In this document: one piece after another, positions 1 to 64,000 of the stretch
Position numbering within the stretch: position 1 is the stretch's first letter
Layout of the letters: each line of letters starts with the position of its first letter
From: Vallitalea sp.
Lineage (GTDB): Bacteria > Bacillota > Clostridia > Lachnospirales > Vallitaleaceae
Length of the DNA stretch: 64,000 nt
Direction of reading: 5' to 3'
Assembly: GCA_025210515.1 (NCBI GenBank)
Contig: JAOARM010000033.1
Span: forward strand, 62,001 to 126,000
The notes under the pieces: model-generated
What the model saw: only the letters and a program-made list of their open reading frames with translations
Databases searched by the model: none
What the model was told of the DNA's origin: nothing
Program-made: the position numbers and the translations under genes

Positions 1-2109
1 TACAGCCGATTTTGGATCATTTAACCCTATACGTGCAATTCCACCAACAATTAATGCCTTTAGACAATATGTATCTTCAATATCCCATCCATAATAACTA
101 TATTTATCTATATATTTATCAGCTTCAGAATAATTACTTAACGCATTATTAGCTTCTGCTATCAATGCATATACTCCGGAATTAAATTCCATGAAGATAG
201 CTTTATCTATGTATTTGTTATATTCTTCTATAGCGCTCTCATATTCCCCTTGTTGATATAATGAGAATCCTTTCATTATATGTGATTCTAATGCGTAGGC
301 ATAAATGTTAAGAGCTGTATTGCAATAATTAACTGCCTGTTTATAATTATTTGATTTAATTGATTTTACAGCTAATTCCATATATTTTTCACATTGCTTA
401 GATTTACTAATGGACGACTTAACTATTGAAGGTATTATTAATCTGTCTTTAGGAAATTCATTAGTAAGTGCCATTGTTACTTTATATGAATCATATAAAG
501 TATTAACTTGATTAACCATTTTAAGCTTCTCTATATAATAATTAGATTTATTAATATTTATCTCAAATTTTAATGTACCATGATTAAAATCCTCTTCAAA
601 AAAGTCCATGAAACAAGAATTTTCATTTAATTTAGCCATTACACGATCAAAACTACCTTCACCTTTTAGAATATATTCATTTGAGGTTTCATCAAGTGAT
701 AAATTACTCAAATAATCATGTCCTAAATCAAGAAAACTATATATATCTATATAATGATTATACACTTTTTCACTTTGTTGTTCATCAGTTTTATTATAAT
801 ACCATTTGTTTTTAATATCACTCAAGAAAAAGGAATCCTTATTATACCAATGCTCAGAGGAAACTTCACTTTCCCAATCATCAAAATCACATGTATATAA
901 CTTATTTATTTTGTTATATGCAATATTATTAATCCTATCTATCTTAATCTCAGCATTAATATCTTCATTGAAGTTTTCATCTTCATTTTCATTATAGTCA
1001 TCTTTAACAATTTCAACTGTAGTATTTATTCTATCGCAATTATTTATGTTATAGATAGCTTTTTCTAATATTGTTTTCACTTCATCGTAGTGCTTATAAT
1101 GATATGGTACTAAGCATCTTTCATTACTACCATCTAGCTTAGAAAACCAAACTTTGTATGTATCAAAATCTTCATAATCTTCATATGTATGAAAATAAAT
1201 ATATTCATCGAATATTGATAAATTATGCATATTACTTGTTAATAAAATATTCTCACGTTCTGCACCATTTAATTTCATCTTATATATACCTTCATCTAAA
1301 ACATGAAAATAAATATATTCTCCTCTTACGTCATAATCAAATGAGGATGTCGTATTTGGTAACACTTCAACAAATCTACCATCTATTGATATTTTAACAA
1401 TTCCATATTCATATTTATCAGTTTCTTCATTAGTATGTGATCCTTCAATATAAATATAATCATCATATATAGTGAACTTTGACCATAATTCAAATTTCTC
1501 TGCTATCCTATTTAATTTACCTTCACCAATCTCTACACTAAACAATTTACTATCTAATGTAAGATATATTTTATTTTTATATATAGTAAAGCATTCTATA
1601 TAGCCTTTGTATAACGTTTCAAAGTTACTTCCATCTATCTTAACTCTATATATACCTTTATCTAGTGATTCTCCTCCATCTTCTGAAAAATATATCCAAT
1701 CATCTATAACGATTAATTGAGATGGTTTTATTCCATTATAGATTAGTTTAGTAGTATTATCACTTGTATTCACTGTATATATACCAGATTCATTATTAAT
1801 ATTATCTTCATAATTAATATATCCATATACCATTCCATCTAATACATTAATACTAGATACCTCTTCGTTAAGAATAACCTCAAGATCATTATTTATAGTA
1901 TTTTGTCTAACTAATTTATTCTCTAAATTAAAATAAAACCATTCATTTTCATAAGAAATATTTCCATTTTCCATAGCATTATGTCTTGTATTTCCTAATC
2001 TTTCTGCATCTTCATAAATACTTTCATTAGTTCCAGCAAAGACTGTAATACCAAATATTGCAATAATAATATTTGCTAACACTAATAATAGTAGTAACTT
2101 TTTCTTCAT
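1..2109 (-). CDS. Secreted beta-propeller/TPR protein, truncated at window edge (copy 1 of tandem pair)
   Basis: The frame is open from the ATG at 2109 to base 1, so 703 codons are seen and the 3' part lies outside the window. The protein starts with a signal peptide ending V-F-A before Gly26. It continues with repeated Y-I-Y-F strands typical of DUF5050/YWTD-like beta-propellers, then a middle domain of unknown role, then TPR repeats. By eye it is about 80% identical to the complete neighbour at 2469-5771, so a C-terminal S41 protease domain is expected beyond the edge but not seen. An AAAAGGAGAG ribosome binding site precedes the ATG. Secretion is inferred from the signal peptide; substrate and role are unknown. 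Confidence 0.85.
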   Translation of the reverse strand, partial: MKKKLLLLLVLANIIIAIFGITVFAGTNESIYEDAERLGNTRHNAMENGNISYENEWFYFNLENKLVRQNTINNDLEVILNEEVSSINVLDGMVYGYINYEDNINNESGIYTVNTSDNTTKLIYNGIKPSQLIVIDDWIYFSEDGGESLDKGIYRVKIDGSNFETLYKGYIECFTIYKNKIYLTLDSKLFSVEIGEGKLNRIAEKFELWSKFTIYDDYIYIEGSHTNEETDKYEYGIVKISIDGRFVEVLPNTTSSFDYDVRGEYIYFHVLDEGIYKMKLNGAERENILLTSNMHNLSIFDEYIYFHTYEDYEDFDTYKVWFSKLDGSNERCLVPYHYKHYDEVKTILEKAIYNINNCDRINTTVEIVKDDYNENEDENFNEDINAEIKIDRINNIAYNKINKLYTCDFDDWESEVSSEHWYNKDSFFLSDIKNKWYYNKTDEQQSEKVYNHYIDIYSFLDLGHDYLSNLSLDETSNEYILKGEGSFDRVMAKLNENSCFMDFFEEDFNHGTLKFEININKSNYYIEKLKMVNQVNTLYDSYKVTMALTNEFPKDRLIIPSIVKSSISKSKQCEKYMELAVKSIKSNNYKQAVNYCNTALNIYAYALESHIMKGFSLYQQGEYESAIEEYNKYIDKAIFMEFNSGVYALIAEANNALSNYSEADKYIDKYSYYGWDIEDTYCLKALIVGGIARIGLNDPKSAV

Positions 2110-2142
2110 AGCTTTCTCTCCTTTTAATAATTTTAGTATCTT

Positions 2143-2171
2143 ATACTAACAAAAATGTTGATTAATGTCAA
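2143..2171 (-). promoter_or_regulatory. Sigma-A promoter of propeller gene copy 1
   Basis: On the minus strand TTGACA (2171-2166) and TAGTAT (2148-2143) are separated by 17 bp, about 35 bp before the ATG at 2109. The same arrangement is conserved in copy 2, which supports function. Confidence 0.65.
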
Positions 2172-2278
2172 ATGTTGATTACTTATGTATTGTATGAATT
2201 ATATAATTTTACTAAAAACAGTGTCCAAGTTCTATATGTAATTTGATTATAAATAGCATTCACATCTACAATAAAAAC

Positions 2279-2369
2279 AGACTAAATCTAGCTGTAAGCT
2301 AGCCAATATAGGCAAGCATATACTATTCAGATAACTACTCTGAATGGTATTAATAGCTAAATATAGTCT
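2279..2369. repeat. Cloverleaf-like inverted-repeat element, copy 1
   Basis: The 359-bp gap 2110-2468 holds the promoter and this about 91-bp element. The outer arms pair imperfectly (AGACTA...TAGTCT with further matches inward). Inside are small hairpins and a 12-bp stem, ATACTATTCAGA against TCTGAATGGTAT. It could be a terminator or RNA-stability element for the gene to its right, or an old miniature transposable element. It was duplicated together with the gene (see 5940-6029). No other gene is seen in the gap. Confidence 0.6.
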
Positions 2370-2468
2370 ATTTACATAATCAATTATTAATTTAATCTAA
2401 TTTATATTATAAAAAGTCAATACCAAAAAAAACGAAAAAACTCACTAGTAAATCAGTCATTAAAATAA

Positions 2469-5400
2469 CTATTTTTTCTCTGACTCATTGATAACTTTAA
2501 TGAAATCTTCTAATTCTTCCCCTTCAACAATTATATCTGGCTTAATACCTTTACCATTAATATTTTCTTCAAGTACGTTCCAATAATAGCTTACAAGAAA
2601 AATCACATATTTATTATTTTTATCCTCATACGTATTTTGTGCTACTCCTTTTCCATAAGTATTCTTTCCTAGCACTGTTACGTTATTCAGATATTTTTTT
2701 AATGATAGTGTAAACATCTCAGAACAACTTGCTGAATAATTATTAACTAATATATTAATGTCTTTAAATTCTACCATATTCTCATCAGAATATCCTTCAC
2801 TTGGTTTGCCGTATTTATCAATTAGATACGCACTAATACATTCTGGCAATAAAATATCCATCATCTTAATACAAGATGAAATTTCTCCACCACCATTATC
2901 TCTTAAGTCAATAATTAGTGTTTTTTCTTCTGGATTTTTTATAGAATTAATATGACTTACAAATTTACTACCAGTATTATGTAGAAAACTATTAACTTTT
3001 ATATATTCAGTATTATCATCTAATTGCTTATAACTAATTTCATTGTGTTTATTATAATCAACATACTTATCATAATTTTCTCCATAAAGTACCCAAGTAA
3101 ATTTATCATCATCTTTTCTAATATCTTCTATAAATTCAGCAACTTCCTGTGGAGTTATATTATGTTTTTTATTACGAAACTCTTCAATTTTATTATATAA
3201 GTTATTATTCTTTTTATTGTATAGATAATTATTTTCAACAAAATTGCTGACTTTTTCTACTTGTGGTTTTCTACCTTCTTTTATTAAATAATTAAGTGTA
3301 TCTTTATATTGTAAATCATCTTCATTTGGATTAATTACTTTATACTTATATATTTCAGCAGTGTTATAGTCTTGAAGATATTCGCAATATATATATCCAA
3401 GTTGAGAATATACATAATTGTTAGTTATAACATCATCATTTGGCAAAGAAATGATCTTCTTATAGCAATCTATTGCTTTATCAATATCATCTGTTAATAA
3501 ATATGATCCACCCTTATAATCCCAAATCATCCTACTATCTATATATGCATATTCTTCAGCAAACTTAATACATTCCTTATAATTACCGCTATTATATAAC
3601 GCTCTGCTTTTTAGTATTATTGCAGTAAGATTATATGGATCTATCTTCAATGCTAAGTTGAAATATTTTACAGCTGATTTTAAATCATTTAACCCTATAC
3701 GTGCAATTCCACCTTCAATTAGTGCCTTTAGACAATATGCATCTTCAAGCTCCCATCCATGATAACTATATTTATCTATATATTTATTAGCTTCATAATA
3801 ATTACTTAACGAATTATTAGCTTCTGCTATCAATGCATATACTCCGTCATTGAACTCCCTGAAGATAGCTTTATCTATATATTTGTTATATTCTTCTATA
3901 GCACTCTCATATTTCCCTTGCTGAAATAATGCAAACCCTTTCATTATATGTGAATCTAATGCATATTCATAAACATTAAGAGCTGTATTGCAATAATTAA
4001 TTGCTTGTTTATAATTATTTAATTGAATTGATTTTCCAGCTAAATCCATATATTTTTCACATTGCTTAGATTTACTAATTGACGATTTAACTATTGAAGG
4101 TATTATTAATCTGTCTTTAGGAAATTCATTAGTAAGTGAAATTGTTACTTTATATGAATCATCATTAGCTTGATTAACCATTTTTAGCTTCTCTATATAA
4201 TAATTAGACTTATTAATAATTATCTCAATTTTTAATGCACCTCGATTAAAATGTTCTTCAAAAAAGCCCGCAAGGCAAAATTTATCAGATAATTTATTAA
4301 TTACACGTTCAAAACTCCCTTCCCCCTTAAGTATATATGTATTTGGAGTTTCAGTAAGTGATAAATTTCTCAAATAATCATGTCCTAAATCTAGAAAACT
4401 ATATATATCTATATAATGATTATACACTTTTTCACTTTGTTGTTCATCAGTTTTATTATAATACCATTTGTTTTTAATATTACTCAAGAAAAAGGAATCT
4501 TTGTCATACCAATGCTCATAAAACGTTTCATTTTTCCAATCATCAAAATCAGATGTATATATCTTATTTATTTTGTTATATGCAATATTGTTAATCCTAT
4601 CTATCTTAATCTCAGCATTAATATCTTCATTGAAGTTTTCATCTTCATTTTCATTATAGTCATCTTTAATAATTTCAACTTTAGTATTTATTCTATCACA
4701 ATTATTTATGTTATAAATAGCTTTCTCTAATATCCTTTTTACTTCATCATAGTATTTATAATGATATGGTACTAAGCATCTTTCATTACTACCATCTAAC
4801 TTACAATACCAATGTTTATGTGAATCATAATCTCTATAGTCTTCATATGTATGAAAATAAATATATTCATCGAATATTGATAAATTATATATATCACTTG
4901 TTAATATAATACTCTCACGTTCAGTACCATCTAATTTCATCTTATATATACCTTCATCAGAATTATGAAAATAAATATATTCTCCTCTTACGGCATAATA
5001 ACATGAAGTTTCTGTATTATGTAGCACTTCGATATGCTTTCCATCAATTGATATTTTAACAATACCACACTCGAAATCATTGCAATTTTCATAACTATAT
5101 AATTTATTTGTATAAATATAATCATCATATATAGTGAATTTTGACCATAATTCAAACTTCTCTGCTATCTGATTTAACTTATCTCCACCAATCTCTACAC
5201 TAAATAGTTTTCCATTTAATGTCAGATATATTTTATTTTTATATATAGTGAAGCTATCTATGTAACCTTTGTATAACGTTTCAAAATTACTTCCATCTGT
5301 CTTAATCCTATATATGCCCTTATAATGTGATTGTCTTACATCGTTTGTAAAATATATCCAATCATCAATAACGATTAATTGAGATGGTTTCATTCCATCA

Positions 5401-5771
5401 TAGATTAGTTTAGTAGTTTTATCATTTGTATTCACTTTATATATACCAGATTTATTATTACTACTATCTCCATAATTAATATATCCATATACAATTCCAT
5501 CTAATACATTGAGGCAAGATATCTCTTCATTAATAATAACCTCTACATCATTATTTTTAGTATTTTGCTTAACTAAATTATTATCTAAATTAAAATAAAA
5601 CCATCCATTTTCATAAGAAATGTTGCCATTTTTCATAGCATTATATCTTGTATTTCCTAATCTTTCTACATCTTCGTAAATACCTTCATTTGTTCCAGCA
5701 AATACTGTAATACTAAATAAAGTAACCATTATATTTGCTAATACTAATGATAGCAGTAACTTTTTCCTCAT
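2469..5771 (-). CDS. Secreted beta-propeller/TPR/S41-family protease (copy 2, complete)
   Basis: This 1100-residue protein has a signal peptide (1-25, cleavage after V-F-A). About 40-345 are repeated Y-I-Y-F/Y-I-Y-I strands resembling a DUF5050/YWTD beta-propeller. About 345-565 is an unassigned domain, about 570-850 TPR repeats, and about 890-1095 a C-terminal-processing-protease (S41) domain. The S41 domain shows DLRDNGGG, the nucleophile region NNYSASCSEMF (Ser in S-C-S-E) and the general-base Lys in GKNTYGKGVAQ, so it is probably active. The AGGAGAG site before ATG 5771 fixes the start. It should act outside the membrane on peptides or proteins; the target is unknown. The fusion of propeller, TPR and S41 modules is unusual. 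Confidence 0.85.
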   Translation of the reverse strand: MRKKLLLSLVLANIMVTLFSITVFAGTNEGIYEDVERLGNTRYNAMKNGNISYENGWFYFNLDNNLVKQNTKNNDVEVIINEEISCLNVLDGIVYGYINYGDSSNNKSGIYKVNTNDKTTKLIYDGMKPSQLIVIDDWIYFTNDVRQSHYKGIYRIKTDGSNFETLYKGYIDSFTIYKNKIYLTLNGKLFSVEIGGDKLNQIAEKFELWSKFTIYDDYIYTNKLYSYENCNDFECGIVKISIDGKHIEVLHNTETSCYYAVRGEYIYFHNSDEGIYKMKLDGTERESIILTSDIYNLSIFDEYIYFHTYEDYRDYDSHKHWYCKLDGSNERCLVPYHYKYYDEVKRILEKAIYNINNCDRINTKVEIIKDDYNENEDENFNEDINAEIKIDRINNIAYNKINKIYTSDFDDWKNETFYEHWYDKDSFFLSNIKNKWYYNKTDEQQSEKVYNHYIDIYSFLDLGHDYLRNLSLTETPNTYILKGEGSFERVINKLSDKFCLAGFFEEHFNRGALKIEIIINKSNYYIEKLKMVNQANDDSYKVTISLTNEFPKDRLIIPSIVKSSISKSKQCEKYMDLAGKSIQLNNYKQAINYCNTALNVYEYALDSHIMKGFALFQQGKYESAIEEYNKYIDKAIFREFNDGVYALIAEANNSLSNYYEANKYIDKYSYHGWELEDAYCLKALIEGGIARIGLNDLKSAVKYFNLALKIDPYNLTAIILKSRALYNSGNYKECIKFAEEYAYIDSRMIWDYKGGSYLLTDDIDKAIDCYKKIISLPNDDVITNNYVYSQLGYIYCEYLQDYNTAEIYKYKVINPNEDDLQYKDTLNYLIKEGRKPQVEKVSNFVENNYLYNKKNNNLYNKIEEFRNKKHNITPQEVAEFIEDIRKDDDKFTWVLYGENYDKYVDYNKHNEISYKQLDDNTEYIKVNSFLHNTGSKFVSHINSIKNPEEKTLIIDLRDNGGGEISSCIKMMDILLPECISAYLIDKYGKPSEGYSDENMVEFKDINILVNNYSASCSEMFTLSLKKYLNNVTVLGKNTYGKGVAQNTYEDKNNKYVIFLVSYYWNVLEENINGKGIKPDIIVEGEELEDFIKVINESEKK

Positions 5772-5803
5772 CGTTTTCTCTCCTTTAATAATTTTAGTAT
5801 CTT

Positions 5804-5832
5804 ATACTAACAAATCTGTTGATTAATGTCAA
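5804..5832 (-). promoter_or_regulatory. Sigma-A promoter of propeller/protease copy 2
   Basis: TTGACA (5832-5827) and TAGTAT (5809-5804) with a 17-bp spacer lie upstream of the ATG at 5771, identical in layout to copy 1. Confidence 0.65.
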
Positions 5833-5939
5833 ATGTTGATTACTTATGTATTCTATGAATTATATAATTTCACTAAATACAGTGTCCAAATTCTATATGT
5901 AATTTGATTATAAATAGCATTCACATCTACAATAAAAAT

Positions 5940-6029
5940 AGACTAAATTCAGCTGTAAGCTAGCCAATATAGGCATAGCATATACTATTCAGATAACTAC
6001 TGAATGGTATTAATAACTAAACATAGTCT
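5940..6029. repeat. Cloverleaf-like inverted-repeat element, copy 2
   Basis: This is the second copy of the element at 2279-2369. The inner stem is conserved, with ATACTATTCAG opposite CTGAATGGTAT. It sits between the end of ald and the promoter of the protease gene, so it could terminate or stabilise the ald transcript. There is no U-run typical of an intrinsic terminator. Confidence 0.6.
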
Positions 6030-6074
6030 ATTTACATAATCAAATTATTAATTTAATCTAGTTTATATACATTA

Positions 6075-7193
6075 TTATTTCAACAAACTCTCAGGCTCAT
6101 AATACTCAAGACCCATAGCAGTTGCAACATTTTCATACGTTACTTTTCCATCATAAGTATTAAGTCCTAATAGTAACCTTCTATCATCAATTAGAGCTTC
6201 TTTCACACCTTTATTAGCCATATTTACAAGATATGGTAATGTAACTCCAGTAAGTGCATAGGTTGAAGTTCTTGGGACTGCTCCAGGCATATTAGCAACA
6301 CTATAATGAATTACTCCATGTGATTCATAGCAAGGATTATCATGAGTTGTTATTCTATCAATTGTTTCAATAGAACCACCTTGGTCTATTGCCACATCAA
6401 CGATGACTGAACCTGGCTTCATTGTTTTAACCATTTCTTCTGTAACGATCTTAGGTGCTTTTGCCCCGGGAACAAGAACCGCCCCAATTAATAAATCTGC
6501 CTTCATTACCATTTGCTCAATATTATAATCATTGCAAATAAGTGTTGATACTCTACCACCAAATATATCATCAAGTTGCGCAAGTCTATGTGCATTAATA
6601 TCAAGAATAGTAACACGTGCACCGAGTCCTACTGCCATTTTAGCCGCATTAGTTCCAACTATTCCGCCACCAATTATTACAACTTCCGCTGGTAATACTC
6701 CCGGTACTCCACCAAGAAGAACGCCCATACCACCATTATATTTCTGAAGTAAATGAGCACCAACTTGAGTTGACATTCTTCCAGCAACTTCACTCATTGG
6801 AATAAGTAATGGAAGTGAACCATCAGTATCTTGTACTGTCTCATAAGCTATACCCGTAACTTTTTTCTTCAATAAAGCCTTAGTAAGTGGCTCATTAGGT
6901 GCTAAATGAAGATAAGTATATAAAGTCTGACCTTCTCTGAACAAGTCATATTCACATTCTAATGGTTCTTTTACCTTTACAATTATATCTGATTTTTCAA
7001 ACACTTCAGTATTCTTATCAAGTACTATTCCACCTGCTTTTTTATATTCATCGTCCATAATACCACTTCCCACACCTGCTTTTGTCTCTACATATACAGT
7101 GTGACCATTTTTAACAAGAGCACTTACTCCTGCTGGAGTTAACCCAACCCTATTCTCATTATTCTTGATTTCCTTCAATACTCCAATAATCAT
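6075..7193 (-). CDS. ald: Alanine dehydrogenase
   Basis: This 372-residue protein has the usual length for Ald, the NAD-dependent interconversion of L-alanine with pyruvate plus ammonia. It shows the family N-terminus [20 protein letters not shown], the substrate-binding Lys in KVKEPL, YLHLAP, the Rossmann glycines in [19 protein letters not shown] and the conserved stretch [12 protein letters not shown]. An AAGGAGGAG site lies just before the ATG. An Lrp/AsnC regulator gene lies upstream in the same direction. The enzyme can supply or drain pyruvate and ammonia during amino-acid fermentation, and spore-formers also use it in sporulation and germination. Confidence 0.95.
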
Positions 7194-7224
7194 AATATAC
7201 TTCTCCTCCTTAAAAATATATAAT

Positions 7225-7281
7225 ACTTACTAAGTTCTATTTATAAACAGTAAGTAGCTTACCCACCTAAACCTACTTACT
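7225..7281 (-). promoter_or_regulatory. Repeated ACTTACT half-sites in the ald leader
   Basis: Three copies of ACTTACT or its complement lie at 7225-7231, 7249-7255 and 7275-7281, roughly 25 bp apart. The outer pair AGTAAGTAG/CTACTTACT (7249-7257 and 7273-7281) forms a 9-bp hairpin. They lie between a likely promoter (TTGATT, 16 bp, TATATA) and the ald start. Regularly spaced sites fit binding by the adjacent Lrp-family protein, or an RNA hairpin; either is inference. Confidence 0.4.
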
Positions 7282-7338
7282 ATATATAACTTAATTATTG
7301 ATGCAATCAAAATGTCAATTAATAACTATTACGCCAGA

Positions 7339-7414
7339 AGGGTATATGGTATTATAATAACGCAGACCGACCGCTTCCCAGGGTAAGGCAAGTTATTATA
7401 ATACCATATACCCT
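7339..7414. repeat. Perfect 23-bp inverted repeat with a GC-rich loop
   Basis: The arms at 7339-7361 and 7392-7414 are exact reverse complements, with the AT-rich core TATGGTATTATAATAAC in one arm. They enclose a 30-base loop that is much richer in G and C than its surroundings and contains the short repeat GACCGACC. The element lies between lrp and ald, upstream of the probable ald promoter. It could be a small mobile palindromic element, a structured RNA or a strong terminator after lrp; there is no clear U-run. Confidence 0.75.
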
Positions 7415-7434
7415 GACCACATAAATATAATCTA

Positions 7435-7896
7435 TTAATTTCCTTCTTCATAAGAAGGAATCACCGAATGCATATTCTTAACGCAAGAGAGTACAACATT
7501 AGTTTTAGTCTTCATGATACCTTCTATACTCTTTATTCTATTTAATAGCTTCTCCAAAGAAAATGTATCTTTAGTAACTATCTTCAAAGAATAGTCATAC
7601 TCCCCTGCAATATATAAGCAGTCAAGTATCTCATCCGTATCATTAACAAAATCAATAAACTCATCTGTATAAGTAGGTCTTTCAATAGCAATAAACATTA
7701 TAGCCGTCAAATTCCTATCTAAATAATTTGGATTAATAATAGTTGTATATTGCTCAATAATACCTGTAGTCTCTAGCTTTTTCAAACGATCTCTTACAGC
7801 CGAAATTGATAAATTAATATTTGAGCTTATATCTGAAACTGTGACTCTCGCATTCTGTTGTAAAATTCTTAGTATCTTAATATCAATACTATCCAT
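7435..7896 (-). CDS. Lrp/AsnC-family transcriptional regulator
   Basis: About 153 residues. An N-terminal helix-turn-helix (DSIDIKILRILQQNARVTVSDIS through SAVRDRLKKLE) is followed by a ligand-binding RAM/ACT-like domain, the standard Lrp/AsnC layout and length. The ATG at 7896 is chosen because GGGTGAG lies directly before it; a TTG at 7908 in the same frame has no ribosome binding site. The gene precedes ald in the same direction. Lrp proteins often control ald, so ald regulation by alanine or leucine is a reasonable inference. Confidence 0.88.
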   Translation of the reverse strand: MDSIDIKILRILQQNARVTVSDISSNINLSISAVRDRLKKLETTGIIEQYTTIINPNYLDRNLTAIMFIAIERPTYTDEFIDFVNDTDEILDCLYIAGEYDYSLKIVTKDTFSLEKLLNRIKSIEGIMKTKTNVVLSCVKNMHSVIPSYEEGN

Positions 7897-8111
7897 TAAC
7901 TCACCCAATTCATAAAAAACTTATTTCTTACTAAAAACGCAATAGACAACTACTTAAATCAATAATTATAATAATTATCTATATACTGTTAGTATATAAT
8001 ATGCTCGCATATTTTAATATAAAATCATGGTAATTCCGTAATATTTTTTATAAATCAAGGGAAATACCATATTATTTTTCGTGTTAATCTATATTACTTA
8101 ATAAAACATAT

Positions 8112-8145
8112 TAAAAACAGCCCCTATATACATAAGGACTGTTTT
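8112..8145 (-). terminator. Intrinsic terminator after the dhaK/transporter genes
   Basis: On the minus strand AAAACAG (8145-8139) pairs with CTGTTTT (8120-8114), followed by TTTAA. It lies about 40 bp after the last transporter gene and before lrp, so it closes the dhaK transcript. Confidence 0.65.
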
Positions 8146-8185
8146 CCCCCAAATATTTATGTAGTTAAAGCATTAGAATATTTAT

Positions 8186-8527
8186 CTATTTACCTAATGC
8201 TGAAACTATAAATCCTGCCACAATACCACCTAATATTGAAACTAATATTGTAGGTAATGTTTTCTTAAAACTAGCTTTTTTATAAAAACCAAAAGAAAGT
8301 AATCCAATTCCTGCCGCCCATGCTTGATCTACCCATGGTGCATCTGTTCCTTGCACGATAAAACCTACTCCATGATTAACCATCCACATAGTACCAACAA
8401 CCATACCTGCAACAACTACTCCACCAAAAATCTTATGCTTTTCCACGTATTGTCCCCATACCATTGCAATTGCAAATGGAAAAATAAAACCTGACGCTAA
8501 AGTTGTAATAATACCATAACTAGTCAT
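8186..8527 (-). CDS. Small membrane protein, putative glycerol/dihydroxyacetone transporter subunit (Lin0368-like)
   Basis: 113 residues with three to four hydrophobic segments (about 5-22, 33-52, 66-82, 92-110). It resembles the short Lin0368-type proteins annotated as putative glycerol transporter subunits next to dha genes in Firmicutes; I recognise the type from memory. The ATG at 8527 follows GAGGTGA by six bases; a TTG one codon earlier is less likely. It is 14 bp downstream of a similar gene (8542-8901) and behind dhaK. The pair probably forms one channel or carrier for dihydroxyacetone or glycerol, which is inference from context. Confidence 0.7.
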   Translation of the reverse strand: MTSYGIITTLASGFIFPFAIAMVWGQYVEKHKIFGGVVVAGMVVGTMWMVNHGVGFIVQGTDAPWVDQAWAAGIGLLSFGFYKKASFKKTLPTILVSILGGIVAGFIVSALGK

Positions 8528-8541
8528 CAATATTCACCTCT

Positions 8542-8901
8542 CTATTTTTCTGATTGTGCTTCGTCCATTGAATCTGTTACAATTGCAGCTGCAATACCCC
8601 CAAGTATTGCACCTATAGCTAATACACCAAGTGTTGGTAAAGCATTAACTAATGGTTGTCCATTAAATACGCCTACTGCTGTCCCTGCAACTCCTACAGG
8701 TAAACCTAGGTCTACCCAAGCAGCTCCATCTCTGTTATATATTACTCCTGCATAATGACAAATGGACCATGAAAGACCTATTATAACTAAAGCTGCAAAC
8801 CATCCACCAACTAAACCATAATCACCTGCTAGTTTTCCCCATACAGAGAAAACTAATATTCCTGAGATCATACTACCAATAAATGTACCTAATTGTCTCA
8901 T
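8542..8901 (-). CDS. Small membrane protein, putative glycerol/dihydroxyacetone transporter subunit (second)
   Basis: 119 residues with hydrophobic segments at about 5-20, 30-50, 65-82 and 88-107, and a charged C-terminus. It shares motifs with its neighbour: both have a D-G/D-A-x-W-V-D loop followed by G-x-x-G. The ATG at 8901 is preferred because AAGGAGGG lies eight bases before it; an ATG two codons earlier nearly touches that site. It follows dhaK by 13 bp, so the two small proteins and DhaK are translated from one message behind a sigma-54-like promoter. Confidence 0.7.
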   Translation of the reverse strand: MRQLGTFIGSMISGILVFSVWGKLAGDYGLVGGWFAALVIIGLSWSICHYAGVIYNRDGAAWVDLGLPVGVAGTAVGVFNGQPLVNALPTLGVLAIGAILGGIAAAIVTDSMDEAQSEK

Positions 8902-8914
8902 AAACATACCCTCC

Positions 8915-9910
8915 TTATAATTGAACTAGAGCTGGTGTATCTGCTTGTTCATGTAATAATTCTTTAAGTTCATCATCTAATTTGACAAGTGAAATAGAAT
9001 ATCCTGCCATATCAATAGATGTCATGTAATTACCGATATATGTTTTATCAATAACTATCCCTTTTTCTTTTAATACGCTCTCAACTGTTAAATTAGCTAG
9101 ATATAATTCCATAAGAGGAGTAGCACCTAGACCATTAACAATAACAGCTACTTCGTCACCTTCATTATATATACCTTCTGCTAATATTTTATCTAATAAA
9201 TGCTTAGTAGTATCATCTACTGATTTAATAGTCTCTCTATGTGTACCTGGTTCACCATGAATACCCATACCAATCTCAACTTCATCTTCTGCTAAAGTAA
9301 AACTTGGTTTTCCTGCTGCTGGAACTGTACAAGGGCTAAGTGCCATTCCCATAGAACGTACATTAGCAATTACTTTATTAGCAACTCTTGTAACTTCTTC
9401 TAGACTTCCACCTTTTTCTGCAAGAGCACCTGCCATTTTATGAACAAATATTGTACCTGCAATACCTCTTCTACCTGTTGTCCAAGTACTATTTTCAACT
9501 GCTACATCATCATTAACTATAACTTTATCAACTTTGATACCTTCAGCTTCAGCCATCTCAGCAGCCATTTCAAAGTTCATAACATCTCCTGTATAGTTTT
9601 TAATAACTAATAAAACACCTTCTCCACCATCTACATTTTTTATAGCTTCAAAAACTTGATCTGGTGTTGGAGATGTAAATACCTCACCAGCAATTGCTCC
9701 ATCAAGCATTCCTTTTCCTACAAAACCACCATGAGATGGCTCATGACCACTACCCCCGCCACTTACTAATGCAACTTTTTTTGTTGGACCTGCTACTCTT
9801 GTTAATACATCAAAACCTTCTACACGTTTAACATAACTTGGATGTGCAGCTACCATACCTCTTAGCATCTCATCAACAATGTTCTCAGGTTGATTAATCA
9901 TCTTCTTCAT
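8915..9910 (-). CDS. dhaK: PTS-dependent dihydroxyacetone kinase, substrate-binding subunit DhaK
   Basis: 331 residues, the normal DhaK length. DhaK binds dihydroxyacetone covalently through a histidine, here His218 in GMGIHGEPG, while DhaL-ADP supplies the phosphate. The N-terminal SGGGSGHEPSHGGFVGKGML motif and the C-terminal YMTSIDMAGYSIS motif are typical. AAGGAGG precedes the ATG. The gene is separated from dhaL by the phosphotransferase genes and has its own sigma-54-type promoter at 9957-9973. The product, dihydroxyacetone phosphate, enters glycolysis in the cytoplasm. Confidence 0.95.
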   Translation of the reverse strand: MKKMINQPENIVDEMLRGMVAAHPSYVKRVEGFDVLTRVAGPTKKVALVSGGGSGHEPSHGGFVGKGMLDGAIAGEVFTSPTPDQVFEAIKNVDGGEGVLLVIKNYTGDVMNFEMAAEMAEAEGIKVDKVIVNDDVAVENSTWTTGRRGIAGTIFVHKMAGALAEKGGSLEEVTRVANKVIANVRSMGMALSPCTVPAAGKPSFTLAEDEVEIGMGIHGEPGTHRETIKSVDDTTKHLLDKILAEGIYNEGDEVAVIVNGLGATPLMELYLANLTVESVLKEKGIVIDKTYIGNYMTSIDMAGYSISLVKLDDELKELLHEQADTPALVQL

Positions 9911-9956
9911 TACAGAAATCCTCCTTAATAAAAGTTATTTGCTACACTTATATTAT

Positions 9957-9973
9957 TAGCATAAAGTGTGCCA
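9957..9973 (-). promoter_or_regulatory. Sigma-54 (-24/-12) promoter of dhaK
   Basis: The minus strand reads TGGCACACTTTATGCTA: the -24 element TGGCAC is perfect and the -12 element is ATGCT instead of TTGCT. It lies about 47 bp upstream of the dhaK ATG. Sequence similarity to the promoters at 13217 and 16740 supports it. Confidence 0.75.
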
Positions 9974-10005
9974 ACATAAATCCTCTTTTTTTCATATATA
10001 ATATC

Positions 10006-10073
10006 ACCAATTTTATTGTGTTCATTGGTAATTTAGGGAACGTTGATATTTCTAACCATCTAAATTTACCAAT
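10006..10073. promoter_or_regulatory. ACCAAT inverted repeats upstream of the dhaK promoter
   Basis: ATTGGTAATTTAG (10024-10036) and CTAAATTTACCAAT (10060-10073) form an inverted repeat with one extra base. A further ACCAAT lies at 10006-10011. They are about 35-100 bp upstream of the -24 element, where enhancer-binding activators usually bind. They could instead form a hairpin at the end of the EI gene transcript. Confidence 0.4.
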
Positions 10074-10081
10074 AGAATATA

Positions 10082-11806
10082 CTAATTATTATAATTAGCT
10101 TCAATAGCTTCATTTATTCTTTTTTCTATAGTTCCTAGATAAATCTCTACTTCTTCTGGTGTCTTACAAGCTAATAATTTATTAATATCAACTAAATCAT
10201 TACTGTAGTTTCTTATAAACTCTTTTTTCTCAGGAATCATTATCATGCTCATACTTAATTCATCAATACCTAAAGCTAGTAATGCAATGATGCTCTTATT
10301 ATCTGCCCCCATCTCTCCACATACACCTACCCATTTGCCTTCTTTATGAGCGGCGTCTATAACCATCTTGATAGAGTGAATTATTGCAGGATTATAATAA
10401 TTGTATAGATATGAAACTTTTTGATTTCCTCTATCAACAGCAAGTGTATATTGTGTTAAATCATTAGTTCCAATACTAAAAAAATCTACATATTTAATTA
10501 ATATTGGTGACATAATTACAGATGCGGGAGTTTCTATCATAATACCTATTTTAATGTTTTTATCATAAGAAATTTTTTGTTGTTCTAATTCTGTCATTAT
10601 TTCTTTGATAATCTCTTTTGTTTTAATTATTTCATCAACATTAATTATCATAGGTAATAAAATAGCAGTTTTACCAAATGCACTTGCTCTAATAATACTT
10701 CTTAACTGTTGTTTAAATAAATCTTTTTTATCAAGACATATTCTAATTGCTCTATAGCCTAGAAATGGATTTTCTTCTTTGCTAAGTTCCAATGCTTTTG
10801 ATGGCTTATCACCACCTATATCAAGTGTTCTAATAATGCAAAGATTCCCATTACATCCTATAACAGCTTTTTTATAGGCTTCAAATTGTTCTTTTTCTGA
10901 AGGCAACTGATCACTTTCCATGTAAAGAAACTCAGTTCTATAAAGTCCTATTCCTTTTGCACCATTTTCATCAAGATATTTTGCATCTTCTGATAATGCA
11001 ATATTAGCCGCAACAGTTATACTATTATTATCTAATGTTTTTGCAGATTTATTCACTTTTGATAAAAAATATGATTGTAATCTTTGGGTATTAATTTTTT
11101 TCTGTTTATATAACTGCTCTTCTTCTATACTGGGATTTAATATTAATAAACCATCTTGAGTAATGATTGCCTTTGTTTCTTCTTCCATAGAGTTAAAATC
11201 AAAATCAGCACCTACAATTGTAGGAATTCCCTTACCTCTAGCAATTATAATAGCATGTGATGTTGTACTACCACTCTTTAATACAAAACCTGCAACTTGT
11301 TCATTGTTAACGCTAGCTACAAATGATGGTTCAATATCATCAGCTACAATAATTCTATTACTGCCATTTACAGCTAGTTTCTCAATACCTAAAACTTTCA
11401 ATATAATTTGTTTACATACATCTTTCACATCAGAAGCTCGTTCTTGAAAATAGGTATCTTCAAGTTGCATTAACATATTTTCTACCTCTGAACTTGCATT
11501 TTTAATGGCATTAGGTGCACTTTCACCATTATTAATGTTATACATAACTTTTTCATTTAACATAATGTCATCAATCATTAATAAATGTGCATCCATTATT
11601 GCAGTATCTTGATTATTAGAGCTACATTTTTCAACTAATTGTTGCAAATCATATTTCACTTGTTTTACTGCTTTTTGGTATTTTTCCATTTCTGTTTCTT
11701 TATCTTGCTGTATATATGATTCTAAATACTCATCAATATTGCTATTAACTTTTTGAATGTAACCAATTGCAATACCCTTAACAGCTATATTCCCTTTAAT
11801 TTTCAT
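10082..11806 (-). CDS. PTS enzyme I (PEP-protein phosphotransferase) of the dihydroxyacetone system
   Basis: 574 residues, the usual EI length. EI autophosphorylates from PEP on His184, in GSTTSHAIIIARG, and passes the phosphate to HPr. The PEP-binding TIM barrel is present (LYRTEFLYM, RTLDIGGDKP, GIMIETPA, SIGTNDLTQYTLAVDR), and so is the C-terminal catalytic Cys in GVCGEMGAD. In E. coli DhaM the EIIA, HPr and an EI-like part are fused; here they are three consecutive genes in the same order. The gene lies 5 bp after the HPr gene. It may also serve the regulator's HPr domain, which is inference. Confidence 0.92.
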   Translation of the reverse strand: MKIKGNIAVKGIAIGYIQKVNSNIDEYLESYIQQDKETEMEKYQKAVKQVKYDLQQLVEKCSSNNQDTAIMDAHLLMIDDIMLNEKVMYNINNGESAPNAIKNASSEVENMLMQLEDTYFQERASDVKDVCKQIILKVLGIEKLAVNGSNRIIVADDIEPSFVASVNNEQVAGFVLKSGSTTSHAIIIARGKGIPTIVGADFDFNSMEEETKAIITQDGLLILNPSIEEEQLYKQKKINTQRLQSYFLSKVNKSAKTLDNNSITVAANIALSEDAKYLDENGAKGIGLYRTEFLYMESDQLPSEKEQFEAYKKAVIGCNGNLCIIRTLDIGGDKPSKALELSKEENPFLGYRAIRICLDKKDLFKQQLRSIIRASAFGKTAILLPMIINVDEIIKTKEIIKEIMTELEQQKISYDKNIKIGIMIETPASVIMSPILIKYVDFFSIGTNDLTQYTLAVDRGNQKVSYLYNYYNPAIIHSIKMVIDAAHKEGKWVGVCGEMGADNKSIIALLALGIDELSMSMIMIPEKKEFIRNYSNDLVDINKLLACKTPEEVEIYLGTIEKRINEAIEANYNN

Positions 11807-11811
11807 TATGA

Positions 11812-12078
11812 TTACTCCTCATAGAAATTATTGCTAATATATTCACTTAATTCTTCATATAGCTTATCTTCATCTTTTCCATCAATTGTTAAATCAATCT
11901 CCGTTCCTTTTACTGCTCCCATAGTAATTAACATTAGTACACTCTTACCATCAGCTTTCTTAGAATTTCCTTCAAATGTAACTTTGCACTCATATTTTGC
12001 ACTCATTTTAACAATTTCTGCAGCTGGTCTAGCATGTATTCCTAATTTATTACCAATAATAAATTTTCCAGATTTCAT
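11812..12078 (-). CDS. HPr-family phosphocarrier protein
   Basis: 88 residues. The active-site His15 lies in LGIHARPAAE and a Ser46 equivalent in ADGKSVLMLITMG, so both the PEP-dependent histidine site and the site used by HPr kinase are kept. AAAGGGGG precedes the ATG. It sits between dhaM and the EI gene with very short gaps, so it most likely carries phosphate from this EI to DhaM. Whether it also serves sugar uptake in the cell cannot be seen. Confidence 0.93.
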   Translation of the reverse strand: MKSGKFIIGNKLGIHARPAAEIVKMSAKYECKVTFEGNSKKADGKSVLMLITMGAVKGTEIDLTIDGKDEDKLYEELSEYISNNFYEE

Positions 12079-12109
12079 TATTATTCCCCCTTTCTTATTA
12101 TTCTATCTA

Positions 12110-12499
12110 TTATTGTAATTTCAATATATCTCTTGCACTTTGTGCTGCTTCGATTACTTCTTCTAAATTACCTCCAATAGATGCTTGAACTGAAGCTGCA
12201 ATTGTACCTTCTACAATGGGAGCGTCAGCTATCTTAACTGTTATATTTTCTTCTAATAGTTCAATTGCTGTCTCAGCACTTAACACCGCACTTCCTAAGT
12301 CTACAGTCACAACGACTCCATCACCTTTATTTGCATCTTCTATTGCAGATTTTATCATTATTGCATCTGTTCCAATACTTCCATCTTCTAAACCACCTGC
12401 AAAAACCATTGAATGATTTTCTCCAGTCATTTGTTTTGCAAGATCATATATACCTTCTGCAATGTTTTTACTATGTGATACAATTACAATTCCTACCAT
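12110..12499 (-). CDS. dhaM: Dihydroxyacetone kinase phosphotransfer subunit DhaM (EIIA-Man fold)
   Basis: 129 residues, a free-standing EIIA domain of the mannose-type fold. The phosphorylated His9 lies in VIVSHSKNIAEG; GLEDGSIGTDA and DLGSAVLSAE are typical of DhaM. It receives phosphate from HPr and rephosphorylates the ADP bound to DhaL. The start is 9 bp after the dhaL stop with a GTGAGGCG-type ribosome binding site, so it is translated in the dhaL operon. Confidence 0.94.
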   Translation of the reverse strand: MVGIVIVSHSKNIAEGIYDLAKQMTGENHSMVFAGGLEDGSIGTDAIMIKSAIEDANKGDGVVVTVDLGSAVLSAETAIELLEENITVKIADAPIVEGTIAASVQASIGGNLEEVIEAAQSARDILKLQ

Positions 12500-12508
12500 A
12501 TTATCGCC

Positions 12509-13138
12509 TCACTTCATCATAGATTTATATAAACTGTTAACAGCTTCACAAATAATTAGAAAAGATGTTGCTCCAGGATCTTGATGGCCAATACTTCTAT
12601 CACCTAAATAACTTGCTCTACCTTTAGTTGCACGAATAGTCTTAGTATATTCAACTGCTTTTCTAGCTTCTTCACATATAATATCAAGACCTTCTCCAAT
12701 TGACTTTCCTTGTTCTTGACTTTCTTTGAAAGCAATATATGCAGGCTCAATAGCATCTACCATTGTTTTTTCTCCAACTGTAGCTTTACCTCTATATTTA
12801 ATTCCATTTAATGCTGCTTCTAGCATATCAGCGATTTGTTGTCCATCAAGTGTAGTAGCTCCTTGTACTGCCCCTGCAGCTTTTAAAAAGGCTGTTCCAT
12901 ACAACGGACCAGAAGCACCTCCAACTTTTGATAATAATACCATTCCAGTTTTTTTCAATACAACACTAATATCTTCTTCCTCTTGGGGTAATTGTTTAAC
13001 AACTTCATTAAATCCTCTAGTCATGTTTATACCATGATCTGCATCTCCAATAGCACCATCTAGTTCTGTTAGAAATTCTTTGTTTTCTTCAATTTTTTTA
13101 TTAATCTCTTCCATACATTGATATATTATAGTTTTCAT
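12509..13138 (-). CDS. dhaL: Dihydroxyacetone kinase ADP-binding subunit DhaL
   Basis: 209 residues, typical for DhaL. The Mg-nucleotide-binding aspartates are Asp27, Asp32 and Asp34 in LDGAIGDADHG. GGASGPLYGTAF and the C-terminal GRASYLGDRSIGHQDPGA are also diagnostic. AAAGGAGG precedes the ATG. It is the first gene of the dhaL-dhaM-HPr-EI group, behind a perfect sigma-54 promoter at 13217-13233. DhaL holds ADP permanently and uses it as a phosphate relay from DhaM to DhaK-bound substrate. Confidence 0.95.
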   Translation of the reverse strand: MKTIIYQCMEEINKKIEENKEFLTELDGAIGDADHGINMTRGFNEVVKQLPQEEEDISVVLKKTGMVLLSKVGGASGPLYGTAFLKAAGAVQGATTLDGQQIADMLEAALNGIKYRGKATVGEKTMVDAIEPAYIAFKESQEQGKSIGEGLDIICEEARKAVEYTKTIRATKGRASYLGDRSIGHQDPGATSFLIICEAVNSLYKSMMK

Positions 13139-13216
13139 TTATATCCTCCTTTTTAATTATATTTATTATTAATAGATAGATATTTTTATATCTTCTATAG
13201 CTCACACTTATATAAT

Positions 13217-13233
13217 TAGCAATTATTGTGCCA
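13217..13233 (-). promoter_or_regulatory. Sigma-54 (-24/-12) promoter of the dhaL operon
   Basis: The minus strand reads TGGCACAATAATTGCTA, an exact TGGCAC-N5-TTGC match. It starts a few bases after the stop codon of the regulator gene and about 80 bp before the dhaL ATG. Dependence on the adjacent sigma-54 activator and RpoN follows from position. Confidence 0.88.
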
Positions 13234-13237
13234 GAAG

Positions 13238-15304
13238 TTATTCTTCATATCTAATGTTATACTTTCTTACTTTTGAAGCTACAGTTTTGTGAGATATGCC
13301 CAAAGCCTTTCCTGCTGCATTAAAACTTTTATATTTTCTCATTGCATTTTCTATTATTAACTTTTCATAAGCATCCCAAGATTTTATATCTTCGTTTCCA
13401 ATCATCTCATCAATATCTAAATTATTTAGTTCTTCATTATTATTATGACTTAGTTCTAATCTAGAAATTTTGTTATCAATAATATAGTTAGGTAAACTAT
13501 CAATTCCTACTACATCTTTATCACTAAGTACAACTAGTCTTTCAACAATGTTTTCTAGCTCTCGTATATTACCAGGCCAATCATAATTAACTAGTTTTTG
13601 AAGTGCATTTTTACTTATTATTTTGGGTTTATCACCTAAATTATTTGCAATTTTATTAAAAAAGTGTTCAAGTAGAATTGGAATATCTTCTTTTCTCTCC
13701 CTTAGAGATGGAAGCCATATTGGTATTACGTTAAGACGATAGTACAAATCTTCCCTAAACTCACCTGTTTTTACCAGTTTTTCTAAATCTCGATTAGTTG
13801 CTGCAACGATTCTTACATCTACAGTTATTGTTTTTTCTCCTCCTACACGTTGGAATTCTTTTTTTTGAATAGCTCTTAACATTTTTGCCTGCATACTCTT
13901 ATCTAATTCCCCAATTTCGTCTAGAAATATCGTTCCACCATTTGCTAATTCAAATTTTCCCATCTTTGTTTTAATGGCTCCTGTATATGCTCCTTTTATA
14001 TGTCCAAACATTTCACTTTCTAGTAAATTTGCAGGGATAGCAGCACAATTAACTCTAACAAAGGGTTTATCCATTCGTTTACTTGAATAATGGATTGCTT
14101 CTGCAATTAATTCCTTTCCTGTACCACTTTCGCCTCTAATTAAAACATTTAGATTATTGTTAGAAGTTTTTGAAGCAATCTTCATTGCATTATATAGTTT
14201 GGAACTTGTACCAATAATACGGTTAAATGCAGGGTCTAATTTATTTCTCCTATTTAATTCTTCTTCTAAATACTCTGCTTTCGCAGATAAATGATTAACT
14301 GTTTCCATTAAACTTTCTATTTCTGTTATATCCTTAATAACTGAAATTCCACCAACAATATAATCTCTAACTATAATCGGTGTTATATATGCAATAACAG
14401 TTGTACCATTATTTTTGTGACTAATTACTCCATTTATCTTTTTGCCTGTTTCAATGACTGAAATTCTATTTCCTTTTGGTGATATTAAATTAAGATTATC
14501 TCCTTCTGCTATTTCATTTCCTGTTATTTGCTTATGTGCCTTATTAACATAAGTAACTATACCTTTTTGATTATATAAGCAAATACCATCTTGAACTGTT
14601 TCTAGTATACGTAAATATTTTTCTTTTAACTCTTTTATCTCATCTAATTCCCATGATATATTTACAAGTTTAGATATATCATCTAATACACATATGACTC
14701 CTAATACTTGATCCTTCTCTATAATGGGACTGGTTGTTACCATTACATCATGTTTTCCAATAACTGTAAGATATGGTGGAAAATTTTCTTTTGTCTTTAA
14801 CACCTTCTCTACCTTTGAATTAGGAAAAATATTATGAACATGTTGTCCAAGAGCTTGTTGTGCTGATATTCCCATAAGTTTTTCTATTCCTTTATTAAAT
14901 ACTATAATGGTTTGACGATTATCAACTACTATTAATCCATTATCAATAGCATTATGGATATTTGATGAAGTTATCATATTATCTTGAAGTAACGTATCTA
15001 CTTTGGATATGTTTTCTGTATCCATACTAAAATCACTTTCTAGATAATTTTTCATTTCTTTTGATGCTTCATCAACTTCTTCGCCAATAGTAATCAAACT
15101 AAATTCATCATATTTTTTTATTTTTAATGCAGTTACTAGAAGAATACTTGTTAGAGGAACATCATTATAAGTACCAATTTTAATCTTAAAAGTAACATTA
15201 TATTCATTTTGAATTTCATCTGCTCTATGAACAATCATTGCTGCTACTCTAATATGCAATCCTTTTTCATATCTAATGATAACTTTTTCAATTTTAGTAT
15301 TCAT
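13238..15304 (-). CDS. Sigma-54 activator with N-terminal HPr-like domain (HPr-PAS-PAS-AAA+-Fis HTH)
   Basis: 688 residues. Residues 1-90 resemble HPr: [12 protein letters not shown] keeps the phosphorylatable His17 and the following Arg of HxR, and a Ser sits at the Ser46 position. Two PAS-like domains follow (about 105-215 and 225-335). The AAA+ sigma-54 activation domain (about 360-595) shows Walker [15 protein letters not shown] for contact with sigma-54, and [14 protein letters not shown] Fis-type helix-turn-helix ends the protein ([18 protein letters not shown]). The ribosome binding site is weak. The gene lies between rpoN and dhaL and probably activates the three -24/-12 promoters. 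Control by phosphorylation of the HPr domain is inference. Confidence 0.9.
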
Positions 15305-15400
15305 TTTATCAACTCTTTTCTATAGTATAATCAAGTACTTTAACTTAATGGATATTAGGAAAAGCATGTTGTTCTATTTTACCAACTATATTGATACTTT

Positions 15401-16687
15401 TTACCACTTAATTCTTCCTTTACTTGAAGGTATTTTCATCTGTTCTCTATATTTAGTAACTGTTCTTCTTGATATAGCTATTCCTTTTTCTTTCATTAGT
15501 TTGGAAATTTTTTCATCACTTAATGGTTTACTCTTATTTTCATCATTAATAATCTCTTTTATAAGTTCATGTGGGTTCATTAAATTATCACTATTAGATA
15601 AATTTCTCTGAGATTTATTAGAGAAAAAATATTTTAATTCAAACGTTCCCCATTTGCATTGCAAATACTTACTATTAATAGCTCTACTTACAGTAGATTC
15701 ATGAATCATTATTTCATCAGCTATTTCACTCATATTCATTGGAACTAGATATAATTTACCTTTCTCAAAAAAATGTATTTGCTTGTCTATTATTTTCTCA
15801 ACTATTTTATTAATAGTCTGCTCTCTTTGCCTAATAGCTTTAATTAAAATCGTGGCTTTTTGAAATAACTCTTTATCTTTAGTATCACCTTTATTAATCC
15901 AGTTTAGATATTTATCATTAATTGTTATATATGAAGATTTTCTCCTTACCATTTCTATTAGAAACTTATCTTCTTTTTTTACAACAATAATATCAGGATA
16001 TATATAGCAATTTAATTGATTTGTAGAAAACCCTAAGCTTGGAATAGGATTCATATTTTTAATTATTTTTATATAATTAATTATTGTTTCTCTTGTCATA
16101 TTGGTCTCTGATGAAATCTTTGATATATTATTTGATGCTATTTCTTCAAGATAATTAGTAATCAAATGTCTAACTTCTTTATTGTCTGTTTGCAAAAGTA
16201 AACATTCACATAAATTTCTTGAAGCAATACCCCTTGGTTCAAATGATTTTATAAGATTTATAATTTTTGCTATTTCTGTTACAGGTTTTTGAAATATATT
16301 TGCTAATTCCTTGGAATCATAAGGCAAGTACCCTTTCTTATCAATACTATAGATAATATTTTTAGCAATACTTAATTGTTGTTTTGAAAGATTACTTTTA
16401 TTAGTATTAAGTTGCATTACTAAAAATTTATATAAATCATTTTCGTTAGAATCTTTGTCTGGAATTGAGTTAATATAGTTATCCATATTTTCAAATTGAT
16501 TATAATTATTGCTTTTTTTATAATATTGCTCTGAAATCTCTAAAATAGGATTATTTAATAATTCATCTTCTACTAGATTATTAAGATCATCACTATCCAT
16601 TTTCAATATGTTTAACGACTGCTCAATTCGTTTAGTTATAATCAAACCTTGTGATTGTGATACATTCAAATCAATTCCAAACTCCAT
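15401..16687 (-). CDS. rpoN: RNA polymerase sigma-54 factor
   Basis: 428 residues. The Gln-rich region I is present (QSQGLIITKRIEQSLNIL), as are the core-binding and DNA-binding domains with IHESTVSRAINSKYL, and the C-terminal RpoN box as ISRRTVTKYREQMKIPSS. The ATG at 16687 follows an AGGAGTGA-like site. The gene is transcribed toward the activator and dha genes, and its own upstream region carries a perfect -24/-12 element. Placing rpoN inside a catabolic locus suggests sigma-54 here is dedicated mainly to this system; other targets elsewhere in the genome cannot be excluded. Confidence 0.95.
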   Translation of the reverse strand: MEFGIDLNVSQSQGLIITKRIEQSLNILKMDSDDLNNLVEDELLNNPILEISEQYYKKSNNYNQFENMDNYINSIPDKDSNENDLYKFLVMQLNTNKSNLSKQQLSIAKNIIYSIDKKGYLPYDSKELANIFQKPVTEIAKIINLIKSFEPRGIASRNLCECLLLQTDNKEVRHLITNYLEEIASNNISKISSETNMTRETIINYIKIIKNMNPIPSLGFSTNQLNCYIYPDIIVVKKEDKFLIEMVRRKSSYITINDKYLNWINKGDTKDKELFQKATILIKAIRQREQTINKIVEKIIDKQIHFFEKGKLYLVPMNMSEIADEIMIHESTVSRAINSKYLQCKWGTFELKYFFSNKSQRNLSNSDNLMNPHELIKEIINDENKSKPLSDEKISKLMKEKGIAISRRTVTKYREQMKIPSSKGRIKW

Positions 16688-16739
16688 GAAATCACTCCTA
16701 AATACCTATAATAATATTATGCCCCTCAATATTAATAAG

Positions 16740-16756
16740 TAGCAATAATTGTGCCA
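16740..16756 (-). promoter_or_regulatory. Sigma-54 (-24/-12) promoter in front of rpoN
   Basis: The minus strand reads TGGCACAATTATTGCTA, an exact -24/-12 match, about 53 bp before the rpoN ATG. It implies that rpoN and the activator are transcribed by the holoenzyme they form, a positive feedback loop. Confidence 0.85.
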
Positions 16757-16775
16757 ATGTAATATTTACCATAAA

Positions 16776-16820
16776 GAAAAAACCAGTTTTATACATATTC
16801 ACATACACATAAAACTGGTT
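16776..16820 (-). terminator. Intrinsic terminator after lpdA
   Basis: AACCAGTTTTAT (minus, 16820-16809) pairs perfectly with ATAAAACTGGTT (16792-16781), and the transcript continues TTTTTTC. It separates the glycine cleavage operon from the rpoN promoter. Confidence 0.9.
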
Positions 16821-16859
16821 ATCTAATGAAAAATTAAATTATTATTTAATTAAAAATTG

Positions 16860-18254
16860 CTATTTTTTAGGTAATATATGTAACCCCATACCTTTAGTAT
16901 CTAAAGTTGCTTCGTGAAATGCTTCTCCTAGTGTTGGATGTGCGTGAATTGTATTAATTATCTGTTCAACATTAAGTTTGTTTTTAATAGCTATAGCACC
17001 TTCATGTATTAAATCTGATGCATGAGCTCCTAATATATGAACTCCTAAAAGAGAATCGTCCTTACAGCTACTAATTATTTTAATAAATCCTTCTTCTTCT
17101 CCTAAAGTCATTGCTTTTCCATTGGCAGAAAACATATATTTACCTACATTAACCTCAATGTTTCTCTCTTTAGCTTCTTCCTCTGATATACCTACAAATG
17201 CAATTTCTGGAAACACAAATATACAGCTAGGAACTACCTCTTTACTTATGCAAATATCTAATCCCATTATTTTCTCAACAGCTTTTATTCCTTGATGGGA
17301 AGCTACATGAGCAAGCATACTCTTTCCGTTAACATCACCAATAGCATATATACCTTTTACAGTTGTTTCATAGTAATCATTTACAAAAATACCGTCCTTA
17401 TTATACTTAATCTCACTATTTTCTAGATTAAGTTCATTATAATTTGGTGCTCTTCCAGCTGCTATCATAACTGTATCTGCTATTATTTTCTTCTCTTTAT
17501 TTTTGCTATCATATAAAACTTCTAATTGGTTATTTTGTTTGCTGATTCTAGTTACTTTAGAGCTAGTATATATACTTATTCCTTTTTTCTTTGCCATAGT
17601 TTTATATCGTTTTGAAATAGATTTATCAACTTGATTTAGTATATTAGGAAGGAATTCTATGACAGATACATTAGAACCTAATGCATTAAATATACTGGCA
17701 AATTCCATTCCTACAACACCACCACCAATTATAACTAGGTTATTAGGTATATACTCTATTTCTAGCATTTCTTTTGTAGTTAAAACACCATCTTCATTAA
17801 TTCCTTCAATAGGAAGCAATTTGGGATATGAACCAGTAGCTATTATAATATTTTTAGTTTTGATTTCTTCTGTATGTCCATTATCATATTGAGCTAATAC
17901 TGTGTTATTATCTATAATGCTTCCATTTCCTTTTATGACCTTAATATTATTTGATTCAAGTAATTTCTCTACACCGCTCACTAATTTATTAACAATATTA
18001 TTTTTTCTATCTTGAATCTTTTTGACGTCTACACTATAACTATCTATCGTTATACCAAAACTATTACTATTATTAATTGTATTCATTACTTCTGCATTTT
18101 TATAAAATGCTTTAGTTGGAATACATCCTCTGTTAAGACATGTTCCACCAAGTTTATCTCTTTCTATTAAACAAACATCTGCCCCAAGCTGTGCTCCTCT
18201 TATTGCTGCTACATATCCCCCGGGACCACTACCAATAATTACAATATCTTTCAT
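16860..18254 (-). CDS. lpdA: Dihydrolipoyl dehydrogenase (L-protein)
   Basis: 464 residues. The FAD-binding IIGSGPGGYVAAIRGAQLG comes first, then the redox disulfide Cys39/Cys44 in GGTCLNRGCIPTK, the NAD-binding VIIGGGVVGMEFAS and the catalytic His-Glu pair in HAHPTLGEAFHEA. It reoxidises dihydrolipoyl GcvH with NAD. It is the last gene of the gcvT-gcvH-gcvPA-gcvPB-lpdA cluster and has its own terminator, so it belongs to the glycine cleavage system rather than to a 2-oxoacid dehydrogenase. Confidence 0.93.
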   Translation of the reverse strand: MKDIVIIGSGPGGYVAAIRGAQLGADVCLIERDKLGGTCLNRGCIPTKAFYKNAEVMNTINNSNSFGITIDSYSVDVKKIQDRKNNIVNKLVSGVEKLLESNNIKVIKGNGSIIDNNTVLAQYDNGHTEEIKTKNIIIATGSYPKLLPIEGINEDGVLTTKEMLEIEYIPNNLVIIGGGVVGMEFASIFNALGSNVSVIEFLPNILNQVDKSISKRYKTMAKKKGISIYTSSKVTRISKQNNQLEVLYDSKNKEKKIIADTVMIAAGRAPNYNELNLENSEIKYNKDGIFVNDYYETTVKGIYAIGDVNGKSMLAHVASHQGIKAVEKIMGLDICISKEVVPSCIFVFPEIAFVGISEEEAKERNIEVNVGKYMFSANGKAMTLGEEEGFIKIISSCKDDSLLGVHILGAHASDLIHEGAIAIKNKLNVEQIINTIHAHPTLGEAFHEATLDTKGMGLHILPKK

Positions 18255-18306
18255 ATACTAACAGCTCCTTATTAGTAAGTATATTTCACATATCAATATT
18301 ATATAT

Positions 18307-19755
18307 CTATGCTTTTAAGATTGGTTTTCTAGCTGCAGTTACTTCATCAAGCCTTCGTACAGGCGTATTAACAGGTGCGTTTTTTAGAATTTCTTCGTTA
18401 TTAATTGCTTCTTCTTTGATTCTAATAAGTGCTTCAATAAAATCATCAAGACTTTCCTTACTCTCTGTCTCAGTTGGTTCTATCATTAATGCATTATCAA
18501 TAATAAGTGGAAAATATATTGTTGGAGGATGATATCCATAATCAATTAGTCTCTTGGCTACATCTAAGGTAGTAACATTACCTTTATTATCTTGAAGCCC
18601 AGCTAAGACAAACTCATGTTTGCATACTTCATCTATAGGTAGAATATAATGATTTTTTAGTTTTTCTTTCATATAATTTGCATTAAGAACTGCTAGTTGA
18701 CTAACCTTTTTAAGCCCATAAGCCCCCATTGTTAATATATAAGTATAAGCTTTTACCACAACTCCAAAATTTCCATAAAAACTTTTCACAGCTCCAATTG
18801 AAGTTTCATTATCATGTATTAATTTATAACTATCATCTAATTTATCAACTATAGGAAGTGGTAAATATGGCTTTAACTCTTCTGTTACTCCAACTGGACC
18901 ACTACCAGGTCCTCCTCCACCGTGAGGAGTTGAAAATGTCTTATGTAGGTTAAGATGTACAATGTCAAATCCCATATCATAAGGTCTTGTGATGCCAAGA
19001 TTGGCATTCATATTAGCACCATCATAATATAATAGTCCACCGTTCTTATGAACTAACTTAGCAATCTCTACAATATCTTTTTCAAACAATCCAAGAGTAT
19101 TAGGATTAGTTAACATTAGTCCTGCTACTTCTTCGTCTAATACTTTTTCTAACTCAATAAGGTTAATAGTTCCTTTGTCATTTGACTTAATTTCTACAGG
19201 TATAAAACCTGCCATTGTTACACTAGCTGGATTAGTTCCATGTGCTGAATCTGGTATTATTATTTTCTTTTTATGAGTATCACCATTTTTATTATGAAAT
19301 GCCTTAATTATCATAAGTCCTGTTAGCTCACTCTGTGAACCGGCAGCTGGTTGTAATGAAACTTTATACATACCTGTTATTTCTTGAAGCATCTCTTGTA
19401 GCTCATACATTAGTCTTAATGCTCCTTGAACAGTATTTTCAGGTTGTAATGGATGCAAATTTGTAAATCCAGTTAAATTAGCCATATCTTCATTAATCTT
19501 AGGATTATATTTCATTGTACATGAACCTAGTGGATATAATCCTGTATCTACGCCATAATTTTTATTAGATAATAATGTATAATGTCTTACTACATCCGCT
19601 TCGCTAACTTCTGGTAATTTTGCATCTTCATCTCTTAGATAATTAGCTGGGATTATATCATCTATAAGAACAGTTTCCACATCACATTCTGGAAGGTTAT
19701 AACTTAATCTGCCTTTTTTTGATATTTCAAAAATTAGTTTATTATAATTTTTCAT
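18307..19755 (-). CDS. gcvPB: Glycine dehydrogenase (decarboxylating) subunit 2
   Basis: 482 residues, the C-terminal half of P-protein as in split gcvP systems. The PLP-binding Lys lies in [18 protein letters not shown], and [13 protein letters not shown] and [11 protein letters not shown] are family motifs. It decarboxylates glycine and passes the aminomethyl group to lipoyl-GcvH together with subunit 1. Its ATG overlaps the end of gcvPA by four bases, so the two are translationally coupled. Confidence 0.96.
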
Positions 19756-21095
19756 ATAATCCCCTCCATCGTACTAACTAATTCATCTATCTCTTTTCTA
19801 GTTCTTTTTTCTGTCACACACAGTAATATATCTTCATCATATTTATCATATTCCTTACCTAATAAATATCCTCCAAGAATATTATTATGTAACAACTCTT
19901 CATTAACTTTTTCTGGCTTAATACTACTTTTTATTACGAACTCTTTGAAAAATGGTTTATCAAATCTAAGCTGATACTTATTAGATTGTTTGATAAGATT
20001 TGCAGTATAGTGTGCCTTTTGTATGCATAGGTTAGCTACTTCTTTTAATCCTTCTTTTCCTAAAGTTGTCAAATAAATTGCAGCTGTTAGAGCATTAAGT
20101 GCCTGATTGGACGTGATATTAGATGTAGCTTTTTCACGTCTAATATGTTGTTCTCTAGCTTGCAATGTTAGAACAAAACCCCTCTTACCATCTACATCTT
20201 CGGCTTGACCTACTATTCTACCTGGTAGTTTTCTCATAAGCTTCTTGGTACATGCAATAAAGCCTAGATATGGGCCACCAAAATTAAGAGAATTTCCAAG
20301 ACTCTGACCTTCACCAACTGCAATATCTGCTCCTAATTCCCCTGGACTTTTTAATATAGCTAGTGAAATTGGATCAACATTCATAATAAGTAATCCTTTA
20401 TTTTCATGAATTATCTTTTCTGCTTCTTGTACTTCTTCAATTATTCCAAAGAAATTAGGGCTTTGTATAATAACACCTGCAACTTCTTTATCTACTTTAT
20501 TTTCTAAATCACTAATATCTGTTACACCGTCTTTTTCATTAATTTCAATAAGCTCTATTCCCTTATACTTCATATAAGTTTCTATTACTTTTCTTGTTTG
20601 TGGATGAACAGTTTTTGAAACAGCTATTTTATTTCGTCTATTACTTGCACATGCCATTAAAGCTCCTTCTGCTGTAGCAGTAGCACCATCATATAATGAA
20701 GCATTAGATACATCCATATCCGTAAGATTGCATATCATACTTTGATACTCAAAAATAACTTGTAATGTTCCTTGACTTAACTCTGGTTGATATGGAGTAT
20801 ACGCAGTATAAAACTCTGAACGAGATGTTATATGCTTAATTATAGATGGAATGTAATGGTCATATGCACCTGCTCCAAGAAAACATACTAAATCTTTAGT
20901 GCTCTGATTTTCCTGTGCAAGTTTTTCAATATGTTTTGAAACTTCTAATTCACACATTGGTTTGCCAAGTTTTAATTCTTTTTTTAACCTAACTTCTTCT
21001 GGTATATCCAAGAACAAATCATTAATACTATCTACTCCAACAGTTTTAATCATGCTATCTATATCTTCCTTCGTATGTGGCAAATAAGCAAACAT
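19752..21095 (-). CDS. gcvPA: Glycine dehydrogenase (decarboxylating) subunit 1
   Basis: 447 residues, the N-terminal half of P-protein. It shows the family start [41 protein letters not shown] and [25 protein letters not shown] precedes the ATG. It forms the P-protein heterotetramer with GcvPB and lies directly after gcvH in the glycine-riboswitch operon. The split form is usual in Firmicutes. Confidence 0.96.
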
Positions 21096-21145
21096 ATATA
21101 CCCTCCCATTCTTCTTAATAATAAATAATATAGCTTAAGAAAAAC

Positions 21146-21526
21146 TTATTCTTTCTCACAAAAAGCAGTGTACTCATTAGCATCCATTAAATTATCTAGT
21201 TCTGATTTATCACTAATTTTAATTTTACATATATAGTTTTCATATGGGTCTTCATTAACTAATTCTGGTTCGTCTTCTAGAGCTTCGTTTACTTCTATAA
21301 CTCTTCCACTAATTGGTATATATATATCTGATGCAGCTTTAACTGATTCCACAACACTAAATGAATCATCTTGTTGAAACTCATCATCTATTTCTGGTAA
21401 TTCAACATATACAATCTGACCCATAGCATGTTGTGCATAATCTGATACACCTATTAATGCCTCCTCATTCTCTACTTTTACCCACTCGTGATTTTTTGTA
21501 TAATAATATCCATCAATAACCTTCAT
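21146..21526 (-). CDS. gcvH: Glycine cleavage system H protein (lipoyl carrier)
   Basis: 126 residues, the standard length. The lipoylated residue is Lys63 in VESVKAASDIY, and the barrel motif GISDYAQ is present as GVSDYAQHAMGQIVYVELP. It shuttles the aminomethyl group between P-, T- and L-proteins. An AGGAGG-type site precedes the ATG. It lies between gcvT and gcvPA. No lipoate ligase or synthase gene is seen in this window. Confidence 0.96.
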   Translation of the reverse strand: MKVIDGYYYTKNHEWVKVENEEALIGVSDYAQHAMGQIVYVELPEIDDEFQQDDSFSVVESVKAASDIYIPISGRVIEVNEALEDEPELVNEDPYENYICKIKISDKSELDNLMDANEYTAFCEKE

Positions 21527-21594
21527 TCAATTAATCCTCCTCATAATTTATTAGTAATAATCGCTTACATAATATATAAGTATTATTCTTATTA

Positions 21595-22701
21595 TTACTT
21601 AGAATAATTCTTCTTATAAAACTTTTTGCTTATTACTTTTGCCGGTACTATTTTCTTTCTAATTTGTATATTAATATCTGTACCAAGTTTTGCATATTCT
21701 ATGTTTACTAATCCAAGACCAATAGTTTTATCTAGAGATATTGACTTATAACCAGTAGTAATAACTCCAATTTTCTCTCCTTCACTTGACAATATATTAT
21801 ATCCATGTCTTCCAATACCTTTTCCCATCAACTCAAAACCAATTAATTTTCGTGATAATCCTTCTTCTTTTTGTTTAATTAATGCATCTTTTCCAATAAA
21901 GTCTTTATCAAACTTGACAAAATATGAAAGTCCTGCTTCCAAAGGAGTTATGTCTTTATCAATTTCATTTCCATATAAAGGTAATGAAACTTCAAATCTA
22001 AGAGTATCTCTACATCCTAGCCCAGCAGGTTTTAAGCCAATATCCTTACCAGCTTCCATAATTACTTCCCATATTTTTTCTATATTATCTATAGATGTAT
22101 ATATCTCAAATCCATCTTCTCCTGTATATCCTGTTCTTGAAACTAAACATTTCAACCCATTTATCACAACACTATCATTAAAGGTAAAGAACGGTATAGA
22201 AGATAAATAGGTATCTGTAACCTTTTGAAGTATTTCTTCAGCCTTTGGACCTTGTAAAGCTACTTCTGCTATTTCATCACTAATATTTTCAACCAATACT
22301 TTATTATCTTTTACTTGATCTTTCATCCATTTATAGTCTTTTTCTATATTACTTGCATTAATTACAAGTAAATAGTCTACGTTACTGTGCTTATACACTA
22401 ATAAGTCATCTACAACCCCACCATCTCCATAACACATAAGTGTGTACATAACCGAGCCATTAGAAATTTTGGTTACATCATTAGTCACTAAGTTTTGGAT
22501 ATATTTTTCTGCATCATCTCCTTTTACTGTTACTTCTCCCATGTGGCTTACATCAAATATACCTGCATTATTTCTAACGGCTTCATGTTCCTCTAGAATT
22601 CCCTCATAATATAAAGGTAATTCAAATCCAGCAAAGTCAACTATATGTCCCTTATATTTCTTATGCATATCATATAAAGCGGTTCTTTTAAGTTGCTCCA
22701 T
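21595..22701 (-). CDS. gcvT: Aminomethyltransferase (T-protein)
   Basis: 368 residues. It shows the typical opening L-Y-D-M-H with HIVDFAGFELPLYY, then GIFDVSHMGEV, the tetrahydrofolate-site Asp region MYTLMCYGDGGVVDDLLVY and SRTGYTGEDGFEIY. It transfers the methylene group to tetrahydrofolate and releases ammonia. It is the first gene after the riboswitch leader, and a GAGGAGG site precedes the ATG. Confidence 0.96.
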   Translation of the reverse strand: MEQLKRTALYDMHKKYKGHIVDFAGFELPLYYEGILEEHEAVRNNAGIFDVSHMGEVTVKGDDAEKYIQNLVTNDVTKISNGSVMYTLMCYGDGGVVDDLLVYKHSNVDYLLVINASNIEKDYKWMKDQVKDNKVLVENISDEIAEVALQGPKAEEILQKVTDTYLSSIPFFTFNDSVVINGLKCLVSRTGYTGEDGFEIYTSIDNIEKIWEVIMEAGKDIGLKPAGLGCRDTLRFEVSLPLYGNEIDKDITPLEAGLSYFVKFDKDFIGKDALIKQKEEGLSRKLIGFELMGKGIGRHGYNILSSEGEKIGVITTGYKSISLDKTIGLGLVNIEYAKLGTDINIQIRKKIVPAKVISKKFYKKNYSK

Positions 22702-22854
22702 TTATATAACCTCCTCATTAATATTCTTACCCAATATGTAGTGGATTTGAGACAAAATTAATTTACCTAACATTCTGAGTAATAATGTAAACAATATTAC
22801 TCTATAGTAGTAAAACGAAATTTTCATCATAATTATGTATAAGTATTATTAATA

Positions 22855-22898
22855 TAAAAAAGGATAAGAAAGCATCTTTATTAAATGCCCTCTTATCC
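22855..22898 (-). terminator. Riboswitch-controlled terminator of the gcv operon
   Basis: On the minus strand GGATAAGA (22898-22891) pairs with TCTTATCC (22869-22862), with an inner GCAT/ATGC pairing, followed by TTTTTTATA. It starts immediately after the second glycine aptamer, so its 5' arm can compete with the aptamer's closing helix. In relatives glycine binding prevents termination. Confidence 0.88.
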
Positions 22899-22899
22899 T

Positions 22900-23075
22900 G
22901 TATTTTTACCTGAGAGATTCTACCAATATATGATATTGCTCCTTCGGTGCTACTATAGTAGCTTTCCAGAATTCTATCCTGAAGCGATCCTTTTGCCTGA
23001 AAGATTCTATAAGAATATGGCTTATTCTTATATTGCTTCTTCGGCTCCAAAGTGGTATCTCTCGCTACATTCATC
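22900..23075 (-). ncRNA. Tandem glycine riboswitch
   Basis: Two consecutive aptamers with the hallmark sequences are seen on the minus strand. Aptamer I (23066-22983) is closed by AGCGA/TCGCT and contains GGAGCCGAAGAAGC and TTTCAGGCAAAAGGA. Aptamer II (about 22981-22900) contains TAGCACCGAAGGAGC and CTCTCAGGTAAAAA. It lies upstream of gcvT. The 490-bp gap 22702-23191 holds only the promoter, this riboswitch, its terminator and the gcvT ribosome binding site. A short open frame running through it is accidental. Confidence 0.95.
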
Positions 23076-23143
23076 TAGATTCAATATGCAATTTTATTGT
23101 TTTTGATTCCCGTTGTTTTGTTAAACAATTCTGCTATAACTTC

Positions 23144-23172
23144 ATAATAAATTAAAATGATAAATATTTCAA
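23144..23172 (-). promoter_or_regulatory. Sigma-A promoter of the glycine cleavage operon
   Basis: TTGAAA (23172-23167), a 17-bp spacer and TATTAT (23149-23144) on the minus strand place transcription start about 60-70 bp before the first glycine aptamer. Confidence 0.7.
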
Positions 23173-23191
23173 GTAATTTTTATAATTTATT

Positions 23192-24535
23192 TTATACTCC
23201 ACTTATTCCTGCTGCCACTTTAATATTTTCTTGATGGTTCTCATCTATTTCACCGTCTTTATGTCTCGTACTATTAGCAAAATGAATATCAAAATGTCCT
23301 TCAAAATTATTATCAGTTATCACCTGAATACTATGTGGTTTAAAAGACATAGAAGCCGCTAATTTTCTACCATTAACTTCCACAATGACTGGTCTAGTAA
23401 CCCATGAAAACCCATTCCAAACACCTTTTGCTATTGCTGTATCAGAAGCAGTAAGTGGTTCACAGTCTGCATGATTAGCTCCTATAGTACGCTTAATATA
23501 AAATATCTTTCCAGTATGAAAGTCAGTAACTTTAGCAACTTTTTCTATTGGAAAAACATATTGAGCTTCACTCCACCAATCTAGATATTCACCATGTTTA
23601 GCAGATACTGTTTCTTTAACAGGTATCTTATGAACAGGTACTTTAATATATTGTCCAATACTTAATTGAGTGTTTTCATTAAAGCCGTTTACTTCCATAA
23701 GTTCTGTTTGTGGTATACCATATTTAATAGAAATAGTCCATATATTTTCACCTGATTGTACTTTATGTGAAATAATTGTTACTGAAGGCTTTTCTGGTGA
23801 AGGTGTTGGTGCAGTAAAAGTATTATCTAATGCTAATATTTGCCCTACATATATTGTGTCTGATGTTAGATTATTAATACTTTTTATAGTATTAACAGGT
23901 ATATTATATCTGTTAGATATTCCCCATAGAGTATCTCCTTTTGATACTTTATAACTAGATGGTACAGTAGTTGCTGTGCTATCTCCACTAATTTTTAATA
24001 TTTGTCCTACGTATATTGTGTCACTAGTAAGGTTATTGATATTTTTTATGTTAGATACTGTTGTGTTATAAGTTTTTGCTATTTTGTAAAGAGTATCTCC
24101 TGATATGACTTTATGAGTAGAAGCTGTAGTACTAGTTGGTATAATTAACGTTTGATTAACATAAATCATATCACTTCGAAGATTATTAAGTGTTTTTATT
24201 TCATCTACAGTAGTTCCAAATTGCTTAGATATTTTCCATAAAGTATCACCTGTAGTTACTTTATAATTATTAGTAGCGGCACTTACATCATTGGAATTAA
24301 GTAATGAGATTGATGCAATGAGCATACCTCCTAACATAACTTTACAGGCAGTAATTTTCAGCCCTTCAAATTGACTATTAATATAGTCTTTAATTGATTC
24401 GTAGAACTTAGTTTTTTTATTATTATCTACTTTTCCAAATTCATCAGCAAATTCAGATTGTATTCTATCCAAATAAATTATTAAAGTATATTCTCCATTA
24501 TTTTCAACTATTTTATAATGATTAATAAAGTCCAT
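23192..24535 (-). CDS. LysM-repeat cell-wall protein with conserved N- and C-terminal domains
   Basis: 447 residues. Residues 1-85 form a charged N-terminal domain ending in one hydrophobic segment (VMLGGMLIASISLL) and an A-x-A-like site. Four LysM repeats follow (about 90-135, 140-182, 190-235 and 255-300), each with G-D/E-x-[LI]-W/Y-x-I. The last about 130 residues are a separate domain with WWSEAQYVFP, GANHADCEP and FDIHFANSTRH, which I do not assign to a named family. LysM repeats bind peptidoglycan, so a wall or spore-envelope location is likely. GGAGG precedes the ATG. The C-terminal domain may be catalytic (conserved His, Cys, Asp), which is unproven. Confidence 0.8.
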   Translation of the reverse strand: MDFINHYKIVENNGEYTLIIYLDRIQSEFADEFGKVDNNKKTKFYESIKDYINSQFEGLKITACKVMLGGMLIASISLLNSNDVSAATNNYKVTTGDTLWKISKQFGTTVDEIKTLNNLRSDMIYVNQTLIIPTSTTASTHKVISGDTLYKIAKTYNTTVSNIKNINNLTSDTIYVGQILKISGDSTATTVPSSYKVSKGDTLWGISNRYNIPVNTIKSINNLTSDTIYVGQILALDNTFTAPTPSPEKPSVTIISHKVQSGENIWTISIKYGIPQTELMEVNGFNENTQLSIGQYIKVPVHKIPVKETVSAKHGEYLDWWSEAQYVFPIEKVAKVTDFHTGKIFYIKRTIGANHADCEPLTASDTAIAKGVWNGFSWVTRPVIVEVNGRKLAASMSFKPHSIQVITDNNFEGHFDIHFANSTRHKDGEIDENHQENIKVAAGISGV

Positions 24536-24771
24536 AAATACCTCCTAAATCTTACTATAATAACAAAAGTTATTACCTTTTTTATTAGGTTTAGCACAAT
24601 TTCCCTTATTTATTTATCCAATTTTTATAAAACAATAATATTCATAATCTACATATTGACATACATCGTTCTTAGTATTTTAATCATAATCTTATATACG
24701 AATTGCAGATAAAAAACTGGTTATACTTAATTATATAGATTTAATTAAAAAATATTATAGGAAGTGATTTT

Positions 24772-25065
24772 ATGAATCTAATTAATTCTTTTTATTGTAC
24801 TAATTGTCATTCAACTAAGTTTTTAGCTAAGCAACTAGCCACTTATATATATTCATATAAAATTGATACTAAATCACTTGATAATGAATTATCATTTGAA
24901 TTTGATAATAGAGAAAGAGGAGATTCTTCTCAATATCTAGAATGTGAAAACTGTGGTGCAAAATATCCTTGTGATTTTAATCTAAATCCAGATGAATTTG
25001 ATTTTACTATATTACAACAAGCAATTCGAACAGATTATACTACTAAACCTGAATTATTAGAATAG
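24772..25065 (+). CDS. Small zinc-ribbon protein, function unknown
   Basis: 97 residues with two CxxC pairs, CTNC near residue 9 and CENC near residue 63, consistent with one zinc ribbon. The ribosome binding site GGAAGTGA lies before the ATG. The stop is 10 bp before the SpoVAF-type gene, so the two are probably one transcript. The 236-bp gap upstream holds no clear sigma-A promoter; a forespore-type promoter is possible but not convincing. A role alongside the germination protein is inference from the pairing only. Confidence 0.7.
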   Translation: MNLINSFYCTNCHSTKFLAKQLATYIYSYKIDTKSLDNELSFEFDNRERGDSSQYLECENCGAKYPCDFNLNPDEFDFTILQQAIRTDYTTKPELLE

Positions 25066-25075
25066 GAGATTACTA

Positions 25076-26500
25076 ATGAACCTTTCAAAAAAACTTGAAC
25101 ATAACATTACTAGTATTAACGAACAATTATGTATTAAAAAAAGTTTTGATATAATTGGTAGGAATATATCATTTGGAAATACAAAAGGATATCTAGTATT
25201 TATTGATGGTTTTGCCAAAGATGATATTATGTTATGGCTTCTTGATAATTTACAAAATCTTCCATATGAAGAAACAAATATAACTAACTTAAAAAAGTGG
25301 ATAGCTAATCATATAGGTTACATCGAAATTGAGACTTTTACAGATATTGATAAACTTAGAGATTCTGTTTTATCTGGTGCAGTAGCACTTGTTATAGATG
25401 GACATAATGAAGGAATAATTATAGATGCACGCACATATCCTGCTAGAGGGCCACAAGAGCCTGACCTTGAAAAAGTAACAAGGGGTTCAAGAGATGGATT
25501 AGTAGAAACTATAATTTTCAATACTGCATTAATAAGAAGACGAATACGAGACCCTAAGCTAATTTTTGAGATGAAAACAGTAGGTAAAAGGTCTAAAACT
25601 GATGTTTCTATAGGTTATATTGATGATTTAGTTGATAAAAATCTATTAGATAACATTCATAAAAAAATAGATAATATCCAAGTGGATTCTTTAGTAATGG
25701 CTGAGAAGTCTTTGGAAGAACTACTTATTAAGAAAAAATGGTATAATCCAATGCCACAAGCAAGGTTTACCGAACGCCCAGATGTTGTATCTGCTCACTT
25801 ATTAGAAGGACATATTGCAATTATAGTAGATACTTCTCCTAGTGTATTATTACTCCCTACTACTTTTTTCCATTTCACTCAACACTCAGAGGATTATTAT
25901 CAAAACCCTTTAGTTGGCACATATATTAGATGGGTAAGATTTCTTGCTATATTAATAGCTATTGTATTATCTCCTCTATGGTTGATGTTTGCAAAAAATC
26001 CTAGTTATCTACCTGATTTTCTAAAATTTATAGGACCAAAAGAAGTGGGTAATATTCCATTATTTGTACAATTTATTATTCTTGAATTAGGTCTTGATAT
26101 GTTAAGAATAGCTTCAATCCATACACCTAATACTCTATCAACATCATTAGGTATTATTGGTGGATTAATACTTAGTCAATTTGCTGTAGATGTTGGTTGG
26201 TTTATACCCGAAACTATTTTATATATGGCAATTGTTGGTATATGTACATTTGCCACGCCAAGTATTGAATTTGCAATGGCAATACGGTTATTTCGACTTC
26301 TCTTATTATTATTAACTGGTTTATTTAATTTATATGGATTTATTATAGGACTAATTATAGTCTTAACTATTATATTTACAACAAAAACATTTAGCAAAAT
26401 AAGCTACACTTGGCCTCTCATTCCTTTTAATGGGAAAGCTCTTTCTAATGTTTTATTTAGAAAACCTATTATAGAGATAAAAAGAAACAAAAATAAATAA
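25076..26500 (+). CDS. SpoVAF/GerA-family spore germination protein
   Basis: 474 residues. A soluble N-terminal half (1-270) carries the conserved stretch ARGPQEPDLEKVTRGSRDG and RRRIRDPKL, followed by RSKTDVSIGYI. Five to six membrane segments follow (about 285-305, 330-350, 360-395, 410-440). These motifs are shared by GerA-type A subunits, and the closest type I recognise is SpoVAF, which acts in germination and forms a channel-like complex in the inner spore membrane. TAGGAGA precedes the ATG. No gerAB, gerAC or spoVA genes are adjacent, which is slightly unusual. A GerAA assignment is the alternative. Confidence 0.82.
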   Translation: MNLSKKLEHNITSINEQLCIKKSFDIIGRNISFGNTKGYLVFIDGFAKDDIMLWLLDNLQNLPYEETNITNLKKWIANHIGYIEIETFTDIDKLRDSVLSGAVALVIDGHNEGIIIDARTYPARGPQEPDLEKVTRGSRDGLVETIIFNTALIRRRIRDPKLIFEMKTVGKRSKTDVSIGYIDDLVDKNLLDNIHKKIDNIQVDSLVMAEKSLEELLIKKKWYNPMPQARFTERPDVVSAHLLEGHIAIIVDTSPSVLLLPTTFFHFTQHSEDYYQNPLVGTYIRWVRFLAILIAIVLSPLWLMFAKNPSYLPDFLKFIGPKEVGNIPLFVQFIILELGLDMLRIASIHTPNTLSTSLGIIGGLILSQFAVDVGWFIPETILYMAIVGICTFATPSIEFAMAIRLFRLLLLLLTGLFNLYGFIIGLIIVLTIIFTTKTFSKISYTWPLIPFNGKALSNVLFRKPIIEIKRNKNK

Positions 26501-26678
26501 AAACATTTTTATGAAGCTTTATTATTGATAAATATCTAAAATATTAATTCAATTTAACTTTAAATTATGATTATACTTAAATAATATTTAATATTTCATT
26601 GCATAGGAATAATAGTTCTGATAATATTAATATGATATTGTAAAAATTTCTAGGAATTATCTTATGGGGGAGTAAACT

Positions 26679-27719
26679 ATGAAGAAATTGTTTAGTATTA
26701 TTTTGATTGTAGTATTATTTACAGGCTGCTCAAATGAATTAAACTCAAAGTATAATGAATTAAATTCTGAATACGCTAAATTAGAACTCAAAAATATATC
26801 ATTAGAAGAATCATTAAGTTCTCTTAAATCTGAATTTGAGCAACAGAAATTATCTGAATTTAAAAAATCCACTAGTGATATTGTTTTTATATGGAATGGA
26901 GTACCTTTTGGTAGATCATGGAAATACTTTGATGAATGGTTAAATCAACTTAACTTGCAATATGACAATTTTAATAATGTCTTTAATCCAAAAATGCTTA
27001 CAGAAGAAGAACAGAAAGAATTAGAGGCGTTCAATAATATTTTTAACAAAGAATATTATGCATATGATTATAATAATAAGTTTATGGGTAAAACAAATGC
27101 AACACTATCTATTGGTGAATATGATGGATATGAAGGTGTTGAAGCAAAAATGGTTTATGATAATACTACTCTAGATGGTATATTTGTTTCTGGTAAATAT
27201 AATCATATTCCAAGAGACATTAATAGAATATTGGATACTACTTCATCAGATATTGAAAAACATATAATTCCTGATAATCCAAATTTACTTGATAGATATA
27301 TGGAATTAGGAAAACATATTGTTCCAAATAATATGGAAACAGTAATAACTAAGATAATAGAATGTGATTTAGATGGTGATAACGAATTAGAAAAAATAGT
27401 TAGGTATAGTAATGCTCCAGAAGAAAGTGATTACCTAAGTGAAAATTGGTTTGAACTGAATTTTAGCAAGTATTATACTATTATTGTTATATTAGATACT
27501 AACTATGAATTGATTGATTATATACATAACATTAGAAATATCAATGATAATATGGCATATACGAATTTATATACAGATATTGAATATATTCTAGATGTGG
27601 ATAATGATGAGGAAATGGAAATAATATCCATTAAGCCAGGATGGGAAGGTGTCACTATATTTGTAGATAATCTAATAAAGCATGATAGAAGAATAGAAGG
27701 AGATACATATTATCATTAA
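26679..27719 (+). CDS. Lipoprotein with coiled coil and calcium-like D-x-D-x-D loops
   Basis: 346 residues. The lipobox LFTGC gives a lipidated Cys near residue 17. It is followed by an acidic coiled-coil segment (about 18-60) with N-E-L/L-E-E heptads. C-terminal D-L-D-G-D-N-E-L-E and D-V-D-N-D-E-E-M-E loops resemble FG-GAP/VCBS-type repeats. GGGGGAG precedes the ATG. The protein should be anchored outside the cell membrane; function unknown. It stands alone between a germination gene and a convergent methyltransferase. Confidence 0.75.
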   Translation: MKKLFSIILIVVLFTGCSNELNSKYNELNSEYAKLELKNISLEESLSSLKSEFEQQKLSEFKKSTSDIVFIWNGVPFGRSWKYFDEWLNQLNLQYDNFNNVFNPKMLTEEEQKELEAFNNIFNKEYYAYDYNNKFMGKTNATLSIGEYDGYEGVEAKMVYDNTTLDGIFVSGKYNHIPRDINRILDTTSSDIEKHIIPDNPNLLDRYMELGKHIVPNNMETVITKIIECDLDGDNELEKIVRYSNAPEESDYLSENWFELNFSKYYTIIVILDTNYELIDYIHNIRNINDNMAYTNLYTDIEYILDVDNDEEMEIISIKPGWEGVTIFVDNLIKHDRRIEGDTYYH

Positions 27720-27798
27720 TCTTACCTACTCTATAATATAAATTTTCTAAGACACAAAATAAATAATGATATCTTTATAATTTTAAATCTTGTTAGAA

Positions 27799-27859
27799 GC
27801 TACTTCTATAAGCAAAGTAGCCTAAAGTGGCTGTAAAATAATACATTTATAAAACAGCC
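27799..27859. terminator. Two hairpins between convergent genes
   Basis: GCTACTT/AAGTAGC (27799-27805 and 27815-27821) and GGCTGT/ACAGCC (27829-27834 and 27854-27859) lie between the convergent lipoprotein and methyltransferase genes. Neither has a good U-run, so termination is likely but weakly supported. Confidence 0.4.
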
Positions 27860-27875
27860 CCTTCATATCCTTTAA

Positions 27876-28604
27876 TTAATCAAGTACCGCTTCTACAACC
27901 AAAGGTAAATGGTTATATGTATATGGCTCTTTATTAAAGTTACTATAAAAATGTATATTACTAAAACCTAATTTTTTTAGAGATTTTTCTAACTGGTCTT
28001 TTAGTAGTGGATATAGATATATCTCATTAGAGATTATTTCACCTGTTTTTTTGATAGTTAATCTTGTTTCAAAAATTAATCTCTCGTCTCTTACTTGCTC
28101 AGAATAAAATCTTTCAAATTTTATATGTTCATTTTCTATTAAAGGTAACTCTTTAATACACTCATCTAGTATATATTGATAGTTCAATATCTGAATAAGT
28201 AATTTCCCATGTTTTTTCAGAACTTTTTTCATTTTATCAAGAGCAGTATATACTTCTTCTTCATTAACTAAGTGTACTAATGTATTTCCAAAACATGTAA
28301 CAATATCAAAACTATCTAATTGGAACTCTTCATCAATACTTAGCATATTCATAACATGAAAAGATACATTCTCGCTATTATATTTATCATTAGCATAAGC
28401 TATCATTTCTTTGTCTAGGTCAATTCCTTCAACTTTAACATTATTAGATGCAATAGCCGCATCCATATGACCAGTTGCACATCCTATATCAATTACCTTG
28501 CATTTATCATAGTGTTGCAAATTACTATTTACAAAATTAACTGCTTGTCTCTTTAATGGAAATATTTTATCGTAATACTCTGATATACTTTCATAAAATT
28601 TCAT
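27876..28604 (-). CDS. Class I SAM-dependent methyltransferase
   Basis: 242 residues. The SAM-binding motif I appears as VIDIGCATGHMDAAIA, the acidic loop as EGIDLDKEMI, and motif IV as FDIVTCFGNTLVH. The substrate cannot be deduced; small-molecule methylation is typical for this subgroup. AGAGGTGA precedes the ATG. It has no obvious operon partner. Confidence 0.85.
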   Translation of the reverse strand: MKFYESISEYYDKIFPLKRQAVNFVNSNLQHYDKCKVIDIGCATGHMDAAIASNNVKVEGIDLDKEMIAYANDKYNSENVSFHVMNMLSIDEEFQLDSFDIVTCFGNTLVHLVNEEEVYTALDKMKKVLKKHGKLLIQILNYQYILDECIKELPLIENEHIKFERFYSEQVRDERLIFETRLTIKKTGEIISNEIYLYPLLKDQLEKSLKKLGFSNIHFYSNFNKEPYTYNHLPLVVEAVLD

Positions 28605-28651
28605 ATAATCACCTCTTATTAAATCATTATACCATAAATTAACTATTCACA

Positions 28652-29017
28652 TTAATTTTCTAAGTTATCCCAATAACCATTTAGCTCTTGCCATCCTATA
28701 AAACATTCAGATTTATTTTCACCACGTATTGAGCCTTTTAATCTAGCTATACTTAAACTAATTCCTTCTATATCATTTCTTTCTATACTAAACTGTACTC
28801 TTTTTTCTACTTCTTTCCATGCAGATTCTACATCATCAATATCAATAAGTGCTTGCTTCCAATTATTTTGTATTATATCTTTTTCTAACTTAGCTAACAA
28901 AGCAGGTACATTATCTGAATCAGAAAATGATTGTTTCATAAACCCTCCAGAATTCATAATAAATATAAATACTATTAAAACTAAGCTAGTAATTATGAAT
29001 GTCATGATTTTCTTCAT
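28652..29017 (-). CDS. DUF4363-family membrane-anchored protein
   Basis: About 121 residues with a single N-terminal membrane segment (about 5-22) and a helical outer part containing W-K-x-A-L and W-x-E-V-E-K-R-V-Q, which matches the DUF4363 proteins commonly paired with DUF421 proteins in spore-formers. The ATG at 29017 is preferred to a GTG at 29026 that lies too close to the AAGGA site. It follows the DUF421 gene by about 56 bp. Function unknown. Confidence 0.75.
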   Translation of the reverse strand: MKKIMTFIITSLVLIVFIFIMNSGGFMKQSFSDSDNVPALLAKLEKDIIQNNWKQALIDIDDVESAWKEVEKRVQFSIERNDIEGISLSIARLKGSIRGENKSECFIGWQELNGYWDNLEN

Positions 29018-29073
29018 TATTATCACTATCCTTTTTTATGTTAATTTCTATAATATTAATTCTATAATTAACT

Positions 29074-29781
29074 CTATACTTTTAGATGAGTATACAAACG
29101 ATCTTTATATAAATCTATAAATAGTTCTCCTGATGTATTGAGCATAGCTAGATATACTTCTGTAGGACTTTTGATTCCTCTACTTTTCAATTGACTATTT
29201 AGCCATATTTTATCAAGATTTAATTTCTGTAAATTATGTTCTAGTATAATACCATTATAAATAATTTCTGTGCTTAATCCTTGATAATCTGTTGATATAT
29301 TCATATCTTTTGGTGTAACTGGCTGATATTGACTTTTCTTTTGCACAGTTAATTTCCCATTAGTTTCTAATATAGCAAATTCTACTTGACCAATATCAAA
29401 TATATCATTGGTTCTAAGTTGTTCTAATAAATCATATAAGCTATATCTAATTTCTTTCATAGTAGTTTCTAATATTTTTCCATTTGCAATAAGTACCTGT
29501 GGTTTTCCATTAATGTAGTGAGATAATTGGGGAAATTTTATTGACGATAACTGTACTAAGAACACTAGTAATGCCCATACCACTAAACCTACCCAATGTG
29601 GCCATGCAGCTGAACTTAAATCTGTAGTCAATGTGGATGCCATTGATCCAATAGTTATTCCATTAATATATTCAAATAGTGTTAATTGACTAACTTGTTG
29701 TTTACCTAGTAGCCTTGTAAAGACTAGTAATGAGAAAAAAGCAATTATTCCTCTTACAACAACTACGATACCTTCATTCAA
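29074..29781 (-). CDS. DUF421 (YetF-like) membrane protein
   Basis: About 235 residues. Three membrane segments occupy the first 85 residues. RLLGKQQVSQLTLFEYINGI is the DUF421 signature, and the soluble C-terminal domain contains GKPQVLIANGKI. AGAGGTG lies about seven bases before a TTG start at 29781; a GTG at 29790 falls inside that site and is rejected. In Bacillus such proteins are spore-envelope or membrane proteins of unclear role. The DUF4363 gene downstream is its usual partner. Confidence 0.85.
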   Translation of the reverse strand: MNEGIVVVVRGIIAFFSLLVFTRLLGKQQVSQLTLFEYINGITIGSMASTLTTDLSSAAWPHWVGLVVWALLVFLVQLSSIKFPQLSHYINGKPQVLIANGKILETTMKEIRYSLYDLLEQLRTNDIFDIGQVEFAILETNGKLTVQKKSQYQPVTPKDMNISTDYQGLSTEIIYNGIILEHNLQKLNLDKIWLNSQLKSRGIKSPTEVYLAMLNTSGELFIDLYKDRLYTHLKV

Positions 29782-29968
29782 AACAATCACCTCTTTTATA
29801 AATTTTATATTAATATTAACGTAACAAAACAGCTAAATATAGTATTTGCTATATATAGAGAAATTATTATATTATTAAAAGTTCCAATCTAATCACACAT
29901 TATATTTATAAGCATAATATAATCATACCTATGTATGTTAAATACATATATCCAGGAGGTGATAATAT

Positions 29969-31327
29969 ATGGAATATAATCCTTATCAATTCAATTACAA
30001 ATACCTAATAGAAGGTGCAAGCTCAACTATTCCCTTAGCTAATGGTAAGTTTACAACTGAAATTAACTTTGATAATGCAGCTACTACCCCCCCACTAAAA
30101 TCCGTAATGAATGCAATTAATAATTTTTCACCTTGGTATTCTTCTATTCACAGAGGAACAGGCTATAAATCAAATCTATCGTCACAAGTATATGATGATG
30201 CAAGAAAAATAATTGCTGACTTTGTTAATATGGATAACAAATACTCAACTGTTATATTTGTTAAGAATACTACAGAAGCCATTAATAAAATAGCTTCTAA
30301 GTTAGCAGAATCGTCAAGAAAAGGTATTATATTATCTTCATATATGGAACATCATTCTAACGATTTACCTTGGAGAAAATATTTTAAAATAGATTATATT
30401 AATGTGGATGAAACTGGTAGACTTTCAATAGATGATTATATAAGAAAGTTAAAAAGATATAAAGGAATGATTAGATTAGTTACTCTATCTGGGGCTTCTA
30501 ATGTTACTGGTCATAAAACAGATATTCATTATCTAGCAAAATTGGCTCATAAATATGGTACAAAAATACTGATAGATGGTGCTCAACTTATTCCACATTC
30601 CCCAATTGATATGAAATCTAATTGTTCTGATGAACATATTGACTATCTAGTATTTTCTTCTCATAAAATGTATGCACCTTTTGGTACAGGTGTTTTAATC
30701 GGACCTAAGAAAACTTTTAGACAGGGCGCACCAACTCATGTAGGTGGTGGAACAGTTAAAATAGTTACACCAAATTTCGTTATGTGGGATGACCAACCTT
30801 ATAAAGAGGAAGCTGGAACTCCTAATATAATGGGCGTGGTAGCTCTTGTTAATGCTATTAAAACCCTTAATAAAATAGGGATGAAGAATATTGAAGACAT
30901 GGAATTAAATTTAACTGAATATGCACTTAATAAATTAAATTCTATAAAAGATATAAAAATATATGGTAATAATAAAGATTGCATTAATAGAATAGGTATT
31001 ATTACATTTAATATTATAGATATGCATCATTCTGTTGTTGCTAATATTTTATCAAAAGAAGCAGGCATTAGTGTAAGAAGTGGATGTTTCTGCGCGCAAC
31101 CATATATTCAAAAATTATTAAACTTAACTGATAAAGACATAGAAACCCATATAAAAAATCCTAATTATCCTCATCCAGGTATGGTTAGAATAAGTTTTGG
31201 GTTATATAATGATTATTCTGAAATTAACATATTAGCTAATTTACTAGAAAAAATCGTTTCAAACAAAAAATATTATAATGAATTATATTCTTCTAATGTT
31301 AATTTATCAAGTTCAGCAAGGTACTAA
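29969..31327 (+). CDS. Aminotransferase class V / cysteine desulfurase-like protein
   Basis: 452 residues. NFDNAATTPP opens the fold, the PLP-binding Lys lies in VFSSHKMYAPFGTGVLIG, and the mobile Cys loop reads SVRSGCFCAQPY, as in SufS/Csd-type desulfurases. AGGAGGTG precedes the ATG. No SufU, IscU or other Fe-S genes are near, and the protein is about 40-50 residues longer than SufS at its ends. A desulfurase or a related lyase is most likely; the physiological acceptor is unknown. Confidence 0.85.
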   Translation: MEYNPYQFNYKYLIEGASSTIPLANGKFTTEINFDNAATTPPLKSVMNAINNFSPWYSSIHRGTGYKSNLSSQVYDDARKIIADFVNMDNKYSTVIFVKNTTEAINKIASKLAESSRKGIILSSYMEHHSNDLPWRKYFKIDYINVDETGRLSIDDYIRKLKRYKGMIRLVTLSGASNVTGHKTDIHYLAKLAHKYGTKILIDGAQLIPHSPIDMKSNCSDEHIDYLVFSSHKMYAPFGTGVLIGPKKTFRQGAPTHVGGGTVKIVTPNFVMWDDQPYKEEAGTPNIMGVVALVNAIKTLNKIGMKNIEDMELNLTEYALNKLNSIKDIKIYGNNKDCINRIGIITFNIIDMHHSVVANILSKEAGISVRSGCFCAQPYIQKLLNLTDKDIETHIKNPNYPHPGMVRISFGLYNDYSEINILANLLEKIVSNKKYYNELYSSNVNLSSSARY

Positions 31328-31332
31328 AATAT

Positions 31333-31387
31333 AAATGGTATAACCTTTATTATAATTAATGCATTATAATTAGAGGTTATACCATTT
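31333..31387. terminator. Bidirectional hairpin between convergent genes
   Basis: AAATGGTATAACCT (31333-31346) pairs perfectly with AGGTTATACCATTT (31374-31387), and inner AT-rich sequence extends the stem. It lies between the convergent desulfurase-like and DeoR genes. The U-run is weak on both strands. Confidence 0.65.
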
Positions 31388-31393
31388 AAAATT

Positions 31394-32170
31394 CTACACT
31401 GTTATTACTTTAGTATATCTACTTAACTTTTCATATTCTTCTTCTTCGATTTGCTTATCTGTAATAATAAAATCAAAGTCACTAACATCTGCAAATTTTG
31501 AAAAAGATTTTCTGCCAAATTTACTACTGTCACATAAAAGATATTTTTCTCTAGCACAACTAATCATACATTCTTTTATTGCTGCTTGATTAGTGTCTGG
31601 TGTATATAGCCCTGTTTCAGTATCTATTCCATTAGTAGCAATAAAAGCTTTATCAACAGATATTTCTGATAATATTTTATTAGCAAAAGGGCCTAACGTA
31701 CAATGAAATCCTTTTCTTAACATACCACCAACTAGAATTACATTTAACCCTGTTACTTCCTCTAATTGCAATGCAATTTCAATATCATTAGTTACAATAG
31801 TTATATTTCTTTTTTCTTTTAATAAAGTTGCTAATTGATATGTAGTTGTACCAGTATCTATTAAAATAATATCTCCATTTTCTATAAATTCTAATGCTTG
31901 CGTAGCAATTAGTAGTTTAGAGTTACTATTCTTAACTTTTTTCTGTTCAGTATTTAATTCAAGTCCAGAGTTTTGAATACTAATAGCTCCACCATGTGTT
32001 CTTACTAAACGACCTGATTTTTCCAATTCGTTTAAATCATTTCTAATGGTTGCAGTAGAGACATTAAAAATACGACTCATTTCAGGTACATATATTTTTT
32101 CTTTTTCATTAACCATTTTTATAATTTGTTCTTTTCTCTCTTCAGCAAACAATGGTTTTGATGCCCCCAT
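31394..32170 (-). CDS. DeoR-family transcriptional repressor of the sugar cluster
   Basis: 258 residues. The N-terminal helix-turn-helix shows ERKEQIIKMVNEKEKIYVPE with VSTATIRNDLNELEKSGRLVRTHGGA. The C-terminal sugar-phosphate-binding domain shows ILIDTGTTTYQLA, VTNDIEIALQL and LCDSSKFGRKSFSKF. Such repressors sense a phosphorylated intermediate. It is the last gene of the 15-gene cluster, about 95 bp after the kinase, and presumably controls the promoters at 43000 and 47319. Confidence 0.92.
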   Translation of the reverse strand: MGASKPLFAEERKEQIIKMVNEKEKIYVPEMSRIFNVSTATIRNDLNELEKSGRLVRTHGGAISIQNSGLELNTEQKKVKNSNSKLLIATQALEFIENGDIILIDTGTTTYQLATLLKEKRNITIVTNDIEIALQLEEVTGLNVILVGGMLRKGFHCTLGPFANKILSEISVDKAFIATNGIDTETGLYTPDTNQAAIKECMISCAREKYLLCDSSKFGRKSFSKFADVSDFDFIITDKQIEEEEYEKLSRYTKVITV

Positions 32171-32266
32171 TCAACTATTCCCCCCTTTCCACATAGTCTA
32201 TTAGTATTTTAACAGTTTTTTACTTTTTTTCAAGTACTTTTATATGTTTTTCTTTTATTAATGAAA

Positions 32267-33766
32267 TCAATATATATTCTCAAGTGCTTTTATATTGTTA
32301 ATATATCTATTATATTGATGTTCATATATTTTATTATCTTCTTTATTATTAGTTATAGTATCTTTTGTTGAAACAAATCTGTGAATAGTATTTTCTATAT
32401 TAGAATACAACCCAATTCCATAACCTGCCATAACCGCACAAGCTAAAGTGGCTGAATCCGGTCTATCCATTGGCATATAATTACAATTAAGCATACTTGC
32501 TTTTATCTCGTTAAATAATATGCTTTTTGCACCACCTCCAACACCATATATAGTTGTTAGATTAAATTCATTAGAAAGTTCTTTTAATGTATTAGTGTAA
32601 AACTTATATTCATAACCAATTGATTCCATTATAGATCTAAACATATGTCCTCTAGTATGAGACCAGCTCATATGTAACCAAGAACCTCTTACCTTAGGAT
32701 TATTTGGACATGTCCTTCCAGAGAAATGTGGTACAAAAATTAATCCATCTGACCCAGCTGAAACTTTAGATGCTTCTTGATTTAAGTCATCAAAAGATAG
32801 TCCAACTTGATTAATAACACTATTTTTGAACCATGCAAGACACTGTCCACCTCCGCCTACGTAAGCTAACGGTGTCCATAATCCATCAATAATTGATCTT
32901 GCGTGAATAAGCGTTTTATTTTTTGTATCTGGCAAATAATTATTAGTACAACAAGCAAATACTGATGCAGTACCTGCAATATCTACAGCAATAGACGGCT
33001 TAGTGCATCCTGCTCCAAGTATTGTAGCTGCTGTATCACCACACCCAGCAATGATTTTAGTTCCTACAGCTAACATAGAGTCTTTAGAACCTTCTTCTGT
33101 TACTTCTCCAACGATATCCCAAGGATTACATATTCTTGGCATTTTCTCAATATCAACATTGAAATAGTCTAATAACTCAGTTGACCATTGCTTTTTATTA
33201 ACATCAGCAAATCCAGAAAAATGTAAATATGTATAATCAATATAGGCATCTTGCCATTTCATATTAACTAGTCTTCCTGCTATATATGTAGTGAGCATAA
33301 TAAATTTTTTGATGCGTTTATACTCGTTTGGTCTTGTATTTTTTCTCCATATTATCTTAGGGCCATGAGCATAGCTTATAGGGGCACCTGTTATTTCAAT
33401 AACTTTATCTTCACCATATGAACGAATATAATCCATACAAACTTCACATCTATTATCTAACCAAGAATCATAATTCCCAACAGGGTTAAAATCTTCATCT
33501 ATCCCCATAATTCCTGCCATTTGCCCATCCATACCTACTGCATATATATCTTCTGGATTTATATTAGTATGCTCTATAACTTTTCTAATTCCAATTACAA
33601 CAGACTGATAAATACTTTCTGGATCTTGTTCTATTCCTCCGTCATCCAGATAAATCAGTTTCGATCCAACAAATGTTTCCATTATGTTTTTACCATCTTC
33701 AGAAAATAATACAACTTTTGTTCCTTGTGTGCCAATATCTACACCAATTAAATATTTTGTTTTCAT
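32267..33766 (-). CDS. FGGY-family carbohydrate kinase (xylulokinase-like)
   Basis: 499 residues. The N-terminal ATPase motif GVDIGTQGTKVVLF, the central GMDGQMAG and the second-domain DIAGTASVFACC and YGVGGGAKS are FGGY hallmarks. The ATG at 33766 follows TTTGGAGG; a TTG four codons upstream overlaps that site and is rejected. It should phosphorylate the sugar, polyol or keto-sugar handled by this cluster. Xylulose, ribulose, fuculose-like sugars or others are all possible. Confidence 0.9.
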   Translation of the reverse strand: MKTKYLIGVDIGTQGTKVVLFSEDGKNIMETFVGSKLIYLDDGGIEQDPESIYQSVVIGIRKVIEHTNINPEDIYAVGMDGQMAGIMGIDEDFNPVGNYDSWLDNRCEVCMDYIRSYGEDKVIEITGAPISYAHGPKIIWRKNTRPNEYKRIKKFIMLTTYIAGRLVNMKWQDAYIDYTYLHFSGFADVNKKQWSTELLDYFNVDIEKMPRICNPWDIVGEVTEEGSKDSMLAVGTKIIAGCGDTAATILGAGCTKPSIAVDIAGTASVFACCTNNYLPDTKNKTLIHARSIIDGLWTPLAYVGGGGQCLAWFKNSVINQVGLSFDDLNQEASKVSAGSDGLIFVPHFSGRTCPNNPKVRGSWLHMSWSHTRGHMFRSIMESIGYEYKFYTNTLKELSNEFNLTTIYGVGGGAKSILFNEIKASMLNCNYMPMDRPDSATLACAVMAGYGIGLYSNIENTIHRFVSTKDTITNNKEDNKIYEHQYNRYINNIKALENIY

Positions 33767-33841
33767 ATTTTCCTCCAAATCCTCATAGCATATTAACTAA
33801 TGAAAATTATAAATTGATTACATAATATTCTTTTTGAGTTT

Positions 33842-33889
33842 TTAACACACTATATAAACATAAAAGCTAGCGTTCACATAGTGTGTTAA
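33842..33889 (-). other. Intercistronic hairpin (12-bp perfect stem)
   Basis: TTAACACACTAT (33842-33853) and ATAGTGTGTTAA (33878-33889) are exact inverse repeats in the gap between an oxidoreductase and the kinase. There is no U-run after it. A role in RNA processing, stability or partial termination is inference. Confidence 0.55.
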
Positions 33890-33958
33890 TATATATTCAT
33901 GTGTTATATAATTATTTTCATTAAATATTATGATACTAATCTTTTAATTCAAATTCCT

Positions 33959-35134
33959 TTACATGTCATCAACTTTTTGCCATGTCCTTGTTTCTGTTGA
34001 TTTCATAACTGCATCAAGGACTTGATTGCCTTTCCAACCATCATAGAAGTTAGGAGTTACATCTTCGTTATCTTTAATAGCTTTGAAGAAATCTGCAAAC
34101 TCATTAACAAAAGTGTTTTCATAACCTATAATATGTCCTGGTGGCCACCAATTGGCTATATATGGATGACAATCTTCTGTAACCATTATTGATTTGAATC
34201 CTTGTAATTCTTGTGGGTCTTCCAAATTAAAATACTGAAGTCTATTCATGTCTTCAAATTCAAATATTATTGTTCCTTTTTCTCCATTGATTTCAATTCG
34301 ATTAAAGTTTTTTCTTCCTCCAGCAAAACGTGTTGATTCAAAAGTACCTAAAGCACCATTTTTAAATTTTGCTAGAAATGAACATGCATCTTCAACAGTT
34401 ACATCAACCATCTCAATTTCATCTTCACTGCCATCTGCTTTTAGCATTGAACTTAATTTCTTTTCTACTACTGGTGCAGGTCTTTGCTTAATAAATGTTT
34501 CTTTCATTCCAACTACTTCGTCAATTTCATCACCTGTCATGAATCTTGCTAAATCAATAATATGTGCATTAAGATCACCATGAGGTCCTGAACCTGCAAT
34601 CTTTTTGTTTAACTTCCATATTGCTGGAAAATTAGGATCCATTATCCAATCTTGTAAATAAACAGCTCTTACATGATAGATTTTTCCAAGCTTTCCTTCA
34701 GCAATCATATTCTTTGCTAAAGCTGCCGCAGGACATCTTCTATAGTTATGACCTAGCATATTAACAATTCCTGCTTTTTTTGCTTCATCCATCATTTCTT
34801 TTGACTCTTTTGCATTCATAGATAAAGGTTTTTCACAAAAAACATGTTTTCCTGCTTTCATGGCAGCTATAGCTATTTCTTTATGATTTATTGTTGGTGT
34901 TGCAATATCTACAACATCAATATCATCTCTATTAATTATTTCTTGCCAATCGGTACAGTATTCTTCCCAACCAAAATCTTCAGCTGCTTGCTTAACTAGA
35001 TGTTCTGTTCTTCCACAAATTACTTTTTTTACTGGTTCAATTCCATTTTTGAAAAAAAATGGAGCAGCATCAATACCATAACTATGAGCTTTTCCCATAA
35101 ATTTATAACCAATCAATGCTATATTTAATTTCAT
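33959..35134 (-). CDS. Gfo/Idh/MocA-family oxidoreductase
   Basis: 391 residues. The NAD(P)-binding start (ALIGYKFMGKAHS), the family motif EKPLSMN, the catalytic-region Lys in that EKP and GPHGDLNAHIIDLARFM are clear. GTAGGAGGG precedes the ATG. Members oxidise or reduce sugar hydroxyl and keto groups at the expense of NAD(P). It lies between the kinase and the ABC-transporter binding protein and differs from the second family member at 41915. Confidence 0.9.
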   Translation of the reverse strand: MKLNIALIGYKFMGKAHSYGIDAAPFFFKNGIEPVKKVICGRTEHLVKQAAEDFGWEEYCTDWQEIINRDDIDVVDIATPTINHKEIAIAAMKAGKHVFCEKPLSMNAKESKEMMDEAKKAGIVNMLGHNYRRCPAAALAKNMIAEGKLGKIYHVRAVYLQDWIMDPNFPAIWKLNKKIAGSGPHGDLNAHIIDLARFMTGDEIDEVVGMKETFIKQRPAPVVEKKLSSMLKADGSEDEIEMVDVTVEDACSFLAKFKNGALGTFESTRFAGGRKNFNRIEINGEKGTIIFEFEDMNRLQYFNLEDPQELQGFKSIMVTEDCHPYIANWWPPGHIIGYENTFVNEFADFFKAIKDNEDVTPNFYDGWKGNQVLDAVMKSTETRTWQKVDDM

Positions 35135-35153
35135 AATATAAACCCTCCTACAT

Positions 35154-35191
35154 ATATATTGAATTAAGCAATAATGCTTAATTCAATATAT
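35154..35191 (-). other. Intercistronic hairpin (16-bp perfect stem)
   Basis: ATATATTGAATTAAGC (35154-35169) and its exact reverse complement (35176-35191) are separated by AATAAT. It lies between the binding-protein gene and the downstream oxidoreductase, just before its ribosome binding site. Hairpins after binding-protein genes often stabilise the upstream message; that role is inferred here. Confidence 0.65.
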
Positions 35192-35287
35192 TAACTTATA
35201 CCAAAGTATTATTTATGACTACAATGATTAATAATTATCTAGCATATTCTAAATTAAGTATTAATGACTATTACCATTAGTTATATC

Positions 35288-36322
35288 TTAATAACTAGAA
35301 TCTTCATCATAGAACTTTTCAACATTATCAGAAGTAACTGTAGATGCATTTAGAATAATTTGACGAGGAACTTCTTTCTCTAGAGTATCTGTTAAGCCTT
35401 CTCCTTTTGCTAATCTTTTAGCAACTTTTATTGCAGATCCTCCCATTGTTGGTGAATAAGTAAAAGAAGCTCTTATTAATTTATTTCCGTTTAACATCTC
35501 TTCATAAACACCTTTATTTCCACCTGCTCCTGTAAGGAACATTTCATCTTGTCTTCCTGCATTTTCTACTGCTAATTTAATACCTAATGTTTGTTCATCA
35601 TCATGAGAATATACTGCATCAATAGATGATTGAGCTTGTAATATATCTTCCATAGCTTTTAATGATGCTTCTCTAGAAAAGTTACCAGTTGCTCTTGCCA
35701 CTACATTAATGTCTGGGTAATATTTCTTAATAGTATCATTAAATCCATCTGATCTTAATTGTACAATCTCACATGGAATACCTAATATTTCTACAACATC
35801 ACCTTTACCACCTAATTCTTTTGCTATATAATGAGCCGCTGCTCTTCCGATTCCATAATTATCTCCTGCTAAGAAGCTAGTATACTTATCACTTGCTATT
35901 CCTCTATCAAGAACTAATAAAGGAATTCCTTTATCATATACTGTTTCACAGATTAAAGTTAATGGAGCAGATTCAAGTGGAAGAACAACCATAGAATCTA
36001 AATCCTCTTGAAGCAAATCTTCTATAGCTGCTACTTGTGCTGCTGGGTTATCTGACACAACAATTTTAATATCATATTCATCTGATTCTTTTTCTGCTTC
36101 TTTTTTTGCATATTCAATTAGAGCACCAACCCATTGGTTTGCTGGTGAAGGTAATGATACACCAATCTTATATTTTCTATCACTTTTTTTATCTGTTGTC
36201 TCATTAGTTTTTGTTTCTTCATTATTAGTATTATCTTTATTACCTTCATTATTACTTGAAGCACAACTAATTAATGTTAATGAAATTACAAATATTAGTA
36301 ACATACTTATGATTTTTTTCAT
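35288..36322 (-). CDS. Sugar ABC transporter substrate-binding lipoprotein (RbsB-like)
   Basis: 344 residues. Signal and lipobox LISCASS give a lipidated Cys near residue 20, followed by a low-complexity linker rich in Asn, Thr and Lys. The mature domain has VSLPSPANQWVGAL, DNPAAQVAAIEDLL and VYSHDDEQTLGI, typical of pentose/hexose periplasmic-binding proteins of the ribose type. AAAAGGAGAA precedes the ATG. It delivers the substrate to the permease and ATPase encoded just upstream. Confidence 0.9.
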   Translation of the reverse strand: MKKIISMLLIFVISLTLISCASSNNEGNKDNTNNEETKTNETTDKKSDRKYKIGVSLPSPANQWVGALIEYAKKEAEKESDEYDIKIVVSDNPAAQVAAIEDLLQEDLDSMVVLPLESAPLTLICETVYDKGIPLLVLDRGIASDKYTSFLAGDNYGIGRAAAHYIAKELGGKGDVVEILGIPCEIVQLRSDGFNDTIKKYYPDINVVARATGNFSREASLKAMEDILQAQSSIDAVYSHDDEQTLGIKLAVENAGRQDEMFLTGAGGNKGVYEEMLNGNKLIRASFTYSPTMGGSAIKVAKRLAKGEGLTDTLEKEVPRQIILNASTVTSDNVEKFYDEDSSY

Positions 36323-36383
36323 ATACCCATTCTCCTTTTATGTAATTAGTAGTTGTAAGTACCCACCCTTAATTAATCAGTAA

Positions 36384-36803
36384 TCAATCTTTATCTGCTA
36401 CATTTTTCAGTGAAGCGTTCATAACTGCCTCAACAACAACAATCTGTAAATCTTCACTTCCAATATTTTTAAATGTATGTTTGCTACCACTCTTAGTTAA
36501 ACAAATTGAACCTGGCTTCATTACATGCTTGTCCCCATCTACAGTCATTTCGCCTGTTCCTGCAATAACTAAATAAAATTCTTCGTTTTCATTATGTGGA
36601 TGTAAACCTATTGATGTTCCTTCTGGCAAAGTTGTAACATGTACAAAATTAACAAGTGTTTCAAAATCTTCAGGAAATCCAGGTACTGGTAATGCTGGCT
36701 CATAACCTAACATTTGACGGACATAAATATATCCTTCTCCACCATGACATCCTTCAACTGGATAATTAACAATTTCATTTTTGTGTCTTACTACATATGA
36801 CAT
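36384..36803 (-). CDS. Cupin-domain protein
   Basis: 139 residues with one cupin barrel. Motif 1 is GLHPHNENEEFYLVIAGTGEM (metal ligands His, His, Glu) and motif 2 is GSICLTKSGSKHTFKNIG with the last His. It lies between the permease and binding-protein genes of the sugar cluster. It may be a sugar isomerase, mutarotase-like or epimerase enzyme, or a sensor; the sequence does not decide. Confidence 0.8.
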   Translation of the reverse strand: MSYVVRHKNEIVNYPVEGCHGGEGYIYVRQMLGYEPALPVPGFPEDFETLVNFVHVTTLPEGTSIGLHPHNENEEFYLVIAGTGEMTVDGDKHVMKPGSICLTKSGSKHTFKNIGSEDLQIVVVEAVMNASLKNVADKD

Positions 36804-36897
36804 AATAACCTCTCCTTTTTTATAATATTATAATAATTTATTTTATAGAGAATTACGTTTTATTAACTTAATTCTCATAATTAAAACCAACTCTTTA

Positions 36898-37863
36898 TTA
36901 CCTATCTTTTCTTTGCATAAGAACTGCTGTTAATATAATAAGTCCCTTTACTGCTCCGTTAAGATACGGTGATATTCCTAATAAATTCATAATATTACTT
37001 ATTATTCCCAAAATTAATATACCTATAATTGCTCCTGATATTTTACCTTTTCCGCCGTTTAAAGATGTTCCCCCGATAATAACTGCTGTGATTGCATCTA
37101 ACTCATATAACATACCTGAAGAAGATGATGATACTGATGCAAGTCTAGCTGATTCAATCATAGCTGCTAAACCAATACAAAGACCTATAACCATATATGT
37201 TGCAATTTTAATTCTATCAACTCTTATTCCTGAGTAAACAGCCGTTTTCTCATTCCCACCAATAGCATATATGTATGTACCAAACTTTGTATTATTTAGT
37301 AAGAAATGTGCTATAATAGCTATTACAATAAAGATTATTACTGGTATTGGTACTACACCTAATTTTCCATTACCTATTTTTGTAAATGCTGGATCGTTCT
37401 TACCTATTAATGTTGCTCCATTTGCAAAATGAATTAAAAGTGATCTAGCTATTGTACTTATTGCTAAAGTAACAATAAAAGGAGCTAATTTTGCTTTTGA
37501 AATAAATAGACCATTAATAATACCTACTGCAATACCGGTTAAACAACCTGCCACAATACATAAGATGATAGGTAATCCTCTTGACTGCAATAATATAATA
37601 ACACCACCACTTAACGCAAGAACTGAACCAGCTGATAAGTCAATTCCACCACCAATAATTACAAATGTCATTCCAATTGCAATCAAACCTACTATAGACG
37701 TTTGTCTTAAAACATTCATGATATTTGAAACTTGAAAAAATTTATCACTTGCTATACTTGCAAAAATAACTAGTACTATAAGTGCAAATATTGAGCTATT
37801 TTCACGCCACAATTTGCTTATATAATTTGTTTTTAATTTTTTTGTGTTTTTCATATCACTCAC
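36898..37863 (-). CDS. Sugar ABC transporter permease (RbsC-like)
   Basis: About 321 residues with eight to ten membrane segments. GMTFVIIGGGIDLSAGSVLALSG and AVIIGGTSLNGGKG are the BPD-transporter family 2 signatures. AAGGAG lies nine bases before the GTG at 37863, which is preferred; a TTG at 37869 is only three bases from it. The stop of the ATPase gene is about 25 bp upstream. With RbsA- and RbsB-like partners it imports a pentose or similar sugar. Confidence 0.92.
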   Translation of the reverse strand: MSDMKNTKKLKTNYISKLWRENSSIFALIVLVIFASIASDKFFQVSNIMNVLRQTSIVGLIAIGMTFVIIGGGIDLSAGSVLALSGGVIILLQSRGLPIILCIVAGCLTGIAVGIINGLFISKAKLAPFIVTLAISTIARSLLIHFANGATLIGKNDPAFTKIGNGKLGVVPIPVIIFIVIAIIAHFLLNNTKFGTYIYAIGGNEKTAVYSGIRVDRIKIATYMVIGLCIGLAAMIESARLASVSSSSSGMLYELDAITAVIIGGTSLNGGKGKISGAIIGILILGIISNIMNLLGISPYLNGAVKGLIILTAVLMQRKDR

Positions 37864-37888
37864 TTGCAATTACTCCTTCTCTCTTTAT

Positions 37889-39367
37889 TTACTCCCCAAT
37901 ACCCGTTGCAAGAACCATTATATTTTCTTCATTAATGTTATCACCAACAATTTCACCACTTATCTCCCCTTGATGCATAACAATAACTCTCTGAGATATA
38001 GCAAGAACTTCTGTCAAATCAGAAGAAATAACTATAATTGATTTTCCTTCTTCAGCTAATCTATTGATAATATCATATATCTCTTTTCTAGCTCCAATAT
38101 CTACACCTCTTGTTGGCTCGTCCAGAATTAGGATTTTGGAACTTACTGCAATCCATTTACTTAACACTATTTTTTGCTGATTACCACCACTTAAATTTTT
38201 GATTTTTTGTGCTGTACTTTGGCACTTCACTCTAAAAACATCAATCATATTTTTTGCTAATATTTCTTCTTTTTTTCTATTGTTAAATATATTTTTGTTT
38301 TTCAACATACTTACAATATTAGCATTATCTCTAATACTTCTATCAAGAAAAAGACCTGAACCTTTTCTATCTTCTGTAGCAAAACCAATTCTATGTTTAA
38401 TTGCATCTATAGGAGATTTAATATTAACAGGTTCACCATAGACGAGTATATCTCCTTGTTTTGGCTTTCTAACACCAAATATGACTTCGGCTAATTCAGA
38501 ACGTCCAGCTCCAACTAATCCAGATATACCTAGTATTTCACCTTCTTTTAATGTGAAATTTATGTTTTTTAAGAAATCATCTGAAATATTTCTAACTTCC
38601 AAAGCAGCTTTTCCTGAACCTTTATATTTTTTTTGATTAACTTCTTCTATCTCTCTACCAACCATTAATTCTGCAATATCTTTCTCTGATACTTGATCAA
38701 TATCTTTAGTTGTAATATAAGTCCCATCTCTAAGAATTGTTACACGGTCACATATTTCTTTTATTTCCTTTAATCTATGGGATATATATACAATTGCTAC
38801 TCCATTAACTTTCAACTGTTTAATTAATTGAAATAACATTTCTGTTTCATTAACTGTTAGTACTGCTGTTGGTTCGTCCATAATTATTAAATCAGCATTA
38901 AATGATAATGATTTTGCAATTTCTACAATTTGCTTTTTGGCTATACCTAAATCTTTTACTTTAGCTTTTGGATCAATTTTTTCTAATCTTTTCAAAAGAT
39001 TTTTAGCATCATTATTCATTTTTTTAAAATCAATTAAACCATTTTTCTTCGGTTCTCGGCATAAATATATGTTTTGTGCTACTGTCATTTCATCTAACAA
39101 ATTCAATTCTTGATGAATCATCGATATTCCTTTATGTTGTATTTCTAGTGGTGTAAGGTGCTCTATATTTTCTCCTTTGAATATAATCTCACCTTGAAAT
39201 TTGTTATATATGCCTGTTAATATCTTCATCAGCGTTGATTTTCCTGCACCATTTTCTCCACAGATTGCAATACATTCACCTTTTTTTACATCAAAATCAA
39301 CACCATGTAGAACTTCAACCCCAAAGAAGCTTTTGTGAATTTTTTTCATTTCTAATATTGTTTCCAA
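37889..39367 (-). CDS. Sugar ABC transporter ATP-binding protein (RbsA-like, two domains)
   Basis: 492 residues with two fused nucleotide-binding domains. Domain 1 has GENGAGKSTLMKIL, QHKGISMIHQELNL and IIMDEPTAVL. Domain 2 has the altered P-loop GLVGAGRSELAE, LSGGNQQK and LILDEPTRGVDIGA, as in RbsA, XylG and MglA. CATCCTCCT-complementary sequence gives a good ribosome binding site (AGGAGG). It powers uptake of the cluster's substrate. Confidence 0.94.
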   Translation of the reverse strand: METILEMKKIHKSFFGVEVLHGVDFDVKKGECIAICGENGAGKSTLMKILTGIYNKFQGEIIFKGENIEHLTPLEIQHKGISMIHQELNLLDEMTVAQNIYLCREPKKNGLIDFKKMNNDAKNLLKRLEKIDPKAKVKDLGIAKKQIVEIAKSLSFNADLIIMDEPTAVLTVNETEMLFQLIKQLKVNGVAIVYISHRLKEIKEICDRVTILRDGTYITTKDIDQVSEKDIAELMVGREIEEVNQKKYKGSGKAALEVRNISDDFLKNINFTLKEGEILGISGLVGAGRSELAEVIFGVRKPKQGDILVYGEPVNIKSPIDAIKHRIGFATEDRKGSGLFLDRSIRDNANIVSMLKNKNIFNNRKKEEILAKNMIDVFRVKCQSTAQKIKNLSGGNQQKIVLSKWIAVSSKILILDEPTRGVDIGARKEIYDIINRLAEEGKSIIVISSDLTEVLAISQRVIVMHQGEISGEIVGDNINEENIMVLATGIGE

Positions 39368-39400
39368 TTCACATCCTCCTTAAATGATAAATTGTATACA

Positions 39401-40720
39401 CTAGCATTGTTCCATATCAATCCCCAATATTTTTGTCACATAATAAATATCCTTGCTAATCTTTCCTTTTACTAAAATAGCGTGATGTGAATATAATTTA
39501 TCCATCATTTTATAACCATTACTTACCTTAATAACTCCTCCATTACGACAATCTGATTTTGGATATTGTTGATACCCTTCTAGATCACCTTCAATAACTA
39601 ACATCTTTTCTAATGTAGGATGCATTTGAATCAATGTGACATCACCTTCTGCCATACGTCCATCGATTGCTGTAGCATTTTCATCAACAATACCTAATAC
39701 TTTGTCTTTCAAAGCCCAACTACTAGAAAAACATTTTGGTATAAGACCAAAGTAACCACAATGAGCAACTAATATATGATTTTCTGGTTCATCTACTTCT
39801 GGAAAAGCATCAATACGTTCATGCTTTAGAGCAGCCATACCCATTAAGAAAGGATATAAGTTTGTCATCATTAATGGTGTACCTAATGATTTATAAATAA
39901 TATATTTTGTAAGTAATGACATAGTATCTGCTTCACATGCCCACATTAACTCTTTTTCTTCAAATAATAGATTCCAAGCCAAACAAGGTGTTGTATCTGA
40001 ATAGAAAGATTCATTAAGACAGTTAATTCCTGCTCCAATAATGCTATTATCTTTTTCTACTTCTTTTTTAATAACAACATACATTTTCATAGCACTTAAT
40101 ATCTTATTTGAACAGACTCCTTGTGCTTCACATTTTCTTATATTCCAAGCTTCTTGTGCTTCTTCATCGGTTATTTTCTTAGCCTCTTCACCTAATACTT
40201 TAAAACTCTTTTTAACTACTGATATACCAAATTTATCTAACATTCTCTTAGCACATTCGTCTTCCCACCAATAAAAACGTTTAAATATACTTGCTTGCAT
40301 ACCTTCTCCTGGATCATCTTGAAACACAAGAAACTTAGAGCCTTGAAGACTTCTTTTCATTGCTAATGTTTTACATAGTTTCTTTGTCAATTCAAGATTA
40401 TAAGGAGCATATGTATTGATACCATTTGCTTTTAGATAAGTAACTATCTCCCAATCCCACATTGCTACTGTACCAAATTCAGATGTAACAGCTAACACAG
40501 GAATATCTATTTTTTTAAGCTCTTTAATAACTTTGTAAGCTTCTCCAATTAACTGAGGAAATATAACTGCATCCACATCTGGTAATTGTTCCCCTACTGC
40601 TATAGGATATTCAAACTCTGCTACATCAGCCAACATTAGCTTTAAAGCTTCTAGCTGAGTATCAAACTCCTCATCTTTACCTTCTCTAAAATATAACGGA
40701 AGTAATTTTGCTTTCATCAT
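39401..40720 (-). CDS. L-fucose/L-arabinose isomerase-family protein
   Basis: 439 residues, shorter than FucI (about 590) or AraA (about 500). It resembles the sugar-isomerase family, with an N-terminal substrate-sensing domain (LPLYFREGKDEEF), the central GAGINCLNESFY, ACEADTMSLLTKY and the C-terminal HCGYF plus MHPTLEKMLVIEGDL. Acidic and His residues for the metal site appear to be present. It probably isomerises an aldose to a ketose or plays a related role. AAGGAGGG precedes the ATG. Confidence 0.75.
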   Translation of the reverse strand: MMKAKLLPLYFREGKDEEFDTQLEALKLMLADVAEFEYPIAVGEQLPDVDAVIFPQLIGEAYKVIKELKKIDIPVLAVTSEFGTVAMWDWEIVTYLKANGINTYAPYNLELTKKLCKTLAMKRSLQGSKFLVFQDDPGEGMQASIFKRFYWWEDECAKRMLDKFGISVVKKSFKVLGEEAKKITDEEAQEAWNIRKCEAQGVCSNKILSAMKMYVVIKKEVEKDNSIIGAGINCLNESFYSDTTPCLAWNLLFEEKELMWACEADTMSLLTKYIIYKSLGTPLMMTNLYPFLMGMAALKHERIDAFPEVDEPENHILVAHCGYFGLIPKCFSSSWALKDKVLGIVDENATAIDGRMAEGDVTLIQMHPTLEKMLVIEGDLEGYQQYPKSDCRNGGVIKVSNGYKMMDKLYSHHAILVKGKISKDIYYVTKILGIDMEQC

Positions 40721-40746
40721 AAAACCCTCCTTAACTATTAACCTAT

Positions 40747-40784
40747 ATCCGTTGAACTAAAACTATTTAATAAGTTCAACGGAT
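40747..40784 (-). other. Intercistronic hairpin (12-bp perfect stem)
   Basis: ATCCGTTGAACT (40747-40758) and AGTTCAACGGAT (40773-40784) are exact inverse repeats between the alcohol dehydrogenase and isomerase genes. This is the third such hairpin inside the cluster. Confidence 0.55.
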
Positions 40785-40842
40785 TAACCCTTAGTATATA
40801 TATTTTATTATTAAATTTAATGAATTATATTATTGGAATAAA

Positions 40843-41898
40843 TTATTTAAAATTAATTATATTTTTAAGACCTGTTGCATTTCTTGACGCTTCTATTGCT
40901 TCTTGAATATTTTCTAATTCGTATTGACATGATATAAGACTTTTTACATCTACTAGACCTTCTGCTATAAATTGAAGAGTTTTTGAAAACATTGCTACAC
41001 TTGCTTTTGTACTTCCTGTTACTACTAATTCTTTATAATGAATGGAGTTGGTATTTAGAAGAACATTTTCTTTATCTTTAGGTAGCCCTCCAAAAAAGTT
41101 AATTCTTCCTTCCATTCCCATTAAACTTAATGCTATTTTTTGAGTTACTGGTGCAGGATTTGCGGTGATACATACATCTAATCCTTTCCCTTTTGTTATT
41201 TTCATTACTTCTTGTTCTAATTCATCACTATGTATTCCTATAAATGTTTTATCTACTTTTCTGCATATGTCTAATCTTTCTTTTGATAAATCATTAATCA
41301 TTATATTTGCTGCTCCAGCCATTTTAGCTAGTTTTGCATGCATAATACCTATAGGCCCTGCCCCAATTATTAATACATTGTCTCCTGGATATACTCCTAC
41401 TTTCTGGAATGCATTATATACACATGATAATGGTTCATTAAGAGCCGCTTCTTCTGTAGATACTCTTTCATCTAATATAATAACATTTCCTTGTCTAACT
41501 GCTTGTTCCGGAATTCTTATATATTCAGCAAAAGCGCCGTCAATATTAATTCCTGGAGCTTGAAATGATACTTGACACAGATGACCTTTACCTGATGTAC
41601 AGTAATCACATACTCCACATCCCATGTTAGGTGCTACTGCAACTGTCGTTCCTACTTTATATTCTGTTATATTTTTCCCTACTTTTTCAATTACACCTGA
41701 AAATTCATGTCCAAGTATTCTAGGATTATCTTCAGCTATATCTTTATAACCATTCATATACATTCTAAGATCTGTACCGCATATAGCTGCACTTTTAACT
41801 TTTAATAATATTTCATTATCATTTATTTCTGGTATTGGTATTTCTTCAATACGAATGTCCTGCTTGCCATACATTCTTGCGGCTAACATAGTCTCCAT
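40843..41898 (-). CDS. Zinc-dependent alcohol/polyol dehydrogenase
   Basis: 351 residues of the medium-chain family. Catalytic zinc ligands lie in AAICGTDLRMY and GHEFSGVIE. The structural zinc loop is CGVCDYCTSGKGHLC, and the NAD-binding GAGPIGIMHAKLAKMAGA follows. It resembles sorbitol, threonine and galactitol-phosphate dehydrogenases. TTGGAGG precedes the ATG. It is the second gene from the promoter at 43000 and probably oxidises a polyol or sugar hydroxyl. Confidence 0.92.
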   Translation of the reverse strand: METMLAARMYGKQDIRIEEIPIPEINDNEILLKVKSAAICGTDLRMYMNGYKDIAEDNPRILGHEFSGVIEKVGKNITEYKVGTTVAVAPNMGCGVCDYCTSGKGHLCQVSFQAPGINIDGAFAEYIRIPEQAVRQGNVIILDERVSTEEAALNEPLSCVYNAFQKVGVYPGDNVLIIGAGPIGIMHAKLAKMAGAANIMINDLSKERLDICRKVDKTFIGIHSDELEQEVMKITKGKGLDVCITANPAPVTQKIALSLMGMEGRINFFGGLPKDKENVLLNTNSIHYKELVVTGSTKASVAMFSKTLQFIAEGLVDVKSLISCQYELENIQEAIEASRNATGLKNIINFK

Positions 41899-41914
41899 AG
41901 GTTACCTCCAATAT

Positions 41915-42940
41915 CTATATTGTGTCAAGATTAATTACTTGTTTTGTTTTAATAGATTTCATTCCTGCTTCAACGATCTTAACAGCCATTTTTCCATCAT
42001 GTCCAGTTACTTTTGGTTCTTCATCATTCAAAATACAGTCAATAAAGCTAACATCTTCAGCTCTGTATGCATCTTTGAATAAGTTCATCCAACTATTTAC
42101 CACTTTTCTTTTCTTACCATTATTCAAGCTACATGTAACAGTATTATTAGCATTAGTACCACCAATGAATATACAACCTTCTGTTCCAAGAACTTCTGCT
42201 CTAGCATCATATCCATATCTAACAGATGTAGCTCCATCCATTAATCCTTGTACACCGTTGTCAAACTCAATTGCCATAATTACGTTATCATAATAATCTG
42301 GATATTGTTCTTTTACATGTGGTGCTCTATAATTATTAGCTGTTCCATATATAGTTTTAAATTCGCTTCCTGCAAGCCATCTCATAGCATCTATATCATG
42401 ACTGTTAACTTCTGCTAATGGTCCATTACTTTTTGAAATATCATACATCCAAGGCTTTGGTATGCTTGGTCCTCTAGTTAATGATTTGACTAATACTACT
42501 TCTCCAATCTCACCAGAGTCAATGATTTCTTTTGCTTCCATAAAACCTTCATCAAACCTTCTCATAAAAGCTATTTGAAGTTTAACATCATTTTTCTTAG
42601 CAGATTCTATCATCACATCACATTCTTCAACATTCATTGCCATAGGCTTTTCACATAAAATATCTTTTCCTGCATTAGCAGCAGCAACTACTATCTCTTT
42701 ATGATATTTTGTAGGTGAAGCAACTACAACTGCATCAACATTTTCATCTTCTAGTGCTTCTTTATAATCTAAATAATATGTAGAAATTCCTAATTGCTCA
42801 CATGCTTTCTTAGCAGCTTCTTCAACAGGGTCACATACAGCTACCATCTTAGCATTAGGTACTTTTGTGTTAAAATTATTGGCATGAATCATACCTGCTC
42901 TTCCTGAACCTATTAAACATATTCCAATTTTTTTATTCAT
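41915..42940 (-). CDS. Gfo/Idh/MocA-family oxidoreductase (inositol dehydrogenase-like)
   Basis: About 341 residues. The NAD-binding GICLIGSGRAGMIHA, the motif CEKPMAMN and the substrate-site DIDAMRWLAG are typical of inositol 2-dehydrogenase relatives. AAGGTGG lies seven bases before the ATG at 42940, so this start is chosen over one two codons earlier. It is the first gene behind the consensus promoter at 43000-43028. Confidence 0.9.
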   Translation of the reverse strand: MNKKIGICLIGSGRAGMIHANNFNTKVPNAKMVAVCDPVEEAAKKACEQLGISTYYLDYKEALEDENVDAVVVASPTKYHKEIVVAAANAGKDILCEKPMAMNVEECDVMIESAKKNDVKLQIAFMRRFDEGFMEAKEIIDSGEIGEVVLVKSLTRGPSIPKPWMYDISKSNGPLAEVNSHDIDAMRWLAGSEFKTIYGTANNYRAPHVKEQYPDYYDNVIMAIEFDNGVQGLMDGATSVRYGYDARAEVLGTEGCIFIGGTNANNTVTCSLNNGKKRKVVNSWMNLFKDAYRAEDVSFIDCILNDEEPKVTGHDGKMAVKIVEAGMKSIKTKQVINLDTI

Positions 42941-42999
42941 TCCCATGCCACCTTTTTTTATTTTGTTTTATGTATTTTCATTTATTTTTGTTTAGTTGT

Positions 43000-43056
43000 A
43001 TTATACTATTATTATATTATGCTGTCAATATTATATGTGCAAAAAGTTCACTTTTT
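43000..43056 (-). promoter_or_regulatory. Consensus sigma-A promoter P1 of the sugar cluster with operator-like repeats
   Basis: TTGACA (43028-43023), 17 bp and TATAAT (43005-43000) match consensus exactly. AAAAAGT and ACTTTTT around two central bases (43041-43056) form a palindrome just upstream. T-rich repeats of the TTTCATTTATTTTTGTTT type lie downstream (about 42973-42993) and upstream (about 43060-43085). Such a strong core promoter would need repression; the DeoR protein is the obvious candidate. Confidence 0.75.
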
Positions 43057-43119
43057 CATATTTTTACATTTATTTTTGTGCATTTTTAACAAATTATAAT
43101 TTTTGTTTTTTTGCGTTAG

Positions 43120-44073
43120 TTATTTTCTCATTTCAAAAGCTATTTTTTCACAATGTTTTAGCTTTTCTTCTGTAATATCAATATGAAAAACTTCAGCAAT
43201 AACTTGTGTCCATCCATGTATGAAGTAAATCCAGCCGTCTTCTATAGTTAATTTCTTATCTTCTTGTTGCTCTGTTGCTTGATCCATGAAGATTAGATTT
43301 CCTCGGTAATTAAGTTCCCATACCAAACTATTCTCTGGGAATTCTACATTATCTGTTAATGGTGAGCCTGGTCTATCTTTTCCTAAACCTGTTGCATTAA
43401 TTATTAATGAATATGGCTTAATCTCACTTAAAAATCTATCATTATCTTCTGGCTTTGGTCCAAGCAAGTATTCAAATTTCACATTATCATTGATTCCTTC
43501 TAATTTTTCTTTTGCTGCATCAAGTCTTGGTTGGCTTCTGTTTGCAATAACGATTTTTGATGGAATATCATCACCAAATTTTTCTCTTGTTAAATGTGAG
43601 CTTATTGCTAAAGCACTTCCTCCTGCTCCCATTATAAAAACTTCACCTTTATTTTCTTTCCAAAAATCAGCTGGAATGAAATTCTCCATTGTTAAACCAC
43701 TTGAAATAGGGTCTTTTGCGTGGCCTCTAAGTTCTCCGTCTTTTTTAGATATACATGATAGCTCTCTAAATTTCACTGCATGAGGATCTAAATATTCAAA
43801 TAAATCTTCAGTTGCCTCATATAAATCTAATTTATGAGTAGTTACTAATGCTCCTAATGATAATTCATCATTTTTAATGAAGTTAACTACGTCAATATAA
43901 TCTTGTGGATCTGCATGAATTTCAATATCAATGCCTTTAATAACTGCGTCTTCTAGTCCTAGAGCTTCCTTTGCCCATCTAGGAAAAACTTTCATAATTG
44001 ATGATTTTGTTGTTGTTACACCAATAAAATAAAATGTAGGTTCAGTTGCTTTACTTGGTAATACTACGCTCAT
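43120..44073 (-). CDS. Shikimate dehydrogenase-like oxidoreductase
   Basis: About 317 residues. The N-terminal substrate domain reads TTTKSSIMKVFPRWAKEALG, the catalytic Lys and Asp equivalents appear in LVTTHKLDLYE and GHAKDPISS, and the NADP-binding GAGGSALAISSHL follows. It is longer and more divergent than AroE, and its surroundings are catabolic, so a sugar-acid or cyclitol substrate is more likely than shikimate. AAAGGAG before the ATG at 44073 fixes the start; an upstream ATG at 44130 would overlap the previous gene and lacks a site. Confidence 0.75.
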   Translation of the reverse strand: MSVVLPSKATEPTFYFIGVTTTKSSIMKVFPRWAKEALGLEDAVIKGIDIEIHADPQDYIDVVNFIKNDELSLGALVTTHKLDLYEATEDLFEYLDPHAVKFRELSCISKKDGELRGHAKDPISSGLTMENFIPADFWKENKGEVFIMGAGGSALAISSHLTREKFGDDIPSKIVIANRSQPRLDAAKEKLEGINDNVKFEYLLGPKPEDNDRFLSEIKPYSLIINATGLGKDRPGSPLTDNVEFPENSLVWELNYRGNLIFMDQATEQQEDKKLTIEDGWIYFIHGWTQVIAEVFHIDITEEKLKHCEKIAFEMRK

Positions 44074-44092
44074 TTTATATTCTCCTTTTTTA

Positions 44093-45046
44093 TCAATATT
44101 TTTTTGATAATGCTTGTCGAGGATTTTCATTTAAAAACTTATTTATTTGTTGTTGACTAATTCCATTAATTAACATCTTCTTGATAAAACAAGTTTTTAT
44201 ATAGCTAAGACCTATTTCACCACCATAACTTAATAATCTTGCTCTTGTTGTGTCTAAACCTAATAAAATATTGTTTTCAAAACCTCTATTACACATATCT
44301 TTTATAAACTTAATTTCTTCTTCATCACTATGGTATTTGAATCTTCCTATAGTATCATATTGCAGATATACACCTTTTCTAGCTACTTCTATATTTTCCT
44401 TCATATATTCAGTTGATCTATCCATATGAGCAAGGATAATAGATTCAGCTTCTACGCCTGCATTTAATAAAAAGTCAACAATTTCTTTACCAGTCACTGC
44501 TTTTTCAACATGACATTGTATAGATATACCTGTTTTCTTTGCTACATTTGCAGCTGCTTGCATGTATTTTTCATATGAATTGTCTATACCTTGAGAATCA
44601 CATGCCACTTTTATCATGCCAGCTTTTGCACCAATCTGTTTACTTGGATAATCATTATCACAGTTAAGAAACATTCCTTCTTCAATTTCTCTAATCATAA
44701 TATCTATGTAATCATTCTGACTTATTTTATGAATCCAATGATTAGATGGATAGAAAATAAGCTTATGAAATCCTGTAGAAGCAATTATATTAACTCTGCT
44801 ATTTTTAGATAGATTCATTAACTTATCCGCGGATCGTCCACAGCCAATAGGTTGAGCATCTACTAATGCCCTACCTCCATTGCCATAATAATCCGACAAT
44901 TCTAGTAATGATTTATTGTAATCATCTATACATAGTACCCCGTTTACTTTAGCTGAATAACCTTTTTCAAGATACACATGTTCATGACATTGACAATGTC
45001 CTAAAGTAGATTCATCTTTGTCACCCATAACTGTTCTAATAAACAT
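44093..45046 (-). CDS. Phosphotriesterase-family metal hydrolase, likely lactonase
   Basis: 317 residues. The binuclear metal site is recognisable: HCQCHEHVY (HxH-like), the carboxylated Lys region AGMIKVACD, CHVEK, LAHMDR and the last Asp in LLGLDTTR. Relatives (Php-type lactonases) hydrolyse sugar lactones or their phosphates. Placed with aldolase and dehydrogenases, opening of a lactone formed by one of the oxidoreductases is a sensible guess. AAAAGGTAG precedes the ATG. Confidence 0.82.
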   Translation of the reverse strand: MFIRTVMGDKDESTLGHCQCHEHVYLEKGYSAKVNGVLCIDDYNKSLLELSDYYGNGGRALVDAQPIGCGRSADKLMNLSKNSRVNIIASTGFHKLIFYPSNHWIHKISQNDYIDIMIREIEEGMFLNCDNDYPSKQIGAKAGMIKVACDSQGIDNSYEKYMQAAANVAKKTGISIQCHVEKAVTGKEIVDFLLNAGVEAESIILAHMDRSTEYMKENIEVARKGVYLQYDTIGRFKYHSDEEEIKFIKDMCNRGFENNILLGLDTTRARLLSYGGEIGLSYIKTCFIKKMLINGISQQQINKFLNENPRQALSKKY

Positions 45047-45061
45047 ATTATCAACTACCTT

Positions 45062-45706
45062 TTATTTTTCTCTAGCTTCATTTATTCTCTTAATAAATAA
45101 CTTAGCAGTTTCAACTACTTTATCGTAATCACCTGTTTTTGCTCCAGCAGTTAGACTACTTCCTGCTCCACAAGCAACTACACCAGCATTAATCCAGTCT
45201 TTTACATTATCTACATCTACACCACCTGTAGGCATCATCTTTACTTGTGGCATTGGTCCTTTTACTGCTTTAATAAATTTAGTTCCTAGCATATCTCCTG
45301 GGAATACTTTAATAATGTCAGCTCCACCTTCCATAGCATCAACTATTTCTTTCATAGTCATACACCCTGGCATATAAGGCACTCTATAACGATTACATAA
45401 TTTTGCTGTTTGTTCACTATAGCTTGAACTAACTATATATTGTGCACCGCTTAAAATTGCAAGACGTGCCGTTTCTGGATCTAATACTGTACCTGCACCT
45501 AGTATAATTTCTTCTTCTGAATATGTCTTCGATAATTCTGATATTATTTCATGTGCGCCGGGAACTGTAAATGTAATTTCAATAGCGGCTACTCCACCTT
45601 CAATACATGCCTTTGTAATTTTCTTGGCTTTTTCAGAATTTTCAGCTCTTACTACAGCTACAAGTCCTACTTCTGATATTCTTTTTATTACTGTTTCTTT
45701 ATCCAA
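45062..45706 (-). CDS. KDPG/KHG-type aldolase
   Basis: 214 residues, the normal length. The family motifs EITFTVPGAHEII, ILGAGTVLDPETA, MPGCMTMKEI and the Schiff-base Lys in IIKVFPGD, with MMPTGGVD, are present. It cleaves a 2-keto-3-deoxy sugar-acid phosphate to pyruvate and an aldehyde. The start is TTG with AGGAGG before it. It shows that the cluster ends in pyruvate, though no dehydratase making a 2-keto-3-deoxy acid is seen here. Confidence 0.93.
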   Translation of the reverse strand: MDKETVIKRISEVGLVAVVRAENSEKAKKITKACIEGGVAAIEITFTVPGAHEIISELSKTYSEEEIILGAGTVLDPETARLAILSGAQYIVSSSYSEQTAKLCNRYRVPYMPGCMTMKEIVDAMEGGADIIKVFPGDMLGTKFIKAVKGPMPQVKMMPTGGVDVDNVKDWINAGVVACGAGSSLTAGAKTGDYDKVVETAKLFIKRINEAREK

Positions 45707-45718
45707 TATTATTTCCTC

Positions 45719-46645
45719 CTATTTCAATGAATTAATTAAATTATTAGTCGCCATTATGCTCATATTGTCAATAGCTTCTATTGTAGAAGCCGCACAATGT
45801 GAACCTATAACAATGTTGTCTAATTCAGTAAAATTGTTATTAGTAGGTGGCTCTTTTGTAAATACATCTATACCTGCACCAGATATTTTATTATTTGAAA
45901 GTGCGTCATATAATGCATCTTCATTAATAACTCCACCTCTAGCAGTATTAACTATTACAGCGTTATCTTTCATCATTGCAAATTCATCATAGCTAATTAA
46001 ATCTTTTGTTTCATCTGTTAATGGCAAATGCAAACTAATGAAATCTGCATTTTTGTATATTGTTTCTAAATCAACATATTTAATATTATTTTCTTTCGCA
46101 TATTCTTCATCTTTATATAAATCAAAAGCTAATACCGTCATATTAAATCCTGAAGCTCTTTTTGCAACCCCTTTACCTATTGCTCCTAATCCTATTATTC
46201 CAATGGTTTTACCCCAAATCTCGGATGTCTTTATTTTCTTCCAATTACCACTTCTACATTTTCTATCAATATGACTAATTTTCCTTGTTACATCAAGCAT
46301 AAGTCCAAAAGCATAATCAGCCACTGCATTTGAGTTAGCTCCAACCGTTCTATGTATAGGTATATTTCTTTCTTTCGCATAATCTAAATCAACATTATCT
46401 AGTCCTACTCCATATCTAGAAATACATTTTAATTTAGATGCTTTTTCAATTACATTTTTGCCACAAGGATCAACACCCAATATAATTCCATCTACATCTT
46501 TTACACATTCAATCATTTCTTCCTCTGTCATAATTCTTCCATAGGGATTAGTGATTAGTTCATACCCTTTTTCTTTTAATAATTCCCATGGTTCAGAATT
46601 ATTCTGACCAAAAGATCTGGGTGTAATTAGAATTTTATATGCCAT
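45719..46645 (-). CDS. D-isomer-specific 2-hydroxyacid dehydrogenase (SerA-like)
   Basis: 308 residues. SRYGVGLDNVDLDYAKE, the NAD-binding GIIGLGAIGKGVAKRA and NTARGGVINEDAL, with catalytic Arg, Glu and His (GSHCAAST) are seen. It lacks the C-terminal regulatory domain of serine-pathway enzymes and belongs to the short catabolic type. GAAAGGAG precedes the ATG. It may interconvert a 2-keto acid and a 2-hydroxy acid in this pathway. Confidence 0.9.
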   Translation of the reverse strand: MAYKILITPRSFGQNNSEPWELLKEKGYELITNPYGRIMTEEEMIECVKDVDGIILGVDPCGKNVIEKASKLKCISRYGVGLDNVDLDYAKERNIPIHRTVGANSNAVADYAFGLMLDVTRKISHIDRKCRSGNWKKIKTSEIWGKTIGIIGLGAIGKGVAKRASGFNMTVLAFDLYKDEEYAKENNIKYVDLETIYKNADFISLHLPLTDETKDLISYDEFAMMKDNAVIVNTARGGVINEDALYDALSNNKISGAGIDVFTKEPPTNNNFTELDNIVIGSHCAASTIEAIDNMSIMATNNLINSLK

Positions 46646-46691
46646 GATTTGCTCCTTTCAATAACAAAATTATTATGTAAAAAATCTGTCT

Positions 46692-47258
46692 TTATTTCCA
46701 TTTTGGATTATCAATAATTGTTGGTTTTCCATCTCTTTCTACTATAAGCTTTCTATAACCTTTTGTTTCAATAGTTCCGTAGTCATGTCCAGCATCAGCT
46801 CTAAAAACAAAAAAAGTAACTAATGGTTCATCTGAAACATTAATACTTCTATGCGCCCATCTACCTGGAACATATACTGCTTTTCCTGCTTCTAATTCAA
46901 CAGCATCCCATTCACCTTCTGGAGTTTCCATTAACATATAACCTTTACCACTTAAACAGTAATATACTTCTGCAAGGTCTAGTTTTGTGTGAAAATGACC
47001 TTTTGTCATATAATACTCTTCTCCTACTTTTCCCGGATATACAATACTTGTTCCATATAGTAAGTCTTGCTCTACCTCATCAAAGCCTAACTCTGTAAAA
47101 TCATAGATTTTTTCATTTTTATTTTTTATTATTTCTTCTGCTTTACTTACATCATAATACATCTCTTTCATATCTGATAAATACCTAGACGTTACTAGTT
47201 TTTTATCAGTATTACCAGTTTGTAAATCAAATGAGATTGAAAAAGGCTTTTTAACCAT
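46692..47258 (-). CDS. Cupin-type glucose-6-phosphate isomerase-like protein
   Basis: About 188 residues. The cupin GPI signature is present: TKGHFHTKLDLAEVYYCLSG with three metal ligands (His, His, Glu) and VPGRWAHRSIN with the fourth. Archaeal-type cupin GPIs have this length. GGAGGG lies seven bases before the ATG at 47258; a TTG upstream overlaps it and is rejected. It is the first gene behind promoter P2. The real substrate may be another sugar phosphate. Confidence 0.82.
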   Translation of the reverse strand: MVKKPFSISFDLQTGNTDKKLVTSRYLSDMKEMYYDVSKAEEIIKNKNEKIYDFTELGFDEVEQDLLYGTSIVYPGKVGEEYYMTKGHFHTKLDLAEVYYCLSGKGYMLMETPEGEWDAVELEAGKAVYVPGRWAHRSINVSDEPLVTFFVFRADAGHDYGTIETKGYRKLIVERDGKPTIIDNPKWK

Positions 47259-47318
47259 AATTATTCCCTCCAAAGTTATTGTTATTTGTTTTCGTTTTTT
47301 ATTATTTATTTCTATTTT

Positions 47319-47347
47319 ATATTATCACATTTATTATTCGTTTTCAA
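47319..47347 (-). promoter_or_regulatory. Sigma-A promoter P2 of the sugar cluster
   Basis: TTGAAA (47347-47342), 17 bp and TAATAT (47324-47319) lie upstream of the cupin GPI gene. T-rich repeats such as TTTGTTTTTATTTATTTTTA flank it (about 47280-47310 and 47350-47385), of the same style as those at P1. Confidence 0.7.
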
Positions 47348-47442
47348 GCATTTGTTTTTATTTATTTTTATTTGCTGTTATTTACTGATATTAATTTGAA
47401 GTTTTTCGATAGTTACGAAAGTTTCCTTGACTCATATACAAT

Positions 47443-47483
47443 AAAAAAAAGGCTAGAAAATGTATATTCTACATATTCTAGCC
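47443..47483 (-). terminator. Intrinsic terminator of the ABC-F gene
   Basis: GGCTAGAA (minus, 47483-47476) pairs with TTCTAGCC (47458-47451), with ATGT/ACAT pairing inside, followed by eight T residues. It is one of the strongest terminators in the window. Confidence 0.92.
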
Positions 47484-47541
47484 AATTGATATTATTAATT
47501 TTATAAGACTTTAACATTAGCACTTTTACAAAGATACTTTT

Positions 47542-49446
47542 CTATCTTTCAAGAAATTCGCTAATGTCTTCCCATCTTTTCATTAGCTTTATTAGTGCAT
47601 TATTATTTTCTTGCTGCTGGGTAGATAATTGATTAAGCTTACTTGCATCTGAACTATTTTCAAGCATTTCTTTATTAATTGTATCTGCTATACTTTCTAA
47701 TTGTTCAATTTCTTGTTCTAATTTTATTAACTCTTTTCTTTTACTTTTATTTATTCTTTCATTTTCATCTCTATTATTGATATATTTATCTTTAGATGGT
47801 TCACGTTTTTTCTTATGAATACTTTTATCTAATAATCTCTGTCTTTGTTCTTTATAATACTCATAATCACCGTTATAGAATGTTAATCTACCTCTATCTA
47901 TTTCCCCTATCTTAGTTGCAATTTTATTAATAAAATAACGATCATGAGATACAAATAAGATTGTTCCTTCATAGTCTAGCAAAGTATTTTCTAGTATTTC
48001 TCTTGAATCTATATCTAAATGATTAGTTGGTTCATCAAGAATCATAAAATTAGTGTTTTCATACATAAACATACATAGTTTTAGTCTGCTTTTTTCTCCA
48101 CCAGATAACATATTAATCTTTTTGAATACATCATCTTTTATAAACATTACTTTTGCTAATTCTGTTCTAGCTTCTCCTATTGTTATACTATATTTATACT
48201 GAAAAGTTTCTAGTATTGAAACTGTCTCATCTGAAAACTTTATTTCTTGAGGTAAATATCCAATTTTAATGTTTGAGCCATATTTTATTGTTCCATGATT
48301 TACTTCTTTTTCTTTCATTATCATCTTTATAAGAGTAGATTTTCCTGTACCATTATCTCCTATAATAGCTAAACTATCTTGGTAAAATAGCTTTAGATTA
48401 AGGTTAGTAAATAGTTTTTTATTTTCATATCCTTTCTTAATATCCTCTAGCACCAAAACATCTTTACCTGATCTATCAATATTTTTTTGATATAGCTTAA
48501 TTTTTGTTTTTTCTAATATAGGCTTATCAATTTTATCTGCCTTAGCTAGACGTTTTTCAAGTTCTTTTGCCCTTTTGTACATTTTCTCACTATCTCTCAT
48601 CTGACCCCATACTCTATATCTTTTTATCTGTTCTTCCATTTTGTTAATTTTTCTTTGATTTTCTTTGTATCTATTATACGCTTCAATGAAACGTCTTTCT
48701 TTTTCCATTAGATAGTATGAATAATTGCCATGATATACTTCTACACCACTTGAATCTAATTCTATTACTTTATTTACAACTCTATCTAAGAAATATCTAT
48801 CATGGGATATAATTAAAACTGTGCCTTTATATTCTTTCAAATAGCTTTCTAACCATTCTATAGATTTTAAGTCAAGGTGATTTGATGGTTCATCAAGCAA
48901 TAATAAGTCTGGTTTTTCAAGTAGTATTTTACCAAGCATTATTTTTGTTTTTTCTCCACCACTTAGATTAGTAAATTTCATTTCTAGCATTTCATCCAAA
49001 ATACCTAGACCTACTGTTACCTTACTAACTTTTTCATCTATATCATACCCTCCTAGAAGTTCAAAACTTTGTTGTAATTCACCATATTTTATCATCAAAT
49101 CATCTATATTATCTTTTCTCTCATCTAACTGTTTTTCTATTATATTCATTTTACTTTTTATTTTATATATGTCATTAAAAGCAGAATACAAGACTTCTTT
49201 AACACTATATTCTAGGTCAAAAACTGGAATCTGGTCTAAATATCTAGGTTTAATTCCTTTTCTATAGAATATTTCTCCTTCATATTCTTCTAATCCCATA
49301 ATAATTTTCATAATAGTTGATTTACCAGTACCGTTATTACCTATTAGACCAACTCGTTCACCTGTTTTTATATCAAAACTAACGTTATCAAATATTTTAT
49401 TAGCTCCATAACTTTTTGATAAATTATTAACTCCACATTCTATCAT
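47542..49446 (-). CDS. ABC-F family ATPase (ribosome-associated, possible antibiotic resistance)
   Basis: 634 residues with two ATPase domains and no membrane part. Domain 1 has GNNGTGKSTIMKI, LSGGEKTKIMLG and LLLDEPSNHLDL; domain 2 has GDNGTGKSTLIKM, LSGGEKSRLKL and MILDEPTNHLDI. A charged linker lies between them, and the C-terminus is a Lys/Glu-rich coiled coil. ABC-F proteins act on the ribosome; some protect it from macrolide-, lincosamide- or pleuromutilin-type drugs, others are housekeeping. GAAAGGTGA precedes the ATG. The long structured leader with terminators and short ORFs favours the drug-responsive type, which is inference. Confidence 0.9.
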   Translation of the reverse strand: MIECGVNNLSKSYGANKIFDNVSFDIKTGERVGLIGNNGTGKSTIMKIIMGLEEYEGEIFYRKGIKPRYLDQIPVFDLEYSVKEVLYSAFNDIYKIKSKMNIIEKQLDERKDNIDDLMIKYGELQQSFELLGGYDIDEKVSKVTVGLGILDEMLEMKFTNLSGGEKTKIMLGKILLEKPDLLLLDEPSNHLDLKSIEWLESYLKEYKGTVLIISHDRYFLDRVVNKVIELDSSGVEVYHGNYSYYLMEKERRFIEAYNRYKENQRKINKMEEQIKRYRVWGQMRDSEKMYKRAKELEKRLAKADKIDKPILEKTKIKLYQKNIDRSGKDVLVLEDIKKGYENKKLFTNLNLKLFYQDSLAIIGDNGTGKSTLIKMIMKEKEVNHGTIKYGSNIKIGYLPQEIKFSDETVSILETFQYKYSITIGEARTELAKVMFIKDDVFKKINMLSGGEKSRLKLCMFMYENTNFMILDEPTNHLDIDSREILENTLLDYEGTILFVSHDRYFINKIATKIGEIDRGRLTFYNGDYEYYKEQRQRLLDKSIHKKKREPSKDKYINNRDENERINKSKRKELIKLEQEIEQLESIADTINKEMLENSSDASKLNQLSTQQQENNNALIKLMKRWEDISEFLER

Positions 49447-49519
49447 ATATTATCACCTTTCTAATATAGTACTTGTTTTCCTATATCTAACATTATTTTT
49501 ATATATTAAAAGGCTAAAT

Positions 49520-49558
49520 TCAACTTTTCTCCACGAAAAACAGGTAGCCAGTGTTCAT
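49520..49558 (-). other. GC-rich patch with a 12-codon ORF and terminator-like hairpin in the ABC-F leader
   Basis: Between the terminator at 49599 and the ABC-F start lies a patch noticeably richer in G and C than its surroundings. It reads as a 12-codon ORF, MNTGYLFFVEKS, with codons unlike the host (GGC, CTG, GTG, GAG). AAGG directly touches its ATG, so translation is doubtful. GGCTA (49550-49546) and TAGCC (49516-49512) can close a hairpin followed by TTTTAATA, a possible second terminator. Confidence 0.45.
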
Positions 49559-49598
49559 CCTTATGCTATGTATGTATTTCATAGAGTTTTTTAAATAC

Positions 49599-49625
49599 AA
49601 AAAATCCTAGACATAGTCTAGGATT
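49599..49625 (-). terminator. Intrinsic terminator between the 47-codon ORF and the ABC-F gene
   Basis: AATCCTAGAC (minus, 49625-49616) pairs with GTCTAGGATT (49612-49603) around a TAT loop, followed by TTTTTTG. Upstream sequence near the end of the 47-codon ORF (AGGATATATATA, about 49683-49671) can pair with TATATATAATCCT, which includes the 5' arm. This allows an alternative antiterminator. Confidence 0.85.
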
Positions 49626-49655
49626 ATATATAAATCTATATTGATTTACTTATTA

Positions 49656-49799
49656 TTATATATTTACATAATATATATATCCTTCTACTAATTTATTTTC
49701 ATAGAAATATTTAAAAATAGACGCACCTGTAGTAGGAGCTTGAAAAATTGCTGAAATATTTCTTTTAAATATTATCCATAAATTAGTTGAATTAGCCAT
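49656..49799 (-). CDS. 47-residue small protein or leader peptide upstream of ABC-F
   Basis: The frame runs from ATG 49799 to TAA 49656. The peptide begins MANSTNLWIIFKRN and ends EGYIYYVNI; it is moderately hydrophobic and basic in its first third. AAAGGTG lies six bases before the ATG, a 17-bp-spaced promoter lies upstream, and an intrinsic terminator follows 31 bp after the stop. This gives all signals of an expressed unit. I do not recognise a family. It may be a leader peptide for the ABC-F gene or an independent small protein. The 559-bp gap 49447-50005 otherwise holds only these leader elements. Confidence 0.65.
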   Translation of the reverse strand: MANSTNLWIIFKRNISAIFQAPTTGASIFKYFYENKLVEGYIYYVNI

Positions 49800-49845
49800 T
49801 TTAAACACCTTTTTTATTGTTATTGTATTATCTGATTCTTACTTT

Positions 49846-49874
49846 AGTTTAGCACATCATTAATAATTCGTCAA
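49846..49874 (-). promoter_or_regulatory. Sigma-A promoter of the 47-codon ORF/ABC-F leader
   Basis: TTGACG (49874-49869), 17 bp and TAAACT (49851-49846), with TGC immediately before the -10 giving an extended -10. It points toward the small ORF and, beyond the terminator, the ABC-F gene. Confidence 0.65.
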
Positions 49875-50005
49875 ATTATAGAGGTGCTTCTTCAATAAGC
49901 AATATAAGCAATTTGTGAAACTAGCAAGCGTAACACTTAAATTTCTACTTTAAATAAAATTTAGATAAGGTTAAACTACCTACCAACTTAAGTGTACAAA
50001 AACAT

Positions 50006-53218
<3,213 letters not shown>

Positions 53219-53319
53219 TCATCTAATGCTTTAACAATATATTATTCCGACTTATATATATTAATAGTTTCTATTTCAGACTTTCAATTTAATATTATAA
53301 CAAAAATAACCCTTATTTA

Positions 53320-54360
53320 TTAACATCTATTTGTTCTATAGTTTTTTGGTGTTATTCCTTCATATTTTTTAAAGATACTATAAAAGTACCCCTTATTTTC
53401 ATATCCTATCAATAGACTTATTTGTTCTATGGGAAGTTTTGTTTCAACAAGTAATTCCTTAGCTTTTTCCAATCTAATTTTCCTAACATATTGGGTATAT
53501 GTTAAGCCACAATTTCTCTTTATTAATCTATTATAATAATCTACGTTATAATGAAATTTATTAATTAATTCATTTAATGTAATAGTGCTATAATTTTCAC
53601 TAATATACTGAGAAATCTGCTGAAATAATAACTTATTAAATTGATTTTTGCTAAATGTAGATAGCTGATCTTTATAAGAGTATATTAAAATGTTTAAAAG
53701 CCTTATTAAGAGTCCCTTAACGATATAATTCCAACCAGTAGCCTTTACATCAAGTTCATCTAGCAGTTTAGCAACAATATCATTAATAATTGTTATATTA
53801 TCTCTTAAAGTAAACTTAACAAACTGATTAAAATTTTTGTTACCATTAAGGGTAGTAATTAAAAATTTTTTGAGATTAGATTCATCAATATTATTAAGAA
53901 ATACAGAATCAAATAAACTACTTGATAATCTAAAAAAAACTACAAAATTATCATATCCAATTAAGTAATCATTATGTATCGTATTATAATCAATAAGAAA
54001 AAACTCACCTTGTTTGAATTCATATATTTTATCAACAATCTGTTGTTTAAATGTGCCTTTGTATATATAACCTATTTCAATAAAATCATGATTATGCATG
54101 TTTGTCGTTTCTCTGTTTTCTTCTGACATAACATCTAATATTGGCGTTCTAAGAAAACCATCATTATTAATTACAAGCTCTCCATTGTCATGACAACACC
54201 AAGTTAGATATGATATATCTCCTTCAAGTTTAAGAGTATTAGAAGAGTATTCATCCATCTTTTTATAATAAGTTTTATATAGTTTACTCATTCTTTTCAA
54301 TGCTTTTTCTCTATCTAAAAAAGCTTCTTCAGCTCTATTTAACCTTTCATCTAATGTCAT
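53320..54360 (-). CDS. AraC-family transcriptional regulator (cupin sensor + AraC HTH)
   Basis: 346 residues. The N-terminal half contains a cupin-like sugar-sensing domain (NMHNHDFIEIGYIYKGTFKQ). The C-terminal about 100 residues contain two helix-turn-helix units with LNELINKFHYNVDYYNRLIKR and the AraC signature I-G-Y-E-N-K-G-Y-F-Y-S-I-F-K-K-Y-E-G-I. AGAGGGA precedes the ATG. It is next to the beta-galactosidase gene and most likely activates it in response to a galactoside. Confidence 0.9.
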   Translation of the reverse strand: MTLDERLNRAEEAFLDREKALKRMSKLYKTYYKKMDEYSSNTLKLEGDISYLTWCCHDNGELVINNDGFLRTPILDVMSEENRETTNMHNHDFIEIGYIYKGTFKQQIVDKIYEFKQGEFFLIDYNTIHNDYLIGYDNFVVFFRLSSSLFDSVFLNNIDESNLKKFLITTLNGNKNFNQFVKFTLRDNITIINDIVAKLLDELDVKATGWNYIVKGLLIRLLNILIYSYKDQLSTFSKNQFNKLLFQQISQYISENYSTITLNELINKFHYNVDYYNRLIKRNCGLTYTQYVRKIRLEKAKELLVETKLPIEQISLLIGYENKGYFYSIFKKYEGITPKNYRTNRC

Positions 54361-54446
54361 AAAATCTATCCCTCTGTATTATTACAAATAAAATTTGTCT
54401 CTTAATTATTTTCTTAATGTACTATATCACAAACAAATCTAACAAC

Positions 54447-54475
54447 AGTATATCATGAAGTATATATACTATCAA
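54447..54475 (-). promoter_or_regulatory. Sigma-A promoter of the AraC-family gene
   Basis: TTGATA (54475-54470), 17 bp and TATACT (54452-54447) on the minus strand lie about 85 bp before the ATG. The 367-bp divergent gap 54361-54727 holds this promoter, the ribonucleotide-reductase promoter and its NrdR boxes. Confidence 0.6.
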
Positions 54476-54567
54476 TGAAGTTTATATATATCGTTTTCAT
54501 GGAAATAATAATAAAGTATCACTATATGATCAATATACTTTGATAATAAAAGTTTTTCATATTTTAA

Positions 54568-54596
54568 TTGACAGTTTTTTCTAAGACTGCTACAAT
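54568..54596 (+). promoter_or_regulatory. Sigma-A promoter of the ribonucleotide reductase gene
   Basis: TTGACA (54568-54573), 17 bp and TACAAT (54591-54596). The -10 lies inside the first NrdR box. Confidence 0.8.
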
Positions 54597-54637
54597 ATAT
54601 TGTGTATCAAAGCACTACTCACCACTATATGATGTGT
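54590..54637 (+). promoter_or_regulatory. Tandem NrdR boxes
   Basis: Box 1 CTACAATATATTGTGT (54590-54605) and box 2 CCACTATATGATGTGT (54622-54637) each match the NrdR consensus ACACWATATNTWGTGT at all but two positions. Their centres are 32 bp apart, about three helical turns, the usual arrangement for NrdR. Box 1 overlaps the -10. Repression by NrdR is therefore likely, although nrdR itself is not in the window. Confidence 0.85.
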
Positions 54638-54727
54638 TTTAATTAATACAATCAAAAAGTTAATATTTAAGTCAATACTAATTATATATATATTACATAC
54701 TCTAATAACGTGAAGGGATTGATACCT

Positions 54728-57085
54728 GTGATAAAAGTTCTTAAAAGAAATGATAAAATTAAAGATTTTAATGTTAATAAAATAATTACAGCTATACAAC
54801 TTTCAATGGCTGAAACTAAAAAAAGTGTAGATACAACATTAGCAAAAACAATAGGTAATGAAATTGAAAAAAAGCTCAATACTTATAAAAATCCTGTATC
54901 AGTTGAAACAATTCAAGACTTAGTAGAAGAATACTTAATGGATTCTCCTAGAAAAGATGCTGCAAAAAGATACATATTATATCGCTATGAACGAGATAAG
55001 AATCGAGATACAAGAAATAAAAGAACAGATGGTAGACTACTTTCGGAAGAGTTTATCAGCGGATATAAGCATCTACCTAATCCAATGAAACAACTTGGTA
55101 CTTTTGTTTATTATAGAACTTATTCTAGATGGCTACCAGAAGAGAAAAGACGTGAATATTGGTGGGAAACAGTTAGACGTGCTGTAGAATATAATTGTAG
55201 TCTAGTTCCTACTACTAAGGCAGAAGCAGAAAAATTATACGATAACATATTTAATCTAAGACAATTTTTATCTGGACGAACTTTTTGGGTAGGTAATACA
55301 GACGTTTCTAAGAACTATCCAATGTCAAATTATAATTGTTCTTTTACAGTAATTGATAACTTCGATTCCTTTAAAGATTTATTTTACCTTCTAATGATTG
55401 GCTCTGGCGTAGGTATACGTATATTAAAAAATGATATTAAAAAATTACCAAAAATTAGGACTAATTATGATATTATACATGAAGATTACACCCCTACTCC
55501 AATTAAACTTCGTGAAGATAGTACAAGTCTAGAATTTAGTCATAACAATACTGTAAAAATAACTATTGGAGATAGCAAAGAAGGTTGGGTTCAAGCTCTT
55601 GACTTTTACCTTAAAATACTATATAGCAATGAATACCGTAACATTAATACAATAATAATTAATTATAATCATGTTAGACCAAAAGGTGAAAAACTAAAAA
55701 CTTTTGGTGGTACAGCTAGCGGACACTCAAGTCTTAAAAATATGTTTATGAAAGCCACTAATGTAATTAAAAAAAGAGGTATCATGAATGGAGAAATCTA
55801 TACAAAACTACACCCTATTGATTGTTTAGATTTAGCTAATGTAGTTGGAGAAAATGTTGTAGTTGGTGGTGTAAGAAGAACTGCGGAAATTGTACTTGTT
55901 GATAGTGATGATAAAGAATCAATTGAAGCTAAAAACAACCTCTATAAACAAATTGATGGACAATGGATTGTTGACGAAGATATTATTCATCGTCAAATGA
56001 GTAATAATTCTATATACTATCAATCTAAACCAACTAGAGAACAATTACATTGGCAATTAGAACAAATGAGATATTCTGGTGAACCTGGTTGGGTTAATGA
56101 AGTGGCAGGTTTAAAAAGAAGACCAAATATGAACGGTGTTAATCCATGTGGTGAAATTTTACTTGATTCAAAAGGATTATGTAACTTAACTACAATTAAT
56201 GTATATTCTTTTGTTAATGATGATAACACTCTTAATCTTGATGCTTTGTATGAAGCACAAAAATTATCAGCAAGAGCAGGCTATAGAATGACTTGCACTG
56301 ACTTAGAATTGCCAAACTGGAACTATGTTCAAAACAGAGATAAACTTCTAGGTTGTTCTTTAACAGGTTGGCAAGATATGGTTAATGCCGTAAATCTTTC
56401 AAAAAAAGAGCAAGGAGAGATTCTAAAAAATCTAAGAGAAATTGCAAAATCTTCAGCAAAAACATATGCAAATGAAATTGGAGAAAATGAACCTCTACTT
56501 GTTACTACTGTAAAACCAGAAGGTACTTTAAGTCAACTTCCTACTGTTTCAAGCGGTGTTCATTATTCTCATTCTCCTTATTATATAAGAAGAGTAAGGA
56601 TTAGTGGTCATGATCCACTTACTAAAGTTTGCGAAGAACTTGAATATCCTATTTTCCCAGAAGTTGGGCAAACACTTGAGAACTGTACTACTAAAGTCAT
56701 AGAATTTCCTGTAAAAGCACCAGAAGGCATTACAAAATATGATGTTTCTGCTATTGAACAATTAGAAAATTATAAGATGTTTATGGATAATTATGTAGAT
56801 CATAACTGCTCCATTACAGTTCATGTTAGAGAACATGAATGGGAAGCTGTTGAAGAATGGGTATGGGAACACTGGGATGATATTGTTGCACTATCTTTCT
56901 TATCACTTGATGATAATTTTTATAATCTTCTTCCATATGAGGCTATAGATGAAGATGAATATAATAAAAGAATATCCCAGTTAAGACCTTTTGTTCCTAA
57001 TCTTATAAGTAAGTATGAAAAAGATGAAACGGAGTTTGATATTGGAGATTCTGACTGTGATAACGGGGTGTGTCCGATAAGGTAA
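54728..57085 (+). CDS. nrdJ: Adenosylcobalamin-dependent ribonucleoside-triphosphate reductase (class II)
   Basis: About 785 residues, close to the monomeric Lactobacillus-type RTPR. An N-terminal ATP-cone-like region (VLKRNDKIKDFNVNKII) comes first, then the radical-site region NPCGEILLDS and the C-terminal redox pair in DCDNGVCPIR. It reduces ribonucleoside triphosphates with B12, without needing oxygen. GAAGGGAT lies nine bases before the GTG at 54728, which is preferred to an in-frame GTG at 54710 that lies before that site. The gene stands alone with a terminator after it. Confidence 0.92.
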   Translation: MIKVLKRNDKIKDFNVNKIITAIQLSMAETKKSVDTTLAKTIGNEIEKKLNTYKNPVSVETIQDLVEEYLMDSPRKDAAKRYILYRYERDKNRDTRNKRTDGRLLSEEFISGYKHLPNPMKQLGTFVYYRTYSRWLPEEKRREYWWETVRRAVEYNCSLVPTTKAEAEKLYDNIFNLRQFLSGRTFWVGNTDVSKNYPMSNYNCSFTVIDNFDSFKDLFYLLMIGSGVGIRILKNDIKKLPKIRTNYDIIHEDYTPTPIKLREDSTSLEFSHNNTVKITIGDSKEGWVQALDFYLKILYSNEYRNINTIIINYNHVRPKGEKLKTFGGTASGHSSLKNMFMKATNVIKKRGIMNGEIYTKLHPIDCLDLANVVGENVVVGGVRRTAEIVLVDSDDKESIEAKNNLYKQIDGQWIVDEDIIHRQMSNNSIYYQSKPTREQLHWQLEQMRYSGEPGWVNEVAGLKRRPNMNGVNPCGEILLDSKGLCNLTTINVYSFVNDDNTLNLDALYEAQKLSARAGYRMTCTDLELPNWNYVQNRDKLLGCSLTGWQDMVNAVNLSKKEQGEILKNLREIAKSSAKTYANEIGENEPLLVTTVKPEGTLSQLPTVSSGVHYSHSPYYIRRVRISGHDPLTKVCEELEYPIFPEVGQTLENCTTKVIEFPVKAPEGITKYDVSAIEQLENYKMFMDNYVDHNCSITVHVREHEWEAVEEWVWEHWDDIVALSFLSLDDNFYNLLPYEAIDEDEYNKRISQLRPFVPNLISKYEKDETEFDIGDSDCDNGVCPIR

Positions 57086-57126
57086 CTAGTAAAGGGTATT
57101 TAATAATATATTGGATAAAAAAATTT

Positions 57127-57175
57127 TGGAAGATATACTTAGATAACTCAAGCATATCTTCCAGACTATTTTTGC
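57127..57175 (+). terminator. Intrinsic terminator of the ribonucleotide reductase gene
   Basis: TGGAAGATAT (57127-57136) pairs with ATATCTTCCA (57154-57163), and CTT/AAG inside extends it; ATTTTTGC follows. Confidence 0.75.
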
Positions 57176-57280
57176 TTTTTCACAAAATATCTATCGTGTA
57201 TTATCAAATCACTAAAAGCCAATAAACAATATTTGTATTACTATTTTTAAATAATGTATTAAATTTATCTGAAGAAGAAA

Positions 57281-57688
57281 CTATTCAACTATTTCAATAA
57301 TTATTGCTTCCGGTGGCAATCTATCTTTTTTGAGCTGTCCTTCACCTTTTTCTCCAATTGCAACAATAGGAAATTCTTTTTCTTCATTAGCCTTTATGGT
57401 AAAAATATCATTATCTAGATTATCAGAATGATATACACTCAATGTATCACCCTTAACTAAATCACCTTCAATAGAGGCATCTATAATTATTTTAAAAGAA
57501 TAATCTTCCTTGTCATAATTCTTTATTTTTAGGTTATTATAAAAATAAACCTTGTTATTTTCTATATTAAAAGTACCAAAGTTACTTTCATCTCGTAAAT
57601 AGACTAATCCTTCATCTTTTTTACATCCAGATAATAATAATACTATTAATAAAACCAAAATTAATACGTTATTTATAAATCTATGCAT
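57281..57688 (-). CDS. Small lipoprotein, function unknown
   Basis: 135 residues. The signal ends in the lipobox LLLSGC, giving a lipidated Cys near residue 22, then a Lys-rich start KKDEGL. The rest is beta-rich with no motif I recognise; it resembles Ig-like accessory lipoproteins (DUF5067 style) only loosely. AGGTAGG precedes the ATG. It is convergent with the reductase gene. Confidence 0.7.
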   Translation of the reverse strand: MHRFINNVLILVLLIVLLLSGCKKDEGLVYLRDESNFGTFNIENNKVYFYNNLKIKNYDKEDYSFKIIIDASIEGDLVKGDTLSVYHSDNLDNDIFTIKANEEKEFPIVAIGEKGEGQLKKDRLPPEAIIIEIVE

Positions 57689-57939
57689 TTTAAGCCTACC
57701 TTTCTATAAACTTATTATATCATAATGGTATATATAAAGTTATGTTTTAACATGAATATATTTACTAATAAATTATTAATTTTAAATTAGTTAGTTTATT
57801 TAAAAATGTAATTATTTTTTTAAAACAATATTTTAATTTTCCAATAACCCAAATTTAAAATCATATTCTTTTCAGTTCATAAAAGTTATATATTAATCCA
57901 AAAAAATGTTCTAAAATAAATGTTGGAGTGGTTTAAATC

Positions 57940-58039
57940 ATGAGCAATCATAATCTTCATAATAAAAGTGCACTAATTAAATAAATCTACTAAGTTTAGT
58001 TATCCTAACAAAACATAACAGATTATTTAATAGTGCACT
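57940..58039 (+). other. 14-codon ORF overlapping a long inverted repeat
   Basis: GGAGTGG lies eight bases before ATG 57940, and the ORF MSNHNLHNKSALIK stops at 57984. Its last codons form one arm (57967-57984) of an imperfect 17-bp inverted repeat with 58023-58039. No gene follows on this strand until 59390. It may be a decayed gene, a small mobile element or a structured RNA. The rest of the 476-bp gap 57689-58164 shows nothing I can name. Confidence 0.3.
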
Positions 58040-58164
58040 CTAATTGTATCAATAAATTACTAAATTAATAATGGTACTCTATCAAAAAAACACAAATCAA
58101 ACCATAAAAATTTACACAAAATCATTATAGACTTATTATTTCCCTGTAAATATTATAATGTTCT

Positions 58165-58884
58165 TTACTTAATCGATGGTAATTTCTCAATATAATTATA
58201 TAAATCTTTATAACTACCTTTATAATTACAGCATATCTCAGCTTCATTTCTATTAATTATATAGTCTTCTATTAAAAAAGTTTTTATTCCAAGTTCTGAG
58301 GCAACCAAATCTTCTTGTACATCATTACCTACCATTATACAGTCTTGTGGTTGTTTATTAATAAATTCAAGAATCTCTTCATAATAACTAATATAAGGTT
58401 TACAAGAATGACTATTTTCATAAGAAGTAATATAATAGAAATCTTCAGGATTAAGTCCAGCCCACTTAATACGATGATGAACAGCTTTCATAGGAAATAA
58501 TGGATTAGTTGCAACAACAACTGTATAACCTTTATCTTTTAATAACTCTATTGACTTAATCACATATTCATTTTGAGAAGCAGACTTTTTCACTTTCATA
58601 AAGCCATTATCATAAAACTTATCAAATCTAGTAATATACTCTGATAAATCATTTCCTAATTCACTAACTAATTCTTTAAACTTGTCCATAAATGTTTTCA
58701 TATTAGTTCTATTATCTTGACTACATCTCATAACATCAGTTGCAGTCCATATTAGTTTTACCAATTGTTCCTTTTCGATAATATCTTCAAATTCTTTGTG
58801 CATTTCATCAAAATAAGTTTTTAAAAATAATTTATCATCTAATGGAAGTAATGTTCCATCTAAATCGAATAAAAATGTATTCAT
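58165..58884 (-). CDS. HAD-family hydrolase (phosphatase-like)
   Basis: 239 residues. HAD motif I is FLFDLDGTLLPLDD with nucleophile Asp. Motif II is the Thr in VVATNPLF, and motif IV is IMVGNDVQEDLVASELG. A helical cap lies between motif I and II, as in subfamily I enzymes. AAGGAAA precedes the ATG. It dephosphorylates a small molecule; the substrate is unknown. Confidence 0.88.
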   Translation of the reverse strand: MNTFLFDLDGTLLPLDDKLFLKTYFDEMHKEFEDIIEKEQLVKLIWTATDVMRCSQDNRTNMKTFMDKFKELVSELGNDLSEYITRFDKFYDNGFMKVKKSASQNEYVIKSIELLKDKGYTVVVATNPLFPMKAVHHRIKWAGLNPEDFYYITSYENSHSCKPYISYYEEILEFINKQPQDCIMVGNDVQEDLVASELGIKTFLIEDYIINRNEAEICCNYKGSYKDLYNYIEKLPSIK

Positions 58885-58968
58885 CTTTGGTTTCCTTCTT
58901 TCTTATAAATATAAACCATAATAAGTATTATCTCAAAAAGATGATATTATTGCAATTAAAATATACCA

Positions 58969-59229
58969 TTATATACTAATCTTTCCTTCTTCAAATTGGA
59001 AAAGTTTATTTATTTGTATTGTAGGTGATATGTATACGGTTAATCTAGCGGCTTTAGCAATTTCTCTTGTTCCTTCACTAACTTTTAAAGTAAATGGTAT
59101 ATTTGCTTTAACTAGTATATTAATTATACTATGAATTTGTGCTAAACTTATGACAGACAATTCATTACATTCTTTAAAAATATGTGTAGATAACAATGCT
59201 AATACATCGTTCAAATTTTCTTCTCTCAT
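58969..59229 (-). CDS. Small conserved-looking protein, function unknown
   Basis: 86 residues. TAGGAGG lies seven bases before the ATG at 59229, which makes this start clear; an upstream TTG nine codons earlier is rejected. It is mostly helical, with IHSIINILVKANIPFTLKV in the middle and two aliphatic stretches, and no Cys pairs or signal peptide. It is encoded divergently from the YlbF-family gene. I do not recognise it. Confidence 0.6.
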   Translation of the reverse strand: MREENLNDVLALLSTHIFKECNELSVISLAQIHSIINILVKANIPFTLKVSEGTREIAKAARLTVYISPTIQINKLFQFEEGKISI

Positions 59230-59389
59230 GAAAAAACCTCCTAGACACAAATCCATATAACATTATATGAGTCTAGAATAAATACGTTACTTAAAATATA
59301 TAAAATAATTTACTCTTGATACTGATATTTAATCATACATACATACTTATTTGAATATATTATTATCAATAACCATTAGAGGTGTTTAC

Positions 59390-59725
59390 TTGAGTATCCA
59401 GTTAATAACACAACAATTAATTCAATCTATAAAACAAACTCCTGAATATAACAATGCTAGAAAGCTAAAAGAAGAGATTTTACGAAATAAAAATCTAACA
59501 AAAATAGTTACTGATTTTCAAAAAGAGCAAGAGAGATTATATAATCTTAACCTTCCTCCAGAAGAATTGGATAGAGAAATGAAAAAGCTAGTAGACTCAT
59601 TTAAGCAATTATCTAACAATACTATTATTAGTGATTATTCATTGGCTCTTCAACAAATTCAATCAATAGTTGATGATATTAATATGTCAATTATTGAATC
59701 TATTGACAAAGATCTAGTCATTTAA
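59390..59725 (+). CDS. YlbF/YmcA-family protein
   Basis: About 111 residues starting at TTG 59390, with AGAGGTG five bases before. An in-frame TTG at 59351 has no site. It is all helical, with the family-type stretch IKQTPEYNNARKLKEEIL and the central KIVTDFQKEQERL. In Bacillus, YlbF and YmcA with YaaT affect RNase Y and sporulation/competence decisions; here only family membership is supported. Confidence 0.78.
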   Translation: MSIQLITQQLIQSIKQTPEYNNARKLKEEILRNKNLTKIVTDFQKEQERLYNLNLPPEELDREMKKLVDSFKQLSNNTIISDYSLALQQIQSIVDDINMSIIESIDKDLVI

Positions 59726-59769
59726 TTACAGAGAGTTACTATATATTTTCAATATAACTACATGAACAG

Positions 59770-59795
59770 GGGGTTGTAGATAATACTACAACCCC
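59770..59795. terminator. Bidirectional terminator hairpin
   Basis: GGGGTTGTAG (59770-59779) pairs perfectly with CTACAACCCC (59786-59795). It lies between the convergent YlbF-family and nitronate monooxygenase genes and is followed by TTATTTG on the plus strand. Confidence 0.8.
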
Positions 59796-59831
59796 TTATT
59801 TGCTCTTGCATTAAATACATAGTTATAAATC

Positions 59832-60905
59832 TTATGTTAGAATTTCATAATCATTTATCTGTTGTTTCAACTCATTAATTAATGTGTTTACAGATATTAT
59901 TTTATGTATTTCACATGCTCTTTCACCTGCAAATATTAAGCCTTCTTCTCCTTGTACTGAATCAATTAGTGCTTGTGAAATACAATATGGTGTATCGGCA
60001 GGGTTACAATGAGAAAGACATGCAAAGCATTTTTTAACTGGAATTCTGCCATTTTCAGTCTTATTTATAAAACTATTTTTAATAGCTCTTCCTGGAAGAC
60101 CTACTGGACTTTTAATAAGGCAAATATCATTTTGAGAAGAATTAATGTAAGCTTCTTTGAAGCTAGTGCTTGCATCACATTCATAAGTTGCTACGAACCT
60201 TGAGCCCATTTGAACACCTTTTGCTCCTATTGATAGCATTTTGGCAATATCATTACCATCAATAATTCCTCCTGCTGCTATTACAGGTATATTCTTATCA
60301 TATTCTTTCTCATATGGTTTGACTAATGAAATTACATCTTTAACTATTTCTTCAAGACTTTCATTAGTTTTATCTACTAGGTCTTTCGCCTTAAAACCTA
60401 AATGTCCTCCAGCTTTTGCACCTTCTACAATAATTGCATCTGGTAATCTGTTTGATTTTTCCCATTTTTTCAGTATAATTCTCGCAGCTTTGCCAGAAGA
60501 AACAATAGGAATAATTTTAGTTGTACTTTCTTTAACAAGCTTAGGTAAATCTATTGGAAGTCCTGCTCCTGATATAATTATATCTATTTTTTCTTTAATA
60601 GCTGTCTTAACAAGTTCTTTATAATTTTTCATAGCTACCATTAAGTTTACGCCAATTATCCCTGTAGGACTTAATTTCTTAGCTTTTTTTATTTCTTTTG
60701 ATAAGGCTCTTTTATTAGCTTCTAGTGTATTAGTTAAAAAATCTGGTTCCAAATATCCAATCTGTACACCTGATATTATCCCAACACCACCTTCGTTAGC
60801 TACCGCAGATGCTAACGATGATTTTGATACGCCTATACCCATTCCACCTTGAATAATGGGTATCTTTATGTCTAAATCTCCAATTTTAAGCTTTGGTATT
60901 TTCAA
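59832..60905 (-). CDS. Nitronate monooxygenase / FabK-like flavoprotein
   Basis: 357 residues. The FMN-binding TIM barrel begins PIIQGGMGIGVS, then AVANEGGVGIISG, GAGLPID, VEGAKAGGHLGF (catalytic-site His) and VIAAGGIIDGNDIAKMLSIGA with GVQMGSRF. A Cys-rich C-terminal stretch (KKCFACLSHCNPADTPYC) is typical of clostridial nitronate monooxygenases and absent from FabK. AGGAGG precedes the ATG. The role may be removal of toxic nitronates or a lipid-related reductase; the FabT-like operator favours the latter, which is inference. Confidence 0.85.
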   Translation of the reverse strand: MKIPKLKIGDLDIKIPIIQGGMGIGVSKSSLASAVANEGGVGIISGVQIGYLEPDFLTNTLEANKRALSKEIKKAKKLSPTGIIGVNLMVAMKNYKELVKTAIKEKIDIIISGAGLPIDLPKLVKESTTKIIPIVSSGKAARIILKKWEKSNRLPDAIIVEGAKAGGHLGFKAKDLVDKTNESLEEIVKDVISLVKPYEKEYDKNIPVIAAGGIIDGNDIAKMLSIGAKGVQMGSRFVATYECDASTSFKEAYINSSQNDICLIKSPVGLPGRAIKNSFINKTENGRIPVKKCFACLSHCNPADTPYCISQALIDSVQGEEGLIFAGERACEIHKIISVNTLINELKQQINDYEILT

Positions 60906-60941
60906 TATCTATATCCTCCTATTATAATAATCAATTCAATA

Positions 60942-60974
60942 TATTTGAGATTCAAATAGTTTGATAATCAAAGT
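60942..60974 (-). promoter_or_regulatory. FabT-like operator and second palindrome
   Basis: ACTTTGATTATCAAACT (minus, 60974-60958) agrees with the reported FabT box ANTTTGATTATCAAATT at all but one position. A second perfect palindrome TATTTGA-N3-TCAAATA follows at 60958-60942. The first overlaps the -10 region, so a MarR-type repressor would block transcription. The regulator gene is not in the window. Confidence 0.65.
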
Positions 60975-61000
60975 ATAATGTATTTACACAAACTTGTCAA
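60972..61000 (-). promoter_or_regulatory. Sigma-A promoter of the nitronate monooxygenase gene
   Basis: TTGACA (61000-60995), 17 bp and TATACT (60977-60972). Confidence 0.8.
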
Positions 61001-61077
61001 GGTCTATATGATATTGAAAACTACATGTAATTACATATAATAATACATAAGACAATTATAAAAACTTCTATAACAAA

Positions 61078-61145
61078 AGGGTATCTCTCATTATATCCAT
61101 AACTTCTACTTATGTAAGTCCATATTATATAATGCTTAATACCCT
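61078..61145 (-). terminator. Long terminator hairpin after leuA
   Basis: AGGGTAT (minus, 61145-61139) pairs with ATACCCT (61084-61078), with inner ATTATAT/ATATAAT pairing, followed by TTTTG. It lies shortly after the leuA stop. Confidence 0.6.
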
Positions 61146-61166
61146 AATGTAAAGATTTAATTTCGA

Positions 61167-62840
61167 TTATTTAATATGTCTATTAATTGCACTAATTAAT
61201 GCTCTTATAGAAGCAAGATTAATATTACAATCCTTACCTACTCCGTACTTAACTATACCTTCATCATTTTTAAGTCCAATATAAGCTACTGCATCTGCAT
61301 CTGCTCCAATATTCATACTATGTTCTTCATATTCAACTAGTTTAAATGGTTCAATATCAAGTTCCCTAATGCCATCTACAAAAGCTGCTATAGGACCGTT
61401 TCCAGTTCCTTTAATTGTTTTTGTATCTCCTTTAAATGTTACTGTTGCACATACTGTGACTTTCACATCTTTGTGAGTTGTATCTTTATCTTCTATTGTG
61501 CTTACAAAGCTTACTAATTGCAATAATTTATCTTGTTCAAAATATTCCTTATTAAATATGTTAAATATTTCATTACCACTAAGTTCTTTTCCTGTACTAT
61601 CAGTTATTTTCTGTATTAACTTACCAACTTCTGGATGCATTTTCTTAGGAAGTTTATACCCATATTCTGATTCAAGGATATATGCTATACCCCCTTTACC
61701 AGATTGACTATTTATTCTAATAATAGCTTCATATTCTCTACCAATATCCGCTGGATTAATTGGAAGATATGGAACTTCCCAATATTCGTATTTTTCATTA
61801 TTATAAACATCTAAGCCTTTCTTTATAGCATCTTGATGAGAACCTGAAAAAGCTGTATATACAAGTTCTCCTGCATATGGGTGTCTTTCATGAACTTTCA
61901 ACATAGTACATTCTTCATATACAGATATAATATTATTAATATCTTCTACTTTAATCATAGGGTCTATACCTTGAGAATATAAGTTCATAGCTACAGTTAG
62001 CATATCAAGATTACCAGTTCTTTCTCCATTTCCAAATAATGTTCCTTCTACTCTATCAGCTCCTGCCAACATTGCAAGTTCTGTAGCAGCAACTCCTGTT
62101 CCTCTATCATTATGAGTGTGTACACTTATTATTACATTTTCTCTGCAGTTAATATTGTTACAGAACCATTCAATCTGATCAGCATATATATTAGGCATAG
62201 ACATTTCAACTGTTGCAGGTAAGTTAATAATTATTTTATTATCAATTGTTGGCTTCCATACGTCTATAACTGCTTCACATATTTCTAATGCAAAATCAAG
62301 TTCAGTACCAGTAAAGCTCTCTGGTGAATATTCTAATGTAATATTTTCAACATTACTTTTCTCTGCTAGTTCTTTTATCTTCTTAACACCTTTAATTGCA
62401 ATATCAATTATTTCTTGTTTGTTTTTCTTAAACACTACTTTTCTCTGCAAAGTAGAAGTTGAATTATATACGTGTACTATAGCATTTTTGCAACCATCAA
62501 TAGCTTTAAAAGTTTTTTCTATTAATTCATCTCTTGCTTGTGTTAATACCTGTATACTCATATCATCATCTAGCATATTTTCTTCAATAAGTTTTCTAGT
62601 AAAATTAAAATCTGCTCCTGATGCAGAAGGAAATCCAACTTCAATTTCCTTGAATCCCATATCTTTTAATAAATTAAACATTTTAGTTTTTTTCTGTACG
62701 TTCATAGGTATTGGCAATGCTTGATTTCCATCTCTCAAATCTACACTACACCAAATGGGAGCCTTCTCTATTGTTCTTGAAGGCCATTGTCTGTCATCTA
62801 ATTGTATTGGTTGAAAAGCTTTATAGTTTTTATAATTCAT
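61167..62840 (-). CDS. leuA: 2-isopropylmalate synthase (long type)
   Basis: 557 residues. The catalytic barrel shows PIWCSVDLRDGNQALP, EVGFPSASGADF, the metal-site SVHTHNDRGTG and GTLFGNGERTGN. The C-terminal about 130 residues form the leucine-feedback domain, with GNGPIAAFVDGI and DADAVAYIGL. It condenses acetyl-CoA with 2-oxoisovalerate, the first step of leucine synthesis. AGGAGG precedes the ATG. Expression is controlled by the T-box leader at 62921-63325; no other leu genes are adjacent. Confidence 0.95.
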   Translation of the reverse strand: MNYKNYKAFQPIQLDDRQWPSRTIEKAPIWCSVDLRDGNQALPIPMNVQKKTKMFNLLKDMGFKEIEVGFPSASGADFNFTRKLIEENMLDDDMSIQVLTQARDELIEKTFKAIDGCKNAIVHVYNSTSTLQRKVVFKKNKQEIIDIAIKGVKKIKELAEKSNVENITLEYSPESFTGTELDFALEICEAVIDVWKPTIDNKIIINLPATVEMSMPNIYADQIEWFCNNINCRENVIISVHTHNDRGTGVAATELAMLAGADRVEGTLFGNGERTGNLDMLTVAMNLYSQGIDPMIKVEDINNIISVYEECTMLKVHERHPYAGELVYTAFSGSHQDAIKKGLDVYNNEKYEYWEVPYLPINPADIGREYEAIIRINSQSGKGGIAYILESEYGYKLPKKMHPEVGKLIQKITDSTGKELSGNEIFNIFNKEYFEQDKLLQLVSFVSTIEDKDTTHKDVKVTVCATVTFKGDTKTIKGTGNGPIAAFVDGIRELDIEPFKLVEYEEHSMNIGADADAVAYIGLKNDEGIVKYGVGKDCNINLASIRALISAINRHIK

Positions 62841-62920
62841 TATAAATCCTCCTTTTTAATTTAATCAAATAATAATATGTTACATCATTAATTTTTTAAA
62901 GAGATAAAGTGAAATCAAAA

Positions 62921-63325
62921 TAAAAACGGACCTTAATCTCTTATTATCAAGAGACGAAAGTCCGCGGTACCACTCTAATTTATTTCTATAGAAATACTCT
63001 TAATGGATATTAGTAATACTATTGTTATAATTTTTTCATTATAACTTATATTACAATATATTTCTTATAAGATAAAAAAACCTTTCGTCAAAAGAGACGA
63101 AAGGTATATTCAACGTAAACCACTCTTTACAAGAAAAATTGTAATTATAGATACAGGTGTTATTACCGATATCCTACCAATATAACGGTTGGTTTCCGTC
63201 TACTCCTACTATATATTTCAGAGAGCAACTCCAAGGCGAGTTCAATATTTTTCTAATACTATTTTCCACCAACCAATAGCTCTCTATAATTATCCAAATA
63301 TTTACTATTCCTTTTCTTCGTCTTT
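62921..63325 (-). ncRNA. Leucine T-box leader with two successive T-box/terminator modules
   Basis: Stem I is closed by AGAGAGC/GCTCTCT (63285-63279 and 63226-63220). The specifier-loop candidate GAACTC gives codon CTC, Leu, at 63240-63238. The first T-box-like sequence AAAGAGTGGTTTACG (63128-63114) is followed by a CCTTTCGTC/GACGAAAGG terminator with seven T residues (63104-63074). A second, canonical AGAGTGGTACCGCGG (62976-62962) is followed by a CGGAC/GTCCG terminator (62964-62921). No second stem I is seen between them. Both bulges keep TGGT to pair with the tRNA 3' end. It fills most of the 552-bp gap 62841-63392. Confidence 0.9.
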
Positions 63326-63344
63326 AACACTTTAATTTTTTAAT

Positions 63345-63373
63345 ATAATATCACTTTATTTTCAATTTGTCAA
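63345..63373 (-). promoter_or_regulatory. Sigma-A promoter of the leuA T-box transcript
   Basis: TTGACA (63373-63368), 17 bp and TATTAT (63350-63345). The -35 begins about 20 bp after the gltX stop, so leuA is a separate unit. Confidence 0.8.
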
Positions 63374-63392
63374 TTATTTTAATAATAATTAA

Positions 63393-64000
63393 TTAATTTG
63401 CTAATTCTTTTTGAAGTTTATCTATTCCAAATTCAATTCTTCTGATACATTCTTCTTTCCCTAGAATATCAGCTAAATCAAATGCACCACCTGGAGTCAT
63501 AGCTTTTCCTGATAAAACAGTTCTTAATGGCCATAACATTTGACCATTTTTTATACCTAATTCTTTTACAAATGCCATTACAACTTCATGTAGATTATCT
63601 TTATCCCATTGTTGTTCTTCTTTTAATACAGGTAGAATTTTAATAAGATTTTCTAGTGAGTTTTCTGGATTTGTTTTCATTCTCTTATGATTATATAATT
63701 CTGAACTATATTCTGGTAATTCTTCAAAGAAATCAAGATGACTTTCTATATCAGTAAGTACTTCTACTCTTGATTTAATTAACGGGCTAACTTTAGTTAA
63801 ATCAACATTATCTTTAGTGATTACTTTTTTCATATAAGGTAATGCAATTTTATGGAACTCATCATCAGTCATATTTTTAATATACTCACTATTCATCCAT
63901 TTAAACTTAGTCATATCAAATACAGCTGGAGATTTATTAATATTTTTGTAGTCAAATTCTTTAATTAATTCTTCTAAAGTAAATATTTCTTCATTTGATC
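63393..64000 (-). CDS. gltX: Glutamyl-tRNA synthetase, C-terminal part (cut by window edge)
   Basis: The frame is open to the right edge (about 202 codons seen). The visible part begins EEIFTLEELIKEFDYKN and continues INKSPAVFDMTKFKWMNSEYI, the anticodon-binding side of class I GluRS. It ends with RTVLSGKAMTPGGAFDLADILG, typical of this family. The catalytic HIGH and KMSKS parts lie outside the window. It charges tRNA-Glu with glutamate. Confidence 0.93.
   Translation of the reverse strand, partial: SNEEIFTLEELIKEFDYKNINKSPAVFDMTKFKWMNSEYIKNMTDDEFHKIALPYMKKVITKDNVDLTKVSPLIKSRVEVLTDIESHLDFFEELPEYSSELYNHKRMKTNPENSLENLIKILPVLKEEQQWDKDNLHEVVMAFVKELGIKNGQMLWPLRTVLSGKAMTPGGAFDLADILGKEECIRRIEFGIDKLQKELAN

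Follow-up and report, generated by a model that had tools for sequence, protein, structure and literature searches.

The closest described systems, as presented in the parts of their source papers cited here, are the leaders of vmlR, cplR and bmrB-bmrCD. In Bacillus subtilis, the vmlR leader holds a tripeptide uORF (MIN), an anti-antiterminator, an antiterminator and an intrinsic terminator before an ABC-F gene, and stalling on the uORF prevents the anti-antiterminator from forming (Takada 2022, PMC9226507). The clostridial ABC-F gene cplR follows a uORF (MR[I/M]) in a 5' hairpin, with a terminator and an antiterminator, and its terminator stem also sequesters the Shine-Dalgarno (SD) sequence of the gene (Obana 2023, PMC10201436). 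The published uORFs of this attenuator type listed there are very short: MIN, MR[I/M], MK[L/Q] and MAGN (PMC10201436). A longer leader ORF, of 53 amino acids, belongs to B. subtilis bmrB-bmrCD, which encodes an ABC exporter and is induced by 50S drugs, with translation of the leader required. Its predicted anti-antiterminator, antiterminator and terminator all lie in nucleotides 60-162 of the 162-bp ORF (PMC4191407).

We analyzed a leader on the minus strand of a 64,000-nucleotide stretch of DNA from Vallitalea sp. (the window). It resembles the vmlR leader in having a uORF, a predicted anti-antiterminator and antiterminator, and a terminator before an ABC-F gene, and the cplR leader in its clostridial ABC-F target and its uORF within a predicted 5' hairpin. 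MIN sits in a bulge of one stem-loop (PMC9226507), whereas here an ORF of 47 codons in the window, and of 30-75 codons in 40 annotated leaders, spans the whole predicted hairpin. A long ORF is a feature of bmrB as well; unlike bmrB, the present leaders have their first pairing strand (S1) at the start of the ORF and their terminator beyond its stop. The present leaders join the ABC-F target of vmlR and cplR to a long ORF spanning a predicted hairpin, and no description of this plan was found in the parts of the literature covered.

Our preferred reading, to which we give a probability of about two in three, is that ribosomes operate the leader as a transcription attenuator and that the 47-codon ORF provides the anti-antiterminator by its own folding. 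With no ribosome near the ORF start, codons 4-7 (S1) would pair with codons 35-39 (S3); this would let the terminator form and keep the ABC-F gene off. A ribosome held at approximately codons 1-12 would mask S1 and leave S3 free to pair with the terminator 5' arm and loop as RNA polymerase copies them, and transcription would continue into the ABC-F gene. The inducing condition would probably be an inhibitor of early elongation. If this is true, the leader exemplifies a switch whose codon window (approximately codons 1-12) can be tested. The attenuator-like leader is real and conserved, and the anti-antiterminator mechanism is likely. The initial annotation, in which an early stall allowed read-through and a ribosome at the stop codon allowed termination, was right in kind and wrong in detail.

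Organization and conservation of the leader

All features are on the minus strand. A promoter-like site with an extended -10 (TTGACG, a spacing of 17, (TG)TAAACT) is predicted at 49846..49874, followed by an SD-like AAAGGTG (49806..49812) and the ORF of 47 codons including the stop (49656..49799; ATG at 49799, stop ending at 49656). An intrinsic terminator hairpin, AATCCTAGAC-TAT-GTCTAGGATT, and a T-run come next (hairpin at 49603..49625). The predicted controlled gene, recognized by profile and model matches, encodes an ABC-F family ATPase of 634 aa (47542..49446) in the same direction. The initial annotation had named each of these parts and all are present; the terminator lies 30 nt, not 31, after the ORF stop. 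Scans alone found promoter-like sites and terminators at chance level (28 against 30.1 expected, and 1 against 0.5 expected in 4 kb, respectively), so the evidence for these elements is their conservation.

A search of relatives for the leader had been proposed. An ABC-F orthologue was present in 5/6 genus genomes, window included, and missing from one; the same leader ORF and terminator hairpin recur at all 5 of these loci, and at each the ORF is preceded by a promoter-like site with TTGAC[GT], a spacing of 17 and TG. When 5.8 billion proteins were searched with the leader peptide, its own cluster and one relative were found (P0002, Vallitalea maricola, 65% identical). Many leaders elsewhere in the family and outside it share this plan while encoding other peptides. 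We collected 79 orthologue upstreams and annotated 40 leaders by hand. The ORFs were chosen among those having an SD-like site, so the presence of an ORF and SD in these 40 leaders is not independent evidence. The start codon is ATG in 39, a terminator lies between ORF and gene in 40/40, and of the two alternative frames, one stays open along the whole ORF in 0/40 and the other in just 3/40.

Complementarity within the leader

S1, the predicted 5' strand of the anti-antiterminator (UUCAACUAAUUUAU, 49778..49791), is complementary to S3, the predicted 3' strand (AUAAAUUAGUAGAA, 49683..49696), with an A-A mismatch in the window. Overlapping S3 is the predicted antiterminator 5' strand UUAGUAGAAGGAU (49679..49691), which in the window only is extended by AUAUAUA to 49672. 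Its pairing partner, T, is the terminator 5' arm and loop (AUCCUAGACUA, 49614..49624). The initial annotation had placed an antiterminator strand near the ORF end, where the S3-overlapping strand was found by comparison. Its pairing of AGGATATATATA with TATATATAATCCT exists (-10.3 kcal/mol, one bulge); however, just AGGAT:ATCCT is kept in relatives, and the 12-13 bp AU-rich pairing was rejected as a conserved element because the long AU run is window-specific. A second conserved piece, UAGU:ACUA, had been missed. The conserved antiterminator is UUAGUWGWAGGAU:AUCCUagACUAA.

When leaders were folded singly, the ORF start paired with the ORF end in many of them. An alignment-independent swap test was performed with S1 taken as -10 to +40 of the start and S3 as the final 75 ORF nucleotides plus 5. 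S1 and S3 of the same leader paired more strongly than strands swapped between groups, at -25.2 against -14.6 kcal/mol in the genus, -22.1 against -15.3 in f1 relatives, -28.4 against -17.6 in a mixed group of 12 and -33.9 against -16.5 in an f5-like group of 15. L054/L058 lack S1:S3, with own strands no better than swaps (-12.8 vs -14.3 kcal/mol). Swaps within groups gave values near the own values, as expected for near relatives (genus, -21.8 vs -25.2 kcal/mol; f5-like, -30.6 vs -33.9 kcal/mol). S3:T was compared with two kinds of swap: -12.1 vs -9.9 and -7.8 for the genus, -12.5 vs -9.3 and -11.6 for f1 relatives, -14.3 vs -11.2 and -11.5 for the mixed group, -19.5 vs -11.8 and -11.3 for the f5-like group, and -25.0 vs -15.0 and -15.3 for L054/L058. 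With row and column effects removed, the observed S1:S3 and S3:T sums of 20 representatives were each reached by 0 of 20,000 permutations. The own S1:S3 ranked first in 14/20 representatives, window included; the own S3:T did so in just 6/20, with that of the window ninth of 20.

In the genus, 63 of 65 S1:S3 cells are paired, compared to 18-51% when the strands are slid; the changes are one-sided only, and pair counts equal those of column shuffles, with no excess. L109, L110, L111 and L116 were removed from alignment A3 to give A5 because their S3 is shorter. In 11 f5-like leaders, 90.5% of S1:S3 cells are paired (36-47% slid) and 97.9% of S3:T cells (34-51% slid, at most 50.7%). Double-sided changes are few (3 pairs in S1:S3, 1 pair in S3:T), column shuffles come close to the observed values and covariation is modest, the score being reached by 7/500 and 47/500 shuffles, respectively. 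In L070, one change is matched in S1, S3 and T. In the f5-like group, both the SD and the start codon fall within S1, and GAUUGUUUUGAAUGCCUGUCACC is the most frequent S3; since S1 and the terminator loop AAAACARUC are both partners of S3, the loop contains a copy of part of S1. Taken together, complementary strands for a mutually exclusive anti-antiterminator and antiterminator are present, S3:T being weak in the window itself.

Allowing up to 3 mismatches, the S3 pattern of the f5 type occurs in 8/38 genomes of one family, 7 times at known ABC-F leaders and once at an orphan leader. L125 (genome G142, position ~1500) is an f5-type orphan leader with motif and terminator that stands before a pyruvate-kinase-like fragment (by eye), not ABC-F.

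Ribosome position and predicted folding

Co-transcriptional folding was modeled on RNA ending at the terminator loop, when the 3' arm has yet to be made, and with a stalled ribosome masked (assumed footprint, -15 to +13 of the P site). For L048-L051 without a ribosome, the predicted probabilities of anti-antiterminator and antiterminator were 0.95-0.97 and 0.00-0.10. Masking a stall at any of 8 positions tried within codons 2-12 changed these to 0.00-0.13 and 0.58-0.97, and stalls at codons 18-24 left the antiterminator at 0.30 or less. Late stalls also flipped the fold, at codons 28-32 in L049 and 32 in L048 and L050, as did codon 16 in L050; the stall window is therefore not sharp. L051 did not flip with a stall at codon 1. 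For the f5-like L070, L073 and L109, stalls ceased to flip the fold between codons 3 and 6 and one later codon tried flipped it again, and in L062 the antiterminator peaked at just 0.48. The switch is weak in the window, going from 0.60 and 0.49 without a ribosome to 0.01 and 0.75 with one at codon 1; the antiterminator change is small since competition from the AU-rich extension is already present with no ribosome.

These folds agree in part with the early-stall route of the initial annotation. With a shorter cut, an early stall gave an antiterminator probability of 0.86-0.90 in L048-L050, 0.48 in the window and none in L051; thus the antiterminator is favored in 3/5 genus members and partly in the window, but not in L051. 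The anti-antiterminator between codons 4-7 and 35-39, which is what an early stall would break, had been overlooked. A ribosome at the stop had been expected to cover the antiterminator segment; just the last 5 of the 12 bases of AGGATATATATA would be covered, yet the antiterminator is low with a ribosome at the last codon of the window (0.02; 0.48 in L049), where the stem between ORF start and ORF end would be re-formed (0.66).

RNA folding had also been suggested as a check, and its result depends on when the RNA is folded. An early stall favors the antiterminator co-transcriptionally; in contrast, at equilibrium, with the fold extended to the terminator end, the terminator had a probability of at least 0.85 in 12/13 leaders, wherever the ribosome was placed among the positions tried. 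In these predictions, the antiterminator would prevail over the terminator just for RNA that ends at the terminator loop. Because equilibrium favors the terminator, the switch would have to be kinetic, with the antiterminator forming first and persisting. In the full-length fold, GTTGAATTTAGCC (49524-49512), 3' of the terminator, can pair with GGCTAATTCAAC (49797-49786) at the leader ORF start, both on the minus strand, which could possibly be a second use of S1 at the read-through stage.

Constraint on RNA and on peptide

An alternative to pairing by the ORF itself is a peptide-specific attenuator, in which a drug would stall the ribosome at a defined residue of the 47-aa peptide as in erm-type leaders. 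We consider this unlikely, although the ORF is kept open in all 5 genus loci. Over the first 37 codons of the genus leader, pS was 0.13-0.41 and pN 0.16-0.28 (9 pairs excluding L048/L050; small counts), whereas pS of the ABC-F gene in the same 9 pairs was 0.69-0.81, with pN similar to that of the leader. For L048/L050, pS was 0.09 in the leader and 0.23 in the ABC-F gene. The leader pN/pS was 0.59-1.78 in 9/10 pairs and 0.25 in L048/L050 (small counts). Synonymous sites of the genus leader are about as conserved as non-synonymous ones, and silent sites are far more conserved in the leader than in the ABC-F gene, which indicates that the RNA rather than the peptide is constrained. Moreover, the peptides of most relatives are unrelated, and an RNA motif described below occurs in all three frames of the ORF.

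The peptide may matter in one lineage. The leader of L054/L058 has a pN/pS of 0.08, a clear amino-acid constraint, and its motif region forms a strong pairing with the terminator. Leaders L020, L054, L058, L060, L061 and L135, from Clostridia and Paenibacillus, encode similar peptides (LP or SP, then GI[VT]H) with differing codons. It is possible, judging from these sequences, that the GI[VT]H-type leader peptide is a true stall peptide.

A frame-independent RNA motif

Leaders of the subfamily carry a motif of approximately ACGGGAGNAGUCUGYCC (19-nt pattern, approximately [CU]A[AC]GGG[AG]GNAGU[N]UG[CU]CCA). Its score exceeded the maximum of 395 shuffled sequences in 46/79 upstreams, of which 41 were judged credible; matches in L016 and L017 (far upstream), L092, L096 and L123 were judged false. 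The upstreams scored by the position weight matrix also served to train it, and the shuffles keep base composition alone, so these counts are partly circular. Two checks are independent of the training, namely reading-frame registers and Bacilli loci. In the 32 annotated leaders where the motif passes and falls within the ORF, it lies in the three frames 10, 11 and 11 times, which indicates conservation as RNA and not as peptide. Of 7 Bacilli loci listed from a scan of further genomes' contigs (at least 80 loci), 3 have credible matches, each within the same leader plan: those of Gottfriedia luciferensis, Paenibacillus doosanensis and Paenibacillus sp. JJ-223, all outside the training set. A fourth Bacilli match (12.2 bits) was discounted because it is inside coding sequence. 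L065, L068 and L073 have two tandem copies each. Nine credible motif-bearing upstreams were left without an annotated ORF (L059, L080, L082, L085, L086, L108, L112 and the near-duplicates L055 and L106).

On an ABC-F tree (FastTree), the motif is present in 52/84 rows (43 whole, 9 degenerate) and absent from 32/84. Whole motifs occur in branches to either side of deep splits, a pattern suggesting that the motif arose early and was lost several times. Vallitalea has the 3' half only (AGGTGCGTCTA in the window); the remnant ACAGGTGCGTCTA (49718..49730, minus strand; inner stem AUGGAU:GUCUAU) has lost the GGG half. The exact motif ACGGGAGNNRTCTGTCC was rejected as a general regulatory site: it matched 8 times across 295 genomes of the order, against 5 matches of the reversed control; 4 of the 8 are known ABC-F leaders and 4 (by eye) are coding or CRISPR-neighboring sequence.

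The uup RNA motif was reportedly described by Weinberg in 2017. A 2024 review describes uup RNA as having several highly conserved nucleotides and lying before a Uup-type ATPase gene in C. difficile (PMC11477304). The present motif is likewise a conserved-nucleotide RNA upstream of Uup/ABC-F-type ATPase genes in Bacillota, and the two may be the same; the comparison is by description, and the passage of the review mentions neither a leader ORF nor attenuation (PMC11477304). Rfam 15 gave no uup-named match at leaders, paralogues or other ABC-F loci, which is informative only if Rfam 15 includes uup. In 13 leader loci, no Rfam match of interest was found at E <= 10.

The conserved RNA could instead be a ligand-, protein- or polymerase-pause element, possibly uup RNA, with the ORF secondary. 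Independence from frame, tandem copies and occurrence in many upstreams and three Bacilli would suit such an element, as would the resemblance to uup RNA. We nonetheless hold it to be quite improbable, since the ORF frame is open while the others are nearly always closed, the genus of the window lacks the GGG half and still has the ORF, S1:S3 and the terminator, and 13 leader loci have no Rfam match of interest at E <= 10.

Returning to the attenuator whose ORF acts as the anti-antiterminator, we suggest tentatively, and with less than even confidence, that it belongs to an ancestral Bacillota class. In this class, the whole leader ORF would be the anti-antiterminator, reading where the ribosome stops and not the peptide, and GGGAGNAGUCUGYCC would be a second signal. 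Together these might explain the orphan uup RNA, and Vallitalea would have kept the switch and lost half of the element. A new question is what reads an RNA element inside coding sequence in all three frames.

Two Staphylococcus plasmid ABC-F genes (L212 and L213), whose products are 43-44% identical to that of the window, have a 40-48 codon ORF with GGTGAAGTCTGTC approximately 165 nt before the gene. The score of this site (11.0) is below the shuffle maximum, so its similarity to the leader motif is only suggestive.

The ABC-F subfamily

The window protein exceeds the generic NF000355 cut-off (459.6 vs 380 bits), which is also passed by 3/4 paralogues. The initial annotation had invoked drug-protecting ABC-F genes, which the models do not bear out: among the best 25 NCBIfam models, no resistance exception model reached its cut-off. 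VmlR is a resistance ABC-F, whereas the window protein matches no named resistance model and is far under the CplR cut-off (279.5 vs 780 bits). EttA models were the top scores, yet under their own cut-offs. The same genome encodes four more ABC-F proteins with 32-41% identity over at least 512 residues.

Profile A1, built from 14 orthologues, separated the subfamily (at least 823 bits) from paralogues (at most 645 bits) in the set tested, most high scorers being themselves in the profile. At a membership threshold of E <= 1e-205, the subfamily was found in 39/392 genomes of the order and 34/391 of the class. The leader arrangement accompanies it in both Clostridia and Bacilli. It is very improbable that the ORF represents a separate small gene, ended by a terminator of its own, and that the ABC-F gene has its own promoter: the 156 nt between terminator and ABC-F gene in the window and the equilibrium folds, which nearly always terminate, would fit, but the gap is just 41-45 nt in L048, L049 and L050, the arrangement stays with the subfamily across the two classes, and the minus strand from the terminator to the ABC-F start has no promoter-like site scoring at least 9/12.

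If the attenuator reading is true, this subfamily would be tied to ribosome-stall sensing and would be predicted to be an inducible ribosome-protection or stall-relief factor. Loci of family f31 (e.g., L083, L087, L088, L091-L102 and L120) form a clade of the subfamily without the motif and mostly without a recognizable leader ORF. A NiCo riboswitch lies near the ABC-F locus of one relative (L089, 3537-3635, plus strand). Elsewhere in the window, Rfam matches identified a T-box leader (62947-63327) and a tandem glycine riboswitch (22895-23074), both on the minus strand.
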